Under the pieces are notes generated by a model. The model saw only the letters and a list, made by a program, of their open reading frames with translations. It was not told where the DNA came from and made no database searches. Position numbers and translations under genes: made by a program. 64,000 nt of DNA from Bacteroidales bacterium (GTDB taxonomy: Bacteria > Bacteroidota > Bacteroidia > Bacteroidales > UBA932), in NCBI GenBank assembly GCA_017459075.1, contig JAFUDQ010000017.1, positions 1 through 64,000 of the forward strand. Reading direction: 5' to 3'. Of this stretch, positions 1 to 64,000 are shown piece by piece; position 1 is the first letter of the stretch, and the number at the start of each line of letters is the position of its first letter.

Positions 1-2
1 AT

Positions 3-137
3 CAACTGCGCAACCAGGCATTGATGCAACAAGGATGGGATGTCATCCGATTCTGGGTGCAGCAGGTGCGAGACCAGTTGCCTTGGTGCATCGAGCAGGT
101 GAAGAAGTGGATGAAGAAGATTGACTGGCAGGGCTGA
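3..137 (+). CDS. C-terminal fragment of a Vsr/DUF559-like endonuclease (cut by window edge)
   Basis: Only the last 44 residues are in the window. They read as a helix-rich tail with the signature Q-G-W-D-V-I-R-F-W, followed by a cluster of Lys and Trp and a stop at 135-137. A G-W-x-V-x-R-F-W strand followed by a terminal helix is characteristic of the last part of the restriction-endonuclease-like fold in DUF559 and very-short-patch-repair (Vsr) nucleases, which cut DNA. The catalytic residues would lie upstream and cannot be seen, so the assignment rests on this tail alone. The next gene starts about 250 bases later with its own promoter, so it need not be cotranscribed. Its position beside an ATPase/TOPRIM pair fits a DNA-defence neighbourhood, but that is inference. 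Confidence 0.5.
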   Translation, partial: QLRNQALMQQGWDVIRFWVQQVRDQLPWCIEQVKKWMKKIDWQG

Positions 138-321
138 CGATGTTTTGGTACGGGGCTGACCATCAGCGAGCGACTCTCTAACTTCAGAATGGTCAAATAA
201 ACACTTCATTATGAGTAAAGCCCGGAGAAAAAAGGTTATGCGGGTAGGAACTTATAATTATTTGTACAACTCAAACACAGACGCTTTCTGTGCGATTAAC
301 TGCAGAGTAAAAGAGATATTT

Positions 322-338
322 CCGTAAAAAAATTACGG
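322..338. promoter_or_regulatory. Perfect 6-bp inverted repeat upstream of the ATPase gene
   Basis: CCGTAA, five A residues, then TTACGG. It lies about 19 bases upstream of the -7 box at 357-364, where the -33 region should be. It could be an operator for the ATPase/TOPRIM pair or a weak terminator for whatever precedes it. No protein binding it can be named. Confidence 0.3.
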
Positions 339-356
339 GAATTAAGTTTATTTCGT

Positions 357-364
357 TATCTTTG
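357..364 (+). promoter_or_regulatory. -7 promoter element for the ATPase/TOPRIM pair
   Basis: TATCTTTG matches the Bacteroidota TAnnTTTG -7 consensus, 26 bases before the ATPase start codon. A clear -33 TTTG is not present; the inverted repeat at 322-338 occupies that zone. Confidence 0.5.
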
Positions 365-389
365 CGCTGAAAATCAAAACACTATAGTT

Positions 390-1490
390 ATGCTTGCAAA
401 GTTTTCCGTAAAAAATTTCCGGGGTTTTACTGATAAAATAGAGCTGGACCTGACAAGGCATAGCAACTATAACTTCAGCACTTATGCTATTAAAGATGAT
501 GTTATTAAGAATGGCATTATCTATGGTCCTAATGGCTCCGGCAAGACTAACTTCGGCCTTGCTATTTTTGATATTGTAAACCATCTTACTCAAAAATGGA
601 AGAAGGCAGACTACTATGTTAATTATACTTATGCTGGAAGCCAGACTCTTCTGGTTGACTTCGACTATACGTTTATCCTCAGTGGTCAGACTGTTGAGTA
701 TCGATATAGCAAAGATTATCATGGCCTTCTTCGGAGTGAGGAAATGCTTGTGGATGGGAAGCAATTATTCAAAAAGGAAGCAGGGAAATTCCACATTGAT
801 GTCAAAGAGTTTCCGATGGATCCAATGTTTCAAAAGAACCTGGCTGATAATGCGAATAATGTTTCTATCGTCAATTTTCTTCTAACATCCTATCCTCTTG
901 CTGCAGACCACTATCTGTTGCAACTGCAAAAGTTTGTCAATGGTATGTTATGGTTCCGTAGTTTGGATATCCGTGAGTTTATTGGCTTGGAAAACAATGC
1001 TACCTTGCTTGATGAGTATATTATCCGTCACAAATTGATAGATGATTTCAGAAGGTTCCTTCTTAATGTAAGCGGGCAGGATTTCAAGTTCGCCACACCT
1101 AATCCAGGAGATAAGATATTGTTCTGTGTAATTGATAAGAAGAAGATACCTTTCGACTTGCTTGCTTCCACTGGCACACAGCATTTGAAATTGTTATATT
1201 ATTGGATGAATCGCATGGGGACTGCTACGTTTGTCTTCATAGATGAGTTTGATGCGTTTTACCATTTCAAATTGTCTTTCGAAGTTTGCAAGCGGTTATT
1301 TGCTCTGCAATGTCAGGTGTTCATGTCTTCGCATAACACTTATTTGATGACGAATGACCTGTTGCGCCCAGACTGCAATTTCATTCTGAATGAGAATAAG
1401 ATTAAGCCTCTTTGTGATTGTACTGACAAAGAACTTCGTTTTGGACATAACATTGAGAAACTTTTCAGAGGTAACGCATTCCATGTATGA
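390..1490 (+). CDS. AAA_15/AAA_21-type ABC-class ATPase (first gene of an ATPase/TOPRIM pair)
   Basis: A 366-residue soluble protein of the SMC/ABC-like AAA_15/AAA_21 group. Seen: an N-terminal strand with K-N-F-R-G-F, Walker A GPNGSGKT at about residues 46-53, Walker B F-V-F-I-D-E-F-D at about 281-287, and an S-S-H-N switch histidine shortly after. No long coiled-coil insertion is visible, so it is a compact version. In this family the ATPase is usually the sensor or energiser of an anti-phage system, working with a nuclease or TOPRIM partner (OLD, PARIS AriA, RloA). The stop overlaps the start of the next gene by four bases (ATGA), so the two are translationally coupled. The ATPase fold is certain; the defence role is inferred. 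Confidence 0.85.
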   Translation: MLAKFSVKNFRGFTDKIELDLTRHSNYNFSTYAIKDDVIKNGIIYGPNGSGKTNFGLAIFDIVNHLTQKWKKADYYVNYTYAGSQTLLVDFDYTFILSGQTVEYRYSKDYHGLLRSEEMLVDGKQLFKKEAGKFHIDVKEFPMDPMFQKNLADNANNVSIVNFLLTSYPLAADHYLLQLQKFVNGMLWFRSLDIREFIGLENNATLLDEYIIRHKLIDDFRRFLLNVSGQDFKFATPNPGDKILFCVIDKKKIPFDLLASTGTQHLKLLYYWMNRMGTATFVFIDEFDAFYHFKLSFEVCKRLFALQCQVFMSSHNTYLMTNDLLRPDCNFILNENKIKPLCDCTDKELRFGHNIEKLFRGNAFHV

Positions 1491-2308
1491 TTTTGTTCGT
1501 TTTTGAAGGCAAGAGGCGTGAGCCGGACATATTCAGGACTCTTGAGTACCTTTTCTTTCCAAAGGGTCAGACGATTGTTTGTTCCTTTGGAAACAATATC
1601 TATGAGTTATATCGGCAGTTGGAAGCTTTGGACGGAGCCGGTGATGTTGTATCTCTATTGCGCGAGAAATACAAGGATAGCCCTGACAGCCCTTTCAGTG
1701 CTGAGGCAAAATCCTCTGATTTTTCAGAAATCTTCCTGTTCTTCGACTATGATTTCCAAAATACGAATCTGGCAATGGAAGAGATGAATCGTCAGATTTC
1801 CGAGATGCTGGAACTTTTCAATGATGAGACTGACAATGGCTTATTATATATAAACTATCCTATGCTTGAAGCCATTAGATACACAAAAATACTACCGGAT
1901 TTAAACTACAATGAATACGCGGTGTCTCGTACTGACTGTCATGAGAAGGGATTTAAAGATTTAGCTCAACAGTTCACAGACTATCACAGTTTTGATTTTA
2001 TTGTGCTTGATTTCCGAAAAGACCCGGCAACAGTGAAAGTCTCAACCGCCAGGAAAAACTGGCTGTTACTCGAAAGACAAAACGTAATTAAAGCAAACCT
2101 CTTGTGCAATGGAGAATCGGACATTCCTTCTGACAAGTCTACAATTTCCCAACAGAGAATATTTAAATCTCAGCTGTTGCAGTTTGTTATACCCAAAGAA
2201 GAGGTGTCGATCTTGAGCGCCTTCCCGCTATTCATCTTCAATTACTTTAAACATGGATTTACAACTTGGCAAAACGAAGGCAATAATGATTTTGAAACTA
2301 GTATATAA
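1487..2308 (+). CDS. TOPRIM-like (RloB/DUF4435-like) effector partner of the ATPase
   Basis: A 273-residue protein. It opens with a hydrophobic strand ending in F-V-F-E-G (E7), and has a second strand F-L-F-F-D-Y-D-F carrying D87 and D89. A glutamate after strand 1 and a D-x-D after a later strand is the metal-binding layout of TOPRIM nuclease domains. A later Y-P-M-L-E segment sits where RloB-type proteins have an N-P-x-F-E motif. AAA_15 + TOPRIM pairs of this type are known as phage defence (PARIS AriA/AriB) or as R-M-linked RloA/RloB. The residue pattern is seen; nuclease activity and defence are inferred. The C-terminal third (residues about 190-273) matches nothing I recognise. Confidence 0.6.
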   Translation: MILFVFEGKRREPDIFRTLEYLFFPKGQTIVCSFGNNIYELYRQLEALDGAGDVVSLLREKYKDSPDSPFSAEAKSSDFSEIFLFFDYDFQNTNLAMEEMNRQISEMLELFNDETDNGLLYINYPMLEAIRYTKILPDLNYNEYAVSRTDCHEKGFKDLAQQFTDYHSFDFIVLDFRKDPATVKVSTARKNWLLLERQNVIKANLLCNGESDIPSDKSTISQQRIFKSQLLQFVIPKEEVSILSAFPLFIFNYFKHGFTTWQNEGNNDFETSI

Positions 2309-2352
2309 AGGCGAAAGTGAATTTTTTACCTAACCAAAACAACCCACAATTA

Positions 2353-2910
2353 ATGGCTATAGAGGTGACATACAGGCGGACGGGAAGGTTGTCGATGCGC
2401 ATCGTCAAGAATGGCGATGTGCATGTTTCTGCACCCATCGGCATGCCCAGGAAGGATGTTGAGGCGTTCATAAACCAACATCGGGATTGGATAGAGGAGG
2501 CAAGGAAGAAGCTTGCGGAGCGGCAGAACCGGAGGGCTGATTTTTATAATCAGCTGCCGCTTCAAAGCAGGGCTCAAAGGGCGGATGCTGCGGAGCGCCT
2601 GAAGTCTTTGATTCTGCCGATGGTGGAAAAGCACTCTAAGATTATGGGCGTCAGCCCTTCAGAAGTCATTTTTAAGCCGATGATTTCCCGTTGGGGCGTT
2701 TGCAATACCAAGAGTCGCAGCATATGTTTTTCTGCCTATCTGCTGCTGCTTCCTGATTGGTGCGTTGAGCACGTGGTGGTTCATGAACTTTGTCACTTGC
2801 TGGAGCCCAGCCATAATGCCCGTTTCTATGCCCTGATGGATAAATACTATCCTTCATGGAGGGAAGCCCGGCAGGAAACCCGAAAAGTTTTAGTATCTTT
2901 ACAAGGTTAA
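2353..2910 (+). CDS. YgjP/DUF45-family zinc metallopeptidase-like protein
   Basis: 185 residues from the ATG at 2353. A GTG at 2317 in the same frame would add 12 residues that do not look like family sequence, so the ATG is preferred. The N-terminal beta-rich part (R-x-S-x-R-I-x-x-N-G-D-V-x-V-S-A-P) and the C-terminal W-G motif followed by H-E-L-C-H at residues 144-148 and a downstream H-N-A-R-F-Y are the YgjP-like (DUF45/WLM) signature. H144, E145 and H148 form the HExxH zinc site. The physiological substrate is unknown. Such genes often sit beside restriction and defence genes, as here. It lies 44 bases after the TOPRIM gene on the same strand and may be cotranscribed. A TATCTTTA box for the next gene lies inside its 3' end at 2894-2901. 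Confidence 0.85.
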   Translation: MAIEVTYRRTGRLSMRIVKNGDVHVSAPIGMPRKDVEAFINQHRDWIEEARKKLAERQNRRADFYNQLPLQSRAQRADAAERLKSLILPMVEKHSKIMGVSPSEVIFKPMISRWGVCNTKSRSICFSAYLLLLPDWCVEHVVVHELCHLLEPSHNARFYALMDKYYPSWREARQETRKVLVSLQG

Positions 2911-2920
2911 TCACTTTAAT

Positions 2921-3301
2921 ATGGAAACTCGAAAATTTATTGCGGCACAGAAGAAGCGGCTGAATACGCATAATTGCGCGCAGGCGGTTACCTGCACTTA
3001 TTGTGACCTTGTGGGGCTGGACGGGCAGACTGCACTGGACATTGCCGGGGCGTATGGTACCGGTATGGGCAATATGGAGGGGACCTGCGGGGCTCTGGTT
3101 GGCGCCGGGATGATTTTGGGGCTGGCGACCAAGGACCGTAACACGTCCCGCGCCCGCATGAAGGAGATGATGACCCGGTTCCAGCAGCGTAACGGAGCTA
3201 CTCAGTGCCGCCTTCTTAAAGGCGCCGGCACGGGGAAACCGCTTCGCGACTGCCCGGACTGCGTAGCCGATGCCTGTGAGTTTTTAGAAGAATATTTATA
3301 A
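2921..3301 (+). CDS. C_GCAxxG_C_C family putative redox protein
   Basis: 126 residues with an N-terminal N-C-A-Q-A helix, a Cys pair in C-T-Y-C, the A-G-A-Y-G-T-G-M-G helix leading into T-C-G-A-L-V-G, and late Cys residues in Q-C-R and D-C-P-D-C. This Cys spacing (C, GCAxxG-like, C, C) defines a small family of presumed metal- or disulfide-linked redox proteins, often encoded near iron-sulfur or electron-transfer genes. Molecular function is not established. It precedes the Bcp peroxiredoxin gene by 11 bases, so the two are probably one transcript and may share a role in thiol or oxidant chemistry, which is inference. Confidence 0.8.
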   Translation: METRKFIAAQKKRLNTHNCAQAVTCTYCDLVGLDGQTALDIAGAYGTGMGNMEGTCGALVGAGMILGLATKDRNTSRARMKEMMTRFQQRNGATQCRLLKGAGTGKPLRDCPDCVADACEFLEEYL

Positions 3302-3312
3302 GAATAATGCTT

Positions 3313-3768
3313 ATGCTTAAAGTTGGAGACAAAATGCCGTCCTTTGAGGTTCTGGACCAGGACGGAAATACCGTTAAGTCCGATGATTTCATCGGCAAAG
3401 GCAAAAAGACCATCATTTACTTCTATCCGAAGGATAATACTTCCGGCTGCACGGCGGAGGCTTGCTCTTTCAGGGATAATTACGCGGCGCTCACGGCGGC
3501 CGGCTACAATGTGGTGGGCGTCAGCAAGGACAGCGTAAAGGCTCACACCGGCTTCAGGGCTAAGTATGAGCTTCCGTTCCGCCTTCTGGCCGATGTCAGC
3601 ACGCAGATGCTTCAGGACTTCGGTGCCTGGGGTGAGAAGAAGATGTATGGAAAGACGTCGATGGGGACCCTTCGCCGCACCTTCATCTTTGATGAAAACG
3701 GCATCCTGGAGCGCATCATCGAAAAAGTTGACACCAAGAACGCCGCCTCCCAGATTCTAGATCACTGA
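3313..3768 (+). CDS. bcp: Thioredoxin-dependent thiol peroxidase (Bcp/PrxQ)
   Basis: 151 residues starting M-L-K-V-G-D-K, the usual start of the family; another ATG six bases upstream (3307) would only add M-L. Bcp reduces peroxides and organic hydroperoxides in the cytoplasm using thioredoxin. Seen: the peroxiredoxin core F-Y-P-K-D-N-T-S-G-C-T followed by E-A-C-S-F-R-D. The first Cys is the peroxidatic one and the second, five residues later, the resolving Cys of the PrxQ alpha-helix type. Full length for the family. Probably cotranscribed with the preceding redox-protein gene. Confidence 0.95.
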   Translation: MLKVGDKMPSFEVLDQDGNTVKSDDFIGKGKKTIIYFYPKDNTSGCTAEACSFRDNYAALTAAGYNVVGVSKDSVKAHTGFRAKYELPFRLLADVSTQMLQDFGAWGEKKMYGKTSMGTLRRTFIFDENGILERIIEKVDTKNAASQILDH

Positions 3769-3806
3769 TAACCAGCCAAATTCTTGTTTTTCCCACGATT
3801 ATTTCG

Positions 3807-3814
3807 TATCTTTA
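3807..3814 (+). promoter_or_regulatory. Probable -7 promoter element for the Fic gene
   Basis: TATCTTTA (consensus TAnnTTTG with the last base changed), 16 bases before the Fic start, with a TTG at 3784 in the -33 area. It lies in the short gap after bcp. Confidence 0.4.
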
Positions 3815-3830
3815 AGGTATTGAAACAAGT

Positions 3831-4643
3831 ATGAGCGATTTTGATGAATATATCCGTCAAGGGGAACCGTCCCAACGGGAAAAGGCTCGCATATGGCAAA
3901 CAGCCATAGGCTTGCAGGATGTTGACGGTCTGAAACCGTCCGGATACCTTAGGGAAACCGCTCAGCGGCACATAGAGGGAGAAATTTCAATTGATGACGT
4001 CCGTCCTCTTCTTGATAGTTACTACGAAACAAAAAACAAACGGGAAGAGAGTGAAGAAAGGACGGAGGAGGCAGACAAGGTGTCAGCCGCTATTGCTACT
4101 ATTCTCTCTGAAAAATCGTTCACCTTTTCACCGGATTATCTTATCAGTATACATAGGAGACTCTTCTCGGGAGTTTATAAGTTCGCAGGACAGATTCGTA
4201 ACTACAATATCAGTAAAAAAGAGTGGGTATTGGATGGCTATTCTGTTCTCTATAGTGATGCATACATGATTCGGCAGACTCTGGATTACGATTTTGCTCA
4301 GGAAAAGGCTTTTTCCTACGAAGGTATCAGTCTTGGAGATTCAATTAGACATATTGCCGGGTTCATTTCCGGTATATGGCAGATTCATGCTTTTGGAGAA
4401 GGTAATACGCGTACTACTGCTGTTTTTGCGATTAAATACCTGCGGAGTTTTGGATTTAATACAGACAACGGTTTGTTTAAAGAGCATTCCTGGTATTTCA
4501 GAAATGCTTTGGTTCGGGCAAATTATAATAATTTGTCAAAAGGAATAACATCCACCGATCGTTACTTGATACGTTTCTTACGAAATCTCATTTTATCTGA
4601 GAACAATAAACTATCGAATCGTGAACTGCTAATAACACCTTAA
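3831..4643 (+). CDS. Fic-domain protein (AMP-transferase type) with VbhA-like N-terminal segment
   Basis: 270 residues. Fic enzymes transfer AMP or another nucleotide moiety to Ser/Thr/Tyr hydroxyls of target proteins. The full motif H-A-F-G-E-G-N-T-R-T-T-A-V-F begins at H186, with the acidic residue (E) and both N and R in place. The substrate-flap region F-A-G-Q-I-R-N-Y-N precedes it. The first 60 residues contain Y-L-R-E-T-A-Q-R-H-I-E-G-E-I-S-I-D-D, resembling the small VbhA-type antitoxin module, which in related proteins is fused and holds the enzyme inactive. I could not pinpoint the inhibitory S/T-x-x-x-E motif, so autoinhibition is inferred. No separate antitoxin gene is adjacent. dtd follows six bases later. 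Confidence 0.88.
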   Translation: MSDFDEYIRQGEPSQREKARIWQTAIGLQDVDGLKPSGYLRETAQRHIEGEISIDDVRPLLDSYYETKNKREESEERTEEADKVSAAIATILSEKSFTFSPDYLISIHRRLFSGVYKFAGQIRNYNISKKEWVLDGYSVLYSDAYMIRQTLDYDFAQEKAFSYEGISLGDSIRHIAGFISGIWQIHAFGEGNTRTTAVFAIKYLRSFGFNTDNGLFKEHSWYFRNALVRANYNNLSKGITSTDRYLIRFLRNLILSENNKLSNRELLITP

Positions 4644-4649
4644 GAACTT

Positions 4650-5102
4650 ATGCGAGTAGTAATACAAAGGGTTAGGGAGGCGTCGGTGAGTGTTGGCGGA
4701 AGGATTAAGGCAGCTATCGGGCCGGGGCTGATGATTCTGCTGGGCGTGGGTCATGAGGATGGCCAGGAGGATATTGACTGGCTGGTTCGCAAGATTGCGG
4801 GCCTGCGGATTTTCAATGATGCCGATGGCGTCATGAACCGTAGCGTCACCGATATCCAGGGAGAGGCCTTGGTTGTTAGCCAGTTCACCCTGATGGCGTC
4901 TACCAAGAAAGGCAACCGGCCCTCGTACATTGGCGCCGCCGGTCATGAGCTGGCCATCCCACTCTATGAGCAGTTCTGCGCAGCTCTTTCAGACGCCATC
5001 GGCCGGCCCGTAGGCACAGGAGAATTCGGTGCCGATATGCAGGTGGCCCTTATCAACGACGGCCCCGTCACCATCTGCATCGACACAAAAAACAAAGAAT
5101 AG
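4650..5102 (+). CDS. dtd: D-aminoacyl-tRNA deacylase
   Basis: 150 residues, family length. Hydrolyses D-aminoacyl-tRNA (and Gly-tRNA-Ala) to recycle tRNA. Seen: N-terminal M-R-V-V-I-Q-R-V, the catalytic-site motif S-Q-F-T-L, and the C-terminal cross-subunit motif N-D-G-P-V-T that carries the Gly-cisPro-type pocket region of DTD dimers. It starts six bases after the Fic stop, so it may be read from the Fic promoter; the functional link, if any, is unclear. It converges with ridA, leaving one base between the stops and no visible terminator. Confidence 0.96.
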
Positions 5103-5103
5103 C

Positions 5104-5481
5104 TTATTTTTCTGCGATACACTCAATCTCTACCAGGGCGCCCTTGGGGAGCGTTTTTACGGCAACAGCGCTGCGTGCCGGGAAGGGGGCGGTAAAGAAC
5201 TGGGAGTAAACCTCGTTCATGGCGGCGAAGTCCCCCATATCGGCAAGGAAAACAGTTGTCTTGACAACGTTTCCAAGTCCCAGGCCGGCCTCTTCAAGGA
5301 TGGCCTTTGCGTTAAGCAGGCTCTGGCGGGTCTGCTCTTTGACTCCACCCTCCGGGAAAGCCCCGGTTTCAGGGTTTATAGGAAGCTGGCCGGAAACGAA
5401 AACCAGTCCGGCGGCAGATGAAATGGCCTGGCTGTACGGGCCGATGGCAGCAGGAGCTGCGTTTGTCTGTATTGGTTTCAT
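5104..5481 (-). CDS. ridA: RidA family reactive enamine/imine deaminase
   Basis: 125 residues. Hydrolyses 2-aminoacrylate and related enamine/imine intermediates from PLP enzymes, protecting them from damage. Seen: A-I-G-P-Y-S-Q-A near the N-terminus, V-S-G-Q-L-P, the N-A-K-A-I-L-E-E-A helix, V-K-T-T-V-F-L-A-D-M, and P-A-R-S-A-V with the conserved Arg, then E-I-E-C-I-A. Starts only three bases after the M28 peptidase stop, so it is the last gene of the AraC/M28/RidA operon. Link to peptide degradation could be amino-acid catabolism, which is inference. Confidence 0.96.
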   Translation of the reverse strand: MKPIQTNAAPAAIGPYSQAISSAAGLVFVSGQLPINPETGAFPEGGVKEQTRQSLLNAKAILEEAGLGLGNVVKTTVFLADMGDFAAMNEVYSQFFTAPFPARSAVAVKTLPKGALVEIECIAEK

Positions 5482-5484
5482 ATT

Positions 5485-6753
5485 TTATCGGTTACACTGT
5501 TTAATATATTCTGTTACAAGGCGGAAGAGGGGCTCGTAGGTATCAAAAACTGCCGTCTTCCAATTGTCTTTTGGGGTATGGTAGTAGGGGTAAGCATCGC
5601 CATCTTTATTCTCAAGGAAGATGCAAGGGACCCCGCGTTTGGCAAAGGAATAATGGTCGCTGTTAGCAGCAAGCTCGCCGCGGTTCAGGGCTTTGAAATA
5701 CTTACCATCGACATTAATCTTTTCAAAGAGGGAGAAGGCTGGAAGGCCCTCGTTGCTGAGTTCGCAGTACAGAGTGGGATTGTTGTCCCCAATCATGTCT
5801 ATGTTAAAAAGGAACTTGATCTGGCTTAGCGGCACAAGAGGGTTCTTGGCGTAGTATTCAGAGCCGCGCAGGTTGGCGTCTTCCCCGGAGAAGGCTATAA
5901 AATACATGTCGTAGTGGGGCTTGTTCTTGGCATAATATGCGGCCAGCGTGACGATTGCAGCCGTGCCGGAAGCATTGTCATTCGCACCGGCGTAGAACAC
6001 TTTTTTTCCAAGATTGCCGATATGGTCATAATGGGCGGTGAAGACGTAGCAGCTGTCGTGACGGGCGCCTTCTACCTTGGCAATCACGTTAAAGCACTCG
6101 TAATCCTTAAGGAACTTGTTGTCTACGTTAAGGCGCACCTTTTTAACCCCGGCAATTGCCTCCGGAGTTACCCAGACGATGGGTTTGTCTACAACGCGAT
6201 GCCCATAAGCCTTGAAAAACTTTACAGGGGCCTCCCACGTGTACAGAAGGCCTCCATTGGGGCATTCCCCCTTCTTCTGGAGTTTTGAAAATACATCCCG
6301 ATGCTTATATGTAAACCAGAATTCACAAGCCACCATCGCCCCTGCGTATTCCGGTTTTGCAAGGTCTGCAAAAATGCGGTCAGGGTCGAAATTAAGCGTA
6401 TCTACATGGTAAACCGGGAACTCTCCGTGCACTCCGGGGGAATATTCCCTCATGGAGAAGTCTACACCGGCGCGAAGCTTTTTACCATCGGCCCACATAT
6501 CCATATTGCCGCAGAATGTGTTGATATCCAAGGTAAAAGGCTGGATGATGACCTCGTCCACTCCGGCCTTGGTGAACTCCTTTTGAAGGAACTTCCCGGC
6601 CTTGTTCGCGCCGTCCCTGGCATAGCCGCGGCCCTGGTACTTGGCAGAGCTGAGCTCCTTTACAATCTTCTTGTAGTGCTTGATATCCTGCGCGTCAAGC
6701 TGATAGGACGCAAACACCAGCAAAAGCGCTGCAATTATCTTAACGGTTTTCAT
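5485..6753 (-). CDS. Secreted M28-family zinc aminopeptidase
   Basis: 422 residues from the ATG at 6753. The frame stays open upstream, but that stretch overlaps the AraC gene and lacks a signal peptide, whereas the chosen start gives M-K-T-V-K-I-I-A-A-L-L-L-V-F-A-S ending near A-Q, a clean signal peptide. M28 enzymes are two-zinc exopeptidases. The five ligand motifs are all visible: T-A-H-Y-D-H, A-N-D-N-A-S-G, S-G-E-D-A-N-L-x-G-S, N-I-D-M-I-G and S-D-H-Y-S-F. Acts in the periplasm or outside. Encoded one base after araC and three before ridA, so it is the middle gene of a three-gene operon. Substrate specificity cannot be read. Confidence 0.92.
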   Translation of the reverse strand: MKTVKIIAALLLVFASYQLDAQDIKHYKKIVKELSSAKYQGRGYARDGANKAGKFLQKEFTKAGVDEVIIQPFTLDINTFCGNMDMWADGKKLRAGVDFSMREYSPGVHGEFPVYHVDTLNFDPDRIFADLAKPEYAGAMVACEFWFTYKHRDVFSKLQKKGECPNGGLLYTWEAPVKFFKAYGHRVVDKPIVWVTPEAIAGVKKVRLNVDNKFLKDYECFNVIAKVEGARHDSCYVFTAHYDHIGNLGKKVFYAGANDNASGTAAIVTLAAYYAKNKPHYDMYFIAFSGEDANLRGSEYYAKNPLVPLSQIKFLFNIDMIGDNNPTLYCELSNEGLPAFSLFEKINVDGKYFKALNRGELAANSDHYSFAKRGVPCIFLENKDGDAYPYYHTPKDNWKTAVFDTYEPLFRLVTEYIKQCNR

Positions 6754-6754
6754 A

Positions 6755-7645
6755 TTATTTCCTGATGTTATTTCTGATTTGGAGCGGGGTTTGGCCAAAG
6801 TTGGCGCGGACGTATTTGCCAAAGAAGGAGGGGGAGGAGAAGCCAAGGTTGTAACAGATTTGCTTTATGCTGATGTCTGTCTCTTCCAGGTTGAAGCGTA
6901 CCTCCTCCTTCAGGCGCTCGTTAATCCATTCGGTAGCCGTCTTTCCTGAGTTCTTTTTGCAGACGGCGGAAAGGTATTTGGGAGAAACGTAAAGCTTATC
7001 GGCATAATAAGATGTATTCCGATGCTTAATGTTTATTCCGCTCAGCAGATTCAGGAACTGGCGGAATAATTTGTCGTAGGACTTGCCGTCATCTTGAGGC
7101 TCCTCCCGGGACATCATAAGTTTCAATTCCCCGCTGAGGCCAAGGAAGGCCGTGCGGAAAAGGTTCTGGATTATTTCATTGAAATAAGGGTTCCTGCGCC
7201 CCTTCTCAAGGCAGTTCCAGAGCATTTCTATAAACAGCCTGTAAAAGTTTTTATGGTCTTCGCTAAGATTGAAAACCCTCACGTGATGGGAATAAACCAT
7301 ATCGTCCCAGACGGATAATTTTTCACGCAGGAAACTTTGCAGGATACGGTTCGTAAAGAATACACCCTTGAATTCAAAATCCGGACTGCTCATAATATCA
7401 TACAAGCCAAGGTTCGGAGGGCAGATAACCAGCTGGTTTGCAAAGAAATCCAGTTCTTCGTTATCTATGCGCGCCTTAACCTTTCCATTGGTAATAAGCA
7501 CCAGGGAATTCATATCCAGCCGGGCCTTTGGCGGAGCGGCCAGATTTTTCACGCTGTCTATCATTACGATATCGTCATCTGAATAGCCGATACTGATATT
7601 GGCATTCGACGACAAATCCTTTAGCGTAATTACATCCTGTTTCAT
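6755..7645 (-). CDS. AraC-family transcriptional regulator
   Basis: 296 residues from the ATG at 7645. A GTG at 7666 overlaps the -7 box (7666-7673 on the minus strand), so it cannot be used from that promoter, which decides the start. Residues 1 to about 170 form a cupin-like sensing domain. Residues about 195-295 hold the two helix-turn-helix motifs (Y-Y-A-D-K-L-Y-V-S-P-K-Y-L and I-K-Q-I-C-Y-N-L-G-F-S-S-P-S-F-F) of the AraC DNA-binding domain, ending in F-G-Q-T-P-L-Q. It is divergent from the RND efflux operon with repeated operator-like sites between them, so it probably controls efflux and its own operon. Ligand unknown. Confidence 0.93.
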   Translation of the reverse strand: MKQDVITLKDLSSNANISIGYSDDDIVMIDSVKNLAAPPKARLDMNSLVLITNGKVKARIDNEELDFFANQLVICPPNLGLYDIMSSPDFEFKGVFFTNRILQSFLREKLSVWDDMVYSHHVRVFNLSEDHKNFYRLFIEMLWNCLEKGRRNPYFNEIIQNLFRTAFLGLSGELKLMMSREEPQDDGKSYDKLFRQFLNLLSGINIKHRNTSYYADKLYVSPKYLSAVCKKNSGKTATEWINERLKEEVRFNLEETDISIKQICYNLGFSSPSFFGKYVRANFGQTPLQIRNNIRK

Positions 7646-7659
7646 CCTTTGCGACAATT

Positions 7660-7757
7660 TGACCACAAAAATACGACTAATTTGGTGAATTCAAATAGAA
7701 TTACCACAAAATAAGCCAAAATGACCATAATTGTGTGAGAAAATATTACCATCTTTG
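7660..7757. promoter_or_regulatory. Divergent promoter/operator region between araC and the RND efflux operon
   Basis: Minus-strand promoter: TTTG at 7692-7695 and TATTTTTG at 7666-7673 (both read leftward) with an 18-base spacer, a near-ideal Bacteroidota promoter. Plus-strand promoter: TTG at 7731 and CATCTTTG at 7750-7757. Three related boxes lie across them: TGACCACAAAA (7660-7670), TTACCACAAAA (7701-7711) and TGACCATAATT (7722-7732). The last two are 21 bases apart and abut the efflux -33 region, the arrangement expected for AraC-type activation. The first overlaps the minus -7 box, fitting autorepression. Site-to-protein assignment is inference. Confidence 0.55.
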
Positions 7758-7778
7758 CGCCGGAAAATCAAAAGTACA

Positions 7779-8804
7779 ATGAATAAGGTCATAACAAACA
7801 TCCTGGCACTGTCCGCTGCGATAATGGTAGTATCAGCCTGCGGCGGCAACCAGACGGCATCGGGAGTAAAGAATCCCATCAAGGTTAAAGTAGAAGCAGT
7901 TGCAGCCACGGCGCAGAGCGGCGCAATCAGCTATGTAGGAACAGTAGAAGAGGCGCAGGCCACAGCCGTTAGTTTTACAGGAATGGGCACTGTTACAAGG
8001 GTAGCGGTAAGCGAAGGCCAGGCCGTATCCAAAGGCCAGCTTATAGCAGAGATTGATGACACCCAGGCTCGCAACCTCCTTACCACCGCCCAGGCCATGG
8101 CAGACCAGGCAAACGACGCCTACGCCCGTTATAGCCAGCTCCACGAATCCGGTTCCATGGCGGAATCCCAGTGGATAGAAGTCCAGAGCAAGGTTGCCCA
8201 GGCCAATGCCCAGCTTGAGATAGCAAAAAAGAACCTTAACGACTGCCGCCTTACCGCCCCCGTTTCCGGCATCATCGGCAAAAAGAAAGTAAATGCTGGT
8301 GAGACCGTAGTGCCCTCGCAGACGGTTGCAACCATACTTGACATCAGCAGCGTATGGGTGAAGGTGGCCGTTCCGGAAGAGGAAATCGGCAAAATTGCCA
8401 CCACAACCAAAACCGGCATCGGCATCAAAGCCATTGGCAAAGACGTCCCCGGCGGGCGGATAGAAAAAGGAATCGTCGCCGACGCCCTCACGCACACCTA
8501 TTCCATCAGAATCAATGTGGCCAACCCCGGAAGAGACATCCTCCCCGGTATGGTCGCAAGCGTAAATATTAATGCCGATGCCAGTGAAGACGGCATCACC
8601 CTCCCTGTAGAAAGCGTGCAGAAGGCCGCCGACGGCAGCCTCTTTGTCTGGGTTGCAGAAAGTGGCGCCGCTGCCATGAAGACCGTTACGACCGGTGGCA
8701 CCATCGGCAACAGAATCATGATAAAAAGCGGCCTCTCAGGCGGCGACAACGTGATTGTAGAAGGCTGGCAGAAAGTAGGCCTCGGCACAAAGGTGGTTTA
8801 TTAG
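7779..8804 (+). CDS. RND efflux periplasmic adaptor (HlyD/AcrA-type membrane fusion lipoprotein)
   Basis: 341 residues from the ATG at 7779, which gives the lipoprotein signal M-N-K-V-I-T-N-I-L-A-L-S ending V-S-A-C with the Cys as lipid anchor; an ATG 48 bases upstream lies before the promoter. Bridges the inner-membrane RND pump to the outer-membrane channel. Seen: a first lipoyl half, an alpha-hairpin (about residues 100-145, rich in A/Q/L), a second lipoyl half with A-P-V-S-G-I-I-G-K, then the beta-barrel. The hairpin is short, as in MexH-like adaptors. First gene of a three-gene operon (adaptor, pump, channel) with gaps of 9 and 3 bases. Substrate not deducible. Confidence 0.94.
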   Translation: MNKVITNILALSAAIMVVSACGGNQTASGVKNPIKVKVEAVAATAQSGAISYVGTVEEAQATAVSFTGMGTVTRVAVSEGQAVSKGQLIAEIDDTQARNLLTTAQAMADQANDAYARYSQLHESGSMAESQWIEVQSKVAQANAQLEIAKKNLNDCRLTAPVSGIIGKKKVNAGETVVPSQTVATILDISSVWVKVAVPEEEIGKIATTTKTGIGIKAIGKDVPGGRIEKGIVADALTHTYSIRINVANPGRDILPGMVASVNINADASEDGITLPVESVQKAADGSLFVWVAESGAAAMKTVTTGGTIGNRIMIKSGLSGGDNVIVEGWQKVGLGTKVVY

Positions 8805-8813
8805 TAAAGAGCT

Positions 8814-11800
8814 ATGAAAGAGAAACTTGCATGGCTCCGCTGGCCGCTGGAGCACTATTCAATAACGCTTGTCATCATTGGCATTTTCTTCTTCCTGGGA
8901 ATCTTCGGGATGTACAAGATGCCAAAGGATGAGTTCCCGCAGTTTACCATCCGCCAGGGCGTTGTCGTGGCCGTTTATCCAGGTGCAACGTCGGAAGAGG
9001 TAGAGCAGCAGGTGGCAAGGCCGCTGGAGCGCTATCTGTTCACTTACGGAGAGGTTCGCCGTGAAAAGACCACCACCACTTCGCAGAACGGAATGTGCAT
9101 CGTGATGGTGGAGCTGAACGACAACGTAACCAACAAAGACGAGACCTGGAGCAAAATCAAACACGGTCTCAACAACTTCAAGCATAGTCTCCCTTCGGGA
9201 GTGCTGGCCCTTGTTGTAAATGACGATTTCGGGAGCACATCGGCCCTCCTTATTGCGATGGAGAGCAAGATTCGCAGCCCCCGGGAGCTGGAAGACTATG
9301 CCCAGACGCTTTCTGACCGCCTGCGGAGGATAAAATCTGTTTCCAACGTACGTCTGTACGGCCAGAGGCAGGAGCAGATAAGCCTTTATGTAGACAGGGA
9401 GAAGATGGAAGCCTACGGCATCGGCCGCCAGATGCTTTTCTCCCAGCTGCAGGCGCAGGGGCTTACCACAATGAGCGGCAGCATCAGCAATAACAGCCGT
9501 CAGGTGCCCATTCACATAGAAGCAACATCGGCAACGGAAGAAGATGTCGCAAACCAGATTATCTATTCCGCCGCCGGCACAGTGGTCCGCGTCCGCGATA
9601 TTGCCACCGTGGTTCGCGAATATGACAACACGGAAAGTTTCATAGAGCAGGACGGCAACCCTTGCATACTGCTGTCCATGGAAATGACGGCCGGCAACAA
9701 CATCGTTGAATACGGCCATGAGGTGGATGAGGTGCTGGACAGCTTCAGGGCCAGCGAGCTTCCGGACGACGTCACCATCACCCGCATCGCAGACCAGCCC
9801 AAGGTGGTTGCAGACAGCGTAAACTCCTTCCTGCGGGACCTTCTTATCTCCATGGCTATCATCATTTTAGTGATGATGCTGCTCTTCCCTTTAAGGTCTG
9901 CCATCGTGGCCGCCATCACCATTCCGCTCAGCACCTTCATCTCCGTGGCAATAATGTATGTTGCCGGAATTGAACTTAACATCGTAACCCTGGCAGCCCT
10001 TATCATAGTCCTGGGTATGGTGGTGGACAATTCCATCGTGGTGATAGACGGCTATCTGGAATATCTGGGCAAAGGCTACGAGCCCAAGAAAGCGGCCTTC
10101 ACCTCTGCCCAGCAGTATTTTATGCCGATGATGCTTGCCACCATCTGCATCTGCACAATATTCTTCCCGCTGATTTTTACCCTTACCGGTGCCGGTCACG
10201 ACGCTATGCTCCAGTTCCCGCCTACCATAACCATCAATCTTATGGTTTCGCTGCTACTGGCTGTAACGGTGATTCCTTTCCTTGAGGTGAAAATTATTAA
10301 GCCGGAGAAGATGACTTCCGCCAAAGAAGGGGAGAAGCTGACGGACAAGATTCAGAAGCTGTATGAGAACGTTTTGGCCTGGACCTTCCGCCGCCCCTGG
10401 CTCACCATCGGTATTGGCGTGGCTGTGATTCTGGTAAGCTGCCTACTGGCTTTCACCCTGAAACTCAGGCAGTTCCCCTTTGCAGACCGTGACCAGTTTG
10501 CGGTGGAATTCTTCCTCCCGGAGGGCAAGAGCCTTGACGATGCCCGCGGGATTGCAGACTCTGTAAGGGTTGTTCTTCAGGCCGATCCTGACGTAAAGTG
10601 CATCACCAGTTTCATTGGCTGCTCTTCGCCTCGATTCATGACCTGCTATGCGCCCCAGATTGCCGGTAAGAATTACGCCCAGTTCATTGTAAACACCACG
10701 TCTGCGGAGGCTTCCCTTGCCCTTTTGGCCAAGTACCAGCCCATCTTTAGCGATGCTTTCCCGGAGGCTTACATTAAGTTCAAGAGGATGGACTACCTGC
10801 CGGTATCCGAGCTTGAATATCGGTTCTATGGAGACGATGTTGACTCATTGCAGCTTGCGGCAGAGAATATGATGGCCCGGATGAGGGAAATGCCTGAGCT
10901 TGAGTGGGTGCACACAGACTGGCTCCAGCCTTATCCGGTACTTAACGTGCGCCTTGACCCTGTTTCCGCCGCGCAGTTGGGCATATCCAAGGCGATGGCT
11001 TCCCTGAACCTTACTTCTTCTACCGGCGATTTGCCCGTTGGCAGCCTTTGGGAAGATGATTATGAGCTGCCGATAGTGCTGAAGAACAAAGAGGAGCTGA
11101 GCTTTTCCGATGTTGCTAATCTTGGAATGGCTGCCCCTGCCGGCATGCTGGCTTCAGGACTTAACGGCACCTCTTCAACCGTTCCGCTAAGGCAGATTGC
11201 CACGGTTCAGCCGCTGTGGAGCCAGAGTAAGATTGTGCATCGTAACGGAGAGCGCTGCATAACAGTTACCGCCCAGTTCAAGAACGGCGTTTATGCCGGG
11301 CCTATAGAAAGGCGTCTTGATAACGTTATGAATGAGATTGATGTTCCTGAAGGCATCCGCCGGGAATCCGGTGGAGAGAAAGAATTTGAGGGCGAGCTTA
11401 TTCCAGGAATATTCTCCGGAGTAGCAATCGCCATGGTGATTGTGTTCTTCTTCCTGCTTTTCAACTTCAAGAAGTACGGAATCACAACCATCTGCATTGT
11501 GGCCCTTGGCTTCATGATTCCGGGCACCCTGGTGGGCCTTGCCCTTATGAACAAAATGCTGGGCCTCACCTCCGTAATGGGCGTCATCACATTGATTGGT
11601 ATGATTATGAGGAACGAGATTCTTATCTTCGAGCATGCCAACGACCTTGTGGCAAAATGGGTGGCAGAGCATCCCGGTTCCCTTGCCGATGCTGACTATC
11701 GCCGTGCCTACAATGAGAATGTGCGCGTGGCTGCCTACGACGCCGGCCGCCGCAGGATGGTTCCTATCTTCCTTACAACCGCCACTACCGCTGTAGGAGT

Positions 11801-11933
11801 TGTGCCGATGATTATTGCCGCTTCTTCTTTCTGGATGCCGGTAGGTGTTACGATTTTTGCCGGAGGTATAGGCTCACTTATCATGGTTGTCACCATGCTG
11901 CCGGTTATTTATTGGAAAGTTAATCTTAAGTAA
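8814..11933 (+). CDS. RND multidrug-type efflux pump (AcrB/HAE family)
   Basis: 1039 residues, full length for a proton-driven RND trimer subunit. TM1 lies near residues 15-35, followed by the first periplasmic loop with Y-P-G-A-T-S-E-E-V-E, the porter-domain entry motif. The TM4 region carries V-L-G-M-V-V-D-N-S-I-V-V-I-D, whose Asp is the proton-relay residue. A second periplasmic loop and a second six-helix bundle follow, with the G-x-x-x-R-N-E-I-L-I segment in TM10. Expels small molecules (drugs, bile salts, metabolites) through the channel encoded next. It lacks the extra features of heavy-metal CusA pumps, so HAE-type is favoured. Confidence 0.95.
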   Translation: MKEKLAWLRWPLEHYSITLVIIGIFFFLGIFGMYKMPKDEFPQFTIRQGVVVAVYPGATSEEVEQQVARPLERYLFTYGEVRREKTTTTSQNGMCIVMVELNDNVTNKDETWSKIKHGLNNFKHSLPSGVLALVVNDDFGSTSALLIAMESKIRSPRELEDYAQTLSDRLRRIKSVSNVRLYGQRQEQISLYVDREKMEAYGIGRQMLFSQLQAQGLTTMSGSISNNSRQVPIHIEATSATEEDVANQIIYSAAGTVVRVRDIATVVREYDNTESFIEQDGNPCILLSMEMTAGNNIVEYGHEVDEVLDSFRASELPDDVTITRIADQPKVVADSVNSFLRDLLISMAIIILVMMLLFPLRSAIVAAITIPLSTFISVAIMYVAGIELNIVTLAALIIVLGMVVDNSIVVIDGYLEYLGKGYEPKKAAFTSAQQYFMPMMLATICICTIFFPLIFTLTGAGHDAMLQFPPTITINLMVSLLLAVTVIPFLEVKIIKPEKMTSAKEGEKLTDKIQKLYENVLAWTFRRPWLTIGIGVAVILVSCLLAFTLKLRQFPFADRDQFAVEFFLPEGKSLDDARGIADSVRVVLQADPDVKCITSFIGCSSPRFMTCYAPQIAGKNYAQFIVNTTSAEASLALLAKYQPIFSDAFPEAYIKFKRMDYLPVSELEYRFYGDDVDSLQLAAENMMARMREMPELEWVHTDWLQPYPVLNVRLDPVSAAQLGISKAMASLNLTSSTGDLPVGSLWEDDYELPIVLKNKEELSFSDVANLGMAAPAGMLASGLNGTSSTVPLRQIATVQPLWSQSKIVHRNGERCITVTAQFKNGVYAGPIERRLDNVMNEIDVPEGIRRESGGEKEFEGELIPGIFSGVAIAMVIVFFFLLFNFKKYGITTICIVALGFMIPGTLVGLALMNKMLGLTSVMGVITLIGMIMRNEILIFEHANDLVAKWVAEHPGSLADADYRRAYNENVRVAAYDAGRRRMVPIFLTTATTAVGVVPMIIAASSFWMPVGVTIFAGGIGSLIMVVTMLPVIYWKVNLK

Positions 11934-11936
11934 GCG

Positions 11937-13280
11937 ATGAAGAAGATTATTTTAGCAGGAATCGCTGCCCTGGCCAGCTGTATTGCCGGTTTTGCACAGA
12001 ATACATATACTCTTGAGCAGCTCCTTGACTCTGCAAAGGTGAATAATATCAAGGTGCGTTCCGCTGGTTATGACCTTAAGTCTGCCGCACAGCAGAGGAA
12101 GGAGGCTTTCACTAACTTCTTCCCTAAGGTAAGTGCTACGGGAGCCTGGTTCAATGCCAACAAGTCCATGATGCAGGCGGAAATCAATCTTGGGGAGCAG
12201 ATTTCCCCGGAAATGGGGGCCGCTCTTGCGCAGATCCTGCCTCCAGAGGCTCTTATGGCCATGGGTAATCCCATCAGTATCAATATGATGAAGAATGGCA
12301 CCATCGGCAGTGTAATGGCTATGCAGCCGGTGTTTGCCGGCGGGCAGATTGTTAATGGCAACAAGCTTGCAAAGGTGGGGGAGGAGGCTGGTGAGCTTCA
12401 GCTCCGGATGGCCTCCGATGAGGTTGCAAAGACTACCGAAGGCTATTTCTGGCAGCTTGTGTCACTGGAAGAGAAGGCCAAGACGGTTGAGGCTGTTGAG
12501 ACGTTGCTGTCCGATATCAATAAGGATGTCACCGTTGCGGTAAAGGCCGGAGTTGCTGTCCGGAATGACCTTTTGCAGGTGCAGTTGCGCCAGAGCGATG
12601 TGGCTGCCCAGAAGCTAAAGCTTCAGAATGGCATTTCTCTTCTGAAGCTGCTGCTCTGCCAGTATTGCGGTCTTGCCGATGATGATTTTTCTGTTTCTTA
12701 TGATATTAATGCCGATGCACCTTTGGTTTCGCGTGAGGATTTTTCCGAGGCTTTGAAGGGTACCAATGAGTACAAGCTTCTTGGTAAGCAGGTAGAGGCT
12801 GCGGAGCTCCAGAAGAAGATGGAGATTGGCAAAAACCTGCCTACGGTTGCCGTGGGGGCTGGTTATAATTACCATAACCTTATGGATAAGGACCAGAATT
12901 TCGGGATGGTGTTCGCTACCGTCAGCGTGCCTATTTCCGACTGGTGGGGTGGCTCGCATGCTATTAAACGCAAGAGTATTGCTGTTCAGAAGGCTAAGGA
13001 GGAGCTGGAGGATAGCAGCCGCCTGCTGGAGATTCGGATGCAGAGTGCCTGGAATGGCGTCGAGGAGGCTGCGGCCCAGCTTTCGCTGGCTCGTCAGAGT
13101 ATTGAGCAGGCGCAGGAGAATCTCCGTTTGAATCAGGATTTTTATAAGGCTGGGACTTGCACCATGTCTGACCTTCTGGAGGCTCAGCTTCTTTATCAGC
13201 AGACGATGGACCGCGTCACGGAGGCTTACGCCACCTACCGCACCGCTATCACCGACTACCGCCTCGCCCTCGGCCGCTAA
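11937..13280 (+). CDS. TolC-family outer-membrane efflux channel
   Basis: 447 residues with a signal peptide (M-K-K-I-I-L-A-G-I-A-A-L to about F-A-Q). Two OEP repeats are visible: a first half opening T-Y-T-L-E-Q-L-L-D-S-A, and a second half with long A/Q/E-rich helices and the D-L-L-E-A-Q-L-L-Y-Q-Q segment near the C-terminus, the usual TolC pattern. Forms the trimeric outer-membrane/periplasmic tunnel for the pump. Starts three bases after the RND gene. It ends three bases before a block of REP-like repeats that separates it from the convergent radical SAM gene; no classical terminator is present. Confidence 0.94.
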   Translation: MKKIILAGIAALASCIAGFAQNTYTLEQLLDSAKVNNIKVRSAGYDLKSAAQQRKEAFTNFFPKVSATGAWFNANKSMMQAEINLGEQISPEMGAALAQILPPEALMAMGNPISINMMKNGTIGSVMAMQPVFAGGQIVNGNKLAKVGEEAGELQLRMASDEVAKTTEGYFWQLVSLEEKAKTVEAVETLLSDINKDVTVAVKAGVAVRNDLLQVQLRQSDVAAQKLKLQNGISLLKLLLCQYCGLADDDFSVSYDINADAPLVSREDFSEALKGTNEYKLLGKQVEAAELQKKMEIGKNLPTVAVGAGYNYHNLMDKDQNFGMVFATVSVPISDWWGGSHAIKRKSIAVQKAKEELEDSSRLLEIRMQSAWNGVEEAAAQLSLARQSIEQAQENLRLNQDFYKAGTCTMSDLLEAQLLYQQTMDRVTEAYATYRTAITDYRLALGR

Positions 13281-13283
13281 TCC

Positions 13284-13358
13284 TTGTCATTTCGAGCGAC
13301 CCTTCTTGTCATTTCGAGCGACCCTTCTTGTCATTTCGAGCGTAGTCGAGAAATCTCC
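13284..13358. repeat. REP-like repeat block A: three tandem units, 22-bp period
   Basis: TTGTCATTTCGAGCG occurs at 13284, 13306 and 13328. The third copy runs into the terminal arm with GTAGTCGAGAAATCTCC. It occupies the convergent gap between tolC and the radical SAM gene, and copies two and three encode the last 16-17 residues and stop of the latter. No inverted left arm is present here. Confidence 0.85.
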
Positions 13359-14319
13359 CCTGGTAGGTGTTCCGTTCTTTTAGGCGGGAGTCAAGGAGGC
13401 GGAGGACTTCGAAGTTGCGGATGAGACCCCAGCGGGATTCCCGGACGAAACGGGGCGGGACTTCGCCGGCGATGCGCTCTATGTAAAGGTACGGGCGCAG
13501 GCGCTCAAGGATGTCTATCGCAAGGTCCAGGTAGTCCGGCAAATCCAAGTCAAGGAACTCTTCCGGGTGGGCGTCATGAAGGGCTTCCATCGGCGTCCCT
13601 TTAACGTATTGCAGCTGATGGAATTTAACGCTTGTAAGAGGTAGCTCGTTGATTACAGCGCACTGGTCCAGAAGCATCTGACGGGTCTCGCCCGGAAGCC
13701 CAAGGATAAAGTGGGCTCCAACGTCCAGGCTGCGGGCCGCCGTAGCCTGCACGGCCGTAGCCGCGCAGGCGAAGTTATGCCCGCGGTTAATGAGCTCCAG
13801 CGTCTTGTCATAGCAAGATTCAATGCCGTATTCCACCACAACAATCGGCGCGGTAATCTCTCCGCCGGCCAGGGTGCGCCGCCACCCGGGCAAGGCGCGC
13901 CCGGCCGCCAAATCCGCCAGAAAATCCAGCTTCGCGTCATCTACGCAGTCCGGCCTGGTGCCAATCACTATTCCGGCAACCTCCGGGTGCTCAAGAGCCT
14001 TGAAATAACGCTCCTTAAGCACGGGAAGTGGGGCGTAAGTATTTGAAAATGACTGGAAATAAGCCAGATAGTGCCCCGCATTTCGGTAACGCACCTTATG
14101 AAAGGTAATACCCTCATCCAACTGCTGTGAAATAGGCATTGAGGGCGTACTGTACCCAGGATGAAAGGCCGCGTTGTCGCAATAAGTGCAGCCTCCGCGG
14201 CCCACGGTGCCGTCGCGGTTGGGGCAGGTGAAACCGGCATCCACGACCAGCTTCTGGAGCCGCTCGCCGTAGCGCCGCCTGTAATAATCGGCAAAAGAAT
14301 TATACCTCTTTTCTACCAC
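13309..14319 (-). CDS. TIGR01212 (YtqA/YhcC)-type radical SAM protein
   Basis: 336 residues. Radical SAM cluster C-P-N-R-D-G-T-x-G-x-G-G-C-x-Y-C near residues 32-47 follows a Y-x-x-Y-Y-R-R-R-Y-G opening, diagnostic for the YhcC/TIGR01212 family. Members bind a [4Fe-4S] cluster and SAM; the reaction is not firmly established. The HemN-like core continues with G-T-R-P-D-C, V-E-Y-G-I-E-S and F-I-L-G-L-P-G-E. Odd: the final residues (from G-R-F-L-D-Y-A-R-N-D to the stop) are encoded by the REP-like block at 13284-13358, so the natural C-terminus was replaced or extended. Overlaps the phosphatase gene by seven bases and is the last gene of the leftward GH20 operon. Confidence 0.92.
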   Translation of the reverse strand: MVEKRYNSFADYYRRRYGERLQKLVVDAGFTCPNRDGTVGRGGCTYCDNAAFHPGYSTPSMPISQQLDEGITFHKVRYRNAGHYLAYFQSFSNTYAPLPVLKERYFKALEHPEVAGIVIGTRPDCVDDAKLDFLADLAAGRALPGWRRTLAGGEITAPIVVVEYGIESCYDKTLELINRGHNFACAATAVQATAARSLDVGAHFILGLPGETRQMLLDQCAVINELPLTSVKFHQLQYVKGTPMEALHDAHPEEFLDLDLPDYLDLAIDILERLRPYLYIERIAGEVPPRFVRESRWGLIRNFEVLRLLDSRLKERNTYQGRFLDYARNDKKGRSK

Positions 14320-15611
14320 TCGATTTTTTCTGTGCTGACGACAGGCTTTGCCACCTGTGCAACTGTCTCAATGTAGGCCTTGAAAGCCTCCCAATCATAG
14401 TAAGGGCCGGAAACAGCCTCCATCGGCAGCGTAGCCTCACGTCCGTTCAGCAGCACTTTGAAAAGGACGGGTTTACCCTCGCTGCGGAAGAACACAAAGT
14501 GGATGTTCGCACCCATGGGTACCTGCCAGATAGGGCACCATGAAGGAATGTCATCAGGATCGGCAACATCGTGCCCGAAGCCGTTTACACCAAGGGTCAT
14601 GAACAGCGGCAGAATGGTATAGTCGTGGCCAAAACGAAGGTCTGCCCCAACCTCGCCTGCTGCGATGCGTGCATCGGCCTTGGCAATGATATCCTTGACG
14701 ATGGGGAAGTAGCCAAGGTGGGTTTTCCATGCGTATGCGTAGAACTGGAAATTATCTATCTTCAGCAGGGCCACCCTCTCTTCCGGGGTGAACAAATCCG
14801 TGAAAACAAGGTCTGTATCAAGGCTTTGCATGCCGGCGGCGTAGAAATAAAGGTAAGAGACGAAGTCCCACTGGTCTTTGGCGGCAACGGCAGCATCGGC
14901 ATTCCTGAAAAGGCGGCCCAGAATGGTTTTGTAGTCAATGGAACGCTCTACGTACTGCTCCCAGGTCTCATCAAAGGAAACGGGAGTCTCCTTTATTTCC
15001 TTTTCCCTGAAAGGATTGCTCTTGTCAAGGGGCAGGATGGCCGGAAGGAAGTATTTTCCAAAGTTCTCAAAAATATCCAGTCCTGGGTTGCAACCCTTGA
15101 GTCCAAGGCAGAAGGAAGACATCGTCATCACGCAGCGGGTAGAGGTCGATGTCCATGCGCGCACGTGGGCTCCGTCCGGGAAAATCCCCGGGAAATTGGC
15201 GTACATGCGCTCGGCGAGCTCTTTCTGCTGCTGCCAGCCCTTGCGGGAAAGGTCTCCCACCCGGTAGCGGACAGAAGGGTAAAGCTGGTCAAAACGGGCC
15301 TTGTAGTCTTTACCGAAATCAGTCAGGTTATCCTCTTCCAAAGCCTTGTCAAAAGTCTTGCGGAGCTTGTCGTAAAGGTCACTCTGCCAGGCATATCGCG
15401 CTCCGTGGCGGCCGTAATGGCTAAGGTAGAAGGCCTCATAACCTTCCGGTGCGGGAGTAAGCTCAACAGGCCCGGTAGGGCAGAGGAAGTCCGTGGCGTC
15501 CAGATACTCCGGATGCTCTTTTATCTGCTGCATGTAATCTACCTTCTGTGCGCTTGCAAAAATTGCTGAAAGCGTGAGCACAATGGCGGCTAAAACGATT
15601 CTTGGTTTCAT
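14313..15611 (-). CDS. Secreted histidine acid phosphatase (MINPP/phytase-like clade)
   Basis: 432 residues with a signal peptide (M-K-P-R-I-V-L-A-A-I-V-L to S-A-Q). Hydrolyses phosphomonoesters; relatives in gut Bacteroides act on inositol phosphates. Seen: the phosphohistidine motif S-H-Y-G-R-H-G-A-R (RHGxR) near residue 68, and the distal proton-donor motif G-H-D-Y-T-I in the last third. Length and layout fit the MINPP-like branch better than E. coli AppA, but substrate is not determined. It starts six bases after the XylR gene and overlaps the radical SAM gene, so it is in the GH20 operon. A second phosphatase (alkaline) lies in the divergent operon, which is notable. Confidence 0.9.
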   Translation of the reverse strand: MKPRIVLAAIVLTLSAIFASAQKVDYMQQIKEHPEYLDATDFLCPTGPVELTPAPEGYEAFYLSHYGRHGARYAWQSDLYDKLRKTFDKALEEDNLTDFGKDYKARFDQLYPSVRYRVGDLSRKGWQQQKELAERMYANFPGIFPDGAHVRAWTSTSTRCVMTMSSFCLGLKGCNPGLDIFENFGKYFLPAILPLDKSNPFREKEIKETPVSFDETWEQYVERSIDYKTILGRLFRNADAAVAAKDQWDFVSYLYFYAAGMQSLDTDLVFTDLFTPEERVALLKIDNFQFYAYAWKTHLGYFPIVKDIIAKADARIAAGEVGADLRFGHDYTILPLFMTLGVNGFGHDVADPDDIPSWCPIWQVPMGANIHFVFFRSEGKPVLFKVLLNGREATLPMEAVSGPYYDWEAFKAYIETVAQVAKPVVSTEKIEW

Positions 15612-15617
15612 CGGTTG

Positions 15618-16778
15618 TTATTTTTTATGGTTTTTCTCTCTCCACTGGCTGGGTGAACAGCCGTACATTTGTTTAAAGCGGCGGGCGATGCTCTTGGTAT
15701 CGCTTTCTCCAAGGGTAAGGGCGATGTTTATAATCTGGTCATCCGTATCCGTCAGCATCTCAGCGAAGCGTTTAATCCTGAGATCCGATATATGCTGATA
15801 GATGCTTTGCCCTGTTACATCCCTGAATCGTCGTTCCAGCAGGCGACGGGACAAAGCAACCTCATTCATAACGTCCTTGACGGATATTTTCTTGGTATAA
15901 TTCTTATGGATGAACTGTATCGCTTTCTGAATCTGAGTATCATGGGTGGCGTATGCGGCCGAGGACAGTCTTTCAACAATCTTTACAGGATGCAGCACTA
16001 TATCCTCAATCGGAGAGTCCGGGTTAAGGACCATCTTCTCAATAACTTGTGCCGTACGGTATCCACCATCTTCAATATCGACAAGGATACTTGAAAGAGG
16101 AGCACTTGCCATGGAGCAGAGAGTCTCATCGTTATCGACACCGATTACAGATATTTCCGACGGAATCTTTACGCCTCGGATGTTGCATGCACCAATAAGG
16201 TTTATACCCTGATTGTCATCGCAAGCCATGATGCCGATAGGCTTTGGAAGTGAATTCAGCCAGACATCCAGTTTGTCTTTTTCATAGAACCAAAGCTGAT
16301 CCAGCTTCTGCAGGGTGTATGGGTAGATGTTGTTCCCGAACCCTGCTTCTTCAATCTCCCTGCGGAATCCTTCATAGCGCTCGTCAGACCAGCATACATC
16401 CTTGAAACCGAAGTACCCGAAATTATGAAAGCCCCTGTCAAGATAAAACCTTGCGGCCATCCGTCCCTGGGCGATATAATCTCCGGTAATGTTGGGAATG
16501 CCTTTAAACCTTTGTTTGTAGTCCTGGGCAACCACGACAACACCGTTCTGTGTAAGCAGTTTCAAATCGTCATTCTCATCGAACTGGCCAATAACCGCAT
16601 CTGCGTTATTGGCTATCAGCCACTTCAGCACTCCCTGCATGCCGAACATTTTCTTGTAGGCGGGCGGCATGCGGCAAATTGTCCACTGTTTCTTCTGCCG
16701 GGAATAACGAACAATGCCTTGAAGCAGTTTCTCCGGGAAGGCCTCTGTAAAATCGGATATGATGAGTAGCCGTAACAT
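15618..16778 (-). CDS. XylR-type regulator (LacI-like sensor + AraC DNA-binding domain)
   Basis: 386 residues. Residues 1 to about 270 form a periplasmic-binding-protein-like sugar sensor (I-I-S-D-F-T-E start, A-C-D-D-N-Q-G and V-I-G-V-D-N-D-E, as in LacI/XylR). Residues about 285-386 form an AraC-type domain with two helix-turn-helix motifs ending G-C-S-P-S-Q-W-R. Cytoplasmic, sensing a glycan-derived sugar. Starts one base after the GH20 gene stop. The shared 21-bp-spaced direct repeats at 18930-18959 and 23582-23611 are the natural candidates for its sites, because AraC-type domains bind such direct repeats and it is the only regulator inside the locus. That link is inference. Confidence 0.93.
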   Translation of the reverse strand: MLRLLIISDFTEAFPEKLLQGIVRYSRQKKQWTICRMPPAYKKMFGMQGVLKWLIANNADAVIGQFDENDDLKLLTQNGVVVVAQDYKQRFKGIPNITGDYIAQGRMAARFYLDRGFHNFGYFGFKDVCWSDERYEGFRREIEEAGFGNNIYPYTLQKLDQLWFYEKDKLDVWLNSLPKPIGIMACDDNQGINLIGACNIRGVKIPSEISVIGVDNDETLCSMASAPLSSILVDIEDGGYRTAQVIEKMVLNPDSPIEDIVLHPVKIVERLSSAAYATHDTQIQKAIQFIHKNYTKKISVKDVMNEVALSRRLLERRFRDVTGQSIYQHISDLRIKRFAEMLTDTDDQIINIALTLGESDTKSIARRFKQMYGCSPSQWREKNHKK

Positions 16779-16779
16779 C

Positions 16780-18858
16780 TTAATTTACGTGATAAGATAT
16801 TCCAAGAGAATCGTAATAAGGATATTCGAAGTCGTGGATGACGGAGAAGAAGCGGTCGAAGCCTTCCATGAATTCCGGAGCATCGGGGGTGGTGGTTCCT
16901 TCCCATGCCGGACGGGCGTTCCATCCGCGCTCAAACAGACCCAGGGCCTTGGGGAAGAGATAGTAGGTTACGTGGTCAAAACTGCGTAGGGTCTCTGTCC
17001 AAAGCTGGCCGGAAACTCCAATGATAAACGGCTTCCCTGCGGCCTCCAAGGCGGTTTTTCCTGCATCGGCTTTTGAAATATCCTTCATCTTGCCGTGGTC
17101 GTCCCACCTGACGGAGCGGTAAATATTGTAAGGCAGGAAGGAGTAGCTGCGGCGCTCGTCAACAAAGCCGGCCCAAGAGTGACCACGCTCAAGCTTACTG
17201 TCATTGTAAGCCATGTCGTAATAGAGGTTGGAAGAATTGGACAGCACAACAGGAACCCCGTCGTTGGCAAACCTGTAGGCCAGCTCCTCGCGGCCGCGGG
17301 AAACAGCCCAGAAACTGGTAAACATAAGATTCTTCTTCAGTCTCTCATAGGTCGCAGGTTCCAAGTGCTGGGCAACTTCCTGCCAGCCGGCCACCTTTAC
17401 ACCCTTTGCCTCCGCAATATCAAGAACGCGGTTGATGTAATAATCCTTCAGCCAGCCGATATCGGTTTTGCCGTTTGCCTCCATCAGCGCCTTGCAAGCA
17501 GGGGAGTCCTTCCACGCCCCGTCTGGCACTTCGTCCCCGCCCACATGAATGGCCTCCAGCGGCACTCCTGCCTCTTTATAAAGGCCGATGATGCCGTCAA
17601 ACACCTTTTCAATGAAGTTGTAGGTCGTGCCCAGTGCAACGTTAAGAGCATTGTCCGTATAATCCTGAACGGATACATATTTTGAAAGGTCCGATGGTTC
17701 TGAAAGCAGGCAGGACGCGTCTCCGGTGCGCTGAGCGCGGATTTCCATGGCTTTTATGGCTGCCCTGGAATGCCCGGGAGTGTCAAACTCCGGGATAACC
17801 TTTATCCGCCTTGCAGCGGCGTATTTAAGAATCTCCACAAAATCAGCATGGGAATAATAACCGTTTCCGGGAGCGGAGGCATCGTCCCTTCCCAAAGTGC
17901 CGCTGTAAGTCAGCTGAAGGGCGTCAGGTTCGGAAATACTACCATCGTCATTGAGCACGGGAATGCTCCTGAAAGCACCGTATGAAGTCAGCTCCGGCAG
18001 GGCGTCAATTTCAACCCTCCAGCCCTCATCGTCTCCAAAATGAAGATGAAGATGGGAGGCTTTGTAATGGGCCATTATGTCTATAAGCTTCAGGAGATTC
18101 TCCTTTGTGGTGAAGTTGCGGCTGATGTCAAGCATTATCCCCCTGTACTGAAGGTCAGGCCAGTCTGTGACGATGGCGCAGGGGACCTCGCTTCCGCCCG
18201 CATTGCGGCGGATGTTGTCAAGGGTTACTTTCGCGTACCAGGCCCCGTCTTCGTCCGCAGCCTCTGTAACTATGGTCTGGCCAAGGGTGAGCCTGTACCA
18301 GCCTGCCGGCTGGCCAGTCACAAAGCGAACCTCTTCTTCTGTGGCTGTTGCCGGATTGAAACTGCCTTCGGCAAGTTCCACTTTCTTAAGGGCCGGAACC
18401 ATGTCGTAGGCGTAAAGTGTAACGGGTGAGTATTCAAACGAATGTATGCTTTCGCATGGCAGGAAGCTGTAGCTGGCTTCAATTGCCTCAGGCTGCCCGC
18501 CTTTTTTCTGAAGGTAGAAGGCTTCGGGGGCACGGCACTGGTTTACAAGGGCTTTTGCAGTGTAGTGCAGGACCATGGGGCCCTTGCAGGTATCGGTAAG
18601 GGGAACAACCCTGTACAATGTGCCGCTTATATGCTCAATTCTTGCGGGGGCCCCGGCTTCCATTTCCACAGGGGTGCGGAATTGTGAGAACCAGATGGTC
18701 CAGTCCGTCCCTGCCGGCGGATTCTCTATCACCATCGTATGAAGAGCCCTTGAACTTGAAGGACCGGCCTCTCCTTCTGTCCAGGTTACCTTGCAGGGAG
18801 AGGCGCAGGCGGCCAAAAAAGTCGCGCACGCGAAAAATAATAGGTATAAGCTACGCAT
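16780..18858 (-). CDS. GH20 beta-N-acetylhexosaminidase lipoprotein
   Basis: 692 residues from the ATG at 18858, which gives a lipoprotein signal M-R-S-L-Y-L-L-F-F-A ending L-A-A-C; an ATG upstream would bury it. Removes terminal beta-GlcNAc/GalNAc by substrate-assisted catalysis. Domain order: N-terminal GH20b domain (to about 240), the TIM barrel beginning M-L-D-I-S-R-N-F, H-L-H-F-G-D-D-E-G-W-R, and the catalytic pair D442-E443 in H-V-G-G-D-E-V-P. First gene of the leftward operon GH20-xylR-phosphatase-radical SAM. A leftward CATCTTTG (complement of 18893-18900) is the likely -7 element. It would process products of the two GH18 enzymes. Confidence 0.95.
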   Translation of the reverse strand: MRSLYLLFFACATFLAACASPCKVTWTEGEAGPSSSRALHTMVIENPPAGTDWTIWFSQFRTPVEMEAGAPARIEHISGTLYRVVPLTDTCKGPMVLHYTAKALVNQCRAPEAFYLQKKGGQPEAIEASYSFLPCESIHSFEYSPVTLYAYDMVPALKKVELAEGSFNPATATEEEVRFVTGQPAGWYRLTLGQTIVTEAADEDGAWYAKVTLDNIRRNAGGSEVPCAIVTDWPDLQYRGIMLDISRNFTTKENLLKLIDIMAHYKASHLHLHFGDDEGWRVEIDALPELTSYGAFRSIPVLNDDGSISEPDALQLTYSGTLGRDDASAPGNGYYSHADFVEILKYAAARRIKVIPEFDTPGHSRAAIKAMEIRAQRTGDASCLLSEPSDLSKYVSVQDYTDNALNVALGTTYNFIEKVFDGIIGLYKEAGVPLEAIHVGGDEVPDGAWKDSPACKALMEANGKTDIGWLKDYYINRVLDIAEAKGVKVAGWQEVAQHLEPATYERLKKNLMFTSFWAVSRGREELAYRFANDGVPVVLSNSSNLYYDMAYNDSKLERGHSWAGFVDERRSYSFLPYNIYRSVRWDDHGKMKDISKADAGKTALEAAGKPFIIGVSGQLWTETLRSFDHVTYYLFPKALGLFERGWNARPAWEGTTTPDAPEFMEGFDRFFSVIHDFEYPYYDSLGISYHVN

Positions 18859-18929
18859 ATGGTTAAATATCAACAGTTTATAATTCTCATGACAAAGATG
18901 CCACAAATTATTAAAACGTTAAAAATTTT

Positions 18930-18959
18930 TACGCAAATTGTACCCTTAAATACGCAAAT
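18930..18959. promoter_or_regulatory. Putative XylR operator 1 (21-bp-spaced direct repeats)
   Basis: TACGCAAA at 18930-18937 and TACGCAAAT at 18951-18959, start-to-start distance exactly 21 bases, with GTAC and TAAA in the interval. The second copy starts 36 bases before the -7 box at 18987. The same arrangement recurs at 23582-23611. It lies between the divergent GH20 and ROK operons and could serve both. Confidence 0.75.
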
Positions 18960-18986
18960 TTTCACCAAATATACACAATCTTGAAT

Positions 18987-18994
18987 TATTTTTG
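18987..18994 (+). promoter_or_regulatory. -7 promoter element of the ROK/GH2/phosphatase operon
   Basis: TATTTTTG, a full match to TAnnTTTG, 53 bases before the ROK start. No TTTG is found at -33; the operator repeat occupies the upstream side, as expected for an activator-dependent promoter. Confidence 0.6.
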
Positions 18995-19046
18995 CAACGT
19001 GGAGGTAGATTTTAACGGAAAATAAACCACAAAAACCGCAATATTT

Positions 19047-19874
19047 ATGACTATTGGAATAGACATTGGTGGCACAAATCTCAGCTTTGGCCAGGTTCGT
19101 GACGGAAAGATTTTGCAGATGTTTTCTACACCTTCTTTCCCGGCGGAGGCTACGCTGGAAGAGACTCTTGACCACCTGACTTCGCACGTCAGAAAAATCT
19201 TTACAAGAGAGACAAAAAAGATAGGCATCGGCGTCCCGTCCGTAGTGGACGTAAACAAGGGCATCGTCTATGATACCCAGAATATTCCTTCCTGGAAGGA
19301 AGTCCCGCTCAAGGAGTACATGGAAGATGTATTCCAGGTTCCGGTGGCCGTCAATAATGACGCAAACTGCTATGCCATGGGCATTTACGGCAAATATCCC
19401 GCTGCGGCAAAGCCGGAGTCCCTGGTTGCCGTAACCCTTGGAACGGGTGTGGGCATGGGTATCGTCATTGACGGAAAGCTTTACAGCGGCGTTAATTGCG
19501 GCGCAGGTGAAGTAGGCTGCCTGCCTTACAAGGATTCCATCCTTGAAGACTATTGCAGCAAGAAGTATTTCACCGGCCTGGGAACGGATGCGAAAGCCCT
19601 TGCCAAGGCTGCTGCAGAGGGCAATTCAGACGCCCTCATCGCCTTCCATGAGTTCGGAAGGCATATGGGCTTCCTTGTTTGCGCCGTGCTTTATGCCTAC
19701 GACCCCAGCCACATCGCCCTTGGAGGAGGAATAGCCAACAGCTATCCTTATTTCTGCCAGTCAATGACAGCCTTCCTCAAGGAGTATTTCCCGTACAGGA
19801 AGACCCTGGAGAAGCTCAAAGTTGACATTTTTACAGATAATGATATTCCGGTAATAGGCGCATCGTTAATATAA
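19047..19874 (+). CDS. ROK-family sugar kinase
   Basis: 275 residues. Phosphorylates a hexose or N-acetylhexosamine with ATP in the cytoplasm; given the neighbours, GlcNAc or GlcN is likely (inference). Seen: phosphate-binding loop I-G-I-D-I-G-G-T-N at the N-terminus, the catalytic Asp in N-N-D-A-N-C, and adenosine loop L-G-T-G-V-G-M-G. The usual ROK zinc motif (GHxxxxxxxxxCxCGxxGC) is absent and replaced by G-E-V-G-C-L-P-Y-K-D-S-I-L-E-D-Y-C, as in a branch common in Bacteroidota. First gene of a three-gene operon; its stop overlaps the GH2 start by one base. Confidence 0.9.
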   Translation: MTIGIDIGGTNLSFGQVRDGKILQMFSTPSFPAEATLEETLDHLTSHVRKIFTRETKKIGIGVPSVVDVNKGIVYDTQNIPSWKEVPLKEYMEDVFQVPVAVNNDANCYAMGIYGKYPAAAKPESLVAVTLGTGVGMGIVIDGKLYSGVNCGAGEVGCLPYKDSILEDYCSKKYFTGLGTDAKALAKAAAEGNSDALIAFHEFGRHMGFLVCAVLYAYDPSHIALGGGIANSYPYFCQSMTAFLKEYFPYRKTLEKLKVDIFTDNDIPVIGASLI

Positions 19875-22390
19875 TGAAAACCATGAAAAAGTGTTGTATT
19901 CTCATTATGGCAGCCATTGTGACAGCCGCCGCCTGCCAGCCGAAGGTGGTCATCCCGGTTGGCGAGCATTACAGCCTTTCAGAGAACTGGGAGTTCAGTA
20001 ACGGCACGCAGAAATGCGTTGCTGCCGTTCCTTCCACCATCGCCGGCGCCCTTTCAGAGTCCGGCTATTTTGGCAAGGACCTTATGACGGCAAAGAATTA
20101 TGCCGATGCGGACAAAACCATTTTCGATGCTCCCTGGACCTGCAAAACCGAATTCGGTGTGAAGGTTGAGGCCGGAAAGCATTATTCCCTTGACTTTGAC
20201 GGCCTTGGATATTATGCCGATATTTACCTGAACGGTACTCAGATAGCCTCCTCGGATACAACTTTCGGTGTTTTCATCAGCCGAAAGTATGATGTTACAA
20301 ACCTCCTTAAAGGGGGCAACAAATTGGAGGTTAAACTCCGCAGGGCACAGTCCGGGGACCTTAACATTGGTTTCGTGGACTGGAATCCCCGTCCCCTGGA
20401 CGAGAGCATGGGTATTGTGCGTCCTGTAAGCATCCATGCCACGGGATCTGTTTCAATCGGCGACGTTTACGTAGTGCCGGAACTTGACACAGACTCCTTT
20501 GCTTATGCAGATTTGAAACTTCGTGTGCGTTTGAATAATTTGGAGAACAAAGTAGTTAGTGGTTATGTAAAGGTTGACCTTCAGGGCTTGGGTGCAGCTT
20601 CGAGCACTATCACCCTTGCCCCTGGAGAGTCAAAGGAAGTGCTGCTGACTCCCGGGGAGATGTCCCTCCTGCACATTGAGAAGCCGCGCGTATGGTGGAG
20701 CCATGACCTTGGCAACCCTGAAATGTATTCACTTACAGCAAGTTTTGAAGAGGATGGAGTCCTGTCGGACAAAAAGACCGTGGACTTCGGAATCCGCAAG
20801 ATAGAAAGCCGCATGGTTGGCGAAAACTATCGCCAGTTCACCCTTAACGGCCGCGACATCCTTATTAAGGGTGCCGGCTGGACGGACGACATCTTCCTTC
20901 GTGATACGCCGGAAAGCATTGAGCGTCAGGTGAATTACGTCAAGGACATGAACCTTAACTGCATCCGCTTTGAAAATATCTGGGGTAAGGATGATACTGT
21001 TTACGACCTTTGCGACCGCCTCGGCCTTCTTGCCATTGTTGGCTTCAGCTGCCAGTGGGAGTGGGAGGATTACTGCGGTCTTCCTGAGGTCAAAGGCTTC
21101 GGCTGCATCAACACTCCTGAGACGGAAGACCTGGCAGTCAGGTATTTCCGTGACCAGGTAGTCCGCCTTCACAACCATCCGGCCATCATCGGCTGGATGA
21201 CGGGCAGCGACCGTATCGCCAATCCGCGCTTGGAGCCTCGTTATCTTGAGGTTTATGCGGCAGAGGACTATCGGCCTTACATAAATTCCGCAAAGAACCA
21301 GAGCAGTGAGCTCAGCGGCTGGTCGGGTTCCAAGATGGAAGGCCCTTATGACTACGTAGGCCCTGAATACTGGTATCTTGATACAAAGAACGGAGGTGCG
21401 TTCGGCTTCAATACAGAGACCGGCATCGGCCCCAATATCCCTCAGCTTGAGTCAGTCAGGAAGATGATTCCTGAGGATAAGCTCTGGCCGCTTTCAGACG
21501 TTTGGGACTATCATTGCACGGCATCATCGTCCTGCATGAATACTATGAAGACTCTCGTGAACACCGTTGAGGGCCAGTACGGCGCTGCAACCTCGCTTGA
21601 AGACTTCATGAGAAAGGCCCATGCCGTAGATTATGTGGGTACCCGCGGTATGTTCGAGGCCTTCCGCGCCTGCCTTCCCGGCACTACCGGCATCGTCCAG
21701 TGGATGCTGAATTCCGCCTGGCCGTCAATTTACTGGCAGCTTTACGACTGGTACGGTGTTCCTACGGCCGGTTATTATGGTACAAAGAAGGCCTGTGAGC
21801 CGGAGCAGCTGCTTTTCAATTACAAAGACCGCAAAGTCTATCTGGTAAGCGAAAAACTTCAGGGCCGTAGCCTTGTTGCAAGCGTCCGTATCTATGACGA
21901 ACAGTCCAACCTGATAGGGGAGGAGAAGTGCAATGCCGCTGCTGCATACCGTCAGAGCAGCCCGGTCTTCGACCTTTCAAAATATGACGGCAAGCCGCAT
22001 TTTGTGGCCCTTGAGCTTTATGACACCAACGCCAACCTTGTGGCAGACAACTTCTATGCCCTGCCGGCAAAGGACAATGTCTACGATTTCAGGAAATCCA
22101 ACTGGTACGTGACCCCCATCACAGAATACGCAGACCTTGGTTTTGTTTTCAGTGGCGATGCTGCCAAGGTTGAGCTAACTGTTTCCAAGGCCGATGGAGG
22201 CTATTCCGTGACTGTATCCAACAAGAGCGGAAAGGTTGCTCCGATGGTAATACTGAAGGCTAAGGATGCCGAAGGGAACCTTGTTGTACCGGCATTCTGG
22301 AGCGACAATTTCTTCGCACTTGCACCCGGCCAGGCCAAGACCGTAACCTGCAAATGCCAGGAGGCAGAAGTTAACATTTCAGCAGAATGA
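19874..22390 (+). CDS. GH2 glycosidase, exo-beta-D-glucosaminidase (CsxA)-like
   Basis: 838 residues with a lipoprotein signal M-K-T-M-K-K-C-C-I-L ending A-A-A-C. GH2 layout: sugar-binding jelly roll with V-P-S-T-I-A-G-A-L and Y-Y-A-D-I-Y-L-N-G, Ig-like domain, TIM barrel from about 300, and C-terminal Ig domains. The acid/base position reads M-T-G-S-D-R with Asp (D446) instead of the N-E pair of beta-mannosidases and galactosidases. The nucleophile is E515 in F-N-T-E-T-G. Asp as acid/base in a G-S-D motif is known from exo-beta-D-glucosaminidase CsxA, so removal of terminal GlcN (or a related sugar) is favoured over mannose. Overlaps both neighbours, so tightly coupled translation. Confidence 0.85.
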   Translation: MKTMKKCCILIMAAIVTAAACQPKVVIPVGEHYSLSENWEFSNGTQKCVAAVPSTIAGALSESGYFGKDLMTAKNYADADKTIFDAPWTCKTEFGVKVEAGKHYSLDFDGLGYYADIYLNGTQIASSDTTFGVFISRKYDVTNLLKGGNKLEVKLRRAQSGDLNIGFVDWNPRPLDESMGIVRPVSIHATGSVSIGDVYVVPELDTDSFAYADLKLRVRLNNLENKVVSGYVKVDLQGLGAASSTITLAPGESKEVLLTPGEMSLLHIEKPRVWWSHDLGNPEMYSLTASFEEDGVLSDKKTVDFGIRKIESRMVGENYRQFTLNGRDILIKGAGWTDDIFLRDTPESIERQVNYVKDMNLNCIRFENIWGKDDTVYDLCDRLGLLAIVGFSCQWEWEDYCGLPEVKGFGCINTPETEDLAVRYFRDQVVRLHNHPAIIGWMTGSDRIANPRLEPRYLEVYAAEDYRPYINSAKNQSSELSGWSGSKMEGPYDYVGPEYWYLDTKNGGAFGFNTETGIGPNIPQLESVRKMIPEDKLWPLSDVWDYHCTASSSCMNTMKTLVNTVEGQYGAATSLEDFMRKAHAVDYVGTRGMFEAFRACLPGTTGIVQWMLNSAWPSIYWQLYDWYGVPTAGYYGTKKACEPEQLLFNYKDRKVYLVSEKLQGRSLVASVRIYDEQSNLIGEEKCNAAAAYRQSSPVFDLSKYDGKPHFVALELYDTNANLVADNFYALPAKDNVYDFRKSNWYVTPITEYADLGFVFSGDAAKVELTVSKADGGYSVTVSNKSGKVAPMVILKAKDAEGNLVVPAFWSDNFFALAPGQAKTVTCKCQEAEVNISAE

Positions 22391-23556
22391 TCCATATGAG
22401 ACGTGTAGTATTTATAGTGTTTGCCGCCTTCCTGGGCTTTTCCGCATGGGCCCAGGAAGATCAGGGCAGGGACCTTTCAAAGTATGCCAACGACCAGTTC
22501 CGGAGCGATGACAAATACACCGTTGAGACTCCTTACGAGACGGTGACTGTAGCTCCTGTAAACCCTGAAAATGAGATTAAGAATGTCATTTTCATTATTG
22601 GCGACGGTACAGGAATGACTCAGATAAGCACCGGCTGGGTGCTTAACGGCGGCCATTTGAACCTGGACAATTTCAAAAACGTGGGCTATTCCCGTACAAC
22701 TTGTACAGATCGTCTTATCACAGATTCCAGCGCAGGCGGCACCGCCCTTGCTTGCGGGCAGAAGACAAAATACGGCTATATCGGCGTTGATGAAGAGGGT
22801 AAACCCCTCCAGAGTCTTCTTCATTATGCACAGGAAAAGGGCATGAAGACCGGTGTAACCGTGAGTTGTCGTATTAATGACGCCACTCCGGCAGACTTCG
22901 TCTGTCACTCGCTTGACAGGCATGAAGAAGCCAATATCGCCGCCCAGTATGTAGACAGCAAGGTGGACTTCCTGTGCGGCGGAGGCCGTAAATTCTGGGA
23001 TGAGCGCGAGGACGGGCGCAATCTTATAGAAGAAATGGAGTCAAGGGGATACACCTTTGTTGACTCCCGCGAGCAGCTTGCTGCCGTCGAGTCCGGCAAG
23101 GTGGTAGGCCTTTTCGCCCCGCTTGACATGCCTCCAGTACTTGACCGCGGCCCCATCCTGGAGGAGTCTGCCGTCAAGGCTATCGACCTTCTGGATAATG
23201 AGAAGGGATTTTTCCTTATGATAGAAGGCTCCCAGATTGATGACTGGGCGCATCGGAACAAAGTCGGTTATATGGCGGAAGAGTTGTTCGAGTTCGACCG
23301 GATCATCGGCAAAGTCCTCAAGTGGGCGGAGCAGGATGGCCATACCCTTGTCATAGTGACGGCTGACCATTGCACCGGAGGCCTTACCCTTGTAAAGGGT
23401 AGCGTGGAGGAGCGCACTGTAAGGGTGCATTTTTCCACAAAGGGACACAATGACATTTATGTTCCGGTGTTTGCCTACGGACCGCACTCCGAACTGTTCA
23501 ACGGACTGCATGAAAATGCCGAGATTTCCCGGATAGTCAGGTCCCTGATGCGTTGA
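22387..23556 (+). CDS. Alkaline phosphatase (PhoA family), exported
   Basis: 389 residues, with a signal peptide ending near W-A-Q; an ATG nine bases downstream (22396) is an alternative start. Two-zinc/one-magnesium phosphomonoesterase. Seen: the first metal motif F-I-I-G-D-G-T-G-M, nucleophile Ser in T-D-S-S-A-G-G-T-A-L-A, M-I-E-G-S-Q-I-D-D-W-A-H, V-T-A-D-H and a late G-H-N-D metal ligand region. Its ATG overlaps the GH2 stop by four bases (ATGA), so it belongs to the ROK/GH2 operon rather than to a phosphate-starvation unit. A glycan-linked phosphatase would make sense if the substrate or its products are phosphorylated, which is inference. Confidence 0.93.
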   Translation: MIHMRRVVFIVFAAFLGFSAWAQEDQGRDLSKYANDQFRSDDKYTVETPYETVTVAPVNPENEIKNVIFIIGDGTGMTQISTGWVLNGGHLNLDNFKNVGYSRTTCTDRLITDSSAGGTALACGQKTKYGYIGVDEEGKPLQSLLHYAQEKGMKTGVTVSCRINDATPADFVCHSLDRHEEANIAAQYVDSKVDFLCGGGRKFWDEREDGRNLIEEMESRGYTFVDSREQLAAVESGKVVGLFAPLDMPPVLDRGPILEESAVKAIDLLDNEKGFFLMIEGSQIDDWAHRNKVGYMAEELFEFDRIIGKVLKWAEQDGHTLVIVTADHCTGGLTLVKGSVEERTVRVHFSTKGHNDIYVPVFAYGPHSELFNGLHENAEISRIVRSLMR

Positions 23557-23581
23557 GGCTAATATAAATCGTTTCAAAAAA

Positions 23582-23611
23582 TACGCAAAAAGAGGTACTA
23601 AATACGCAAAT
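23582..23611. promoter_or_regulatory. Putative XylR operator 2 (21-bp-spaced direct repeats)
   Basis: TACGCAAA at 23582-23589 and TACGCAAAT at 23603-23611, again exactly 21 bases apart with GTAC and TAAA between. The second copy starts 37 bases before the -7 box at 23640, compared with 36 at the other operator. It lies in the 114-base gap before the GH18/SusCD operon. Confidence 0.75.
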
Positions 23612-23639
23612 ATGGCCTCATGTACAGGGGCAACCTTTA

Positions 23640-23647
23640 TAATTTTG
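23640..23647 (+). promoter_or_regulatory. -7 promoter element of the GH18/SusCD surface operon
   Basis: TAATTTTG, a full TAnnTTTG match, 24 bases before the GH18 start. No good -33 TTTG is seen, consistent with dependence on an activator at the upstream repeats. Confidence 0.6.
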
Positions 23648-23670
23648 TGGGAAAATAAACTATTATATCT

Positions 23671-24918
23671 ATGAAATTAAAACTGAACATCTTCACGGTT
23701 GGGGTAGCATGCATTTCGCTGATGCTTGCTTTTGCAACTCCTTCGTGCAGCAAGGGGGATACCTTTACCCTCCCTGCTCCCAAGCCTGAAAATGAAGTGA
23801 TTCCGGACGACGGAGACGACACCGGCGGCGGTGGCGGCGGAGGCGGTGGAGAAGACACCGGAACACACTGCAAGGATATCGGCCAGACCCCGGTTATCCT
23901 GGCGTATTATACAGAGAACTCCACGGCGCTCCCTGATGTGACCCTTCTGACCCACATCAATTATGCGCACGGCCGTTTCAAGAATCCTTCAACCGGTGAC
24001 GGTGGAATCGTCATCTCCGGTACCAGCCTTATGCAGAAAGTGATCGCCCTTAAAGAGGTGAATCCAAGGCTTAAGGTTATGCTGATGATTGGCGGTTGGG
24101 GCATCAAGGCCGATGGTTTCTCCATGATGGCCCGCGATGCAGACAAGCGTACGGAGTTCTGCCAGTCAGTCAAGAGCCTGCTGGATGAGTACGGCCTTGA
24201 CGGAGTTGACATCGACTGGGAGTATCCTACATATTCCGCAGAAGGAACCGGTGCATCGACGCAGGATAAGGGCAATTTCAACCTTGTGCTGAAGGAGCTC
24301 CGCGAGACCCTTGGTACGTCCAAGATTATTTCTTTCGCATCTTCTGCAAGCGCCAAGTATGTAGACTGGCCTGTAGCCATCCAGTACATTGACTATGTAA
24401 ATGTCATGACTTATGATATGGGCAATGCTCCCAATGGTCACAACTCTCCTCTGTACAGGTCTGCGAAGTTCAATCACCGCAGCTGCGATGAGAGTATAGA
24501 GCTTCATCTGGCCGCAGGTATTCCTCTTACCAGGATGAATCTTGGCGTGCCTTTCTATGGCAAGGCAGAGAAGAATCCTTCCGAGAGTTCCAAGGTTTAT
24601 GACTACGAGGTCAATTACAATGAGATGTATGACATCCTTCACAACAACTGGTACAAGAAGAGAAGCCTTGACGTGACGGGCAAGAACAACCGTGCCTGGG
24701 ACGATGTCGCCAAGGTTCCCTTCCTTACGGACAATCTTGGCCGCAACCTTCTTTCTTACGATGACCCCGAGTCCGTCAGCTGGAAGGGCCGTTATGTTGT
24801 GGAGAAGAAACTCCTCGGAGCTATGTTCTGGGAGTATCGCCACGATGACAGCAATCAGTCCCTGCTGAAAGCCCTCGTGAGCGCCGTCTATGGCAAGAAT
24901 ACAGTTATGGATGAATAA
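23671..24918 (+). CDS. GH18 endo-acting glycosidase, surface lipoprotein (first copy)
   Basis: 415 residues. Lipoprotein signal ending T-P-S-C, then an acidic linker and a run of nine glycines before the catalytic domain. GH18 enzymes (chitinases and endo-beta-N-acetylglucosaminidases) cut beta-1,4 GlcNAc links with retention. The motif D-G-V-D-I-D-W-E-Y-P carries D177, D180, D182 and the proton donor E184. Other GH18 marks: K-V-M-L-M-I-G-G-W-G and the late V-N-V-M-T-Y-D. Lipidation and linker suggest outward display on the outer membrane. First gene of the long PUL operon; a related GH18 is its last gene. Chitin chain versus N-glycan core cannot be settled from sequence. Confidence 0.93.
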   Translation: MKLKLNIFTVGVACISLMLAFATPSCSKGDTFTLPAPKPENEVIPDDGDDTGGGGGGGGGEDTGTHCKDIGQTPVILAYYTENSTALPDVTLLTHINYAHGRFKNPSTGDGGIVISGTSLMQKVIALKEVNPRLKVMLMIGGWGIKADGFSMMARDADKRTEFCQSVKSLLDEYGLDGVDIDWEYPTYSAEGTGASTQDKGNFNLVLKELRETLGTSKIISFASSASAKYVDWPVAIQYIDYVNVMTYDMGNAPNGHNSPLYRSAKFNHRSCDESIELHLAAGIPLTRMNLGVPFYGKAEKNPSESSKVYDYEVNYNEMYDILHNNWYKKRSLDVTGKNNRAWDDVAKVPFLTDNLGRNLLSYDDPESVSWKGRYVVEKKLLGAMFWEYRHDDSNQSLLKALVSAVYGKNTVMDE

Positions 24919-24939
24919 ATTAATTAATACTAACACTTT

Positions 24940-27900
24940 ATGAAACACAAAACAGTCCAATTGACAAGACTGGTTGTTGTATTCTTCCTGATTCTGGGAA
25001 TGTGCCCGGCACTGCATGCGCAGAACCGGAGCATCGCCTTGAAAGGAACCATCGTAGACACCGAGGGCCTTCCCGTCATCGGTGCCAGCGTCCTTATCAA
25101 GGGTACGACAACCGGTGTGGCTGCCGATATGGATGGAAAGTTTGAGCTTTCCGTTCCCGGAGAAGCCACTATCCTGGAGGTGTCAGCCCTCGGCTACGTC
25201 GCCCAGGAAGTCAAGGTCGGCAAACAAAGGGTTTTGAATATCGTCCTCAGGGAGGATTCGGAATCCATTGAAGCGACCGTAGTCGTGGCGTATGGTACCC
25301 AGACCAAAGCAACGGTCACCGGTGCCCTTACCTCCATCGACTCAAAAGCACTGGTCAAGGCTCCTGTAGCAGACGTTACCAACGTCCTTGCAGGCCAGAT
25401 GCCGGGTGTAACCACCGTCCAGCTCAGCGGCCAGCCTGGTGAAGACTACGCAGAAATCTACATCCGTGGTGTGAGCTCGCTCTCCGACGGCGCCTCTACC
25501 CCTCTTATCCTTGTGGATGGCGTAGAGCGTTCGCTGAACACTGTAGACCCTAACGAAATCGAGAGCCTGTCCATCCTTAAGGATGCTGCCTCTACCGCTG
25601 TATTCGGTGTGCGTGGTGCAAACGGTGTTATCATTGTTACAACCAAGCGCGGTGATGCCGGCAAGCCGAAGATTTCAGTTACCTCAATCACCGGTGTACA
25701 GGTTCCCCTGTCCTTCATCAAGCAGGCAAGCAGCTACGAGTACTCCAAGTACTACAATGTCTTCCAGTGGAACGATGACAACCCTGACCAGGGCGCTTAC
25801 TTTACCAAAGAGGCTATCGAGGCTTACCGCACAGGTTCAGACCCTCTGATGTTCCCTAACCAGAACTGGACGGACCTTATGTTCCGCAAGTCGTTCCTTC
25901 AGACCAAGAACAACATCAATATTTCCGGCGGTTCAGAGAACGTTCGTTACTTCGTGTCCCTGGGTTATATGTTCCAGAACGGTCTGCTCAAGCAGATGCC
26001 TGGTCTGAATTATGACAACAACTACTCCTACGACCGTTACAACTACCGTGCGAACCTTGACTTCAAGCTTACCGGTACAACCGACATGAAGTTCAACATC
26101 AGCGGTGTTATCGGAGATACCCAGGAGCCTATCTATAACGCTTCCAACATCTGGATGCGTACGATGCTCTGGTCCCAGGCATTCTCCAGCCCTGGTATCG
26201 TAAACGGTTTCCCTATCACCCAGGTATCAGAGAATGCTGTTCCTGACGGCCTTACCCGCTGGAACGGTTTCGAGTACTGGTACGGCTACGGTTATCAGGA
26301 GAAATACAAGACATCCCTCAGTACCGACATGACCATTACCCAACGCCTGGACTTCCTGACGGAAGGCCTCAGCGTTAGCGTCAAGGGTAGCTACGGTACC
26401 GATATGTATATTACAAAGAAGCACAAGGGAAGCGGCGCTATGAAGCAGACCGTAGAGTACAAGTCCTGGAAGGACGGCTCCAATCTTGACATGACGGATC
26501 CTGACTTTGACAAGACTTATCTCTTTGTCATCTCTGGCAGCAACTATCCGCTTTCTTATGATGAGTCTACAGACAATGACAAGGACTGGTATCTTGAGGC
26601 CCGCCTGGACTATAAGCGCAAATTCGGTGGCAAGCATTCCGTCTCCGGCCTTGTTCTTTACAACCAGTCCCGCAATTATTATCCTGATTCATACGACTGG
26701 CTCCCCCGCGGCTACGTTGGCTGGGTAGGACGTGCAACCTATTCTTATGCAGACAAATACATGGTTGACGTAAGTGCAGGTTACAATGGTTCTGAGAACT
26801 TCGCCCCCGGCAAGAAGCGTTACGGTCTCTTCCCTTCAATCTCCCTCGGTTGGGTTGCATCTGAAGAGAAATTTATAAAGAATCTCGGAATAATCGACTT
26901 CCTGAAGCTCCGTGCTTCCATCGGAAAGGTTGGTAACGACCTTGGTACTTCATCCCGATTCATGTATATGGAGGGTATCTGGACGGAAGCTGGTTCCTAT
27001 CCTTTCGGTACCGGTAGCTCTTCAAGCGTTCCCCGTTACGGCCTTGGTACTCCCGGCAACCCTGGAGTTACATGGGAGACTTCCACAAAGGGTAACGTCG
27101 GTTTGGACCTTGAAATGTTCAACAGCAAGCTGCGCATGACCCTGGATTTGTTCAAGGAGCATCGTACCGGAATCCTCATCTCTCCTAACACCCTTCCTTC
27201 AATCATCGCCACAAGCCTTCCCAACATGAACCTTGGTAAGGTAGACAACAAGGGTTATGAGTTTGAAATCGGCTGGAGAGACAATATCGGCGCATTCCGT
27301 TATGATATCAATGCAAACGTAACCTTCGCCCGCAACAAGATTATCTACATGGACGAGGTTGAACCGAACTATGAGTATCAGCGCCGTACCGGCGGTTCTA
27401 CCGGAAGGTACAGCCTGTTCCAGTTTGAGCGTCTGTATCAGTATGACGATTTCTATACCGATGAGAATGGTGTATATCGCGTAAAGCCCAGCCTTCCCCA
27501 GCCTAACGGTACGGTAAAGCCTGGTGACGCCATGTACAAAGACCTTAACGGTGACGGCATCATCGACGATGAAGACCAGATGATTGACGGTTATCCCAAC
27601 AGGCCTGAATACCTGTTCGGTTCCAACTGGAAATTCGGATACAAGGGCTTCAGCCTCAACCTCAACTGGATTGCAGCTACCAATGTATGCCGTGTTTACA
27701 ACGAAGACTACCGTGTTCCTTTCACCAACACCGGTCACCGCGGACTCCTCAAGATGTTCGCAGAGAAGTGCTGGCTTCCTGAGAACTGCGAATGGACGGA
27801 GCCTCGTACAAACGGAACACTGCCCCGTATGACAAAGACTAACTACAAGTGGAATGCTAAGGACTCCACCCTTTGGACTGTGGACGCTTCCTACATCCGT

Positions 27901-28110
27901 CTTAAGAGTGCAAGCTTCGGTTATACATTCACAAATGGCAAACTCCTCAAGACTCTGGGTATCAGCAGCCTTGGTGTGATGTTTACCGGTTACAACCTTC
28001 TCACCTTCTCCAAGATGAAGCTTCAGGACCCTGAGGCCAAGTCAAGCAGTTCAAATGGTGAGTATCCTCTGGTCAAGACTTACAATATGTCACTCAATAT
28101 CAATTTCTAA
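24940..28110 (+). CDS. susC: SusC-like TonB-dependent glycan importer (first copy)
   Basis: 1056 residues. Signal peptide (to about H-A-Q), then a carboxypeptidase-regulatory-like domain (L-K-G-T-I-V-D-T-E-G-L-P-V-I-G-A-S-V to about residue 105), then the plug domain with V-V-V-A-Y-G-T-Q, the SusC signature I-R-G-V-S-S-L and L-V-D-G-V-E-R, I-L-K-D-A-A-S-T-A-V-F-G-V-R-G-A-N-G-V-I, and a 22-strand barrel ending in N-F. Imports oligosaccharides across the outer membrane with the SusD lid encoded next, using TonB energy. 21 bases after GH18 and 12 before the preferred SusD start. Confidence 0.97.
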   Translation: MKHKTVQLTRLVVVFFLILGMCPALHAQNRSIALKGTIVDTEGLPVIGASVLIKGTTTGVAADMDGKFELSVPGEATILEVSALGYVAQEVKVGKQRVLNIVLREDSESIEATVVVAYGTQTKATVTGALTSIDSKALVKAPVADVTNVLAGQMPGVTTVQLSGQPGEDYAEIYIRGVSSLSDGASTPLILVDGVERSLNTVDPNEIESLSILKDAASTAVFGVRGANGVIIVTTKRGDAGKPKISVTSITGVQVPLSFIKQASSYEYSKYYNVFQWNDDNPDQGAYFTKEAIEAYRTGSDPLMFPNQNWTDLMFRKSFLQTKNNINISGGSENVRYFVSLGYMFQNGLLKQMPGLNYDNNYSYDRYNYRANLDFKLTGTTDMKFNISGVIGDTQEPIYNASNIWMRTMLWSQAFSSPGIVNGFPITQVSENAVPDGLTRWNGFEYWYGYGYQEKYKTSLSTDMTITQRLDFLTEGLSVSVKGSYGTDMYITKKHKGSGAMKQTVEYKSWKDGSNLDMTDPDFDKTYLFVISGSNYPLSYDESTDNDKDWYLEARLDYKRKFGGKHSVSGLVLYNQSRNYYPDSYDWLPRGYVGWVGRATYSYADKYMVDVSAGYNGSENFAPGKKRYGLFPSISLGWVASEEKFIKNLGIIDFLKLRASIGKVGNDLGTSSRFMYMEGIWTEAGSYPFGTGSSSSVPRYGLGTPGNPGVTWETSTKGNVGLDLEMFNSKLRMTLDLFKEHRTGILISPNTLPSIIATSLPNMNLGKVDNKGYEFEIGWRDNIGAFRYDINANVTFARNKIIYMDEVEPNYEYQRRTGGSTGRYSLFQFERLYQYDDFYTDENGVYRVKPSLPQPNGTVKPGDAMYKDLNGDGIIDDEDQMIDGYPNRPEYLFGSNWKFGYKGFSLNLNWIAATNVCRVYNEDYRVPFTNTGHRGLLKMFAEKCWLPENCEWTEPRTNGTLPRMTKTNYKWNAKDSTLWTVDASYIRLKSASFGYTFTNGKLLKTLGISSLGVMFTGYNLLTFSKMKLQDPEAKSSSSNGEYPLVKTYNMSLNINF

Positions 28111-28122
28111 TCCGTGCAAGCT

Positions 28123-29946
28123 ATGAAAAAGTATATTATAAGATTGATGTCAGTCCTGCTTGGTGCAGGTGCCCTGATTGCTTGCGAGAGCTTGAAACTT
28201 GGTGACGAGGGTCTGAGCAAGGCTCCGGAGACCTCCGGCGCAACAGTCGACACTCTGTTTGCAACCCTCAAGGATGCGGACAAGGTACTTGCACAGGCTT
28301 ACTGGTTCCTTCCTTACGGCATAGTCTCAGACTTTGACAACAGGATGGGAAGCGACCAGCTGGAAGCCCTTACAGACCATTATATCAGCAATAAGGTAAC
28401 GGACAGCGACGGGCCCAACCTCCTTTATTACAACGGCGCCCTGAGCGCAAGTACAAGCATGCGCAAATACATGGCATACAACTTCGGAGGCACTTCCGAC
28501 GACCGTGACTATTACGCAATACGTTATGGCTGGCTCTTTCTTGAGAATGCGGACAGGATTCCCAACGCTTCCCCGGCAGAGGTTGCCCGCAAGAAGGCAG
28601 AGGCAAAGGTTTGTATCGCCCTCGCATATTCAAATATGCTTCGTTACGTAGGCGGTGTCCCGCTTATTGACCATGCGGTACGTGCCGACGAAACAATGGA
28701 ATATCCCCGTGCTACATTCGCAGAGACCGTAGACTTCATCGTCAAGCTTTGTGACGAGGCTGCCCCGGACCTGCCCTGGTACACCAATCAGACCGATGAC
28801 GGCCGCATGACCCGCGCCGCCGCCCTGGGCCTCAAGCTCCGTGTCCTTTGCTTCGCTGCCAGCCCTACCTTCAACTCTGCAACTCCCTGGAGGTCCGATG
28901 CCAACGAGTATCATTGCTATACCAACTATGATGCAAACCGCTGGAAAAGGGCCAAGGATGCAGCTGACGAGTTCATGACCCAACTCATCAACAACGGTTA
29001 CTACCAGATGGTTCAGGCAACTCCTGATGCCACCGGCGTCATCAGCCCGCGTCAGTATCGTCTTGCATACCGCAAGGGTTATTTCAACCGCGGTACAACA
29101 GAGTGCATCATTTCTACCCGCAAGAGCAACAGCACCAGCTATCATGACTCCATGATTAAGGATGCCGGCAACTATGGAAACGGCTGTACCCTTAATTATG
29201 TGAACAAGTTCGGTTGGGCCGATGGTTCCGATTTCCCTGAGAACTTCGACTGGGAGAATCCTCCCCAGGAGCCTTTCTTCAGAGCTGATCCCGCAGGAAC
29301 CCTTGTTGTAGGCGGTATGGCATTCACAGAAACCCGCGACCCCCGTCTTTATGAGAATGTTGCCGTTCCCGGCGATATCTGGAGAGACGGTACCGTAGGC
29401 CGTGCTTACGACAACCACCGTTATCGTCAGGCAAACTGCCCCGGTTTCCTCCAGATGAAGTACGTCCTTCAGCAGAGCACAGACCGTAACACTCCTCCTC
29501 ACTGGTGCCTGATGCGTCTCCCTGAGGTTCTCCTTAGTGCAGCAGAGGCATACAACGAGGCTGACGGAGGCCCTTCAGAGAAGCCTTACGGATGGGTTAA
29601 CGCCGTCCGTGCACGCGTCGGCCTTAGCCCTCTCCAGGACGGTATGTCCAAGGAAGAGTTCCGCAAGGCTATCCTTCGTGAGCGCGACTGTGAGTTCGGC
29701 TTCGAGGAAGTCCGCTGGTTCGATATGGTCCGCTGGGGCCTTACCGAAGCCTTCACCACTCCGCTTTCCGCCCTTTCTTCCATTGGAAACAAGGACAGCG
29801 AGGCTACTTCATTCACATTCAAGGTCAGAGCTTCCTTCCCTGCCCGTAGCTGGTGGACAAACTGGGATACCAAGTGGTATCTTTGCCCTATCCCCACTGT
29901 AGAGATTAACAAGGGTTACGGAATGACTCAGAATCCGGGTTGGTAA
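28123..29946 (+). CDS. susD: SusD/RagB-like glycan-binding lipoprotein (first copy)
   Basis: 607 residues from the ATG at 28123; a GTG nine bases earlier is in frame but unlikely. Lipoprotein signal ending A-L-I-A-C. Surface lid that captures glycan for the SusC barrel. Seen: the tetratricopeptide-like helices with A-L-A-Y-S-N-M-L-R-Y-V-G-G-V-P-L-I, A-A-L-G-L-K-L-R-V-L, and the C-terminal R-P-like block L-M-R-L-P-E-V-L-L-S-A-A-E-A-Y-N-E with F-R-K-A-I-L-R-E-R-D-C-E-F-G-F-E, diagnostic for SusD. Somewhat longer than typical (500-570), mainly in the middle loops. Confidence 0.96.
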   Translation: MKKYIIRLMSVLLGAGALIACESLKLGDEGLSKAPETSGATVDTLFATLKDADKVLAQAYWFLPYGIVSDFDNRMGSDQLEALTDHYISNKVTDSDGPNLLYYNGALSASTSMRKYMAYNFGGTSDDRDYYAIRYGWLFLENADRIPNASPAEVARKKAEAKVCIALAYSNMLRYVGGVPLIDHAVRADETMEYPRATFAETVDFIVKLCDEAAPDLPWYTNQTDDGRMTRAAALGLKLRVLCFAASPTFNSATPWRSDANEYHCYTNYDANRWKRAKDAADEFMTQLINNGYYQMVQATPDATGVISPRQYRLAYRKGYFNRGTTECIISTRKSNSTSYHDSMIKDAGNYGNGCTLNYVNKFGWADGSDFPENFDWENPPQEPFFRADPAGTLVVGGMAFTETRDPRLYENVAVPGDIWRDGTVGRAYDNHRYRQANCPGFLQMKYVLQQSTDRNTPPHWCLMRLPEVLLSAAEAYNEADGGPSEKPYGWVNAVRARVGLSPLQDGMSKEEFRKAILRERDCEFGFEEVRWFDMVRWGLTEAFTTPLSALSSIGNKDSEATSFTFKVRASFPARSWWTNWDTKWYLCPIPTVEINKGYGMTQNPGW

Positions 29947-29966
29947 ACTAAAAATTGTACCCGAAG

Positions 29967-32702
29967 ATGAAAAGATTATACGCATATATTATTGTTCCTC
30001 TGATGTTGCTGGGCTTTATCGCTTCCGCGCAGGAAACGACCGCCTACACCCAGATGGACTCCATAGTGATTGGCAATCCTTTCCGGATCAAGGCTGTCGG
30101 GACTGCGTCCAAATGCGAGGCTGTCTTTGACAAGAGCCCGGAGATTGACATTGCCAAGGCCCTTTATGGACAGTTCTCCGGACTCCTTGTAAAGCAGGGA
30201 ACCGGAAGAAGCGAAGAGAATCAGTCCAAGTTGAGGCTTCACGGCCATAGCCCGCTGATCCTGGTAGACGGTTATCCGCGCGAGCTCAATGACCTGACAG
30301 GTGTAGAGATTGAATCGATATCCGTCCTCAAGGATGCTGCTTCGGCTGCAATTTACGGTGTACGCGGTGGTAACGGAGTTATCATGATTACTACCAAACG
30401 TGGCAAGATTACCCCTCTCAAGGTAACTGCAAAATACCAGTATGGTATGGCTACCATGTTCCGCGCACCTGAATTTGCAGATGCTTATACCTACGGTTAT
30501 TTCGTAAACCAGGCCCGTGAGCTTGACGGCCTTGCTGCAAAATACACAAACAACGAGCTTTACGCCCTGTACACCGGAGGTTATCCTTACGCTTATCCTA
30601 ATGTAGACTGGTGGGATCAGGTTTACCGTAGTCACGGAGACAACCATCGCGCCCAGTTCACTTTCACAGGCGGTAACCAGAACTTCCGTTACTTCGCCGC
30701 CCTTGATTACTACAAGGATGACGCCCTTTACGTCAAACCTACGGCCGACGACCGCTACAACGCAAAGGTTTATGACAACCGTCTTGGCCTCCGCGCCAAT
30801 GTAGACGTGAACCTCACGGAGACAACTTCCATGAAGCTCGGCGTCATGGCCCGCCTGTCAGAGTTCAATACTCCCAACTGGGACACCCGCATAGAAAAGG
30901 TTCTCTACAACCTGCCCGCAGCAGCCTTCCCCATCAAACAGGAAGACGGTACTTACGGCGGCTCTTCAATCTATGGTGCAAACAACCCCGTAGCCATCCT
31001 GAACGAAACCGGTCAGCATCAGTATTCACAGACCAAGGTTCTTGCCGATATGGTTCTCCGCCAGGACCTGAGTGGCCTTACTCCCGGCCTGTCAGCCGAT
31101 GCCAACATCGCCTTTGACTATCTTGGTAAGATGACTGAAGTGGCATCCAAGGAGTACCAGTATTCAGAGCTTGTCGGCCGTGTTTACATGAACGGCGCCA
31201 ATACTATGATTCGTACGGAGCAGAAATACTACGGAAACAACTCCAAGAACGTAAGCTTCGACCACTGGTTCAACAGCCTCCTCATGAAATTTGAGGTCCA
31301 GGGCCGCGTCAACTGGGAACGCAATTTCGGCAAAAACCATGTAGATGCCCATGTTGCATACCGCCAGCGTTCATGGATTGAGAATGAGCGTAATGCCTCC
31401 CAGAAGACCCAGGAAATCCTTGGTAGCGTAAGCTGGAACTATGACAACCGATTCTTCGCAGACGTAGTCCTGAACTATTCAGGTACCGCTTATCTCCCGG
31501 AGGGTGACAGGTTCAACTTCTATCCTGCCATCAACCTTGCCGCTATCGTATCCCGCGAGCCTTATGTTAAGGTTTACGGTTCTGCCGGCCTCTCAGGTGC
31601 AGACTTTGACATGGAGCACGAACTTTTCCGTCAGGGCTACGGCAGCAGCAACGGCCACGGCTTCTACTTTGTAGATGGCTCATCCTCTTCAGGAAGGGCG
31701 GAAGGAGACATGGCAGCCCTTACCCTTGCTCCTGAGCTCTCAAAGAAGGTTAACTTCGGAGTGGATGCCAAATTCTTCAAGAACAGGCTTGCAGTAAACG
31801 CAGAGGCCTTCTATGAGAAGAGGGAAAACATCCTCATCGACCCTTCCAATATCTCCGGTGTCATCGGTATTGGTGTAAGCGAGCAGAGCCTTGGCGAAGA
31901 AAGCTACAAGGGTGCTGATTTGAGTCTCTCCTGGGATGACAAGATCGGCAATGTAACCTACGGAGTTTACGCCAACGGAGGATGGCTCACCAGCGAAGTT
32001 ATCAATGACGGTCAGGCTTATCAGCCATTCGACTACCTTTACCATAAGGGCAACCGCGTAGGCCAGCGCTATGGTCTTGAGGTTATCGGCATCTTCCAGA
32101 ATCAGCTGGAAATCAACAACAGCCCCCGTCAGACCTTCAGCGACGTAAGGCCCGGTGACCTTAAGTATCGCGACCAGAACGGTGACGGCGTAATTGACAA
32201 GCAGGACGTTGTAAAGATGTTCGGTTCCACGTTGCCTCTGTTCAACTTCGGATTCGGCTTCAATGTGGGTTGGAAGGGATTTAAGGTATTTGCAGACTTC
32301 CAGGGTGCTACGGGTGTAACCGTAAGCCTGCTGGATTCCCCTCTGTACCAGCCTCTCGTCAGCAACAGCACCATCTCAACAACCTTCCTTTCACGTGAGA
32401 TTCCCTGGACTCCGGAGAATGCAGAGATTGCTACAATGCCTCGTCTGACAACTCTTGAGAACAGCAACAACTACCGTGCAAACTCCCTGTGGTACCGCGA
32501 CGGCTCTTACATCAAACTGCGCAACGTAGGCGTTTCCTACACCTTCGGCAAGAAGATGCTCAAGCTTTGCGATGCTACGCTTACCCTTAGTGCAACCAAC
32601 GTATTCAGCCTTGATAACATCAAGTTCGCCGATCCTGAGCAGTTGGGCGCATATTATCCTACTACCCGCGTCTTCTGGGCCGGTGTCAAGTTTAATTTCT
32701 AA
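29967..32702 (+). CDS. susC: SusC-like TonB-dependent receptor (second copy, no N-terminal CarboxypepD domain)
   Basis: 911 residues from the ATG at 29967; a TTG at 29955 would add four residues. Signal peptide to about S-A-Q. Unlike the first SusC it has no carboxypeptidase-regulatory-like domain: the plug begins within about 60 residues (I-D-I-A-K-A-L-Y-G-Q-F-S-G-L-L-V-K-Q) and runs through L-I-L-V-D-G-Y-P-R-E-L and S-V-L-K-D-A-A-S-A-A-I-Y-G-V-R-G-G-N-G. The barrel ends W-A-G-V-K-F-N-F. Pairs with the following SusD. Two SusCD pairs in one operon suggest import of two different product sizes or a broader substrate set (inference). Confidence 0.95.
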   Translation: MKRLYAYIIVPLMLLGFIASAQETTAYTQMDSIVIGNPFRIKAVGTASKCEAVFDKSPEIDIAKALYGQFSGLLVKQGTGRSEENQSKLRLHGHSPLILVDGYPRELNDLTGVEIESISVLKDAASAAIYGVRGGNGVIMITTKRGKITPLKVTAKYQYGMATMFRAPEFADAYTYGYFVNQARELDGLAAKYTNNELYALYTGGYPYAYPNVDWWDQVYRSHGDNHRAQFTFTGGNQNFRYFAALDYYKDDALYVKPTADDRYNAKVYDNRLGLRANVDVNLTETTSMKLGVMARLSEFNTPNWDTRIEKVLYNLPAAAFPIKQEDGTYGGSSIYGANNPVAILNETGQHQYSQTKVLADMVLRQDLSGLTPGLSADANIAFDYLGKMTEVASKEYQYSELVGRVYMNGANTMIRTEQKYYGNNSKNVSFDHWFNSLLMKFEVQGRVNWERNFGKNHVDAHVAYRQRSWIENERNASQKTQEILGSVSWNYDNRFFADVVLNYSGTAYLPEGDRFNFYPAINLAAIVSREPYVKVYGSAGLSGADFDMEHELFRQGYGSSNGHGFYFVDGSSSSGRAEGDMAALTLAPELSKKVNFGVDAKFFKNRLAVNAEAFYEKRENILIDPSNISGVIGIGVSEQSLGEESYKGADLSLSWDDKIGNVTYGVYANGGWLTSEVINDGQAYQPFDYLYHKGNRVGQRYGLEVIGIFQNQLEINNSPRQTFSDVRPGDLKYRDQNGDGVIDKQDVVKMFGSTLPLFNFGFGFNVGWKGFKVFADFQGATGVTVSLLDSPLYQPLVSNSTISTTFLSREIPWTPENAEIATMPRLTTLENSNNYRANSLWYRDGSYIKLRNVGVSYTFGKKMLKLCDATLTLSATNVFSLDNIKFADPEQLGAYYPTTRVFWAGVKFNF

Positions 32703-32715
32703 ACCGGGAAACGAT

Positions 32716-34395
32716 ATGAAAAAGTTATTTTACATTTTATCGACAGTCCTGATGATGTCAGGATGCAACTTCCTGGACTTCGACGAGACCTCCGGACTCT
32801 ATAACCGGGAAGATATGTATGCTACGTTCAGTAACATAAAGAGTATGCTTACCAATATCTATGGCTATCTGCCAAACAAGGATATTGTAGACGTCGGTGA
32901 AGCGATGAGGGAATGCGGCAGCGATGACGCAGAATTCGGAGATCCCGATGCAAGCGTACAGAACTTCAACAACGGCAACTGGTCCGCCCTTTCCACCCTG
33001 GATACCAAGTGGTCTTTGTACAACGGAATCCGCAGTGCAAACGAGTTCCTTGAGTCTTTTGAGAAAGTAGACCTGAGCCTATACCAGTATGATGGAAGTT
33101 ACGATCTCTGGCAGGAACACATGAAGTATTTCCCTTACCAGGCCCGCGTACTTCGCGCATACTTCTTCTTTGACCTCGCCCGCCGTTACGGAGACATTCC
33201 TATGCCTCTTAAAATGCTCTCCATCGAGGAGGCTAACAGCATAGAAAAGACCCCTTTCGCCGATGTTATCGCCTTCATCGTTTCAGAGTGCAACGACTGT
33301 ATCGCCAACCTTCCTGCTACTTACGTAGGCTTGCAGAATAATGAGTATGGCCGTGCAACCAAGGGTTTTGCCATGGCTCTCAAGGCAAAGGCCCTCCTTT
33401 ACGCCGCCAGCCCTCTGCATAATCCTTCAAACGACAAGAGCAAGTGGCTTGCAGCTGCAGTCGCCGCCCAGGATATCATCGACTCCGGTCTTTATACACT
33501 TGACCCGGGCCAGAAGGTTAATAAAATCGACTCTCCTGAAAACATTTTCATCATAATGCGTTCAGAAAGCTCCAGCTTCGAGCTGTACAACTTCCCGCCA
33601 CGCTTTACTGAAGGAAAACGTACTTATATTTCAGGAACCTATCCTACACAGAACCTTGTAGATGCCTTTGAGACAGAGAACGGATACGACATCACCCTCA
33701 CCGCCAACGGTTGGTCTACCGCCGATCCTGACTTTGACCTTTCAGAGCCTTACAAGGGACGTGATCCTCGTTTTGAGCAGACAATACTTGCTAACGGTAT
33801 GACTTTCAAAGGCGCCAAGATTGAGACCTTCGAGGGTGGAGCCGATTACTCTGCCACCCGTGCAGACCTTGGTACTCCTACCGGCTACTATCTGCGCAAG
33901 TATATAGAGGAATCTACCAGCTTCGTTTCAGAGGCTACCGTCAAGAACAAACACCACTGGGTTGTATTCCGTTACGCAGAGGCCCTTCTTGCTTACGCAG
34001 AGGCTGCCAATGAGTACTTTGGCAATCCTGACCAGTCCGACGGTACCCTCAAACTGTCAGCCGCCGCTGCCATCAATCAGGTAAGGGCAAATGCCGGAAT
34101 GCCTGATGTAAGGGCAACGGATTATGCAAGCTTCCAGGATGCCGTAAGGCGTGAGTGGAGGGTTGAGTTCGCATTTGAAGACCATCGTTTCTGGGATGTA
34201 CGCCGATGGAAGATTGGTGGCAACACCCAGACCCAGATCGACGGCGCCCATATCGCCAAAGTAGGCAACAGGCTGGAATACGGCCGTATGATGGTTGAGC
34301 GCAGGACATGGTCAGAGAAGATGAACCTTTATCCTATCCCTCAGTCAGAGCTTTACGTCAACACGAATCTTAATCCTCAAAATACCGGATGGTAG
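32716..34395 (+). CDS. susD: SusD/RagB-like glycan-binding lipoprotein (second copy)
   Basis: 559 residues from the ATG at 32716, which gives the lipoprotein signal M-K-K-L-F-Y-I-L-S-T-V-L ending M-S-G-C. The same frame is open upstream inside the susC gene but that part is not a signal. SusD marks: F-F-D-L-A-R-R-Y-G-D-I-P, A-L-K-A-K-A-L-L-Y-A-A-S-P-L-H-N, V-F-R-Y-A-E-A-L-L-A-Y-A-E-A-A-N-E, and V-R-R-E-W-R-V-E-F-A-F-E-D-H-R-F-W-D-V-R. Distinct from the first SusD in length and detail, so an old rather than recent duplication. Followed 32 bases later by the first BACON lipoprotein. Confidence 0.96.
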   Translation: MKKLFYILSTVLMMSGCNFLDFDETSGLYNREDMYATFSNIKSMLTNIYGYLPNKDIVDVGEAMRECGSDDAEFGDPDASVQNFNNGNWSALSTLDTKWSLYNGIRSANEFLESFEKVDLSLYQYDGSYDLWQEHMKYFPYQARVLRAYFFFDLARRYGDIPMPLKMLSIEEANSIEKTPFADVIAFIVSECNDCIANLPATYVGLQNNEYGRATKGFAMALKAKALLYAASPLHNPSNDKSKWLAAAVAAQDIIDSGLYTLDPGQKVNKIDSPENIFIIMRSESSSFELYNFPPRFTEGKRTYISGTYPTQNLVDAFETENGYDITLTANGWSTADPDFDLSEPYKGRDPRFEQTILANGMTFKGAKIETFEGGADYSATRADLGTPTGYYLRKYIEESTSFVSEATVKNKHHWVVFRYAEALLAYAEAANEYFGNPDQSDGTLKLSAAAAINQVRANAGMPDVRATDYASFQDAVRREWRVEFAFEDHRFWDVRRWKIGGNTQTQIDGAHIAKVGNRLEYGRMMVERRTWSEKMNLYPIPQSELYVNTNLNPQNTGW

Positions 34396-34427
34396 AAGTC
34401 TTAATCCTGAAAAAAACAAAAAGCTAT

Positions 34428-36170
34428 ATGAAAACAATATTCAAAACCGTAGCATGCATGTCACTCCTCCTGCTCAGTTTATCCGCCTGCCAGGAGTTCA
34501 AGATTGACACGCAGATGACTCCCGAAAAGGAAGCTGCTTCAGTGCGCCTGGAAAGTGACGCCCTTGAATCTTACACCATTTCGGCTACGAATCCACAGCC
34601 TATTTCTTTCAAGGTGGCTTCTAACACACCTTGGACCATTTCCCGTTCAGACAATGCAGAATGGCTCGCAGTTTCTCCTGCATCCAGCTCTGTATCAAGT
34701 CTTAATGTGGATGTTACCGTAAACGCTGTAGAGAACACAACTTATGAAGACCGCAGTGTAACTCTCACCATCAGCGCAGAAAAAGTAGATAAAACATACA
34801 CCGTCGTCATTACCCAGAACCGTTTGGGAAAACTCTTTGTCCAGCCTGTAACAGACGCCCTCAGCGCCCTTGGAGCTGATGCAGAGTTCACCATCGAGAC
34901 CAACCTTCCCTGGGAAGTTCATTCAAGTGAGGCATGGCTTACATTTGATGAGACTTCAGGTGAGGCAGAAGAGGGTATAAAGACAATAACCGCAACTGCT
35001 GAGGCCAGCAACGTAATAGAGCGCAAGGCTACCGTTACCGTTACCGCAGGTGCAGACACAGAGACCTTTGAAGTAATCCAGAAGGGTAAACTCATTGTTG
35101 TTCCCGTTGCCGATGCAATTGTTGCCGACGGCGGTTCACAGGACTTTACCATCGAGACTGATCTCCCGTGGGAGGCCCGTTCAAGCGAAATGTGGCTTAA
35201 CCTTGACAAGACTTCAGGAGAAGGCGACGGCTCTGTCATTACCGTCAAGGCTACCGCAGACCCCAACACTTCCATCATGCGCAAAGCCAAGGTTACAGTA
35301 ACCGTAGGCGGCAAGGAAGAGACCTTTGACGTTACCCAGAAGGGTATGACCCTTGAAATCGTTCCTCCCGCAGAGACTGCAATCGACCGTACGGGCGGTG
35401 AGCTCATCCTTGATGTAGATGCTTCAATGGAGTGGGAGCCTGTAACAGATACAGAGTGGATTACCGTAGAGAAACTCAGTGCAACCCAGTTCAAGGTAAC
35501 CGGTGCATGGAACAACAAGTTCGCACCCCGTACCGGCGTTGTTGCAGTTAAACCTGTATCCACTTCTTACGGCGATGTCAAGAGCGTAATTGAACTCACC
35601 CAGGATATCAACTTCAAGTTTGAAGGCGACTACGTTATCAATGAAGACGGCTCCATCCGCATCAACAGCGGTGTTAAGACCAGGGTAACCACTCTGGATA
35701 ATTTCAGGTATGCAAGCATGACCCTTAAGTTCGGAGACGTCAACTTTGGTACAAAGGGTGAGCTTTGGGCTGTTACAAACGCAGCCGGCTGTAACATTTA
35801 CAACCAGCTCTCACTTGGCGGCAACCTTCGTATCCGTCAGGACGGTAACCTGCCTAACTCCGGCAAGTCTACTTACAAGAACCAGAGCCTGTCAGGAATG
35901 AACCAGGAAGCCCTGAATGCCATGACAGAGTATCGCTTTGAGGTTGTTCCCGACGGCACTGTTGACCCGAGCTATGACAACGTATTCTATCATTTTGTAA
36001 GATTCTGGTATAACGGAACCCTTAACACCGAGCTTAACTTCCGCTCTGTATACGAGGACGATCCTACTGCAGCGGGTGCTTACTGGTTCGGCTTCTACAA
36101 TACTGTCACTGACGGTACATGGTATGTCGTCAAATCTTGTGACATCACTGTTTACCCGGAAGGAGAATAA
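34428..36170 (+). CDS. Multi-BACON-domain surface lipoprotein
   Basis: 580 residues from the ATG at 34428, giving a signal peptide ending L-S-A-C (lipid Cys21). About four tandem beta-sandwich repeats of roughly 80-90 residues follow (about 55-140, 145-225, 228-310, 315-400). Each has W-x-x-x-S/T-x-x-W-L/I and ends V-T/I-Q-K/N-G-like, the BACON (carbohydrate-binding-associated) pattern. Residues about 400-580 form a separate domain I do not recognise that may bind glycan, as SusE/SGBP-type proteins do. Position directly after susCD fits a surface glycan-binding protein with BACON spacers holding it away from the membrane (inference). Confidence 0.85.
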   Translation: MKTIFKTVACMSLLLLSLSACQEFKIDTQMTPEKEAASVRLESDALESYTISATNPQPISFKVASNTPWTISRSDNAEWLAVSPASSSVSSLNVDVTVNAVENTTYEDRSVTLTISAEKVDKTYTVVITQNRLGKLFVQPVTDALSALGADAEFTIETNLPWEVHSSEAWLTFDETSGEAEEGIKTITATAEASNVIERKATVTVTAGADTETFEVIQKGKLIVVPVADAIVADGGSQDFTIETDLPWEARSSEMWLNLDKTSGEGDGSVITVKATADPNTSIMRKAKVTVTVGGKEETFDVTQKGMTLEIVPPAETAIDRTGGELILDVDASMEWEPVTDTEWITVEKLSATQFKVTGAWNNKFAPRTGVVAVKPVSTSYGDVKSVIELTQDINFKFEGDYVINEDGSIRINSGVKTRVTTLDNFRYASMTLKFGDVNFGTKGELWAVTNAAGCNIYNQLSLGGNLRIRQDGNLPNSGKSTYKNQSLSGMNQEALNAMTEYRFEVVPDGTVDPSYDNVFYHFVRFWYNGTLNTELNFRSVYEDDPTAAGAYWFGFYNTVTDGTWYVVKSCDITVYPEGE

Positions 36171-36185
36171 TAACCCGGACAGCTT

Positions 36186-37691
36186 ATGAAAAGGTTTATT
36201 TATATGATTCTTGCAGCTGCAGCCCTGCTCCCAGGGCTGTGGAGCTGCTCGGATAAGGACGAGAAAGAAGACCTGAAGACCGTTGAGCTTCGCTACCGCG
36301 TAGCCGACAGTTACAGCCTTGACGCTGTGTCTCCGAAGGCCTTCAGCATCATCGTTGCGTCCACTGACCCCTGGACGATAACCAGCGCCCACCCGGACTG
36401 GTGCATCATCACCCAGGAGGAAGGTGCCGGCTCGGACCCGGAGCTGGTCCGTTACGGCAAAGGAGAAAAGACTTCTGTAAAAGTCCAGTATTACGACAAT
36501 ACAGAGCTTGACGACCGTACAGACATCATCGAAATCCGCAGTGATTTCTGGCTTGGAAAGAGGGTGACAATTACCCAGAAGGGTATTGCATACCTTAATG
36601 TACCGGAAGAGGATCTCAACCTTGATATAGAGAAAGACGGAGGCGAGCTTTACGTTCACGTCAATTCCAACCAGAATTGGTCTGCCGCCGTTACGTCAGG
36701 CAGCTGGCTTTCCATCGAGGAAGGCGCTACGGGCTCCCTTGACGGCACTGTTACCCTTCTCGCAGAAGAGAATACCGGTGAGAAACGCTATGCAACTGTT
36801 GAGGTTTATGACCGTCATAGTGAGCTTATGGCAACCATCAACATTACTCAGGATGGTGTACAGCTTGATCCGGAGGCCCTTGAAATCCGTGCAGGTTACG
36901 ACCAGCTTGCAGCAGACCTCGGCATCGTCTCCAACGGTACCTGGGAGGCTGTCAAGGACAATGAGGCTGATGACTGGTACACAATTGAGAATCCTAAGAA
37001 TACCGGTGACGCAACCCTGCACATCACCCTCAATGAGAATACCGGTGAGCAGATGCGCTCCGCAGGCATTATCATCAAGACAGTCGCAGCCAGCGAAGAC
37101 GACTTCGTAGTCCAGAGAGTTGTTACCCTCAAGCAGGCATACAAGATTACTCCTCAGAGGATAGTATTCAACAATGACGAGATGGGCAAGTGGAAGTCAG
37201 ACAAGACCAACAACCCTGTATACCAGGCCGGTGTGGGTATGCTGTTCCCTGGCTATGCCCGACTGAACAACAGCAGCATGCCTTTCGGTACTTACACCTT
37301 CCACTGGACCAACATTTCTGCCGATGCCCGCGTACGTCTGTGGTTCTGCTACAGCGACAGCGAGGAAATCAAGTACGACATCAAGGCCGCTTCCGCTGAA
37401 ACTTCAGTTTCTGTAAACAAGGGCTCCGGTGCTGCTCCTACACTTACTAATACTAAGGTGGATATCAGCCAGCCTGTAGACATGACCTACAAGTTCGACC
37501 CGAGCGGCTCGCAGTATTGCCACGTTACCTTCCTGCTTAACGGCGTGGAATTCAGCAGCTTCGACTCCAGCGACGCTGTGATGCCTGCCGTTCTCTGGGG
37601 CAAGAGCGTCAATATGTACCTTGGCTGCGAAACCGGCAGCGCCGTACTTGAGTGGTACGAATATACACCTCCTATGAACTGGGACGAGTAA
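36186..37691 (+). CDS. BACON-domain surface lipoprotein, probable glycan-binding protein
   Basis: 501 residues. Lipoprotein signal ending L-W-S-C. About three BACON-like modules: W-T-I-T-S-A-H-P-D-W-C ending V-T-I-T-Q-K-G, W-S-A-A-V-T-S-G-S-W-L-S-I ending I-N-I-T-Q-D-G, and W-E-A-V-K-D-N-E-A-D-D-W-Y. A C-terminal beta-sandwich-like domain of about 170 residues follows. Same architecture as the previous gene with a different C-terminal domain, so the two may bind different parts of the same glycan. In the PUL operon, 15 bases after the previous stop. No catalytic motif seen. Confidence 0.8.
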   Translation: MKRFIYMILAAAALLPGLWSCSDKDEKEDLKTVELRYRVADSYSLDAVSPKAFSIIVASTDPWTITSAHPDWCIITQEEGAGSDPELVRYGKGEKTSVKVQYYDNTELDDRTDIIEIRSDFWLGKRVTITQKGIAYLNVPEEDLNLDIEKDGGELYVHVNSNQNWSAAVTSGSWLSIEEGATGSLDGTVTLLAEENTGEKRYATVEVYDRHSELMATINITQDGVQLDPEALEIRAGYDQLAADLGIVSNGTWEAVKDNEADDWYTIENPKNTGDATLHITLNENTGEQMRSAGIIIKTVAASEDDFVVQRVVTLKQAYKITPQRIVFNNDEMGKWKSDKTNNPVYQAGVGMLFPGYARLNNSSMPFGTYTFHWTNISADARVRLWFCYSDSEEIKYDIKAASAETSVSVNKGSGAAPTLTNTKVDISQPVDMTYKFDPSGSQYCHVTFLLNGVEFSSFDSSDAVMPAVLWGKSVNMYLGCETGSAVLEWYEYTPPMNWDE

Positions 37692-37711
37692 ACGATTAAA
37701 TGAATGAGATT

Positions 37712-39520
37712 ATGAAATACTTTTATAGAATCGCAATACTCTTTACCGTGCTGATGGCCGTCGCCTGCAAGAAGGACAAAGACGCCCCTGTAGAGCCGGT
37801 AGATCCGGTAGAACCTGCCGTATCCCTTAATCTTAGCTTTGTGCTCCCTGAAGGAGCCGGCAAGACCGTCTGGGAAGCAGGTGACAAAATCATCGTCCAC
37901 GGCGAATATGCCAAGGACCAGGTAACAGTAACTCTTTCCGCCGCTGACATCAGCAGCGACGGAAAGACTGCTGCCCTCAAAGTAGACGGCCTCAGGCCTT
38001 ACAAGAGGACGGATTGTACAAGCAACCTTTATGCAGCCTATCCTGCAGAGGCCGTAGACAATCTTACCCACTGCTTCTTCTACAGCAAGTTCAGCGGAAC
38101 CAATCAGGAACTCCTGGCTGCATGCAACGACGGCACCACATTCAATTTCAAGCCCGTATGCGGTACGCTTACCTTCTCTGTCGATGAGGCTCTCGGCGTT
38201 GATTCCTATGAGTTCTTTGCAAACAAGAAAGAGGCTGTAGGCTATGAATTCCTTCAGGTTAAGATTACAGACAACGAGACCAATCTTTCCCAGTACAAGG
38301 GAGAGCCTGTCCTGACTCTTACCGGAAACCTTGAGGATGTAACAAAGATTTGCATCCCCAACGGTACAACCCTGAAGGGCGGCTTCACCATGAAGTTCAG
38401 GAAGGACGGAAAGCCCGTGAAGATTTTCAAAGTATCCGAAAAGGCTGACTTCGTTTCCGGGGAAACCATCGAACTTGGAGACATTTCCGAGGATATCAAT
38501 GACTATGACGACCCCTTCTCTGACGACATCATTGACATCGATGCCAACGGTAACGCAAACTGCTATATCGTAACAGAACCCGGAACATACAAGTTCAAAG
38601 CCGTTAAAGGCAACAGTTCAGTATCTTACCTTGAGGATGTAGACCATGCATCCATCATCTGGGAGACCTGGAACAATCAGGAGGACGTAACTGCCAACAG
38701 CATTGTAGCATCCGTTTCTTATGCCGAGGATTATATGATATTCCACACTCCTGAGACCCTGCGTCCCGGCAATGCCCTCATCGCAGCCGTTGCAGAAAGC
38801 GGAGACGTTCTCTGGAGCTGGCATATATGGGTTCCCAGGACCGCCATTACAACCAGTTCGTACGGCGATATCATGGGCGCTCCTCTTATGAGCCGCGACC
38901 TTGGTGCCCTTGTCGATGCTGCTTCTGATACAGAGACAGCCCAGTCTTCAGAAGCCTTCGGCCTTAGCTACCAGTGGGGTAACAAGAACCCTTATCCGGC
39001 TCCTGCTGCCCTCAAGAGTTCTTCGCCTGCTACCGTTGCCGGTCTCAAGTCAACAGTGGCTCCCGGGCAGATTACCCTTGCTCAGGCTACCGCCGACCCT
39101 ACTCTCCTTGGCCATATCAACAATGGCGACTGGCTGAATGCGGCGGACAATACCCTGTGGTCTGACGATGAGAAGACAATCTATGACCCTTGCCCTGCAG
39201 GCTACCGTGTGCCTAAGCGCGACTCTTCCAAGCCTTTCTGGAGCAGCAACCTGTTTACTGCCGCAGGATGGAACGGAAACACGACTGTAGGCTGGTTTAC
39301 AATTGGTAATCCTGTTGCAACCTTCCCGCTTGCCGGATACCGCGACGACTACGGTGTTAGCGGCTTTACCCATGTTTACGACCGCGTGCTTTACTGGACT
39401 TCTTATGCTTCATCGGCAGCAAGCGGTTACGGTTCCGATATCCGCTATGGAAGCTCGGCAAAACTGAAGGAATGCCCCAAGGCACGTGCCGGTTATGTAC
39501 GTTGTGTTGTAGAACAATAA
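37712..39520 (+). CDS. Lipoprotein with fimbrillin-like N-terminus and FISUMP C-terminal domain
   Basis: 602 residues from the ATG at 37712; an ATG at 37700 is also in frame, but 37712 gives the cleaner signal M-K-Y-F-Y-R-I-A-I-L-F-T ending V-A-C. A poly-Pro/Val/Glu linker follows. Residues about 40-260 look like a fimbrillin/Mfa-like beta-sandwich (W-E-A-G-D-K-I-I-V-H, A-A-Y-P). The C-terminal 250 residues match the Fibrobacter-succinogenes-major-paralogous type with Y-D-P-C-P-A-G-Y-R-V-P and a terminal A-G-Y-V-R-C-V. Such proteins sit on the surface and are thought to bind or adhere to polysaccharide; exact role unknown. Part of the PUL operon. Confidence 0.7.
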   Translation: MKYFYRIAILFTVLMAVACKKDKDAPVEPVDPVEPAVSLNLSFVLPEGAGKTVWEAGDKIIVHGEYAKDQVTVTLSAADISSDGKTAALKVDGLRPYKRTDCTSNLYAAYPAEAVDNLTHCFFYSKFSGTNQELLAACNDGTTFNFKPVCGTLTFSVDEALGVDSYEFFANKKEAVGYEFLQVKITDNETNLSQYKGEPVLTLTGNLEDVTKICIPNGTTLKGGFTMKFRKDGKPVKIFKVSEKADFVSGETIELGDISEDINDYDDPFSDDIIDIDANGNANCYIVTEPGTYKFKAVKGNSSVSYLEDVDHASIIWETWNNQEDVTANSIVASVSYAEDYMIFHTPETLRPGNALIAAVAESGDVLWSWHIWVPRTAITTSSYGDIMGAPLMSRDLGALVDAASDTETAQSSEAFGLSYQWGNKNPYPAPAALKSSSPATVAGLKSTVAPGQITLAQATADPTLLGHINNGDWLNAADNTLWSDDEKTIYDPCPAGYRVPKRDSSKPFWSSNLFTAAGWNGNTTVGWFTIGNPVATFPLAGYRDDYGVSGFTHVYDRVLYWTSYASSAASGYGSDIRYGSSAKLKECPKARAGYVRCVVEQ

Positions 39521-39533
39521 AAACGCTTTCAAG

Positions 39534-40754
39534 ATGCTTCGTATTATAAAAATATTGTTGAGCTTTTGCCTTGTCATGGGAGCCTTTTCCTGTACGCAGG
39601 ACAATAGCTTCAAGATTGCACCGCCAAAGAAGGTGGACGACCCCAGTAACAATACTGGAGGCGGCTCCGGCGGCGGTACTGGCGGAGGATCTGCAGATTC
39701 AGACGCTGCGCGCCTGGCCCGTCTGGGCCAGACGCCGGTAGTCTGCGTCTACCTTACGGAATACACTCCGGAGTCTGAATTCCCGGATGAGACTGAAATC
39801 CGTTACTATACCCATATCAACTACGGTCACGCCCGTTTTGTAGACAAGAAAGCCGGAACTGGCCTTGAGGTGGCAAATACTGCTTACCTTAAGAAACTTG
39901 CCTCTTACAAAACCAATTACCCCAAGCTCAAGATTCTGCTTATGGTAGGAGGCTGGGGCAAGAATGCCGACGGTTTTTCCATGATGGCCCGTGACCCTGA
40001 CAAACGCAAGGAATTCTGCCAGAACTGCGCAAAGATTTGCGACGAGTACGGGATTGACGGAGTAGACCTTGACTGGGAGTATCCCGGTTACGGGGCAAAG
40101 GACGGAGACTACGTCAACGGCTATTCTACAGAGGATGAGAAGAACTTCACCATCCTTGTGAAGGAACTCCGCGACGCCCTTGGCATTAACAGGCTTATTT
40201 CCTATGCGGCATCGGACAGTGGCAAGTATATGGATCATAAGGCCGCCCTGGAATATGTAGACTACATCAACGTAATGACCTATTCCATGGGAGACCCGCC
40301 ATACAGGCACAACTCTCCTCTTTACAAGTCTTTCCAGAATGCCCGCGGTGGCGCAGAGAGCATAGAAATATTCTATGGGAAGGGCGTCCCTTACGACAGG
40401 ATGAACTATGGAATCGCTTATTACGGCCATGGCGACGGCAATATCTACCCCTCATCTGTTCAGTATCACAGAATCAACCAGATCTTGACCCAGGGTACAT
40501 GGACTGACAAGGGTGTAACCCACGATGTTTCCGGATACAACAAGAGGTATTGGGATGCAGTGGGAATGGTTCCTTACCTTGGAGATGCCAGCGGAAGAAT
40601 GTACGCAAGCTATGAAGACCTTGAGTCGATAGAGATAAAAATCAAGTACATCAAGAACAAGGGCCTCCTGGGCGCTTTCGGCTGGGAATACCGTGAAGAT
40701 GAGAGTACGGGAACCCTCCGCCATGCTGTTTTTAACGGATTAAGAGGAAAATAA
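39534..40754 (+). CDS. GH18 endo-acting glycosidase, surface lipoprotein (second copy)
   Basis: 406 residues. Lipoprotein signal ending A-F-S-C, then a Gly/Ser-rich linker and the GH18 barrel. Catalytic motif D-G-V-D-L-D-W-E-Y-P with proton donor E182; also K-I-L-L-M-V-G-G-W-G and V-M-T-Y-S-M-G. It is clearly related to the first GH18 over the whole barrel (shared D-G-F-S-M-M-A-R-D and H-N-S-P-L-Y) but diverged, and has an extra Y-G-A-K-D-G-D-Y-V-N-G loop after the catalytic Glu, as in many chitinases. Last gene of the operon. The two GH18s bracketing the binding proteins suggest complementary cleavage sites (inference). Confidence 0.93.
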   Translation: MLRIIKILLSFCLVMGAFSCTQDNSFKIAPPKKVDDPSNNTGGGSGGGTGGGSADSDAARLARLGQTPVVCVYLTEYTPESEFPDETEIRYYTHINYGHARFVDKKAGTGLEVANTAYLKKLASYKTNYPKLKILLMVGGWGKNADGFSMMARDPDKRKEFCQNCAKICDEYGIDGVDLDWEYPGYGAKDGDYVNGYSTEDEKNFTILVKELRDALGINRLISYAASDSGKYMDHKAALEYVDYINVMTYSMGDPPYRHNSPLYKSFQNARGGAESIEIFYGKGVPYDRMNYGIAYYGHGDGNIYPSSVQYHRINQILTQGTWTDKGVTHDVSGYNKRYWDAVGMVPYLGDASGRMYASYEDLESIEIKIKYIKNKGLLGAFGWEYREDESTGTLRHAVFNGLRGK

Positions 40755-40764
40755 GCAAAATATT

Positions 40765-40794
40765 CTTGATTTATCGATTTAATAGCTATCTTTG
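40765..40794 (+). promoter_or_regulatory. Promoter of the citCG-acn-icd operon
   Basis: CTTG at 40765-40768 (-33 region) and TATCTTTG at 40787-40794 (-7) with an 18-base gap, a strong Bacteroidota promoter 50 bases before the citCG start. It separates the citrate operon from the PUL; no clear terminator is seen for the PUL. Confidence 0.65.
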
Positions 40795-40843
40795 CATCAT
40801 CAATCACAGGTAGAACCGGGAGTATTGGAAAGCCTGAAAGGTG

Positions 40844-42688
40844 ATGGACACATACGAAGAAAAGCAAATACAGGAACTGCCTCTGAGCGTTCCGCTATTC
40901 AGAATAAAAGTAGAAAACTTTCTCAAGGCTAATGAACTTAGACTTGAGAAAGTTGATTCGTATTTGGCTGTCCAGGATTCAGAAGGAGAAATCCTTGCCA
41001 GCGGCGGTATTAGCAAGGATGTCATAAAGTGTATAGCGGTATCTGAAAAGGCCCGTTCGGAAGGTCTTGCAACCCCGCTTATCTCCCGTCTTATATCCCT
41101 TGGGGCTGAGCGCGGCTATACCAACATCAAGGTGTTTACAAAGCCCGGCAACAGGAAGATTTTTGAAAGCCTGGGCTTCAAGGTGCTGGCAGAGGCTCCC
41201 AAGGCCATTTTCATGGAAAACGGCCGCGGCCTCTCACAGTATTGTGATTACCTTCAGAGATGTCTCGACTCCGCTCGACATGACAAGTCATTTCGACCGG
41301 AGGCCGAAGGCTGGAGCGGAGAAATCTCCTCCACCGTCATAATAATGAACGCCAACCCCTTCCACCTTGGTCACCGGAGCCTTGTGGAAAGGGCAGCGGC
41401 ACTTGGCAAGCCCGTGTGTGTGATTGTCGTCAAGGAAGACGCTTCGCGTTTTTCATATCAGGAGCGCCTGGCGATGGTGCGTGCCGGACTTGACGCAATG
41501 CCCAATGTGGTAGTTTGCGAAGGCAGCGACTATCAGATATCAGCAGCCACCTTCCCCACATATTTTTTGAAGGAACTGACCGATGCTTCCGAGACCCAGA
41601 TGCGTCTGGACCTTGACCTTTTCTGCCGCCACATCGCTCCTGCCCTTAATGCCGATGTTCGCGTTGTGGGCAGTGAACCAACCGACGCCCTTACAGCCCG
41701 TTATAACGCCCTTATGGCGGAAATCCTTCCTTCCCACGGCATTTCCGTACAGGAATTTCCCCGTTTTGGAGATGTCTCGGCTTCGCTCGACATGACAAGT
41801 CATTTCGACCGGACAATAGATTGTCATTTCGACCGGACACCGGGTTGTCATTTCGACCGGACAATGGGTTGTCATTTCGACCGGAGGCCGAAGGCCGAAG
41901 TGGAGAAATCTCCAATCTGCGGCTCCGACATCCGCACCCTTTTGGACAGCGAAGACGGCTTCCGCCAGGCGCTGGAAATGGTGCCGGAAACCACGCGCCC
42001 TTATCTTCTTGCAGACCGCGCAATATGGGCCCTGCAAAAAGAACTCTCCATCCCTTGCAAGCCAGGCCTTGTTGGCCCTGACGGCAGCGGAGCCCATTCA
42101 GACATGGATTACGCCCTGATGCTCAAAGGCATCGGCGCACTCCGCCCCTGGTTTGTTAAAATGACGGTGGCTGGTTCCGTGGAAGAATTGCGGAACCTTG
42201 GCATCGGCGCAGAAAAAGCAATGCTTGAAGCAACTGGAGGCATCAATACCCACAAAGGTGCAATCTTCGCCCTTGGACTGGCGCTTTTTGGAAAGGACAT
42301 GGCTAAGACTGCATCGGCTTTGGATAATGGATCTGCAAAGCATAGGGAAGGCGTTATTGGTGCCATGCAAATGGCAAAAGAAGGCTATACAGACCTGTTC
42401 CGCGACTGGCTCCCTTATTACAGGTCCGTCAAGAAAGAAGATAGCGGTGTGCATAAGACGCTTCTTCGCATAATGTCATCCCTGGACGATACCTGCGTAA
42501 TTCACAGGGCAGGCTATGAAAGGGCACTGGAGGTAAAGAAAGAAGCATCGGCATTACTGGAAAACTTCAGCCGGGAAGGGCTGGAACTGCTTTGCCGTAA
42601 ATATAGAGAAGAGCGCATATCCCCCGGCGGCGCCGCAGATATGCTTGCTTTGACACTTTTTATAGACAGTATAGAAGTAAATAATTAA
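40844..42688 (+). CDS. citCG: Fused [citrate lyase] ligase (CitC) - triphosphoribosyl-dephospho-CoA synthase (CitG)
   Basis: 614 residues from the ATG at 40844 (a GTG lies three bases upstream). Residues 1-137: GNAT-like domain of CitC. About 163-370: nucleotidyltransferase with N-P-F-H-L-G-H-R, V-V-K-E-D and G-S-E-P-T-D; CitC acetylates the citrate-lyase ACP prosthetic group using ATP and acetate. About 375-614: CitG, with C-K-P-G-L-V-G-P-D-G-S-G-A-H-S-D-M-D, which makes the prosthetic-group precursor. CitX-CitG fusions are known; a CitC-CitG join is less usual. Odd: two REP-like repeats are inserted in frame, at residues about 138-162 (between domains) and 309-357 (just before the ISxTxVR-like G-S-D-I-R-T-L-L). 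Both preserve the frame. Confidence 0.85.
   Translation: MDTYEEKQIQELPLSVPLFRIKVENFLKANELRLEKVDSYLAVQDSEGEILASGGISKDVIKCIAVSEKARSEGLATPLISRLISLGAERGYTNIKVFTKPGNRKIFESLGFKVLAEAPKAIFMENGRGLSQYCDYLQRCLDSARHDKSFRPEAEGWSGEISSTVIIMNANPFHLGHRSLVERAAALGKPVCVIVVKEDASRFSYQERLAMVRAGLDAMPNVVVCEGSDYQISAATFPTYFLKELTDASETQMRLDLDLFCRHIAPALNADVRVVGSEPTDALTARYNALMAEILPSHGISVQEFPRFGDVSASLDMTSHFDRTIDCHFDRTPGCHFDRTMGCHFDRRPKAEVEKSPICGSDIRTLLDSEDGFRQALEMVPETTRPYLLADRAIWALQKELSIPCKPGLVGPDGSGAHSDMDYALMLKGIGALRPWFVKMTVAGSVEELRNLGIGAEKAMLEATGGINTHKGAIFALGLALFGKDMAKTASALDNGSAKHREGVIGAMQMAKEGYTDLFRDWLPYYRSVKKEDSGVHKTLLRIMSSLDDTCVIHRAGYERALEVKKEASALLENFSREGLELLCRKYREERISPGGAADMLALTLFIDSIEVNN
41257..41329. repeat. REP-like repeat block B inside citCG (inverted pair)
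   Basis: Left arm GATGTCTCGACTCCGCTCGA, then TCATTTCGACCGGA at 41288 and a right arm ending GGAGAAATCTCC-like, so two inversely oriented arms meet around 41285. It is in frame with the gene and codes for about 24 residues at the junction of the GNAT-like and nucleotidyltransferase domains. Confidence 0.85.
41768..41913. repeat. REP-like repeat block C inside citCG with a 24-bp in-frame tandem
   Basis: Same left arm type as block B, then TCATTTCGACCGGA at 41800, 41824, 41848 and 41872 (exact 24-base period), then the GGCCGAAGGCC and GGAGAAATCTCC right arm. The tandem encodes an 8-residue repeat of the form C-H-F-D-R-T-x-x, four copies with the first lacking Cys (S-H-F-D-R). Adds about 49 residues inside the CitC domain. 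Confidence 0.9.
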
Positions 42689-42725
42689 AATATAAACAAT
42701 TAAAACATCACTAAAACAAACTATT

Positions 42726-44960
42726 ATGGTAGAATTGATTCCCCACGGTGTTTACCTTCTTGACGGCAAGACCATTGCCGACAAGGCCGCCCTCACTCCC
42801 GATGAGGCCCGTGAAAACACCATTACCTACGGTATCCTCCGCGCACACGATGTAGACGGAAGCAAAGGTAAGAAAATGCGCATCCGCTTCGATGCCATGG
42901 TTTCCCACGACATTACCTACGTAGGAATCATCCAGACAGCACGCGCAAGCGGACTGGAGAAATTCCCTCTCCCTTACGCCATGACCAACTGTCACAACTC
43001 ACTCTGCGCTGTAGGCGGAACTATCAACGAGGATGACCACGTCTTCGGCCTTTCCGCTGCAAAGAAGTACGGCGGTATCTATGTTCCTGCAAACCAGGCA
43101 GTTATTCATCAGTATGCACGCGAAGCCCTCACCCGCTGCGGCAACATGATTCTTGGTTCCGACAGCCACACCCGTTATGGCTCACTCGGTAACATGGGTG
43201 TAGGCGAAGGTGGTGGCGAGCTTGTAAAACAGCTCCTCCGCAACACCTGGGACATCAATGCCCCTGAGGTTGTTCTCGTATGGCTCGAAGGCAAACCCCG
43301 CAAGGGTATCGGCCCTCATGATGTAGCCATCTCCCTTGTAAAAGCTGTGTTCGAGAGCGGTTTCGTAAAGAACAAGGTTCTTGAGTTCGCAGGCCCCGGC
43401 GTAGCTAACCTGCCTATCGACTTCCGTAACGGTATCGATGTAATGACAACTGAGACCACCTGCCTCAGCTCTATCTGGATTACCGACGGTGAGGTAGAGA
43501 ACTACTTCAAGATGCATGAGCGCCCTGAGGCTTACAAAGAGCTCAAACCCGGTGCAGTTGCATACTATGACAGCATGATTCGCATCGACCTTGGCACACA
43601 GGAGAGCATGATCGCCCTTCCTTTCCACCCCTCAAACGCTTACACAATCCACGAGCTTCAGGCAGACCCTAAGGGAATTCTTTCCGCTATTGAAGAAGAC
43701 GCCCGCAAGCGCTTCGGCGACAAGATTCAGATTGACCTCCTGAGCAAGATTAAGGACGGCAAAGTAGTTGCAGACCAGGGCATTATCGCAGGTTGCTCCG
43801 GCGGTACTTATGACAACCTCAGCGAGGCTGCCACCATTCTCAAAGGCAAGTCTATCGGCAACGGATATTTCACAATGAGCGCATATCCCCAGTCAACTCC
43901 GGTTTACCTTGCAACAACACGCAATCATATCGCAGAGGAACTCCTTGAGGCCGGCGTAGTTATCAAGCCCGCTTTCTGCGGACCTTGCTTCGGCGCAGGC
44001 GACGTTCCTTCTAACAACGGTTTCTCCATCCGCCACACCACACGTAACTTCCCTAACCGTGAGGGTTCAAAGCCCGGCCAGGGCCAGATTTCACTCGTAT
44101 CCCTCATGGATGCCCGTTCAATTGCTGCAACAGCTGCCAACGGCGGCGTAATCACTGCTGCTACCGATATCGACTACAACGATACCCACGCACCTTACAG
44201 CTTCGACGGACGTATCTACAAGAGCCGTATCTTCAACGGTTATGGTAAGGCCGATGCTGACGTAGAGCTCCGCTACGGTCCCAATATCAAGGACTGGCCC
44301 AAGATGTATCCTATGGAGGAGAACATGCTTGTAGAGCTTGCAGCCGTTATTCACGACCCTGTTACCACTACCGATGAGCTCATCCCTTCAGGTGAGACCT
44401 CTTCTTACCGTTCCAACCCTCTCAAGCTCTCTGAGTTTGCCCTCAGCCGCCGCGTACCTGAGTATGTAGGCATTTCCAAGAGAATCCAGGCCCAGGATCT
44501 TGAGCGTCGTGCCGGTAATGTTCCTGCAAATGTGGCCGAGGCTCTTGCAAAGGTTGGCGCCAGCGCAGACAACACATCCTTTGGTTCATGCGTATTCGCT
44601 AACAAACCTGGTGACGGTTCTGCCCGTGAGCAGGCTGCTTCCTGCCAGAAGGTGCTGGGCGGCGATGCCAACATCTGCTACGAATATGCAACCAAACGCT
44701 ACCGCAGCAACTGTATCAACTGGGGTATCGTTCCTTTCACCATCGGCAAAGAGACAGAATTTAACTATGTTCCCGGAGACTTCGTATTTGTAAAGGGTAT
44801 CCGCGAAGCTATCCTTGCCGGCAAGGAAGAAATTGATGCTCAGGTTATTACAAAGGATGGCGTTAAGCCTATCCACCTGTTCTTCCAGAACCTTACTGCC
44901 GATGAGCGTGAAATCCTCGCCGACGGCTGCCTTATGAATTATTATAAAAATAGGAAGTAG
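42726..44960 (+). CDS. acn: Aconitate hydratase
   Basis: 744 residues. Interconverts citrate and isocitrate with a [4Fe-4S] cluster. Seen: G-S-D-S-H-T-R-Y-G (substrate/cluster site, first domain), A-G-C-S-G-G-T with the first cluster Cys, and A-F-C-G-P-C-F-G-A with the other two. A swivel domain with S-F-G-S-C-V-F and Y-R-S-N-C-I-N-W-G follows at the C-terminus. Length and motif spacing match the aconitase found beside icd in Bacteroides. Located 37 bases after citCG with no promoter in between, so probably one operon with it. Between its stop and icd lies a block of REP-like repeats. No citrate synthase gene is in the window. Confidence 0.94.
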   Translation: MVELIPHGVYLLDGKTIADKAALTPDEARENTITYGILRAHDVDGSKGKKMRIRFDAMVSHDITYVGIIQTARASGLEKFPLPYAMTNCHNSLCAVGGTINEDDHVFGLSAAKKYGGIYVPANQAVIHQYAREALTRCGNMILGSDSHTRYGSLGNMGVGEGGGELVKQLLRNTWDINAPEVVLVWLEGKPRKGIGPHDVAISLVKAVFESGFVKNKVLEFAGPGVANLPIDFRNGIDVMTTETTCLSSIWITDGEVENYFKMHERPEAYKELKPGAVAYYDSMIRIDLGTQESMIALPFHPSNAYTIHELQADPKGILSAIEEDARKRFGDKIQIDLLSKIKDGKVVADQGIIAGCSGGTYDNLSEAATILKGKSIGNGYFTMSAYPQSTPVYLATTRNHIAEELLEAGVVIKPAFCGPCFGAGDVPSNNGFSIRHTTRNFPNREGSKPGQGQISLVSLMDARSIAATAANGGVITAATDIDYNDTHAPYSFDGRIYKSRIFNGYGKADADVELRYGPNIKDWPKMYPMEENMLVELAAVIHDPVTTTDELIPSGETSSYRSNPLKLSEFALSRRVPEYVGISKRIQAQDLERRAGNVPANVAEALAKVGASADNTSFGSCVFANKPGDGSAREQAASCQKVLGGDANICYEYATKRYRSNCINWGIVPFTIGKETEFNYVPGDFVFVKGIREAILAGKEEIDAQVITKDGVKPIHLFFQNLTADEREILADGCLMNYYKNRK

Positions 44961-45077
44961 ATTTTTCGCTTCGCTCAAAATGACAACAATTGTCATGTTG
45001 AGCCAACAATTGTCATGTCGAAACAACATTGTCATGTTGAGCCAACAATTGTCATGTCGAGCGAAGTCGAGACATCT
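44961..45077. repeat. REP-like repeat block D between acn and icd
   Basis: Starts directly after the acn stop with an inverted left arm (TTTTTCGCTTCGCTCAAAAT), then ATTGTCATGT at 44989, 45009, 45028 and 45048 (periods 20, 19, 20), then right arm GCGAAGTCGAGACATCT. It fills most of the 147-base intergenic space. It can form hairpins in the acn-icd mRNA and could attenuate or stabilise it. Confidence 0.88.
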
Positions 45078-45107
45078 AAAAAGACAAACAACTAAATTAC
45101 TATAGAA

Positions 45108-46319
45108 ATGAAAAAAATCCAGATGACCACCCCTCTCGTAGAGATGGACGGTGATGAAATGACAAGAATCCTTTGGAAGATGATTAAGGACGAGCTCGTG
45201 CTCCCTTTCGTTGACCTTAAGAGCGAATATTATGACCTTGGTCTTGAATATCGTGACAAGACGGGTGACCAGGTTACCATCGACTCTGCAAACGCTACCA
45301 AGAAGTATGGTGTAGCAGTAAAATGCGCTACCATTACTCCTAACGTACAGCGTATGAGCGAGTACAACCTCCATGAGATGTGGAAGAGCCCTAACGGAAC
45401 CATCCGTGCAATGCTTGACGGTACCGTTTTCCGTTGCCCTATCACCATCCCTTCAATCCACCCCGCAGTTAAATTCTGGAAGAAGCCTATCACCATCGCC
45501 CGTCATGCTTACGGCGACGTTTACCGTGATGTTGAAATCCAGACCACTGAGCCCGGAGTTGCAAAGCTCGTATTCGAAGGTGAGAGCGGAAAGAAAGAGG
45601 AAATGGTTATCCATAAGTTCGCAGGCCCCGGCGTTATCGAGGGTATGCACAACACCGACGCTTCTATCCGCAGCTTCGCACATTCTTGCTTCAAGTATGC
45701 CCTTGACGTTAAGCAGACTATCTGGTTCGCTACCAAGGATACTATCTCCAAGAAGTATGACGGCCGCTTCAAGGCTATCTTCGAGGAAGTTTTCCAGGAG
45801 TACAAAGATGCTTTCGAGAAAGCTGGCATCGAGTATTTCTATACTCTTATCGACGACGCTGTTGCACGTGTTATGCGTTCTGAGGGTGGCTTTATCTGGG
45901 CTTGCAAGAACTATGACGGCGACGTTATGTCCGACATGGTTTCAACAGCCTTCGGTTCACTTGCCATGATGACATCCGTTCTTGTAAGCCCTGACGGCAA
46001 ATACGAGTACGAGGCTGCTCACGGCACAGTAACCCGCCACTATTACAAGTATCTTAAGGGTGAAGAGACCTCTACCAACCCTATGGCTACTATCTTCGCA
46101 TGGAGCGGCGCATTCCGCAAACGTGGCGAACTTGACAACCTCCCGGAGCTTGTCAACTACGCAAACCAGCTTGAGGCTGCCTGCTTCGACACCCTAAACG
46201 AGGGTCTCGTAACCAAGGACCTTGTAAACCTCATCGAGGGCATGACTCCTACCGCCCTCAACTCACTTGACTTCCTCAAGGCCATCCGCACCCGTCTTGA
46301 GAAACGTCTTGGCTGCTAA
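45108..46319 (+). CDS. icd: NADP-dependent isocitrate dehydrogenase (eukaryotic-like class II type)
   Basis: 403 residues. Oxidatively decarboxylates isocitrate to 2-oxoglutarate; the reaction is reversible with reductant and CO2. Seen: [13 protein letters not shown] near the N-terminus, the substrate segment [24 protein letters not shown] and A-A-H-G-T-V-T-R-H (NADP site). It belongs to the homodimeric subfamily II, not the E. coli type. Last gene before a strong terminator at 46336-46378. Separated from acn by the REP-like block. Confidence 0.96.
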
Positions 46320-46335
46320 GTATTTGGTACACACG

Positions 46336-46378
46336 AAAAAAGAAGAAGTTAGCTTCGGTTAACCTCTTCTTTTTTTTC
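46336..46378 (+). terminator. Rho-independent terminator of the citCG-acn-icd operon
   Basis: A stem of about 12 pairs (AGAAGAAGTTAGC against GTTAACCTCTTCT with a mismatch or G-U), TTCG tetraloop, then an uninterrupted T run. Located 17 bases after the icd stop. Confidence 0.9.
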
Positions 46379-46404
46379 TGTACCTCGGACGGGACTCAAA
46401 GCCG

Positions 46405-47118
46405 TTAAAATCTGGCAAGGGTGAGGCCGACGTGGAAGCCAAGGCCGCCGTATTCGAAACAAGGGCCCAAGGTAAATGAAAGGCCTTTATACAGCTTGAA
46501 CCTTACTCCCGGGCACCAGCTGAAGTAAAAATCGGTCTGACCCTTCTTCAAAAGGTCGCTGTTTTGGGTGTCTGATTTGTAGCAATATGCAAGTCCGAAG
46601 CGAAGGTCGTTGTACACACTTACCGTCGCTTTGCCAAAATAACGCCTGTATCCAAGGAAAAATATGCGGTCGTGCTCCGTGGCCGGCTGGCTGTCCTGAT
46701 ATTGAGACAAGGTCCCAATGCCGATGGTGGCCACTCTCGTGTCATTAAAGCTTATGCCGGCTGTAAGGCTTGCAGACTTAACAAAGCCGACTATCCCGGA
46801 TATAGAAAACTCCGGTTTGATATTTTGTGCCGATGCCTGCTTAACCCCGCAAATAAGAACAAGAAAGATAGCAGAAATAGTGGATACACAGCGTAGTATT
46901 GCATCCCAATCCATGTCTGTATGCGATTTCCTAAAGTCTTTAGATAGCTTATAAACACTTTCTCCTATACATTGTAGATTATAAATCACTGCATGACAGA
47001 GAATTTTATCTGATATGAAGGAATCACAGCTATAAGTTCCTTTTAGAAACTGATTAATGTTTTCGATAGACTCTTTCATTAGCTCTATACGGGCCGGATC
47101 GTTTACCTTATCTCTCAT
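46405..47118 (-). CDS. Fusion of a truncated HepT (HEPN) toxin with an outer-membrane beta-barrel protein
   Basis: 237 residues. Residues 1 to about 73 match the N-terminal half of HepT/DUF86 HEPN toxins (M-R-D-K-V-N-D, R-I-E-L-M-K-E-S-I-E-N-I, N-L-Q-C-I-G-E-S-V-Y-K-L-S, ending M-D-W-D-A-I-L). HepT normally continues with the catalytic R-x4-6-H and a conserved Tyr; here the frame instead passes straight into a hydrophobic V-S-T-I-S-A-I-F-L-V-L-I-C-G ending A-S-A-Q, that is a signal peptide. A roughly 135-residue beta-barrel protein ending in a C-terminal Phe follows. The toxin active site is lost. The barrel could be made from the ATG at 46914 (169 residues), but that n-region is acidic, so a fusion is the better reading. 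Overlaps MNT by 11 bases. Confidence 0.75.
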   Translation of the reverse strand: MRDKVNDPARIELMKESIENINQFLKGTYSCDSFISDKILCHAVIYNLQCIGESVYKLSKDFRKSHTDMDWDAILRCVSTISAIFLVLICGVKQASAQNIKPEFSISGIVGFVKSASLTAGISFNDTRVATIGIGTLSQYQDSQPATEHDRIFFLGYRRYFGKATVSVYNDLRFGLAYCYKSDTQNSDLLKKGQTDFYFSWCPGVRFKLYKGLSFTLGPCFEYGGLGFHVGLTLARF

Positions 47119-47626
47119 AAATCAAATATTTATCCCGTTCCGCAGAAGCAGCGGCAAATGGCTTTAAATAGCCGTTTGAAACCAGATCTACCTCTCTGCC
47201 GATGATTTTTTCAAGGTCTAATTTAAAGCGAACTATATCAAGAAGTGAAACCCTACTGTCTTTGTCGTAATCTACTAAAAGGTCCAGATCGCTATTGGAA
47301 GTCTCTTCACCACGCGCAAAAGACCCAAACACCCAAGCCCTTAATACTGGGATGGTTGCCAGATAATTTTGTGTCGCAGAGAACATTCTTATCCTATTTT
47401 CGTTTATTGATGATAGTGAGACCGATATTTCTTCTGACACACCCCGTCTTGTAGCATAGCGATGCAGACGGTTCATATTGACAGGAAACACTTCCAGTGC
47501 TTTTTGAAGTTCAAAAGAAAAAGACTCTTTCATCTCTCTATGTCTGCAATAATCATCTACGAGTTTCTTTTCCAATGAATGAATCTTTATGTCATCATAT
47601 TCAATCAAGGGAGAATCAGACACCAT
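47108..47626 (-). CDS. MNT-type nucleotidyltransferase (HepT antitoxin family) with truncated DUF6577-like N-terminus
   Basis: 172 residues from the ATG at 47626; an ATG at 47533 is also possible, and the frame is open back to a stop at 47708-47710. The C-terminal 90 residues carry G-S-F-A-R-G-x5-S-D-L-D-L-L-V-D, the G-S...D-x-D site of minimal nucleotidyltransferases, which AMPylate and silence HepT. The upstream part (I-H-S-L-E-K-K-L-V-D-D-Y, then V-N-M-N-R-L-H-R-Y-A-T-R-R-G) resembles the C-terminal part of DUF6577/AbiEi-like antitoxins. Homologous-looking residues continue upstream of any ATG, so the 5' part seems deleted against the next gene, 10 bases away. A broken locus. Confidence 0.7.
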   Translation of the reverse strand: MVSDSPLIEYDDIKIHSLEKKLVDDYCRHREMKESFSFELQKALEVFPVNMNRLHRYATRRGVSEEISVSLSSINENRIRMFSATQNYLATIPVLRAWVFGSFARGEETSNSDLDLLVDYDKDSRVSLLDIVRFKLDLEKIIGREVDLVSNGYLKPFAAASAERDKYLIYER

Positions 47627-47716
47627 TGGGCCGATGATAATATAGCCTTCCAATGTTGCAGGGAAACGGTCAGCATCCTTTTTTAAAACTATTTTTGAAA
47701 GGCTTGGTTATACCGG

Positions 47717-48502
47717 TTAAATCTCGTCCGGCTCAATGAAAATTGTGCAGGATTTTCCGGAGGTGCCCCCGTTATACATATAGGCAAGGCCGGTATTGGC
47801 CTCTTTCAGCTGCTTTATCAGGGTTTTCATCAGCGGGTCGTTGGCATTGTTAAGCTCTCCGCGAAGTGCCTCTTTTACAGTATCATAGCTTGCCTGAATG
47901 AGGTCAATTGTATAAAGATTCTCATCGCACTGGTAGCTGTAGTACCAATAACCATCCCTGATGAAAACATCCGTCAGTACAAGACCGTTGTCGATAGTCG
48001 TAGGCAGGGTCATTTTGGTGCTGGACAGGGTAGCCTCAAGCAGTTTCATGGGGTCTGCAACATCAGGTTTTGCTTTTAGCTCTTCAGCCGTAAAGTGATT
48101 GACCAGAGATTTTCCCTCTATGTTGCGGAAGACAATTTCAAGATCTGCATCAGCTTCCAGAATAGCATCCAAGACAAGTTTCATGTTCCTGTCCGGATTG
48201 TTGACAAGGCCCTGAAGAATGTTCTTGCGATACTCATCCCCAAACTGGCTCACTTTGTCAATGTCGATGATATCGTTATTCAATATCAAATAGTTGAAGG
48301 CGACGGTTTCATTGTCATAGGTGACGCTTTCCATGGACAGGCCTTCGGTGATTTTGACAGGGCAAACCTTATTGGCTGCTGAAACCAGTTTTTTGATTTT
48401 GCCGCTTCCGCTGTTGCAGCCGTTGAAAGCCATTGATACAACCAGGAATGCTGCGATAAACCCAAAGATAAAACCGATTAATGATTTGATACTTTTTTTC
48501 AT
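47717..48502 (-). CDS. Membrane-anchored protein of unknown function
   Basis: 261 residues. Opens M-K-K-S-I-K-S-L-I-G-F-I-F-G-F-I-A-A-F-L-V-V-S, a single membrane segment, followed by a G-C-N motif that could be a lipobox (F-N-G-C) or simply follow the anchor. The remainder is a soluble alpha/beta sequence with acidic helices, facing the periplasm if the anchor is N-in. No domain is recognised. It is divergent from citD with 118 bases between the starts, and tail-to-head with the damaged MNT gene. Possibly a Bacteroidota-specific lipoprotein. Its 3' end abuts the DUF6577 remnant, implying a deletion nearby. Confidence 0.7.
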   Translation of the reverse strand: MKKSIKSLIGFIFGFIAAFLVVSMAFNGCNSGSGKIKKLVSAANKVCPVKITEGLSMESVTYDNETVAFNYLILNNDIIDIDKVSQFGDEYRKNILQGLVNNPDRNMKLVLDAILEADADLEIVFRNIEGKSLVNHFTAEELKAKPDVADPMKLLEATLSSTKMTLPTTIDNGLVLTDVFIRDGYWYYSYQCDENLYTIDLIQASYDTVKEALRGELNNANDPLMKTLIKQLKEANTGLAYMYNGGTSGKSCTIFIEPDEI

Positions 48503-48575
48503 GGAGTTAAGATTTAAAAACGAACAAATATAATAATTAATGCCCTAAAATTTTTCTTTTGTGAGGAAAAAGGGA

Positions 48576-48583
48576 TATTTTTG
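48576..48583 (+). promoter_or_regulatory. -7 promoter element of the citDEFX operon
   Basis: TATTTTTG, exact consensus, 38 bases before citD, with a TTTG at 48558-48561 on the upstream side (spacing shorter than ideal). Confidence 0.55.
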
Positions 48584-48620
48584 TATGATTTATAGAATTT
48601 ATCGATAAACACACATAATT

Positions 48621-48902
48621 ATGGAAATTAAAAACGCCGTAGCAGGCACACTCGAATCGGGTGACATCATGGTCCAAATCGGCCCCGCAAAGGAAGGAGA
48701 AGGACTTGTTGTAGACCTTGAAAGTTCGGTGGCAGCGCAGTTTGGCAAACAGATTCGCGCCCTTATCACCGATACCCTTAAAGATCTTGGAATTGACAAT
48801 GCTGCAGTAAAGGCCACCGATAAAGGCGCCCTTGACTGCACAATCCGCGCACGCGTGACCGCAGCTGCCGTCCGCGCCACCGGAAAAGACGTTTGGAAGT
48901 AG
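48621..48902 (+). CDS. citD: Citrate lyase acyl carrier protein (gamma subunit)
   Basis: 93 residues. Carries the phosphoribosyl-dephospho-CoA prosthetic group on a Ser, here in T-L-E-S-G-D near residue 13, and shuttles acetyl/citryl thioesters between the alpha and beta subunits. The Ser-Gly-Asp context, the basic core D-C-T-I-R-A-R-V and the overall length fit CitD. First gene of citDEFX. The group is made and attached by CitG and CitX and acetylated by CitC, all encoded in the window. Confidence 0.95.
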   Translation: MEIKNAVAGTLESGDIMVQIGPAKEGEGLVVDLESSVAAQFGKQIRALITDTLKDLGIDNAAVKATDKGALDCTIRARVTAAAVRATGKDVWK

Positions 48903-48911
48903 GAGGTAAAC

Positions 48912-49802
48912 ATGGACAGACTAAGAAGAACTATGATGTTCGTTCCGGGAAACAACCCCGGAATGATGGCAGACGCCCACATCTACGGTCCTGATTCAAT
49001 CATGCTGGACCTTGAAGATTCCGTAACGATGGCAGAGAAAGACGCTGCCCGTCTTCTCGTTTACAACGCCCTTAAATCCATTGACTACGGCGATACAGAG
49101 ATGGTTGTCCGTATCAACCCCCTTAACACTCCTTACGGAAAGAAAGACGTGGAGGCTGTTGTAAAGGCCGGCGTAGACGTCATCCGTATGCCTAAGACAG
49201 AAACCGCAGACGAGGTTCGTGAGCTTGAGGCAGAGATTCTTAAGGTAGAGACCGAGCTCGGCTGCGTAGGCCGCACCCAGATTATGGCTGCCATAGAGAG
49301 CGCCCTTGGCGTAGTAAATGCCTATGAAATCGCGACAGCATCAAAGAGAATGATGGGTATCGCCCTTGGAGCAGAAGACTACAGCGCAAACCTCAAGACC
49401 CAGCGTACTCCGGAAGGAAACGAGCTGCTTCTTGCACGTGAGACCATAGTTGTCGCAGCCCGCGCCGCCGGCATCTGCTGCTTCGACACCGTTTACTCCA
49501 ACCTGGACGACATGGAGACCTTCCGCAAAGAGGTAGAGCTTATCAAGACCCTCGGCTTTGACGGCAAGTCTATCATCAACCCTCGCCAGATAGAGGTTGT
49601 AAATCAGGTATTTGCACCTACTGCAAAGGCCATTGAGAAGGCACTCAAGATTATCGCCGCCATCAAGGAGGCACAGGCAAAAGGCTCCGGCGTCATCGCC
49701 GTAAACGGCAAGATGGTAGACCGCCCGGTTGTTATCCGCGCAGAGAGAACCATCGCCCTTGCAATTGCATCAGGAATCTTAAATAAGGAGGACGTACAAT
49801 GA
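48912..49802 (+). CDS. citE: Citrate lyase beta subunit (citryl-ACP oxaloacetate-lyase)
   Basis: 296 residues. Splits citryl-ACP into acetyl-ACP and oxaloacetate. Seen: R-R-T-M-M-F-V-P-G-N-N-P start, the D-L-E-D-S-V metal/substrate motif, V-R-I-N-P-L, M-P-K-T-E-T, M-A-A-I-E-S-A-L-G-V and A-L-G-A-E-D-Y, typical of the HpcH/HpaI-CitE TIM-barrel family. Nine bases after citD; its stop overlaps the citF start (ATGA). Confidence 0.96.
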   Translation: MDRLRRTMMFVPGNNPGMMADAHIYGPDSIMLDLEDSVTMAEKDAARLLVYNALKSIDYGDTEMVVRINPLNTPYGKKDVEAVVKAGVDVIRMPKTETADEVRELEAEILKVETELGCVGRTQIMAAIESALGVVNAYEIATASKRMMGIALGAEDYSANLKTQRTPEGNELLLARETIVVAARAAGICCFDTVYSNLDDMETFRKEVELIKTLGFDGKSIINPRQIEVVNQVFAPTAKAIEKALKIIAAIKEAQAKGSGVIAVNGKMVDRPVVIRAERTIALAIASGILNKEDVQ

Positions 49803-51220
49803 GAAATTCAAAACTCACAACCCTTGAAGAGGCAATCCGTAAATCCGGTCTTAAGGATGGCATGACCATCTCATTCCACCATCATTTCCGTGGCGGAGAC
49901 AAGGTTGTAAACATGGTTGTTGCAAAGCTGGCAGAGATGGGTTTCAAGAACCTTCATCTTGCTGCATCCAGCCTCTCGGACGTTCACGCCCCGCTTATTG
50001 AGCATATCAAGAACGGCGTCATCACCAAGATTTCCACTTCCGGCCTTCGTGGAGAGCTCGCTAACGAGATTTCCCACGGCCTTATGAAAGAGCCTGTCAT
50101 CTTCCGCTCCCATGGCGGCCGCGGCAGTGCTATCGCTACCGGCGAGCTCCATATTGACGTTGCCTTCCTTGGCGCTTCTTCCGCCGATGAACTTGGTAAC
50201 GCCTGCGGTTATTCCCGCAGCGAGAATGCGAAGAGCATCTGCGGCTCCCTTGGCTACGCACTTCCCGACGCCCGTTATGCAGACCACGTTGTTGTCATTA
50301 CCGATGACCTTGTAGCATACCCCAACGTCCCCAAGTCTATCTCCGCTGCCGATGTTGAATCAGTGGTTGTTGTTGATTCTGTTGGCGACAGCTCCAAGAT
50401 TTCCGCAGGTGCAATCCGCGATTCCAAGAATCCGCGCGACATCCTCCTTGCAAAATCCGCTGCAAAAGTTGTCATCAACTCCGGCTATTTTGAGGATGGT
50501 TTCTCTATCCAGACCGGTACAGGCGGTGCATCACTGGCTGTTGTCAAGTACATACGTGAGAGCATGCTTGAGAAGGGCATCAAGGCTTCATTTGCCCTCG
50601 GCGGCATCACCGCCCACATGGTAAAACTCCATGAAGAAGGTCTCATCGGCCGTCTTATTGACGTTCAGTCTTTTGACAAGGTTGCCGCTGAGTCCATCAA
50701 GAACGATCCTTTCCATCAGGAGGTTTCCGCAGTAGAATACGCCAGCGGCATGCACCAGGGTTCTGCCGTTCATGCCCTTGACATTGTAATTCTCTCTGCC
50801 CTTGAGGTCGATGTCAACTTCAACGTTAATGTTTTGGTTGGTTCCGATGGTATCATCCGTGGCGCTATCGGTGGCCATCAGGACACCGCTGCTGATTCCG
50901 CCCTTTCAATCATCGTTTGCCCTCTGCTCCGCGGACGCATCCCTTGCGTAGTGCCTAAGGTTACTACCCTTATCACTCCCGGAAAGAGCGTGGATGTAGT
51001 TGTTACTGAGTACGGCATTGCCGTTAACCCTAACCGTCCCGAGGTGGCTGAGCGTCTTCGCGCCGCCGGCCTTAACGTTGTGGATATCAATGACCTGGCT
51101 GCCAAGGCTACCTCTATCATAGGTACTCCTGACGCCCTTCCTTTCGGTGACAAGGTGGTAGGAATCGTTTACAACCGTGACGGCAAGGTTCTGGACGAGA
51201 TTCATAACATCGTAGAATAA
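49799..51220 (+). CDS. citF: Citrate lyase alpha subunit (citrate:acetyl-ACP transferase)
   Basis: 473 residues. Exchanges acetyl for citryl on the ACP. Seen: the M-T-I-S-F-H-H-H-F-R-G-G-D motif near residue 22-34, the S-H-G-G-R-G segment, and the C-terminal I-R-G-A-I-G-G-H-Q-D region of the CoA-transferase-like fold. Four-base overlap with citE and one-base overlap with citX, so stoichiometric coupling is expected. Full length, no repeat insertion here. Confidence 0.96.
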   Translation: MRNSKLTTLEEAIRKSGLKDGMTISFHHHFRGGDKVVNMVVAKLAEMGFKNLHLAASSLSDVHAPLIEHIKNGVITKISTSGLRGELANEISHGLMKEPVIFRSHGGRGSAIATGELHIDVAFLGASSADELGNACGYSRSENAKSICGSLGYALPDARYADHVVVITDDLVAYPNVPKSISAADVESVVVVDSVGDSSKISAGAIRDSKNPRDILLAKSAAKVVINSGYFEDGFSIQTGTGGASLAVVKYIRESMLEKGIKASFALGGITAHMVKLHEEGLIGRLIDVQSFDKVAAESIKNDPFHQEVSAVEYASGMHQGSAVHALDIVILSALEVDVNFNVNVLVGSDGIIRGAIGGHQDTAADSALSIIVCPLLRGRIPCVVPKVTTLITPGKSVDVVVTEYGIAVNPNRPEVAERLRAAGLNVVDINDLAAKATSIIGTPDALPFGDKVVGIVYNRDGKVLDEIHNIVE

Positions 51221-51759
51221 TGGAGATTACCCTCACAGAACTGCTGGCCAGCAGGGACGCACGGGTAGAGCATCAGAAGAAGCTCGCGAGAGAATTCCCG
51301 CGGGCTTCTTTAATATGTTTTACCGTAATTCTTCCTGGTTCCGTCAAAAGGGACGACCGGTCCCTCACCGTCGCCAAAGCCGGTGTCCATGCCATCCGGC
51401 AAACTTTTCAAACTTGTCATTCTGAACGAAGTGAAGAATCTCTTATCCTATATCAGGAGGAAAGGGACCTTGTGACGGGGTTTGAGGCGTACTTCGTGGT
51501 GGATTTACCGGCTGTGGATGTCAAGAGAATTTGCTGCGAAATCGAAGACAATCACCCCCTTGGCCGTCTAATGGACATCGATGTCATTGCAGGACCGGAA
51601 ATCCGGCCGCTGAGCCGGGCGGAAAGCGGACTGCCTGAGCGCCGCTGCCTCTTATGCGAAAAACCCGCACGCGAATGCATGCGGGCTCACAGACATACTC
51701 AGGCAGAACTACACGCCGCCATCGACACTTTAATAAAATATGCCGGCAAGCCTGAATAA
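51220..51759 (+). CDS. citX: Apo-citrate lyase phosphoribosyl-dephospho-CoA transferase with an in-frame repeat insertion
   Basis: 179 residues. Transfers the prosthetic group to CitD. Seen: L-L-A-S-R-D-A-R-V-x-H-Q near the start, V-I-L-P-G-S-V-K, R-R-C-L-L-C-E-K-P-A-R-E-C-M-R and H-T-Q-A-E-L, all CitX marks. Odd: residues about 65-76 (C-H-S-E-R-S-E-E-S and neighbours) are encoded by a REP-like repeat and are unrelated to the family. The reading frame is kept, so the protein may still work, with a surface insertion. The start overlaps the citF stop. Convergent with the ROK gene. Confidence 0.9.
   Translation: MEITLTELLASRDARVEHQKKLAREFPRASLICFTVILPGSVKRDDRSLTVAKAGVHAIRQTFQTCHSERSEESLILYQEERDLVTGFEAYFVVDLPAVDVKRICCEIEDNHPLGRLMDIDVIAGPEIRPLSRAESGLPERRCLLCEKPARECMRAHRHTQAELHAAIDTLIKYAGKPE
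51414..51442. repeat. REP-like repeat block E inside citX (single unit)
   Basis: One right-arm unit, TTGTCATTCTGAACGAAG followed by TGAAGAATCTC. In frame in citX it reads C-H-S-E-R-S-E-E-S, a peptide seen whenever this repeat family is translated in this phase. No left arm, no tandem. Confidence 0.88.
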
Positions 51760-51775
51760 AGGCGCCGGCAAACAA

Positions 51776-52663
51776 TTAAAGAAACAAGGATGCTGCTCCA
51801 AGCATTGCGGCTTTGTCCAAAAGGACAGAGCCTTTTACGTCTACAGTCAGGCCAACCTGGCCGTAAGCCCTCTGGAGGGCCTGCATAAAGAGCGGCAGGC
51901 TCCTGGAAATATTGCCACCAAGAACAAGAGTACGGCTGTTAAACTTATTCAGCCATGGCGTTGTAAACTCTGCCAGGCGGTAACCAAACTCATTGAAAAG
52001 CTGCTTTGCGGCATCATCGAACTCAAAACGCATTGCAACATCCTTTGCACCCTGAACCTGCTTACCGGTAAGCTCACTGTAACGCCCTACAACCCAGCGG
52101 GTGGAGAAAGCTTCATCCACTATACCCTCATGGAAGGGGAGATTCCAGACTTCCCCTCCCGGGGGAACAGAGTCTCCGCTGCGGACAATGGTGTGGTTGG
52201 CGATGAATCCTGAACCTACACCTGTACCAAGGGTAAGGACAATCACGCGGTCTATATTCTTGGCTGCGCCAAAACTGCTCTCTCCCAGGGCGAAAGCACC
52301 TGCATCGTTAACGAACTTAAACTCCAAATCCTTAAATTCCAGCAGTCTGGCGGCAAGGGTCTGGCCGATGTTTATTCCATAAATAGCCTGGAATTTATGC
52401 TCCATCCAGGAAATGCCCTTGTCATAGTCAAAAGGCCCCGGGAAAGCCATTCCAATCTGTTTCACCGGCAGGCCGGACTCGTTAATGAGCAGGCGGAGGT
52501 TCTCTGTCCATGCAGAAAAAATAACCTCTGCCGGAGAGGTATGGTCTACATCGGTCGTGACGGGATGTCCTACGATAACGCCTTCTTCCAGGTCTACAAC
52601 GGCAGAAGTAATGTGGCTGCCACCAATGTCAACGCCAATTGCGTATTTCTTTTCAGGATTCAT
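51776..52663 (-). CDS. ROK-family sugar kinase/regulator-like protein (second copy)
   Basis: 295 residues. N-terminal I-G-V-D-I-G-G-S-H-I-T phosphate loop, catalytic Asp in F-V-N-D-A-G-A-F-A-L-G-E, L-G-T-G-V-G-S-G adenosine loop, and a late L-V-L-G-G-N-I-S. The ROK zinc Cys cluster is missing (G-G-E-V-W-N-L-P-F instead), so it is not a classic glucokinase; no DNA-binding domain either, so a kinase is favoured over a repressor. Alone on the minus strand, convergent with citX and divergent from feoAB. Its own promoter reads TATATTTG leftward at 52711-52718. Substrate unknown. Confidence 0.88.
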   Translation of the reverse strand: MNPEKKYAIGVDIGGSHITSAVVDLEEGVIVGHPVTTDVDHTSPAEVIFSAWTENLRLLINESGLPVKQIGMAFPGPFDYDKGISWMEHKFQAIYGINIGQTLAARLLEFKDLEFKFVNDAGAFALGESSFGAAKNIDRVIVLTLGTGVGSGFIANHTIVRSGDSVPPGGEVWNLPFHEGIVDEAFSTRWVVGRYSELTGKQVQGAKDVAMRFEFDDAAKQLFNEFGYRLAEFTTPWLNKFNSRTLVLGGNISRSLPLFMQALQRAYGQVGLTVDVKGSVLLDKAAMLGAASLFL

Positions 52664-52710
52664 ATGTTAAATAGTGTTGATATTCAGTAAAACTGTACTC
52701 TAAACCGTTA

Positions 52711-52718
52711 CAAATATA
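52711..52718 (-). promoter_or_regulatory. -7 promoter element of the second ROK gene
   Basis: Reads TATATTTG on the minus strand, 48 bases before the ROK start, full consensus. No clear -33 TTTG. Confidence 0.5.
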
Positions 52719-52774
52719 GCAATATTGGATTAAAATCCCAATAAATGGGGATGGAGCGGCAATGGAAAATACTT

Positions 52775-52782
52775 TAATTTTG
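52775..52782 (+). promoter_or_regulatory. -7 promoter element of feoAB
   Basis: TAATTTTG, full consensus, 68 bases before the feoAB start. The leader contains CGGGGCAACCCGGG (52801-52814), which can fold into a small hairpin. No Fur or DtxR box could be recognised with confidence. Confidence 0.5.
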
Positions 52783-52849
52783 CAACGCAAAATTACGGGA
52801 CGGGGCAACCCGGGTCCTGAAACAGAAACAAAAGAACAGAAACCGCATA

Positions 52850-55306
52850 ATGTTATTAGCAGAACTTGGAACCGGAAGTACCGGCGTAATAGCTAAGGTA
52901 AATGGCCACGGAAGCTTCCGGAAAAGACTTATAGAAATGGGCTTCATCGCCGGAAAGAAGGTGAAAGTGGTGCTTAACGCTCCGCTGCAGGACCCTATCG
53001 AATATGAAATAATGGGATACAAGCTGTCCCTCAGGAGGGAAGAAGCCAGGATGATAGAAGTCATCGGCGAAGAAGAAGCCCGTGAATATCTTGGCAAGTC
53101 GGCAGGGGATACCGCCCCGATTCCCTCTGGGGAACCGTATGCAGAGACGGCAATCCAGCTTGAGATGGAAGACCTGGCAGACAAGCGTCACCGCCAGATA
53201 AGGGTGGCCCTGGTCGGCAATCCCAACTGCGGCAAGACCTCCCTCTTCAATGTCGCCTCTGGCAGCCGTGAGCATGTAGGAAACTACAGCGGCGTCACCG
53301 TAGATGCCAAGGAAGGAAAATTCTCCTGGAAAGGCTTCGAAATCGTGCTTGTAGACCTGCCTGGCACATATTCGCTATCGGCATACAGTCCTGAAGAACT
53401 CTATGTCAGGCGGGCGCTTACGGACAAGACTCCGGATGTCGTAATCAACGTAGTGGACGCTTCCAACATAGAAAGGAACCTCTATCTGACCACTCAGATA
53501 ATCGACATGAACCTCAGGACGGTTATCGCCCTGAATATGTACGATGAGCTTATTTCCAAAGGCGATGAAATTGATACGGTTCAGCTTGGAAAGCTCTTCG
53601 GAGTGCCTGTGTGCCCCACAATCAGCAGGAACGGAGAGGGCATCGGCCAGTTGTTTGACACGGTGCTTGAAGTCTATAAGGGTGCAGATCCTTCCATCGC
53701 CAGGCATATCCACATAAACCATGGCCCGGAGCTGGAGCAGAGCATAGACCGCATCAAACTGATGCTCCAGCGCGACGCCTCCCTGCGTACAAAATTCTCT
53801 ACCAGATACCTGGCTATCAAGTATTTGGAACATGACTCGGATATAGAAAAAATCCTTGAGACCCTGCCATTCGCGGAAGAACTCAATAAGGCTCGCGCCC
53901 AAGAGGATGCCCGCATAAAAGAAGTCCTTGACACAGACTGCGAATCGGCTATAGTAGACGCCAAATACGCCTTTATAAACGGCGCTCTTACAGAGACTTA
54001 CAGGGAGCACAGGGACCTTAGGCCCAAGCGCACTGTAACGGATAAAATTGATGCTGTCGTAGCCAACAAATGGGCTGCGTTCCCGATTTTCATCCTTTTG
54101 CTTTATATTATCTTCCAGGCCACCTTCACCCTTGGCCAGTACCCTATGGACTGGATTGACGCCGGCGTTGCGTGGCTGGGTGATACCCTTGGCGGCCTTA
54201 TGTCCGACGGCTGGCTCAAAAACCTTGTCGTAGACGGAGTCATCGCCGGCGTTGGCAGTGTGCTTGTCTTCCTGCCTAACATCCTGATACTCTATTTCTT
54301 CATCTCCCTGTTGGAAGATTCCGGCTACATGGCCAGAGCCGCCTTCATCGTGGATAAAATGATGCACAGGCTTGGCCTTCACGGCAAGAGTTTTATACCG
54401 ATGGTGATGGGTTTTGGCTGCAACGTTCCTGCCATCATGGCTTGCAGGACTATAGAGAGCCGCAAAAGCCGCCTTATCACTATATCTATCATCCCGTTCA
54501 TGGCCTGCGCCGGCCGCCTGCCAATATTTGTGCTCTTTGCGGGGGCCTTCTTCCCCGGCAACGCTCCGCTGGTGCTGCTTGGAATTTACCTGCTTGGCAT
54601 CATCCTGGCCATCCTTTCCGCCATGGTTATCAAGCGTTTTGTGAAGGACGATGACCTCCCGTTTGTGATGGAACTCCCGCCTTACCGCGTTCCTACGGCC
54701 AAGGCTATCTGGCGCCACACCTGGGAAAAGGGCCGGCAGTATCTTCAGAAGATGGCCACGACTATCCTGCTCTGCTCCATTGTGATTTGGTTCCTCGGAT
54801 ACTTCCCCCGCAGTCAGGAACTCACCGCTGCAACTGAGGTTTATCAGGAGACATTCTCTGATGCCGATGCTGCCAGGGTGAACGACTTGTATGAACAGCA
54901 ACAGGCGAATTCTTACATTGGCCGGCTTGGAAGGGCTGTCGAGCCTGTTCTCGCGCCTATGGGCATCAATTGGAAGATGGGGGTAAGCTTGCTAACGGGT
55001 GTGGCTGCCAAAGAGCTGGTAGTCAGCTCGTTGGGTGTAATGTATTCGCAAGGGGCGAAGATTTCCCAGGGTGAAGACCTTGAAGACGATACGGCTCTTC
55101 AGTCGGCTCTTGCCCTGGATATCAGTTGGCCTACCGCCCTGGCTTTCATGGTCTTTGTACTGCTGTACTTTCCATGCATTGCCACCTTCGTTGCCATCAA
55201 ACACGAAACCCACAGCTGGAAATGGGCTGCCGGCACCTGCGCCTACACCATGCTCATCGCCTGGCTGATGTCCTTCCTCACCTACACAATCTTCACTGCC
55301 TTCTGA
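52850..55306 (+). CDS. feoB: Fused ferrous iron transporter FeoA-FeoB
   Basis: 818 residues. Residues 1-75: FeoA SH3-like domain (G-S-T-G-V-I-A-K-V, R-K-R-L-I-E-M-G-F, L-R-R-E-E-A). About 115 on: FeoB G domain with G1 G-N-P-N-C-G-K-T, G3 D-L-P-G-T-Y-S-L, G4 N-M-Y-D and V-V-D-A-S-N. The membrane part follows, with two gate repeats (V-F-L-P-N-I-L-I-L-Y-F and G-F-G-C-N-V-P-A-I-M-A), and a C-terminal helix group. Imports Fe2+ across the inner membrane. FeoA-FeoB fusion is usual in Bacteroidales. Single-gene unit. Confidence 0.97.
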   Translation: MLLAELGTGSTGVIAKVNGHGSFRKRLIEMGFIAGKKVKVVLNAPLQDPIEYEIMGYKLSLRREEARMIEVIGEEEAREYLGKSAGDTAPIPSGEPYAETAIQLEMEDLADKRHRQIRVALVGNPNCGKTSLFNVASGSREHVGNYSGVTVDAKEGKFSWKGFEIVLVDLPGTYSLSAYSPEELYVRRALTDKTPDVVINVVDASNIERNLYLTTQIIDMNLRTVIALNMYDELISKGDEIDTVQLGKLFGVPVCPTISRNGEGIGQLFDTVLEVYKGADPSIARHIHINHGPELEQSIDRIKLMLQRDASLRTKFSTRYLAIKYLEHDSDIEKILETLPFAEELNKARAQEDARIKEVLDTDCESAIVDAKYAFINGALTETYREHRDLRPKRTVTDKIDAVVANKWAAFPIFILLLYIIFQATFTLGQYPMDWIDAGVAWLGDTLGGLMSDGWLKNLVVDGVIAGVGSVLVFLPNILILYFFISLLEDSGYMARAAFIVDKMMHRLGLHGKSFIPMVMGFGCNVPAIMACRTIESRKSRLITISIIPFMACAGRLPIFVLFAGAFFPGNAPLVLLGIYLLGIILAILSAMVIKRFVKDDDLPFVMELPPYRVPTAKAIWRHTWEKGRQYLQKMATTILLCSIVIWFLGYFPRSQELTAATEVYQETFSDADAARVNDLYEQQQANSYIGRLGRAVEPVLAPMGINWKMGVSLLTGVAAKELVVSSLGVMYSQGAKISQGEDLEDDTALQSALALDISWPTALAFMVFVLLYFPCIATFVAIKHETHSWKWAAGTCAYTMLIAWLMSFLTYTIFTAF

Positions 55307-55330
55307 CGCTGACAATTCAGGATATTTTCC

Positions 55331-55338
55331 TAAATTTG
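55331..55338 (+). promoter_or_regulatory. -7 promoter element of the SMR-like/LolA/MMPL operon
   Basis: TAAATTTG, full consensus, 27 bases before the first start codon. The 59-base gap after feoAB has no convincing terminator. Confidence 0.5.
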
Positions 55339-55365
55339 CATGTTTTTAGAATTTAGAGATTGATT

Positions 55366-55722
55366 ATGGTTGGAATGTTACCGATATGTTTGTTGCAGTG
55401 CTTGTTTTTGTGTGGTGGGCAGGTGATGCTGAAGTTGGCGCTGGCAAATTCGGGAAAATTTGAGTTCACTTGGAAATACTTCGTTTCACAACTGGATAAC
55501 TGGTGGTTTCTTGGCTGCGGAATTTCCTTCCTCCTCGCCGGAGGCCTGTGGCTTTACATCCTCAAGAACTTCCCCCTGAGCCTGGCCTACACCGTATCGC
55601 ATTTCAGCTACGTATTCGGGATGTTCGCCGCCATTTTAATCTTCAAGGAAACCATCACCTGGGTGCAATGGATAGGCGTAATCCTTGTTTTCCTTGGAAC
55701 AGTATTAGTCACGCTGAAATGA
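55366..55722 (+). CDS. Small four-helix SMR/EamA-like membrane protein
   Basis: 118 residues from the ATG at 55366 (a TTG six bases earlier is unlikely). Four hydrophobic segments (about 3-22, 45-66, 70-90 and 97-117) with L-S-L-A-Y-T-V-S-H-F-S-Y-V-F-G and the final E-T-I-T-W-V-Q-W-I-G-V-I-L-V-F-L-G, the DMT/SMR layout. Size and sequence are closer to ArnE/ArnF-type lipid-linked flippase partners than to drug exporters. Its stop overlaps the LolA-like start (ATGA), which ties it to lipid trafficking for the pigment cluster (inference). Confidence 0.8.
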   Translation: MVGMLPICLLQCLFLCGGQVMLKLALANSGKFEFTWKYFVSQLDNWWFLGCGISFLLAGGLWLYILKNFPLSLAYTVSHFSYVFGMFAAILIFKETITWVQWIGVILVFLGTVLVTLK

Positions 55723-56213
55723 GACGCTGCCTTTTTTCAATAATAATTCTTCTGCTCACAGGCATCATCGCCTTTGGGCAGAACGTCACAGTAGATGACA
55801 TAATCGCCGCGAACAAGCCGGAGCAATTCTCCGCCGCCTTTGTGCAGACCAAGCACTCCTCCCTACTGAAAGACAACCTTGTAAGCAAGGGCAGCATCGT
55901 CCTCACAAAGCCCGGGAAAATACATATTGAAATGACAGCCCCGGAGGCGAAAGTATCTGATTATGACTCATTTGAAGAGATGAAAGGCTTTGGCCGCCGC
56001 AGCCCGTCGGAGAAAGATTTTGACATCACCCTCCTTGAGGGAGACGGCTACATCCTGAAGATGATCCCCCGCCGCAGCGCCCTTCGCCAGGCATTTACGC
56101 AAATAGTGGTTTATGTCAATGTCAACACCCTCATAGTCAATAAGATAATTGTTTATTCCCGCGGTGGCGACGTCACCACTTTGGAATTCTCTGATATAAA
56201 GACGGTAAAATGA
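55719..56213 (+). CDS. LolA-like outer-membrane lipid/lipoprotein carrier protein
   Basis: 164 residues from the ATG at 55719 that overlaps the previous stop. Signal peptide M-R-R-C-L-F-S-I-I-I-L-L-L to about F-G-Q. A LolA-type half-barrel: F-S-A-A-F-V-Q-T-K, V-S-K-G-S-I-V-L-T-K-P-G-K-I-H-I-E and I-L-K-M-I-P. Carries a hydrophobic cargo across the periplasm. In aryl-polyene and flexirubin clusters a LolA-like protein is typically coded beside an MMPL exporter, as here. Not likely to be the housekeeping LolA. Confidence 0.85.
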   Translation: MRRCLFSIIILLLTGIIAFGQNVTVDDIIAANKPEQFSAAFVQTKHSSLLKDNLVSKGSIVLTKPGKIHIEMTAPEAKVSDYDSFEEMKGFGRRSPSEKDFDITLLEGDGYILKMIPRRSALRQAFTQIVVYVNVNTLIVNKIIVYSRGGDVTTLEFSDIKTVK

Positions 56214-58915
56214 AGGACTTTATCCTGAAGGTATATGATTATTTCAGCGTAAACAAAGGAAAAGCGGCGGCCCTGCTGGTTGCCATAATCCTTGTTTGCA
56301 TCTTCTTCATTTTAAGGTCGAACTTCTCTGAAGACATATCCACTTTCCTGCCTCACAGCGAAAAGACGGAAAAGTATCAGGACGTTTATAAATACCTGGC
56401 CAGCAGTAAAATAGCCGTCTTCTTCCGAGGTGAATCAGAAGACGAAATACGTGAGGCGATGGATGCTTTTTCCTCCGCCGTCAGGGAAAAGGGCGCCGGG
56501 CAAATCAGTGGCGATGCCGCCATGGATATCGACATTGATAAAGTTGTGGAATACATCGGCAAGAACGCCCCCGTTCTGCTGTCCGGGGCCGATATCGCCC
56601 GTGCGGATTCACTTCTTGAAGTAAAAGATTATATCCCTTCAAGGTTGGCGGAACTGAAAAACAGCCTTTACGGATTCGGCTCCACCTTATCTACAAATTA
56701 TCTAAGGCACGACCCTCTGGGCCTTTTCCTTCCCGCTTTGGAGAAATTGCAAGCTCTCAATCCCCTGAAACAGGGACATTATGAAGACGGATATATTTTT
56801 ACGGAAGACGGCGGCACCGGAATACTGTTCCTTGATTCGCCCGCCGGCGGCACAGAGACATCGGACAACCGCATTTTCCTGGACAAACTGAACACAGCGA
56901 AACTGGAAACATCGGCAGAGTGTCCGGAGGTTGAGATCTTTTCCACCGGAGCGCCGGAAGTGGCCGTTACCAATGCCGATTGCATAAGGACCGACGCCAT
57001 GTGGACGCTTGCGCTGGCGATGCTTATCATCATCACGCTTTTGTGGCTGAGTTTCAAGCGTTTGGCCGATGTCTTCTGGATATTCGCGACGATACTCTTC
57101 GGTGTCCTCTTTTCTCTTGGGGTATATGCCTCCGTCAGCAGTTCAGTGAGCCTAATCATAGTAGGAATCTGCACCGTGATAATGGGGCTTGCCGCCAATT
57201 ATCCCATTCATTTTGCGGACCACCTGAAATATCAGCCGGATAAGCGAAAGGCTCTTGCAGAGCAGGTGAATCCGCTGCTTGTTGGCAACATAACCACCGT
57301 GGGCGCCTTCCTGTCCCTGCTGTTGCTGCGCTCCCAGGCAATGCACGACTTTGGAATTGTAGGGGCGATAACCTTGGTGTGCACGATAGTGTTCGTGCTT
57401 GTTTTCCTGCCGGTATTCTTGCCCGTTCCTTCCAAGCCGCGAAAGACTCTGGAACTTAATATTTTCAGGAATGTAAAAGTCGAGGGCCCTGCCCGGGGCT
57501 TTCTTGTGGCGGCCTTTCTTGCCCTTACGTTGTTCTTTGCATGGAAGAGTACTAGCGTTTCTTTTGATGCCGATATCAGCCACATAAATTATATGACCGA
57601 TGAGCAGAAGGAGGGCTTTGCCATCCTCTCATCCCTTACGAGTAAAAACAGCTCAGAGTCAACGCTTTACATAGTGTCTGAAGGCGATGATGCCGAAGCA
57701 GCCTTGCAGGCCGACGAGGCCGCCCCGGGCGCGGCCCGGAGGATTTCCCTGCTTGTTCCTTCCAAAAAGACTCAGGAAGAGAGAATTGCGGCCTGGAATG
57801 CGTTCAAGGAGCGTCATCCCGGCCTTGAAAAGTCACTTAAAACCGAGGCAGGAACGGCAGGTTTCACTGACGAAGCCTTTGAGCCTTTTTATGCCACTTT
57901 GGGACAGGATTTTCAGCCGCAGGATGCTGATTATTTCCAGGGAATAATCTCCGCCGTGGGACAGCAAATGTTTTTTAAGGAAGAAGGTAAAACAATAATT
58001 ATCAGTTATTTGGACGTTCCTAAAGAGGAAACGGAAACCATAACCGAAACCCTTTCGGCCACTCTGCCGGGGCAGTCCTTTGTCTTTTCCCAAAACGGGA
58101 TGACAGCGAAGCTTATCGGCGGCTTGTCAGATGACTTCAATAACATCGGCTTTATCTGCGGAGCCATCGTCTTCATCTTCCTTTTGCTCAGCTTCCGGCG
58201 GGTGGAAATCACGCTTCTGGCCTTCCTCCCCCTGGCTATAGGCTGGCTGTGGATTCTTGGAATGATGAGTCTTCTGGACATCAAATTCAATATCGTCAAT
58301 TTTATCCTGGCCTCCTTCATCTTCGGCCAGGGCGATGATTACACGATTTTTATAACGGAAGGCCTGATTTATGAGTATGCGACCGGCAAAAAGATACTGT
58401 CGTCATATAAAAATGCTGTAGCCCTTAGTGCGATAATAATGTTCGTGGCCATTGGCGTTCTTATTCTGTCAAGGCATCCGGCGCTAAGGTCACTTGCGGA
58501 ACTGACGATTGTGGGGATGTTCACTGTTGTTGTGATGGCGTGGTTCGTGCCTCCGATTGTTTTCAGGCTTCTTCTTAAGTACAAGCAGTACCGCCTGCGT
58601 AAGTGCCTTGCAAAGAGCCATGAGGGTGGTGCTGCAAGTTTTGCAGACGACGTCCGTCTGGAGTATTTGTACAAGGGCCATGAGGCTGGGCAGGAGTGCC
58701 GTAAAGTCTTGTGTAAGAGTACTTTTGAAAAGATAGACAACCTCCCTTCAGGTACGGCTGAGGTTCACGACGCCGGCTATGGTGTTTATGCCCTTCTTCT
58801 TGCCCTCACTCGTAAGGATATTACGGTTTATGCATACGAAGAGGATGAGGACAAGTTTCTGACCGCCTCCCGCTGCTCCCTCCGCCCCCGGAACCTCATC
58901 TGGAAACAGGCCTGA
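56210..58915 (+). CDS. MMPL/RND-superfamily lipid exporter of the polyene cluster
   Basis: 901 residues starting in the LolA stop (ATGA). Two homologous halves: TM1 near 20-38, a periplasmic loop, five TMs (about 260-410), then TM7 near 445, a second loop and five TMs (about 640-810). Key transport residues sit in G-Q-G-D-D-Y-T-I-F-I-T-E (second half). Moves lipid or polyene cargo outwards. The last 90 residues, after the final helix, are soluble: A-E-V-H-D-A-G-Y-G-V-Y-A-L-L-L-A-L and V-Y-A-Y-E-E-D-E-D-K-F resemble the SAM-binding start of a methyltransferase, but it stops about 50 residues in, so it is not a full enzyme. A terminator follows. Confidence 0.85.
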   Translation: MKDFILKVYDYFSVNKGKAAALLVAIILVCIFFILRSNFSEDISTFLPHSEKTEKYQDVYKYLASSKIAVFFRGESEDEIREAMDAFSSAVREKGAGQISGDAAMDIDIDKVVEYIGKNAPVLLSGADIARADSLLEVKDYIPSRLAELKNSLYGFGSTLSTNYLRHDPLGLFLPALEKLQALNPLKQGHYEDGYIFTEDGGTGILFLDSPAGGTETSDNRIFLDKLNTAKLETSAECPEVEIFSTGAPEVAVTNADCIRTDAMWTLALAMLIIITLLWLSFKRLADVFWIFATILFGVLFSLGVYASVSSSVSLIIVGICTVIMGLAANYPIHFADHLKYQPDKRKALAEQVNPLLVGNITTVGAFLSLLLLRSQAMHDFGIVGAITLVCTIVFVLVFLPVFLPVPSKPRKTLELNIFRNVKVEGPARGFLVAAFLALTLFFAWKSTSVSFDADISHINYMTDEQKEGFAILSSLTSKNSSESTLYIVSEGDDAEAALQADEAAPGAARRISLLVPSKKTQEERIAAWNAFKERHPGLEKSLKTEAGTAGFTDEAFEPFYATLGQDFQPQDADYFQGIISAVGQQMFFKEEGKTIIISYLDVPKEETETITETLSATLPGQSFVFSQNGMTAKLIGGLSDDFNNIGFICGAIVFIFLLLSFRRVEITLLAFLPLAIGWLWILGMMSLLDIKFNIVNFILASFIFGQGDDYTIFITEGLIYEYATGKKILSSYKNAVALSAIIMFVAIGVLILSRHPALRSLAELTIVGMFTVVVMAWFVPPIVFRLLLKYKQYRLRKCLAKSHEGGAASFADDVRLEYLYKGHEAGQECRKVLCKSTFEKIDNLPSGTAEVHDAGYGVYALLLALTRKDITVYAYEEDEDKFLTASRCSLRPRNLIWKQA

Positions 58916-58952
58916 ATCCTGCCATATTTATTGAGAGATGCCTTGCTAAAGG

Positions 58953-58981
58953 CCAAATACGATTGTATTTGGTATTTTTTT
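58953..58981 (+). terminator. Rho-independent terminator after the MMPL exporter gene
   Basis: Perfect 8-bp stem CCAAATAC / GTATTTGG with a GATT loop followed by TATTTTTTT. It divides the transport unit from the biosynthetic unit that begins at 59019. Partly overlaps the next promoter region (TATCTTTA at 58984-58991). Confidence 0.85.
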
Positions 58982-58983
58982 AC

Positions 58984-58991
58984 TATCTTTA
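58984..58991 (+). promoter_or_regulatory. Probable -7 element of the biosynthetic unit
   Basis: TATCTTTA, one base off consensus, 28 bases before the reductase start, with a TTG at 58963 in the -33 position inside the terminator loop/stem. Confidence 0.45.
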
Positions 58992-59018
58992 CAAGTTGAT
59001 TAAAAAGATGCGACTGAA

Positions 59019-59750
59019 ATGAAATATATTCTTGTAACAGGTGGCTCAAGGGGTATTGGCAGGGCTGTATGCGTGCGGCTTGCGCGCATTGGCTTGCCGG
59101 TACTGATTAATTTCAAATCCAATGCCGATGCCGCCCGGGAAACCCTTTCACAGGTTGAGGCTGCAGGGGGCAGGGGAGAACTCTTTCCTTTTGATGTGGC
59201 AGACCAGGAGGCTGTGGACGCCGCCATCGACAAATGGGAGGCGGAGCATCCTGAAGACTACATTTCCATCCTTGTGAACAACGCCGGCATCAGGGACGAC
59301 AATGTCCTGTTCATGATGTCTGACGAGCAGTGGAAAAACGTGCTGGATACCACTCTGAACGGCTTTTTCTATCTTACAAGAAGACTTCTTAAGCATATGA
59401 TGCCCCGCAGGCGCGGCGGCCGCATAATCAACATAAGCTCCCTCTCCGGAGTAAAAGGCCTTCCTGGCCAGGTTAACTATAGTGCCGCCAAAGCCGGCCT
59501 TATCGGGGCAACCAAGGCTCTGGCACAGGAAGCCGCTCCAAGAGGGGTAACAGTAAATGCCGTCGCTCCCGGCTTTATTGAGACAGACATGACAGCCGGC
59601 CTCCCCAAGGAAGAACTGGTGAAAATGATTCCGGCAGGCCGCTTCGGCACACCTGAAGAGGTAGCTGCGGCTGTAGCCTTCCTTGCAAGCGACGAAGCCT
59701 CCTACATTACCGGGGAAGTAATTAACATAAACGGAGGCCTTTATACGTAA
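59019..59750 (+). CDS. 3-oxoacyl-ACP reductase (FabG-like SDR)
   Basis: 243 residues. NADPH-dependent reduction of the beta-keto group during polyene chain building. Seen: T-G-G-S-R-G-I-G (7-14) cofactor loop, N-N-A-G, catalytic S141, Y154 and K158 (Y-S-A-A-K) and the P-G-F-I-E-T motif. Standard SDR length. First gene of a unit with ketosynthase, methyltransferase, ACP, acyltransferase and dehydratase, so it is probably the cluster-specific reductase rather than the housekeeping FabG. Confidence 0.93.
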   Translation: MKYILVTGGSRGIGRAVCVRLARIGLPVLINFKSNADAARETLSQVEAAGGRGELFPFDVADQEAVDAAIDKWEAEHPEDYISILVNNAGIRDDNVLFMMSDEQWKNVLDTTLNGFFYLTRRLLKHMMPRRRGGRIINISSLSGVKGLPGQVNYSAAKAGLIGATKALAQEAAPRGVTVNAVAPGFIETDMTAGLPKEELVKMIPAGRFGTPEEVAAAVAFLASDEASYITGEVININGGLYT

Positions 59751-59755
59751 AATCT

Positions 59756-60979
59756 ATGGAAAGACGAGTTGTTATAACAGGAACGGGCATTTGGTCTTGC
59801 CTTGGAACAGACACTGCATCGGTGAAGGAGTCCCTCTACGCGGGCCGCTCCGGCATCGGCCTTCAGAAAGAAAGGCTTGAATATGGTTATCGCTCAGGCC
59901 TTTGCGGTATCGTTCCTGAACCTGTAATCACGAAAGACATGCTTGACCGCCACACCCGTGCTGGAATGCCGGAGGAGGCAAGATATGCATATATGGCTTC
60001 CCGCCAGGCTTTTGCAGAGGCCGGAATTGATGACGCCTACCTCAGGGCAAACGAGGTTGGATGTATTTTCGGCAACGATTCCTCTGCGAAACCTGTGATA
60101 GAGGCGGCCAAAATCATGGATGAAAAGCACGACTCCGCCATGCTGGGTTACGGTACTGTTTTCCAGTCAATGAACTCTACCGTAAACATGAACCTAAGCA
60201 CAATCTTCCATCTTCGCGGAGTAAACTTCACCCTGAGCGCAGCTTGCGCCAGCGGCAGTCACTCTATTGGCATAGGCTATCTGCTTATCCGCCAGGGCCT
60301 TCAGGATATGGTCCTTTGCGGTGGAGCACAGGAAACTAACTACTACTCCATGGCATCTTTTGATGCCCTCGGAGCTTTTTCCGTACGGATGGACGAGCCT
60401 GCCAAGGCCAGCCGTCCCTTTGACAGGGACCGTGACGGCCTTATCCCCGGAGGCGGGGCCGCAGCCCTTGTACTTGAGGAATATGAGCACGCTGTAAAGA
60501 GGGGCGCCACCATCCTTTGCGAGGTTACAGGATACGGCTTTTCAAGCAATGGCGGCGGTATTGCAGAGCCCAGTGACGACGGCAGCGTAAAAGCCATTAC
60601 CCGAGCCCTGGCGGATGCCGGCATCGGCCCTGATGATGTAGACTACATCAACGCGCACGCCACTTCCACGAAGCAGGGCGATATGTATGAGGCCATCGCC
60701 CTGGACCGTATTTTCCGTGGCAAGAGGGCTCTTATCAGTTCCACAAAGTCAATGACAGGGCACGAGTGCTGGATGGCCGGGGCAAGCGAAATAGTATACT
60801 CAATTCTGATGATGCAGGGCGGCTTCGTGGCTCCGAACATCAACTTCGAGAACCCGGACGAGTACTCGCAGCACCTGAATATTGCAAGGCAAACAATTGA
60901 AACAAAGGTAGATACGGTTCTTAGCAACTCCTTCGGCTTCGGAGGTACCAACTCTGCCCTTGTGATAAAAAAGATTTAG
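59756..60979 (+). CDS. Beta-ketoacyl-ACP synthase (KAS II/FabF-like)
   Basis: 407 residues. Condenses acyl starter with malonyl-ACP. Seen: nucleophile C164 in A-A-C-A-S-G-S-H-S, the H-A-T-S-T-K-Q-G-D histidine motif and the K-S-x-T-G-H-E-C-W-M-A-G-A histidine region, ending N-S-F-G-F-G-G-T-N, so all three catalytic residues are present and it is not a chain-length factor. Together with the reductase, ACP and dehydratase it forms the iterative elongation set of an aryl-polyene-type pathway. A second KS/CLF would be expected beyond the window. Confidence 0.93.
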   Translation: MERRVVITGTGIWSCLGTDTASVKESLYAGRSGIGLQKERLEYGYRSGLCGIVPEPVITKDMLDRHTRAGMPEEARYAYMASRQAFAEAGIDDAYLRANEVGCIFGNDSSAKPVIEAAKIMDEKHDSAMLGYGTVFQSMNSTVNMNLSTIFHLRGVNFTLSAACASGSHSIGIGYLLIRQGLQDMVLCGGAQETNYYSMASFDALGAFSVRMDEPAKASRPFDRDRDGLIPGGGAAALVLEEYEHAVKRGATILCEVTGYGFSSNGGGIAEPSDDGSVKAITRALADAGIGPDDVDYINAHATSTKQGDMYEAIALDRIFRGKRALISSTKSMTGHECWMAGASEIVYSILMMQGGFVAPNINFENPDEYSQHLNIARQTIETKVDTVLSNSFGFGGTNSALVIKKI

Positions 60980-60983
60980 GCCG

Positions 60984-62084
60984 ATGAAACTTCCATCCTC
61001 ACTGGACAAATATACAAAAGACAGCCTAAGGGCAATTGACGCCCAGCGTCAGGCGGAATTCATCGCATGGGGACCGGTGGTCTTCCAGGTGTCCAGGCTC
61101 ATGATAAAATTCGGCATTTTTGAGCTGATGGACAATTCTGCGGAAGGCCTGACCCGCGAAGAGATAGTAAAGGCAACCGGCTTGTCAGACTACGCCGTGA
61201 AGTGCATGACGGAAGCTTCCTTAAGCATCGGAACGATAATAATAGACCCTGAAACGGAACGTTTCTCACTTTCAAAGACCGGATGGTTCCTGCTTAACGA
61301 CAAGGCTACAAGGGCCAACATCGACTTTAATCATGATGTGAATTATGAGGCCTGGTTCCGCCTGGAAGAGTCTTTCAGGGAGGGCCGCCCCGCCGGGCTG
61401 GAGCACTTCGGCCCCTGGCCCACGGTGTACGAAGGCCTTTCCAGTCTTCCGCCTCAGGTTCAGAAAAGCTGGTTCGGCTTTGACCATCTGTACAGCGATT
61501 TATCCTTCCCGGAAGCGCTGGAAGTCGTTTTCCGGCAGCATCGGACCAAAACCCTTTATGACGTAGGTGGGAACACCGGCAAATGGGCCCTGCAGTGCGT
61601 TGGTTTTGACAAAGATGTAAAGGTGACCATCCTTGATTTGCCGCAGCAGATAGAGCTGATGAGGGCTAATGTGGCCGGTAAGCCGGGGGCTGGGAGAATC
61701 AGCGGCCATGGAATCAATCTTCTGGACAAGGAGGCGGAATTCCCTACGGATATTGTCCCGGATGCTATTTGGATGAGCCAGTTCCTGGACTGCTTCAGCA
61801 TGGAAGAGATAACCGGAATACTTAAATGTGCTGCAAAGGCCATGGGGCCGCAGACGAACCTCTTTATCATGGAGACCCTTTGGGACAGGCAGCGTTTTGA
61901 GACGGCTACATTCTGCCTTACCATGACCAGCCTGTATTTTACGGCGGTGGCAAACGGCAATTCAAAGATGTACAATACAAGCGACCTTACGTCTTGCATT
62001 GAAGCCGCCGGGCTTAAGGTAGAGAAGATTGTTGACAACCTTGGCCGTGGCCATTCAATACTTGTTTGCCGCAAAGAGAACTAA
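60984..62084 (+). CDS. SAM-dependent O-methyltransferase (Methyltransf_2-like)
   Basis: 366 residues. N-terminal winged-helix dimerisation part (L-M-D-N-S-A-E-G-L-T-R-E-E-I-V-K-A-T-G) and a C-terminal Rossmann domain with L-Y-D-V-G-G-N-T-G-K-W-A as SAM motif, T-I-L-D-L-P-Q-Q and M-S-Q-F-L-D-C-F-S. It resembles small-molecule O-methyltransferases of plants and antibiotic clusters. It would methylate a hydroxyl on the aromatic head of the pigment, or a related phenol (inference). It starts four bases after the KAS gene. Confidence 0.85.
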   Translation: MKLPSSLDKYTKDSLRAIDAQRQAEFIAWGPVVFQVSRLMIKFGIFELMDNSAEGLTREEIVKATGLSDYAVKCMTEASLSIGTIIIDPETERFSLSKTGWFLLNDKATRANIDFNHDVNYEAWFRLEESFREGRPAGLEHFGPWPTVYEGLSSLPPQVQKSWFGFDHLYSDLSFPEALEVVFRQHRTKTLYDVGGNTGKWALQCVGFDKDVKVTILDLPQQIELMRANVAGKPGAGRISGHGINLLDKEAEFPTDIVPDAIWMSQFLDCFSMEEITGILKCAAKAMGPQTNLFIMETLWDRQRFETATFCLTMTSLYFTAVANGNSKMYNTSDLTSCIEAAGLKVEKIVDNLGRGHSILVCRKEN

Positions 62085-62110
62085 TTGAATATTAATTATT
62101 TACAGATATT

Positions 62111-62365
62111 ATGACACGTAGCGAAATTGAAGAGAAGGTAAAGAATTTCCTTATTGAAGATTTGGAAATTGACGAGGAAAAGATTTCTCCCGATGCCAGC
62201 CTTAAGGAAGGGCTTGGAATTGACAGCCTTGACTTTGTAGACATTGTGGTTATTGTAGAGAGGCAGTTCGGCTTCAAGATTAAACCTGAGGAAATGGTGG
62301 GCGTAACCACCCTGAAGCAGTTCTGCGATTACATAGAGAAGAAGGTTAATACCCCGGCAGAATAA
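62111..62365 (+). CDS. Acyl carrier protein of the polyene cluster
   Basis: 84 residues. Phosphopantetheine attachment at S39 in G-L-G-I-D-S-L-D-F-V-D. Acidic four-helix ACP with an extra C-terminal helix. Carries intermediates between the ketosynthase, reductase and dehydratase. Lies 26 bases after the methyltransferase and one base before the acyltransferase start. Sequence differs from typical housekeeping AcpP (GADSLD), pointing to a cluster-specific carrier. Confidence 0.93.
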   Translation: MTRSEIEEKVKNFLIEDLEIDEEKISPDASLKEGLGIDSLDFVDIVVIVERQFGFKIKPEEMVGVTTLKQFCDYIEKKVNTPAE

Positions 62366-62366
62366 G

Positions 62367-63248
62367 ATGGCGGACAAGGTGTGGAAGGGAACGACCTATG
62401 GCAACGGCTGGATGCATGCATGGCTTGTCCGTTTGCTCAAGGTCCTGGATGTGAGGATATTGTACGTATTCTCCGATATCTTTGTGATTCCTTTCTTCAT
62501 GCTTTTTAACAGCGGCGCCGGCTATGTGCGCAGGTTTTATCGGGAGGGACTCGGGATGTCCCGCTTCAAGGCTTGGAGGATGTCGTGGAAAAACCTTTGC
62601 AAGTTTTCCCAGGCTGTCATTGACAAGTTTGCAATGTATGCCGGCAAGAAATTCAAGCTGGAAATAGTTGGCTATGAGTACTTTAAAGTGCTTGCGGAAA
62701 GGCCGGAAGGTTTTGTGCAGCTGAGCTCCCACCTTGGTAATTATGAAATTGCAGGATATACGCTTGTGGCAAGGCAGAAAAGGCTCAATGCGGTTGTTTT
62801 TGCCGGAGAGAAGGAAAGCGTCATGGAATCCCGCCAGAAAATGTTCGAGGGTACAAATGTACGCATGATTCCGGTCCGTGAAGACATGAGCCATCTCTTC
62901 CTGATAGACAAGGCCCTTTCTGACGGAGAAACTGTAAGCATCCCTGCGGACAGGGTATTTGGCTCTCCCAAAGTGCTGAAAGCCAGCTTCTTGGGGAAAG
63001 AAGCCAGCCTCCCGGCCGGGCCCTTCAGCGTAGCGGCAATGCGCGGCCTTGATGTAATTTGCGTAAACGTGCTTAAGACGGCGGCTAAGGCTTACAAGAT
63101 ATGTGTTACCCCCCTGCCTTATGACAGGCAGGCCGGACGCAAAACCCAGCTTAGCCAGCTTGCGGCCGGCTACAGTGCAGAAATAGAAAGGCTTGTAAGG
63201 GAATATCCCGGCCAGTGGTACAATTATTTTGATTTTTGGGCTCAATGA
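62367..63248 (+). CDS. LpxL/HtrB-like lipid acyltransferase
   Basis: 293 residues with an N-terminal membrane segment (about 30-50). Acyltransferase motif H-L-G-N-Y-E (H-x4-E) in S-S-H-L-G-N-Y-E-I-A-G and a downstream I-P-A-D-R-V-F-G. LpxL-type enzymes take an acyl chain from ACP and put it on a lipid A or glycerolipid hydroxyl. In polyene clusters such an enzyme joins the finished chain to a membrane lipid. Overlaps the next gene by four bases. Confidence 0.9.
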   Translation: MADKVWKGTTYGNGWMHAWLVRLLKVLDVRILYVFSDIFVIPFFMLFNSGAGYVRRFYREGLGMSRFKAWRMSWKNLCKFSQAVIDKFAMYAGKKFKLEIVGYEYFKVLAERPEGFVQLSSHLGNYEIAGYTLVARQKRLNAVVFAGEKESVMESRQKMFEGTNVRMIPVREDMSHLFLIDKALSDGETVSIPADRVFGSPKVLKASFLGKEASLPAGPFSVAAMRGLDVICVNVLKTAAKAYKICVTPLPYDRQAGRKTQLSQLAAGYSAEIERLVREYPGQWYNYFDFWAQ

Positions 63249-63700
63249 CGGTGGATTTTACCAAATATGACAGCGACTTCCTGCGGGGGCTTGACGTACA
63301 CGACCTGATTCCGCAGCAGGAACCCTTTGTCATGGTTGGCAGGCTGGTCTCTGCGAGCCAGAGCGGTGCTGTAACCGAAACCACCATCGCCAAAGATAAT
63401 TTTTTTGCCGATGACGGCCGTTTCTCAGCCCCCGGACTGCTGGAAAATATGGCTCAGACGCATGCCGTAAGGCTTGGCTTCATAAACAAATACATCCTTG
63501 GAAAAGAAATGCAGGTGGGTTTTATAGGCGCCATCCGCAATGCCGATGTCTTCGCACTGCCCTCCGTGGGAGAAACCATAAGGACGGAAGCCGTAATAAG
63601 GGAAGAGGTTTTTGGCGTGATACTGTCCGATGTCACCATAACCTGCGGCGGCAGGCAGATTGCCAGGGCGGAACTTAAAATTGCAATGAAAGATAACTGA
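63245..63700 (+). CDS. Hotdog-fold 3-hydroxyacyl-ACP dehydratase (FabZ/ApeI-like)
   Basis: 151 residues from the ATG overlapping the acyltransferase stop. Dehydrates the hydroxyacyl intermediate to the conjugated enoyl chain. Seen: D-L-I-P-Q-Q-E-P-F-V-M-V-G, F-S-A-P-G-L-L-E-N-M-A-Q-T, V-G-F-I-G-A-I-R. The FabZ His (P-H-R-x-P-F) is a Gln here, while the Glu of G-L-L-E-N is kept, a pattern I associate with dehydratases of Bacteroidota polyene clusters. Whether it is active without the His is open. Confidence 0.8.
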   Translation: MTVDFTKYDSDFLRGLDVHDLIPQQEPFVMVGRLVSASQSGAVTETTIAKDNFFADDGRFSAPGLLENMAQTHAVRLGFINKYILGKEMQVGFIGAIRNADVFALPSVGETIRTEAVIREEVFGVILSDVTITCGGRQIARAELKIAMKDN

Positions 63701-63701
63701 T

Positions 63702-64000
63702 ATGGAACTTAAGGCTTCAAAAATACTGGATATACGCTTTAGCGAGGTAGACGCCATGAATATTGTGTGGAACGGCTCCTACCCGCTGTATTTTGAGGAT
63801 GCCCGCGAGGCTTTCGGCGCCAAATATGACCTTGGCTACATGCGGATTTTTGGCGAAGGCTATTTCGCCCCGCTGGTGGAGATGTCCTTCCAGTTCAAAA
63901 AGCCTATCCGCTATGAAATGCATCCCCGGATTGACATTTTCTATCGCCCCACCGCTGCCGCAAAAATAGTCTTCGACTATGAGATAAGGGATAATGACGA
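63702..64000 (+). CDS. 4-hydroxybenzoyl-CoA-type thioesterase (YbgC-like), cut by window edge
   Basis: The first 99 residues are present. It begins two bases after the dehydratase stop. The hotdog thioesterase signature is clear: D-I-R-F-S-E-V-D-A-M-N-I-V-W-N-G-S-Y-P-L-Y-F-E-D-A-R, with the catalytic Asp in the S-E-V-D-A motif region, then Y-R-P in the later strand. It hydrolyses acyl-ACP/CoA thioesters and may release or edit polyene chains. The 3' end and further cluster genes lie beyond the window. Confidence 0.85.
   Translation, partial: MELKASKILDIRFSEVDAMNIVWNGSYPLYFEDAREAFGAKYDLGYMRIFGEGYFAPLVEMSFQFKKPIRYEMHPRIDIFYRPTAAAKIVFDYEIRDND

Follow-up and report, generated by a model that had tools for sequence, protein, structure and literature searches.

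How does an enzyme gene come to hold, within its reading frame, DNA of the kind that also lies between genes, and at what cost to the enzyme? The question is raised by a citC-citG fusion gene (citCG; 40841..42688, forward strand) of a Bacteroidales bacterium, which lies in an analysed stretch of 64,000 nucleotides, called the window below. The 615-residue product is made up of a GNAT domain, a citrate lyase ligase and a triphosphoribosyl-dephospho-CoA synthase, as judged by Pfam, NCBIfam and the open frame, and scores 241 bits against TIGR00124, under the cut-off of 262. The genes citD, citE, citF and citX (48621..51759, forward strand; NCBIfam) encode the citrate lyase on which CitC and CitG would act. 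A search for a solved structure of CitC or CitG gave only weak matches to phosphopantetheine adenylyltransferase. The evidence presented here makes it very probable that selfish REP-like DNA is tolerated in permissive loops, and that its slippage is filtered to whole codons.

Two repeat blocks within citCG

Block 1 (41257..41329) is a head-to-head dimer of REP-like units that keeps the frame. By the unit definition, its left unit comprises 29 nt on the reverse strand (41257..41285) and its right unit 44 nt on the forward strand (41286..41329), with A for T as the first base. The block specifies residues ~139-163, at the junction between the GNAT match (residues 34-117) and the citrate lyase ligase match (residues 165-310). 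Block 2 (41769..41913, residues ~310-358) is a dimer of the same orientation, also in frame, with three extra head copies between both units: a left unit of 29 nt on the reverse strand (41769..41797) is followed on the forward strand by three heads, each consisting of GTCATTTCGACCGGA and a 9-nt spacer (41799..41870), and by a terminal full unit (41871..41913). GTCATTTCGACCGGA starts at 41799, 41823, 41847 and 41871, giving four heads with an exact 24-nt period and an 8-residue peptide repeat; TRF assigns to this array a period of 24, 3.6 copies and a score of 146. Directly past the block lies R365, which is invariant among 45 aligned sequences. The blocks share a left part of 45 nt (41257-41301 and 41769-41813, 96% identical) and a right part of 43 nt (41287-41329 and 41871-41913, 93% identical). 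An earlier note, made from this DNA alone, had described two blocks with the arms of intergenic repeats inside citCG, the second with four copies at a 24-base period, both keeping the frame, one at a domain junction and the other just before a conserved motif; all of these features are borne out.

The predicted fold of block 2 beats 200 of 200 shuffles (z -4.0), and that of block 1 is weaker (z -1.5, 15 of 200 shuffles being equally good). A repeat-like unit of another type, read as the peptide CHSERSEES, is found by sequence in frame within citX (51415..51442, forward strand) and is absent from the other citX segments compared. This unit folds no better than its own shuffles, nor does a repeat array at 13281-13365. 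No Rfam family reaches the gathering score in 40700-52000.

The repeat element and its abundance

The arms of the citCG blocks match repeats outside genes. One example is an array of the same family at 13283..13360 (forward strand) with a period of 22 nt and a full unit at its end, across which no ORF of at least 100 aa runs. Another, at 44983..45075 (forward strand) between the hydratase and isocitrate dehydrogenase genes, has TRF periods of 20 and 39 nt, also ends in a full unit, and is crossed by an antisense ORF of 288 aa. The full unit can be written as TGTC-AT...AT-CTC, with a length of 29 to 44 nt, and 61 units are detected by this pattern in 275 kb of the window genome. The tag is TGTC in all 61, although the pattern let the first base be C or T. 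The tail is CTC in all of them, as the pattern demanded; in the window it is CTC apart from one CTA (45070). The complementary AT at stem positions 1 and 2, fixed by the pattern in the 61, is also present in the window units. By eye, the stem consists of ATTTC/GAAAT and CCG/CGG, making 8 pairs with an asymmetric interruption, and the inner part is 9-24 nt where listed. The folding of single short units is weak (-0.8 to -2.9 kcal/mol). Neighbouring units less than 150 nt apart are arranged head-to-head in 8 cases, head-to-tail in 6 and tail-to-tail in none.

The core GTCATKTCGANC occurs 191 times in the 2.32-Mb genome, compared with 6 occurrences of the reversed pattern, and GTCATTTCGACCGG occurs 22 times, compared with none of its control. 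The abundance of the core motif is thus far above chance. A RAYT-type transposase was considered as the mover and set aside: the search covered the Y1 type, and neither of the two Y1_Tnp genes of the genome has an adjacent unit, as read by eye from the sequence.

In-frame inserts in other genes

The surroundings of the first 100 listed core places, forming 53 clusters on contigs C1 to part of C26, were fetched, and further places were chosen through exact or protein matches. Taken in contig order, the 53 clusters include at least 14 that lie in frame within 13 Pfam-identified genes, a lower bound because the ORFs at the other clusters were not all run against Pfam. These genes, named from Pfam and sequence, are citCG (two clusters), miaA, hutU, hutI, an arginase-family gene, trmO, potA, rfbB, a sugar epimerase gene, aroD-aroA, pyrK, purD and an iron alcohol dehydrogenase gene. 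The further places bring the number of Pfam-identified genes to 20 by adding folC (three clusters), truB, aroK, dnaX, parC, a GH97 gene and a gene with two HU-like domains. Cluster C6:55118, in an ORF with an HSDR_N match, is excluded from the genic count, as it sits ahead of the matched part.

For HutU, RfbB and PurD, homologues of solved structure lack the inserts. Residues 248-292 of the urocanase HutU fall between residues 240 and 242 of 6uek, the RfbB insert falls between ~126 and 144 of 8du1, and that of PurD is within the C domain. Such places are presumably surface loops. Between near-identical flanks, the RfbB loop is formed by the TGTC-tagged repeat in the window genome and by other repeat-like stretches or a short loop in congeners (27 of 30 loci read). 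In hutI (L231 741-2072), a second stretch near the N-terminus (MPDQVGHDGKGVIPGCDRESAT) resembles yet another repeat type. The truB insert is located at L219 2244-3194; truB of several other bacteria is reported to carry REPs in the portion of the literature drawn on here (PMC3733652), and truB is perhaps a widely permissive site.

The earlier note had called an in-frame insertion of this kind unusual. This judgement does not hold: at least 19 other genes of the same genome carry such inserts, other species have other repeats in the same situation, and intragenic REPs are already described in the sections considered of published accounts (PMC3733652, PMC3767692, PMC2229807).

citCG across the genus

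Of the 400 searched genomes of the genus, among them that of the window, 126 gave matches, some near the threshold and probably due to nothing but the repeat, as is the case for the window genome. Part of the 126 was fetched, and gapped, split and contig-end copies were left out of the alignment, which contains 104 fusions of more than 500 aa, namely that of the window, 102 from congeners and one from another genus. The loci in named records are mostly from Bacteroidales bacterium, many of them from ruminants. At the places of block 1 and block 2, the majority of the 104 lack any insert of at least 5 residues. This speaks against the counter-evidence named in the earlier note, which would have been repeat-free relatives with homologous residues at the same places.

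When one variable site is set apart, 124 inserts of at least 8 residues remain, which are carried by 60 of the 104 sequences and lie at a few recurrent sites. The excluded site, residues 483-500, was a candidate insert site and was rejected in favour of a natural length difference, as none of its 87 inserts had matches at two loci elsewhere once citCG was masked. At residues 495-500 of the window CitG, 94 of the 104 sequences have 5 to 49 extra residues, and the sister species has the longer form. Among the 124, 61 inserts, spread over 34 sequences, have matching DNA outside citCG in two or more of the fetched loci, as do 3 of 211 control segments (2 of the 124), with the reservation that one genomic place can appear in two loci for inserts and control alike; the other 63 have no match outside citCG at the threshold in the fetched sequence. 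Five hand-written peptide patterns sort 76 of the inserts and leave 48 that fit none. The motif GTCAT/ATGAC occurs at 7.9 per kb in the citCG inserts; the remainder of the gene has 2.0 per kb, and inserts after shuffling have 1.4.

On a FastTree tree, the six main sites require at least 6, 8, 11, 4, 4 and 7 changes, at least 40 in total, counts that do not separate gain from loss. Different repeats recur at the same citCG places in congeners: at the block 1 site, G129 has CHSERSEES and other relatives have other stretches. The core is present within citCG in 6 of 9 genomes with at least 19 copies and in 2 of 23 others (p 0.002; 32 genomes with both data, with the cut chosen after the numbers were seen and citCG copies included in the counts), and insertion seems to follow repeat load.

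The nearest relative, the sister species G354 (81% over 519 core columns), has the left half only at both block sites, and at a third site, in CitG, it has a version with two heads spaced by 24 nt, which is absent from the window. The evidence as a whole supports the earlier claim that REP-like repeats were inserted in frame and that one was expanded by a codon-length unit. Between G495 and G203 (dS 0.17), a 63-nt difference at the block 1 site is accompanied by other in-frame stretches elsewhere. Within the window genome, contig C42 (12,125 nt; C42:1-12125) equals part of the segment C48:52000-71900 except for 42 nt, corresponding to two 21-nt units within the aroK array, and a single mismatch at the array edge. 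The difference reflects either polymorphism in the population or a variant of the assembly, and redundancy of this type may explain part of the 8% contamination estimate. The suggestion that copy number may vary between strains thus gains indirect support from the sister species and from the aroK arrays. No empty site was observed within the same species.

Insert density differs strongly between genes and is high in citCG. Inserts are borne by 5 of 125 copies of the neighbouring hydratase, 0 of 39 of isocitrate dehydrogenase and 0 of 3 of chitinase, as counted by another method with partial copies included. A reading by pure tolerance must therefore invoke looser loops in citCG.

Reading frames and array periods

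The 55 cores in the 20 genes use all five stop-free frames (13, 14, 7, 11 and 10 cores), and the gene-frame combinations over these frames number 10, 5, 4, 5 and 5 (chi-square p 0.42). The five frames are used without significant difference, and therefore no single peptide is favoured. The sixth frame, which holds TGA, has 0 cores; this is a matter of definition, because the counted ORFs are open.

Every one of the 12 arrays within identified genes has a period divisible by three, as opposed to 3 of the 14 other arrays (Fisher p 5e-5). On the preferred reading, only whole-codon changes survive in a gene, and genic periods are accordingly multiples of three. The argument is partly circular, because an open frame was required for an array to count as genic, and a frame-breaking array would not have scored as such. 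The 26 arrays were also sorted by hand; the periods therefore show survival, not mechanism. The final test excludes the array at 44983-45075 on account of its TRF period of 20 or 39; counted as a non-multiple, it gives p 3.7e-5. Spacings above 60 nt (84 and 147 nt, both genic and both multiples of three) were excluded as arrays, and the second aroK contig was counted only once with the first.

The same observations bear on the possibility that the inserted peptides have been taken into use, the arrays tuning loop length or enzyme activity and being kept by selection. The codon length of all genic arrays, the differences between sister species and between the two near-identical contigs, and the recurrence of inserts at the same places would all fit such a role. 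It is nevertheless improbable, since five different frames of one core are in use, citCG by itself accounting for four, congeners hold different repeats at the same site, and 44 of the 104 citCG sequences do without any insert of at least 8 aa outside the variable site.

Maintenance of the enzyme

citCG is under purifying selection: in each of 17 hand-chosen pairs, dN/dS over the core codons lies within 0.10-0.22. This argues against a decaying citCG, in which the repeats would mark relaxed selection on the way to a pseudogene. Decay would account for an insert density much above that of the neighbouring hydratase, and the citCG frame is split in three congeners. In G476 (L117), the break lies, as judged by eye, at a repeat-like stretch read in a shifted frame, and insertion therefore does not always keep the frame; the frame of G336 (L122) is split too. 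On the other hand, damage by a repeat was considered for G575 (L123 3444-3487) and rejected, as the break is a run of N. The 104 frames of more than 500 aa are free of stops, the window still has citD, citE, citF and citX, and inserts are also carried by urocanase, RfbB, PurD, FolC and TruB, which are conserved enzymes. Decay is accordingly rated slightly less probable than a use of the peptides, and both are unlikely. The run of N in G575 lies in CitG, near a place where some other species have inserts, and repeats may cause assembly gaps in citCG.

An artefact, with dispersed repeats misplaced in genes or copies miscounted, could be suspected in a draft bin of 53 contigs with 8% contamination and a second contig that differs by two units, yet it is very improbable: related half elements occupy both sites in an independent genome as well, one gene after another retains its frame, and other species show the same pattern. 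The exact copy number of block 2 could still be wrong.

Proposed origin of the inserts and its implications

Tolerance of selfish REP-like DNA in permissive loops thus remains the preferred explanation. The citCG blocks would be copies of the dispersed TGTC-tagged REP-like palindromic element in the form of head-to-head dimers. The element would have landed in citCG and been retained because the loops are permissive and the frame free of stops. The tandem copies would most likely have arisen by replication slippage, or by unequal exchange, between neighbouring heads. As judged from the sequence, the inserts are probably translated, and the enzymes that bear them probably retain activity. The inserted peptides would have no dedicated function, selection opposing damage without favouring the peptide.

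A broader idea, tentative and rather doubtful at present, is that dispersed palindromic repeats are a main source of new protein loops in the genus, several families alternating at the same permissive loops and then acting as codon-locked variable tandem repeats. If this is true, the loops of housekeeping enzymes change in length more rapidly than these enzymes gain point mutations.

The in-frame entry of REP-like DNA into genes, described for Rickettsia, Wolbachia and some free-living bacteria, is extended here to a Bacteroidales genus with hundreds of genomes. With hundreds of comparable genomes, the sites that tolerate insertion, the turnover rate, a possible codon-length filtering of slippage and any co-option of peptides become testable by comparison alone. 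In-frame repeat inserts can also mislead annotation, structure prediction and assembly.

Comparison with known systems

In a literature search in which Bacteroidales taxa were named in part of the queries, no report of in-frame REP-like inserts in Bacteroidales was found by title. No repeat-related title is present among the matches listed for GTCATTTCGA, and HSERSEE has no match. The RAYT-mobilised REPs of the GTAG type are not matched by the present element, the units of which carry TGTC and do not flank the two Y1_Tnp genes.

The longer Rickettsia palindromic elements share with the citCG blocks the in-frame insertion into protein genes, according to the portions drawn on here of the relevant reports (PMC2229807, PMC10969869). 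A guanylate kinase carrying such an element (RPE) is described there as translated and active with altered substrate affinity (PMC2229807). These elements have a length of 105-146 bp and are said to encode a conserved peptide (PMC2229807, PMC10969869), whereas the units here are short and are read in five frames.

A closer likeness is seen with RPE-4, RPE-6 and RPE-7 and the Wolbachia palindromic elements, which, in the sections considered of their descriptions, are short palindromes in frame in conserved genes, with different groups at nearby positions of orthologues and an enrichment of ATGAC (PMC3767692, PMC3733652). RPE-4, RPE-6 and RPE-7 share the ATGAC motif and may sit at insertion hotspots (PMC3767692, as far as drawn on here). 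The likeness is judged from these descriptions and the ATGAC motif count. The hosts of those elements are obligate intracellular alphaproteobacteria, whereas that of the window belongs to Bacteroidales. In the same sections, insert positions of R. japonica are conserved in the spotted fever group, whereas the citCG inserts change often, and codon-length tandem arrays are not found there for RPE-4, RPE-6, RPE-7 or the Wolbachia elements (PMC3767692, PMC3733652).

The CGTC-tagged REPs, reported within genes of known proteins (Di Nocera et al., 2013, PMC3733652), resemble the present element in many respects. In the part of that report considered here, they are described as having a stem of 8-9 bp, a loop of 4-5 nt and a short unpaired tail, mostly CCA, with head-to-head dimers predominant, and Bacteroidetes is among the five phyla with repeats of this type (PMC3733652). 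Features in common are the end tag, of which TGTC is a listed variant, the AT/AT start of the stem, the head-to-head dimers, the absence of a dedicated transposase, here as far as adjacent Y1_Tnp genes are concerned, the units and dimers inside genes of known proteins, and the hit in truB. The window element may differ in its tail, read as CTC (CTA at 45070) in place of the consensus CCA, and in its stem, which by eye is interrupted and has a variable inner part. Arrays of truncated heads with codon-length periods occur here in genes, whereas clusters are called rare in that part of the report, and different repeats replace each other here at one place across the genus. Collectively, as far as these published accounts are represented by the sections drawn on, intragenic REPs of this type are already known (PMC3733652, PMC3767692, PMC2229807), and the codon-length arrays of heads, together with the turnover at the same loops, are the less familiar part.
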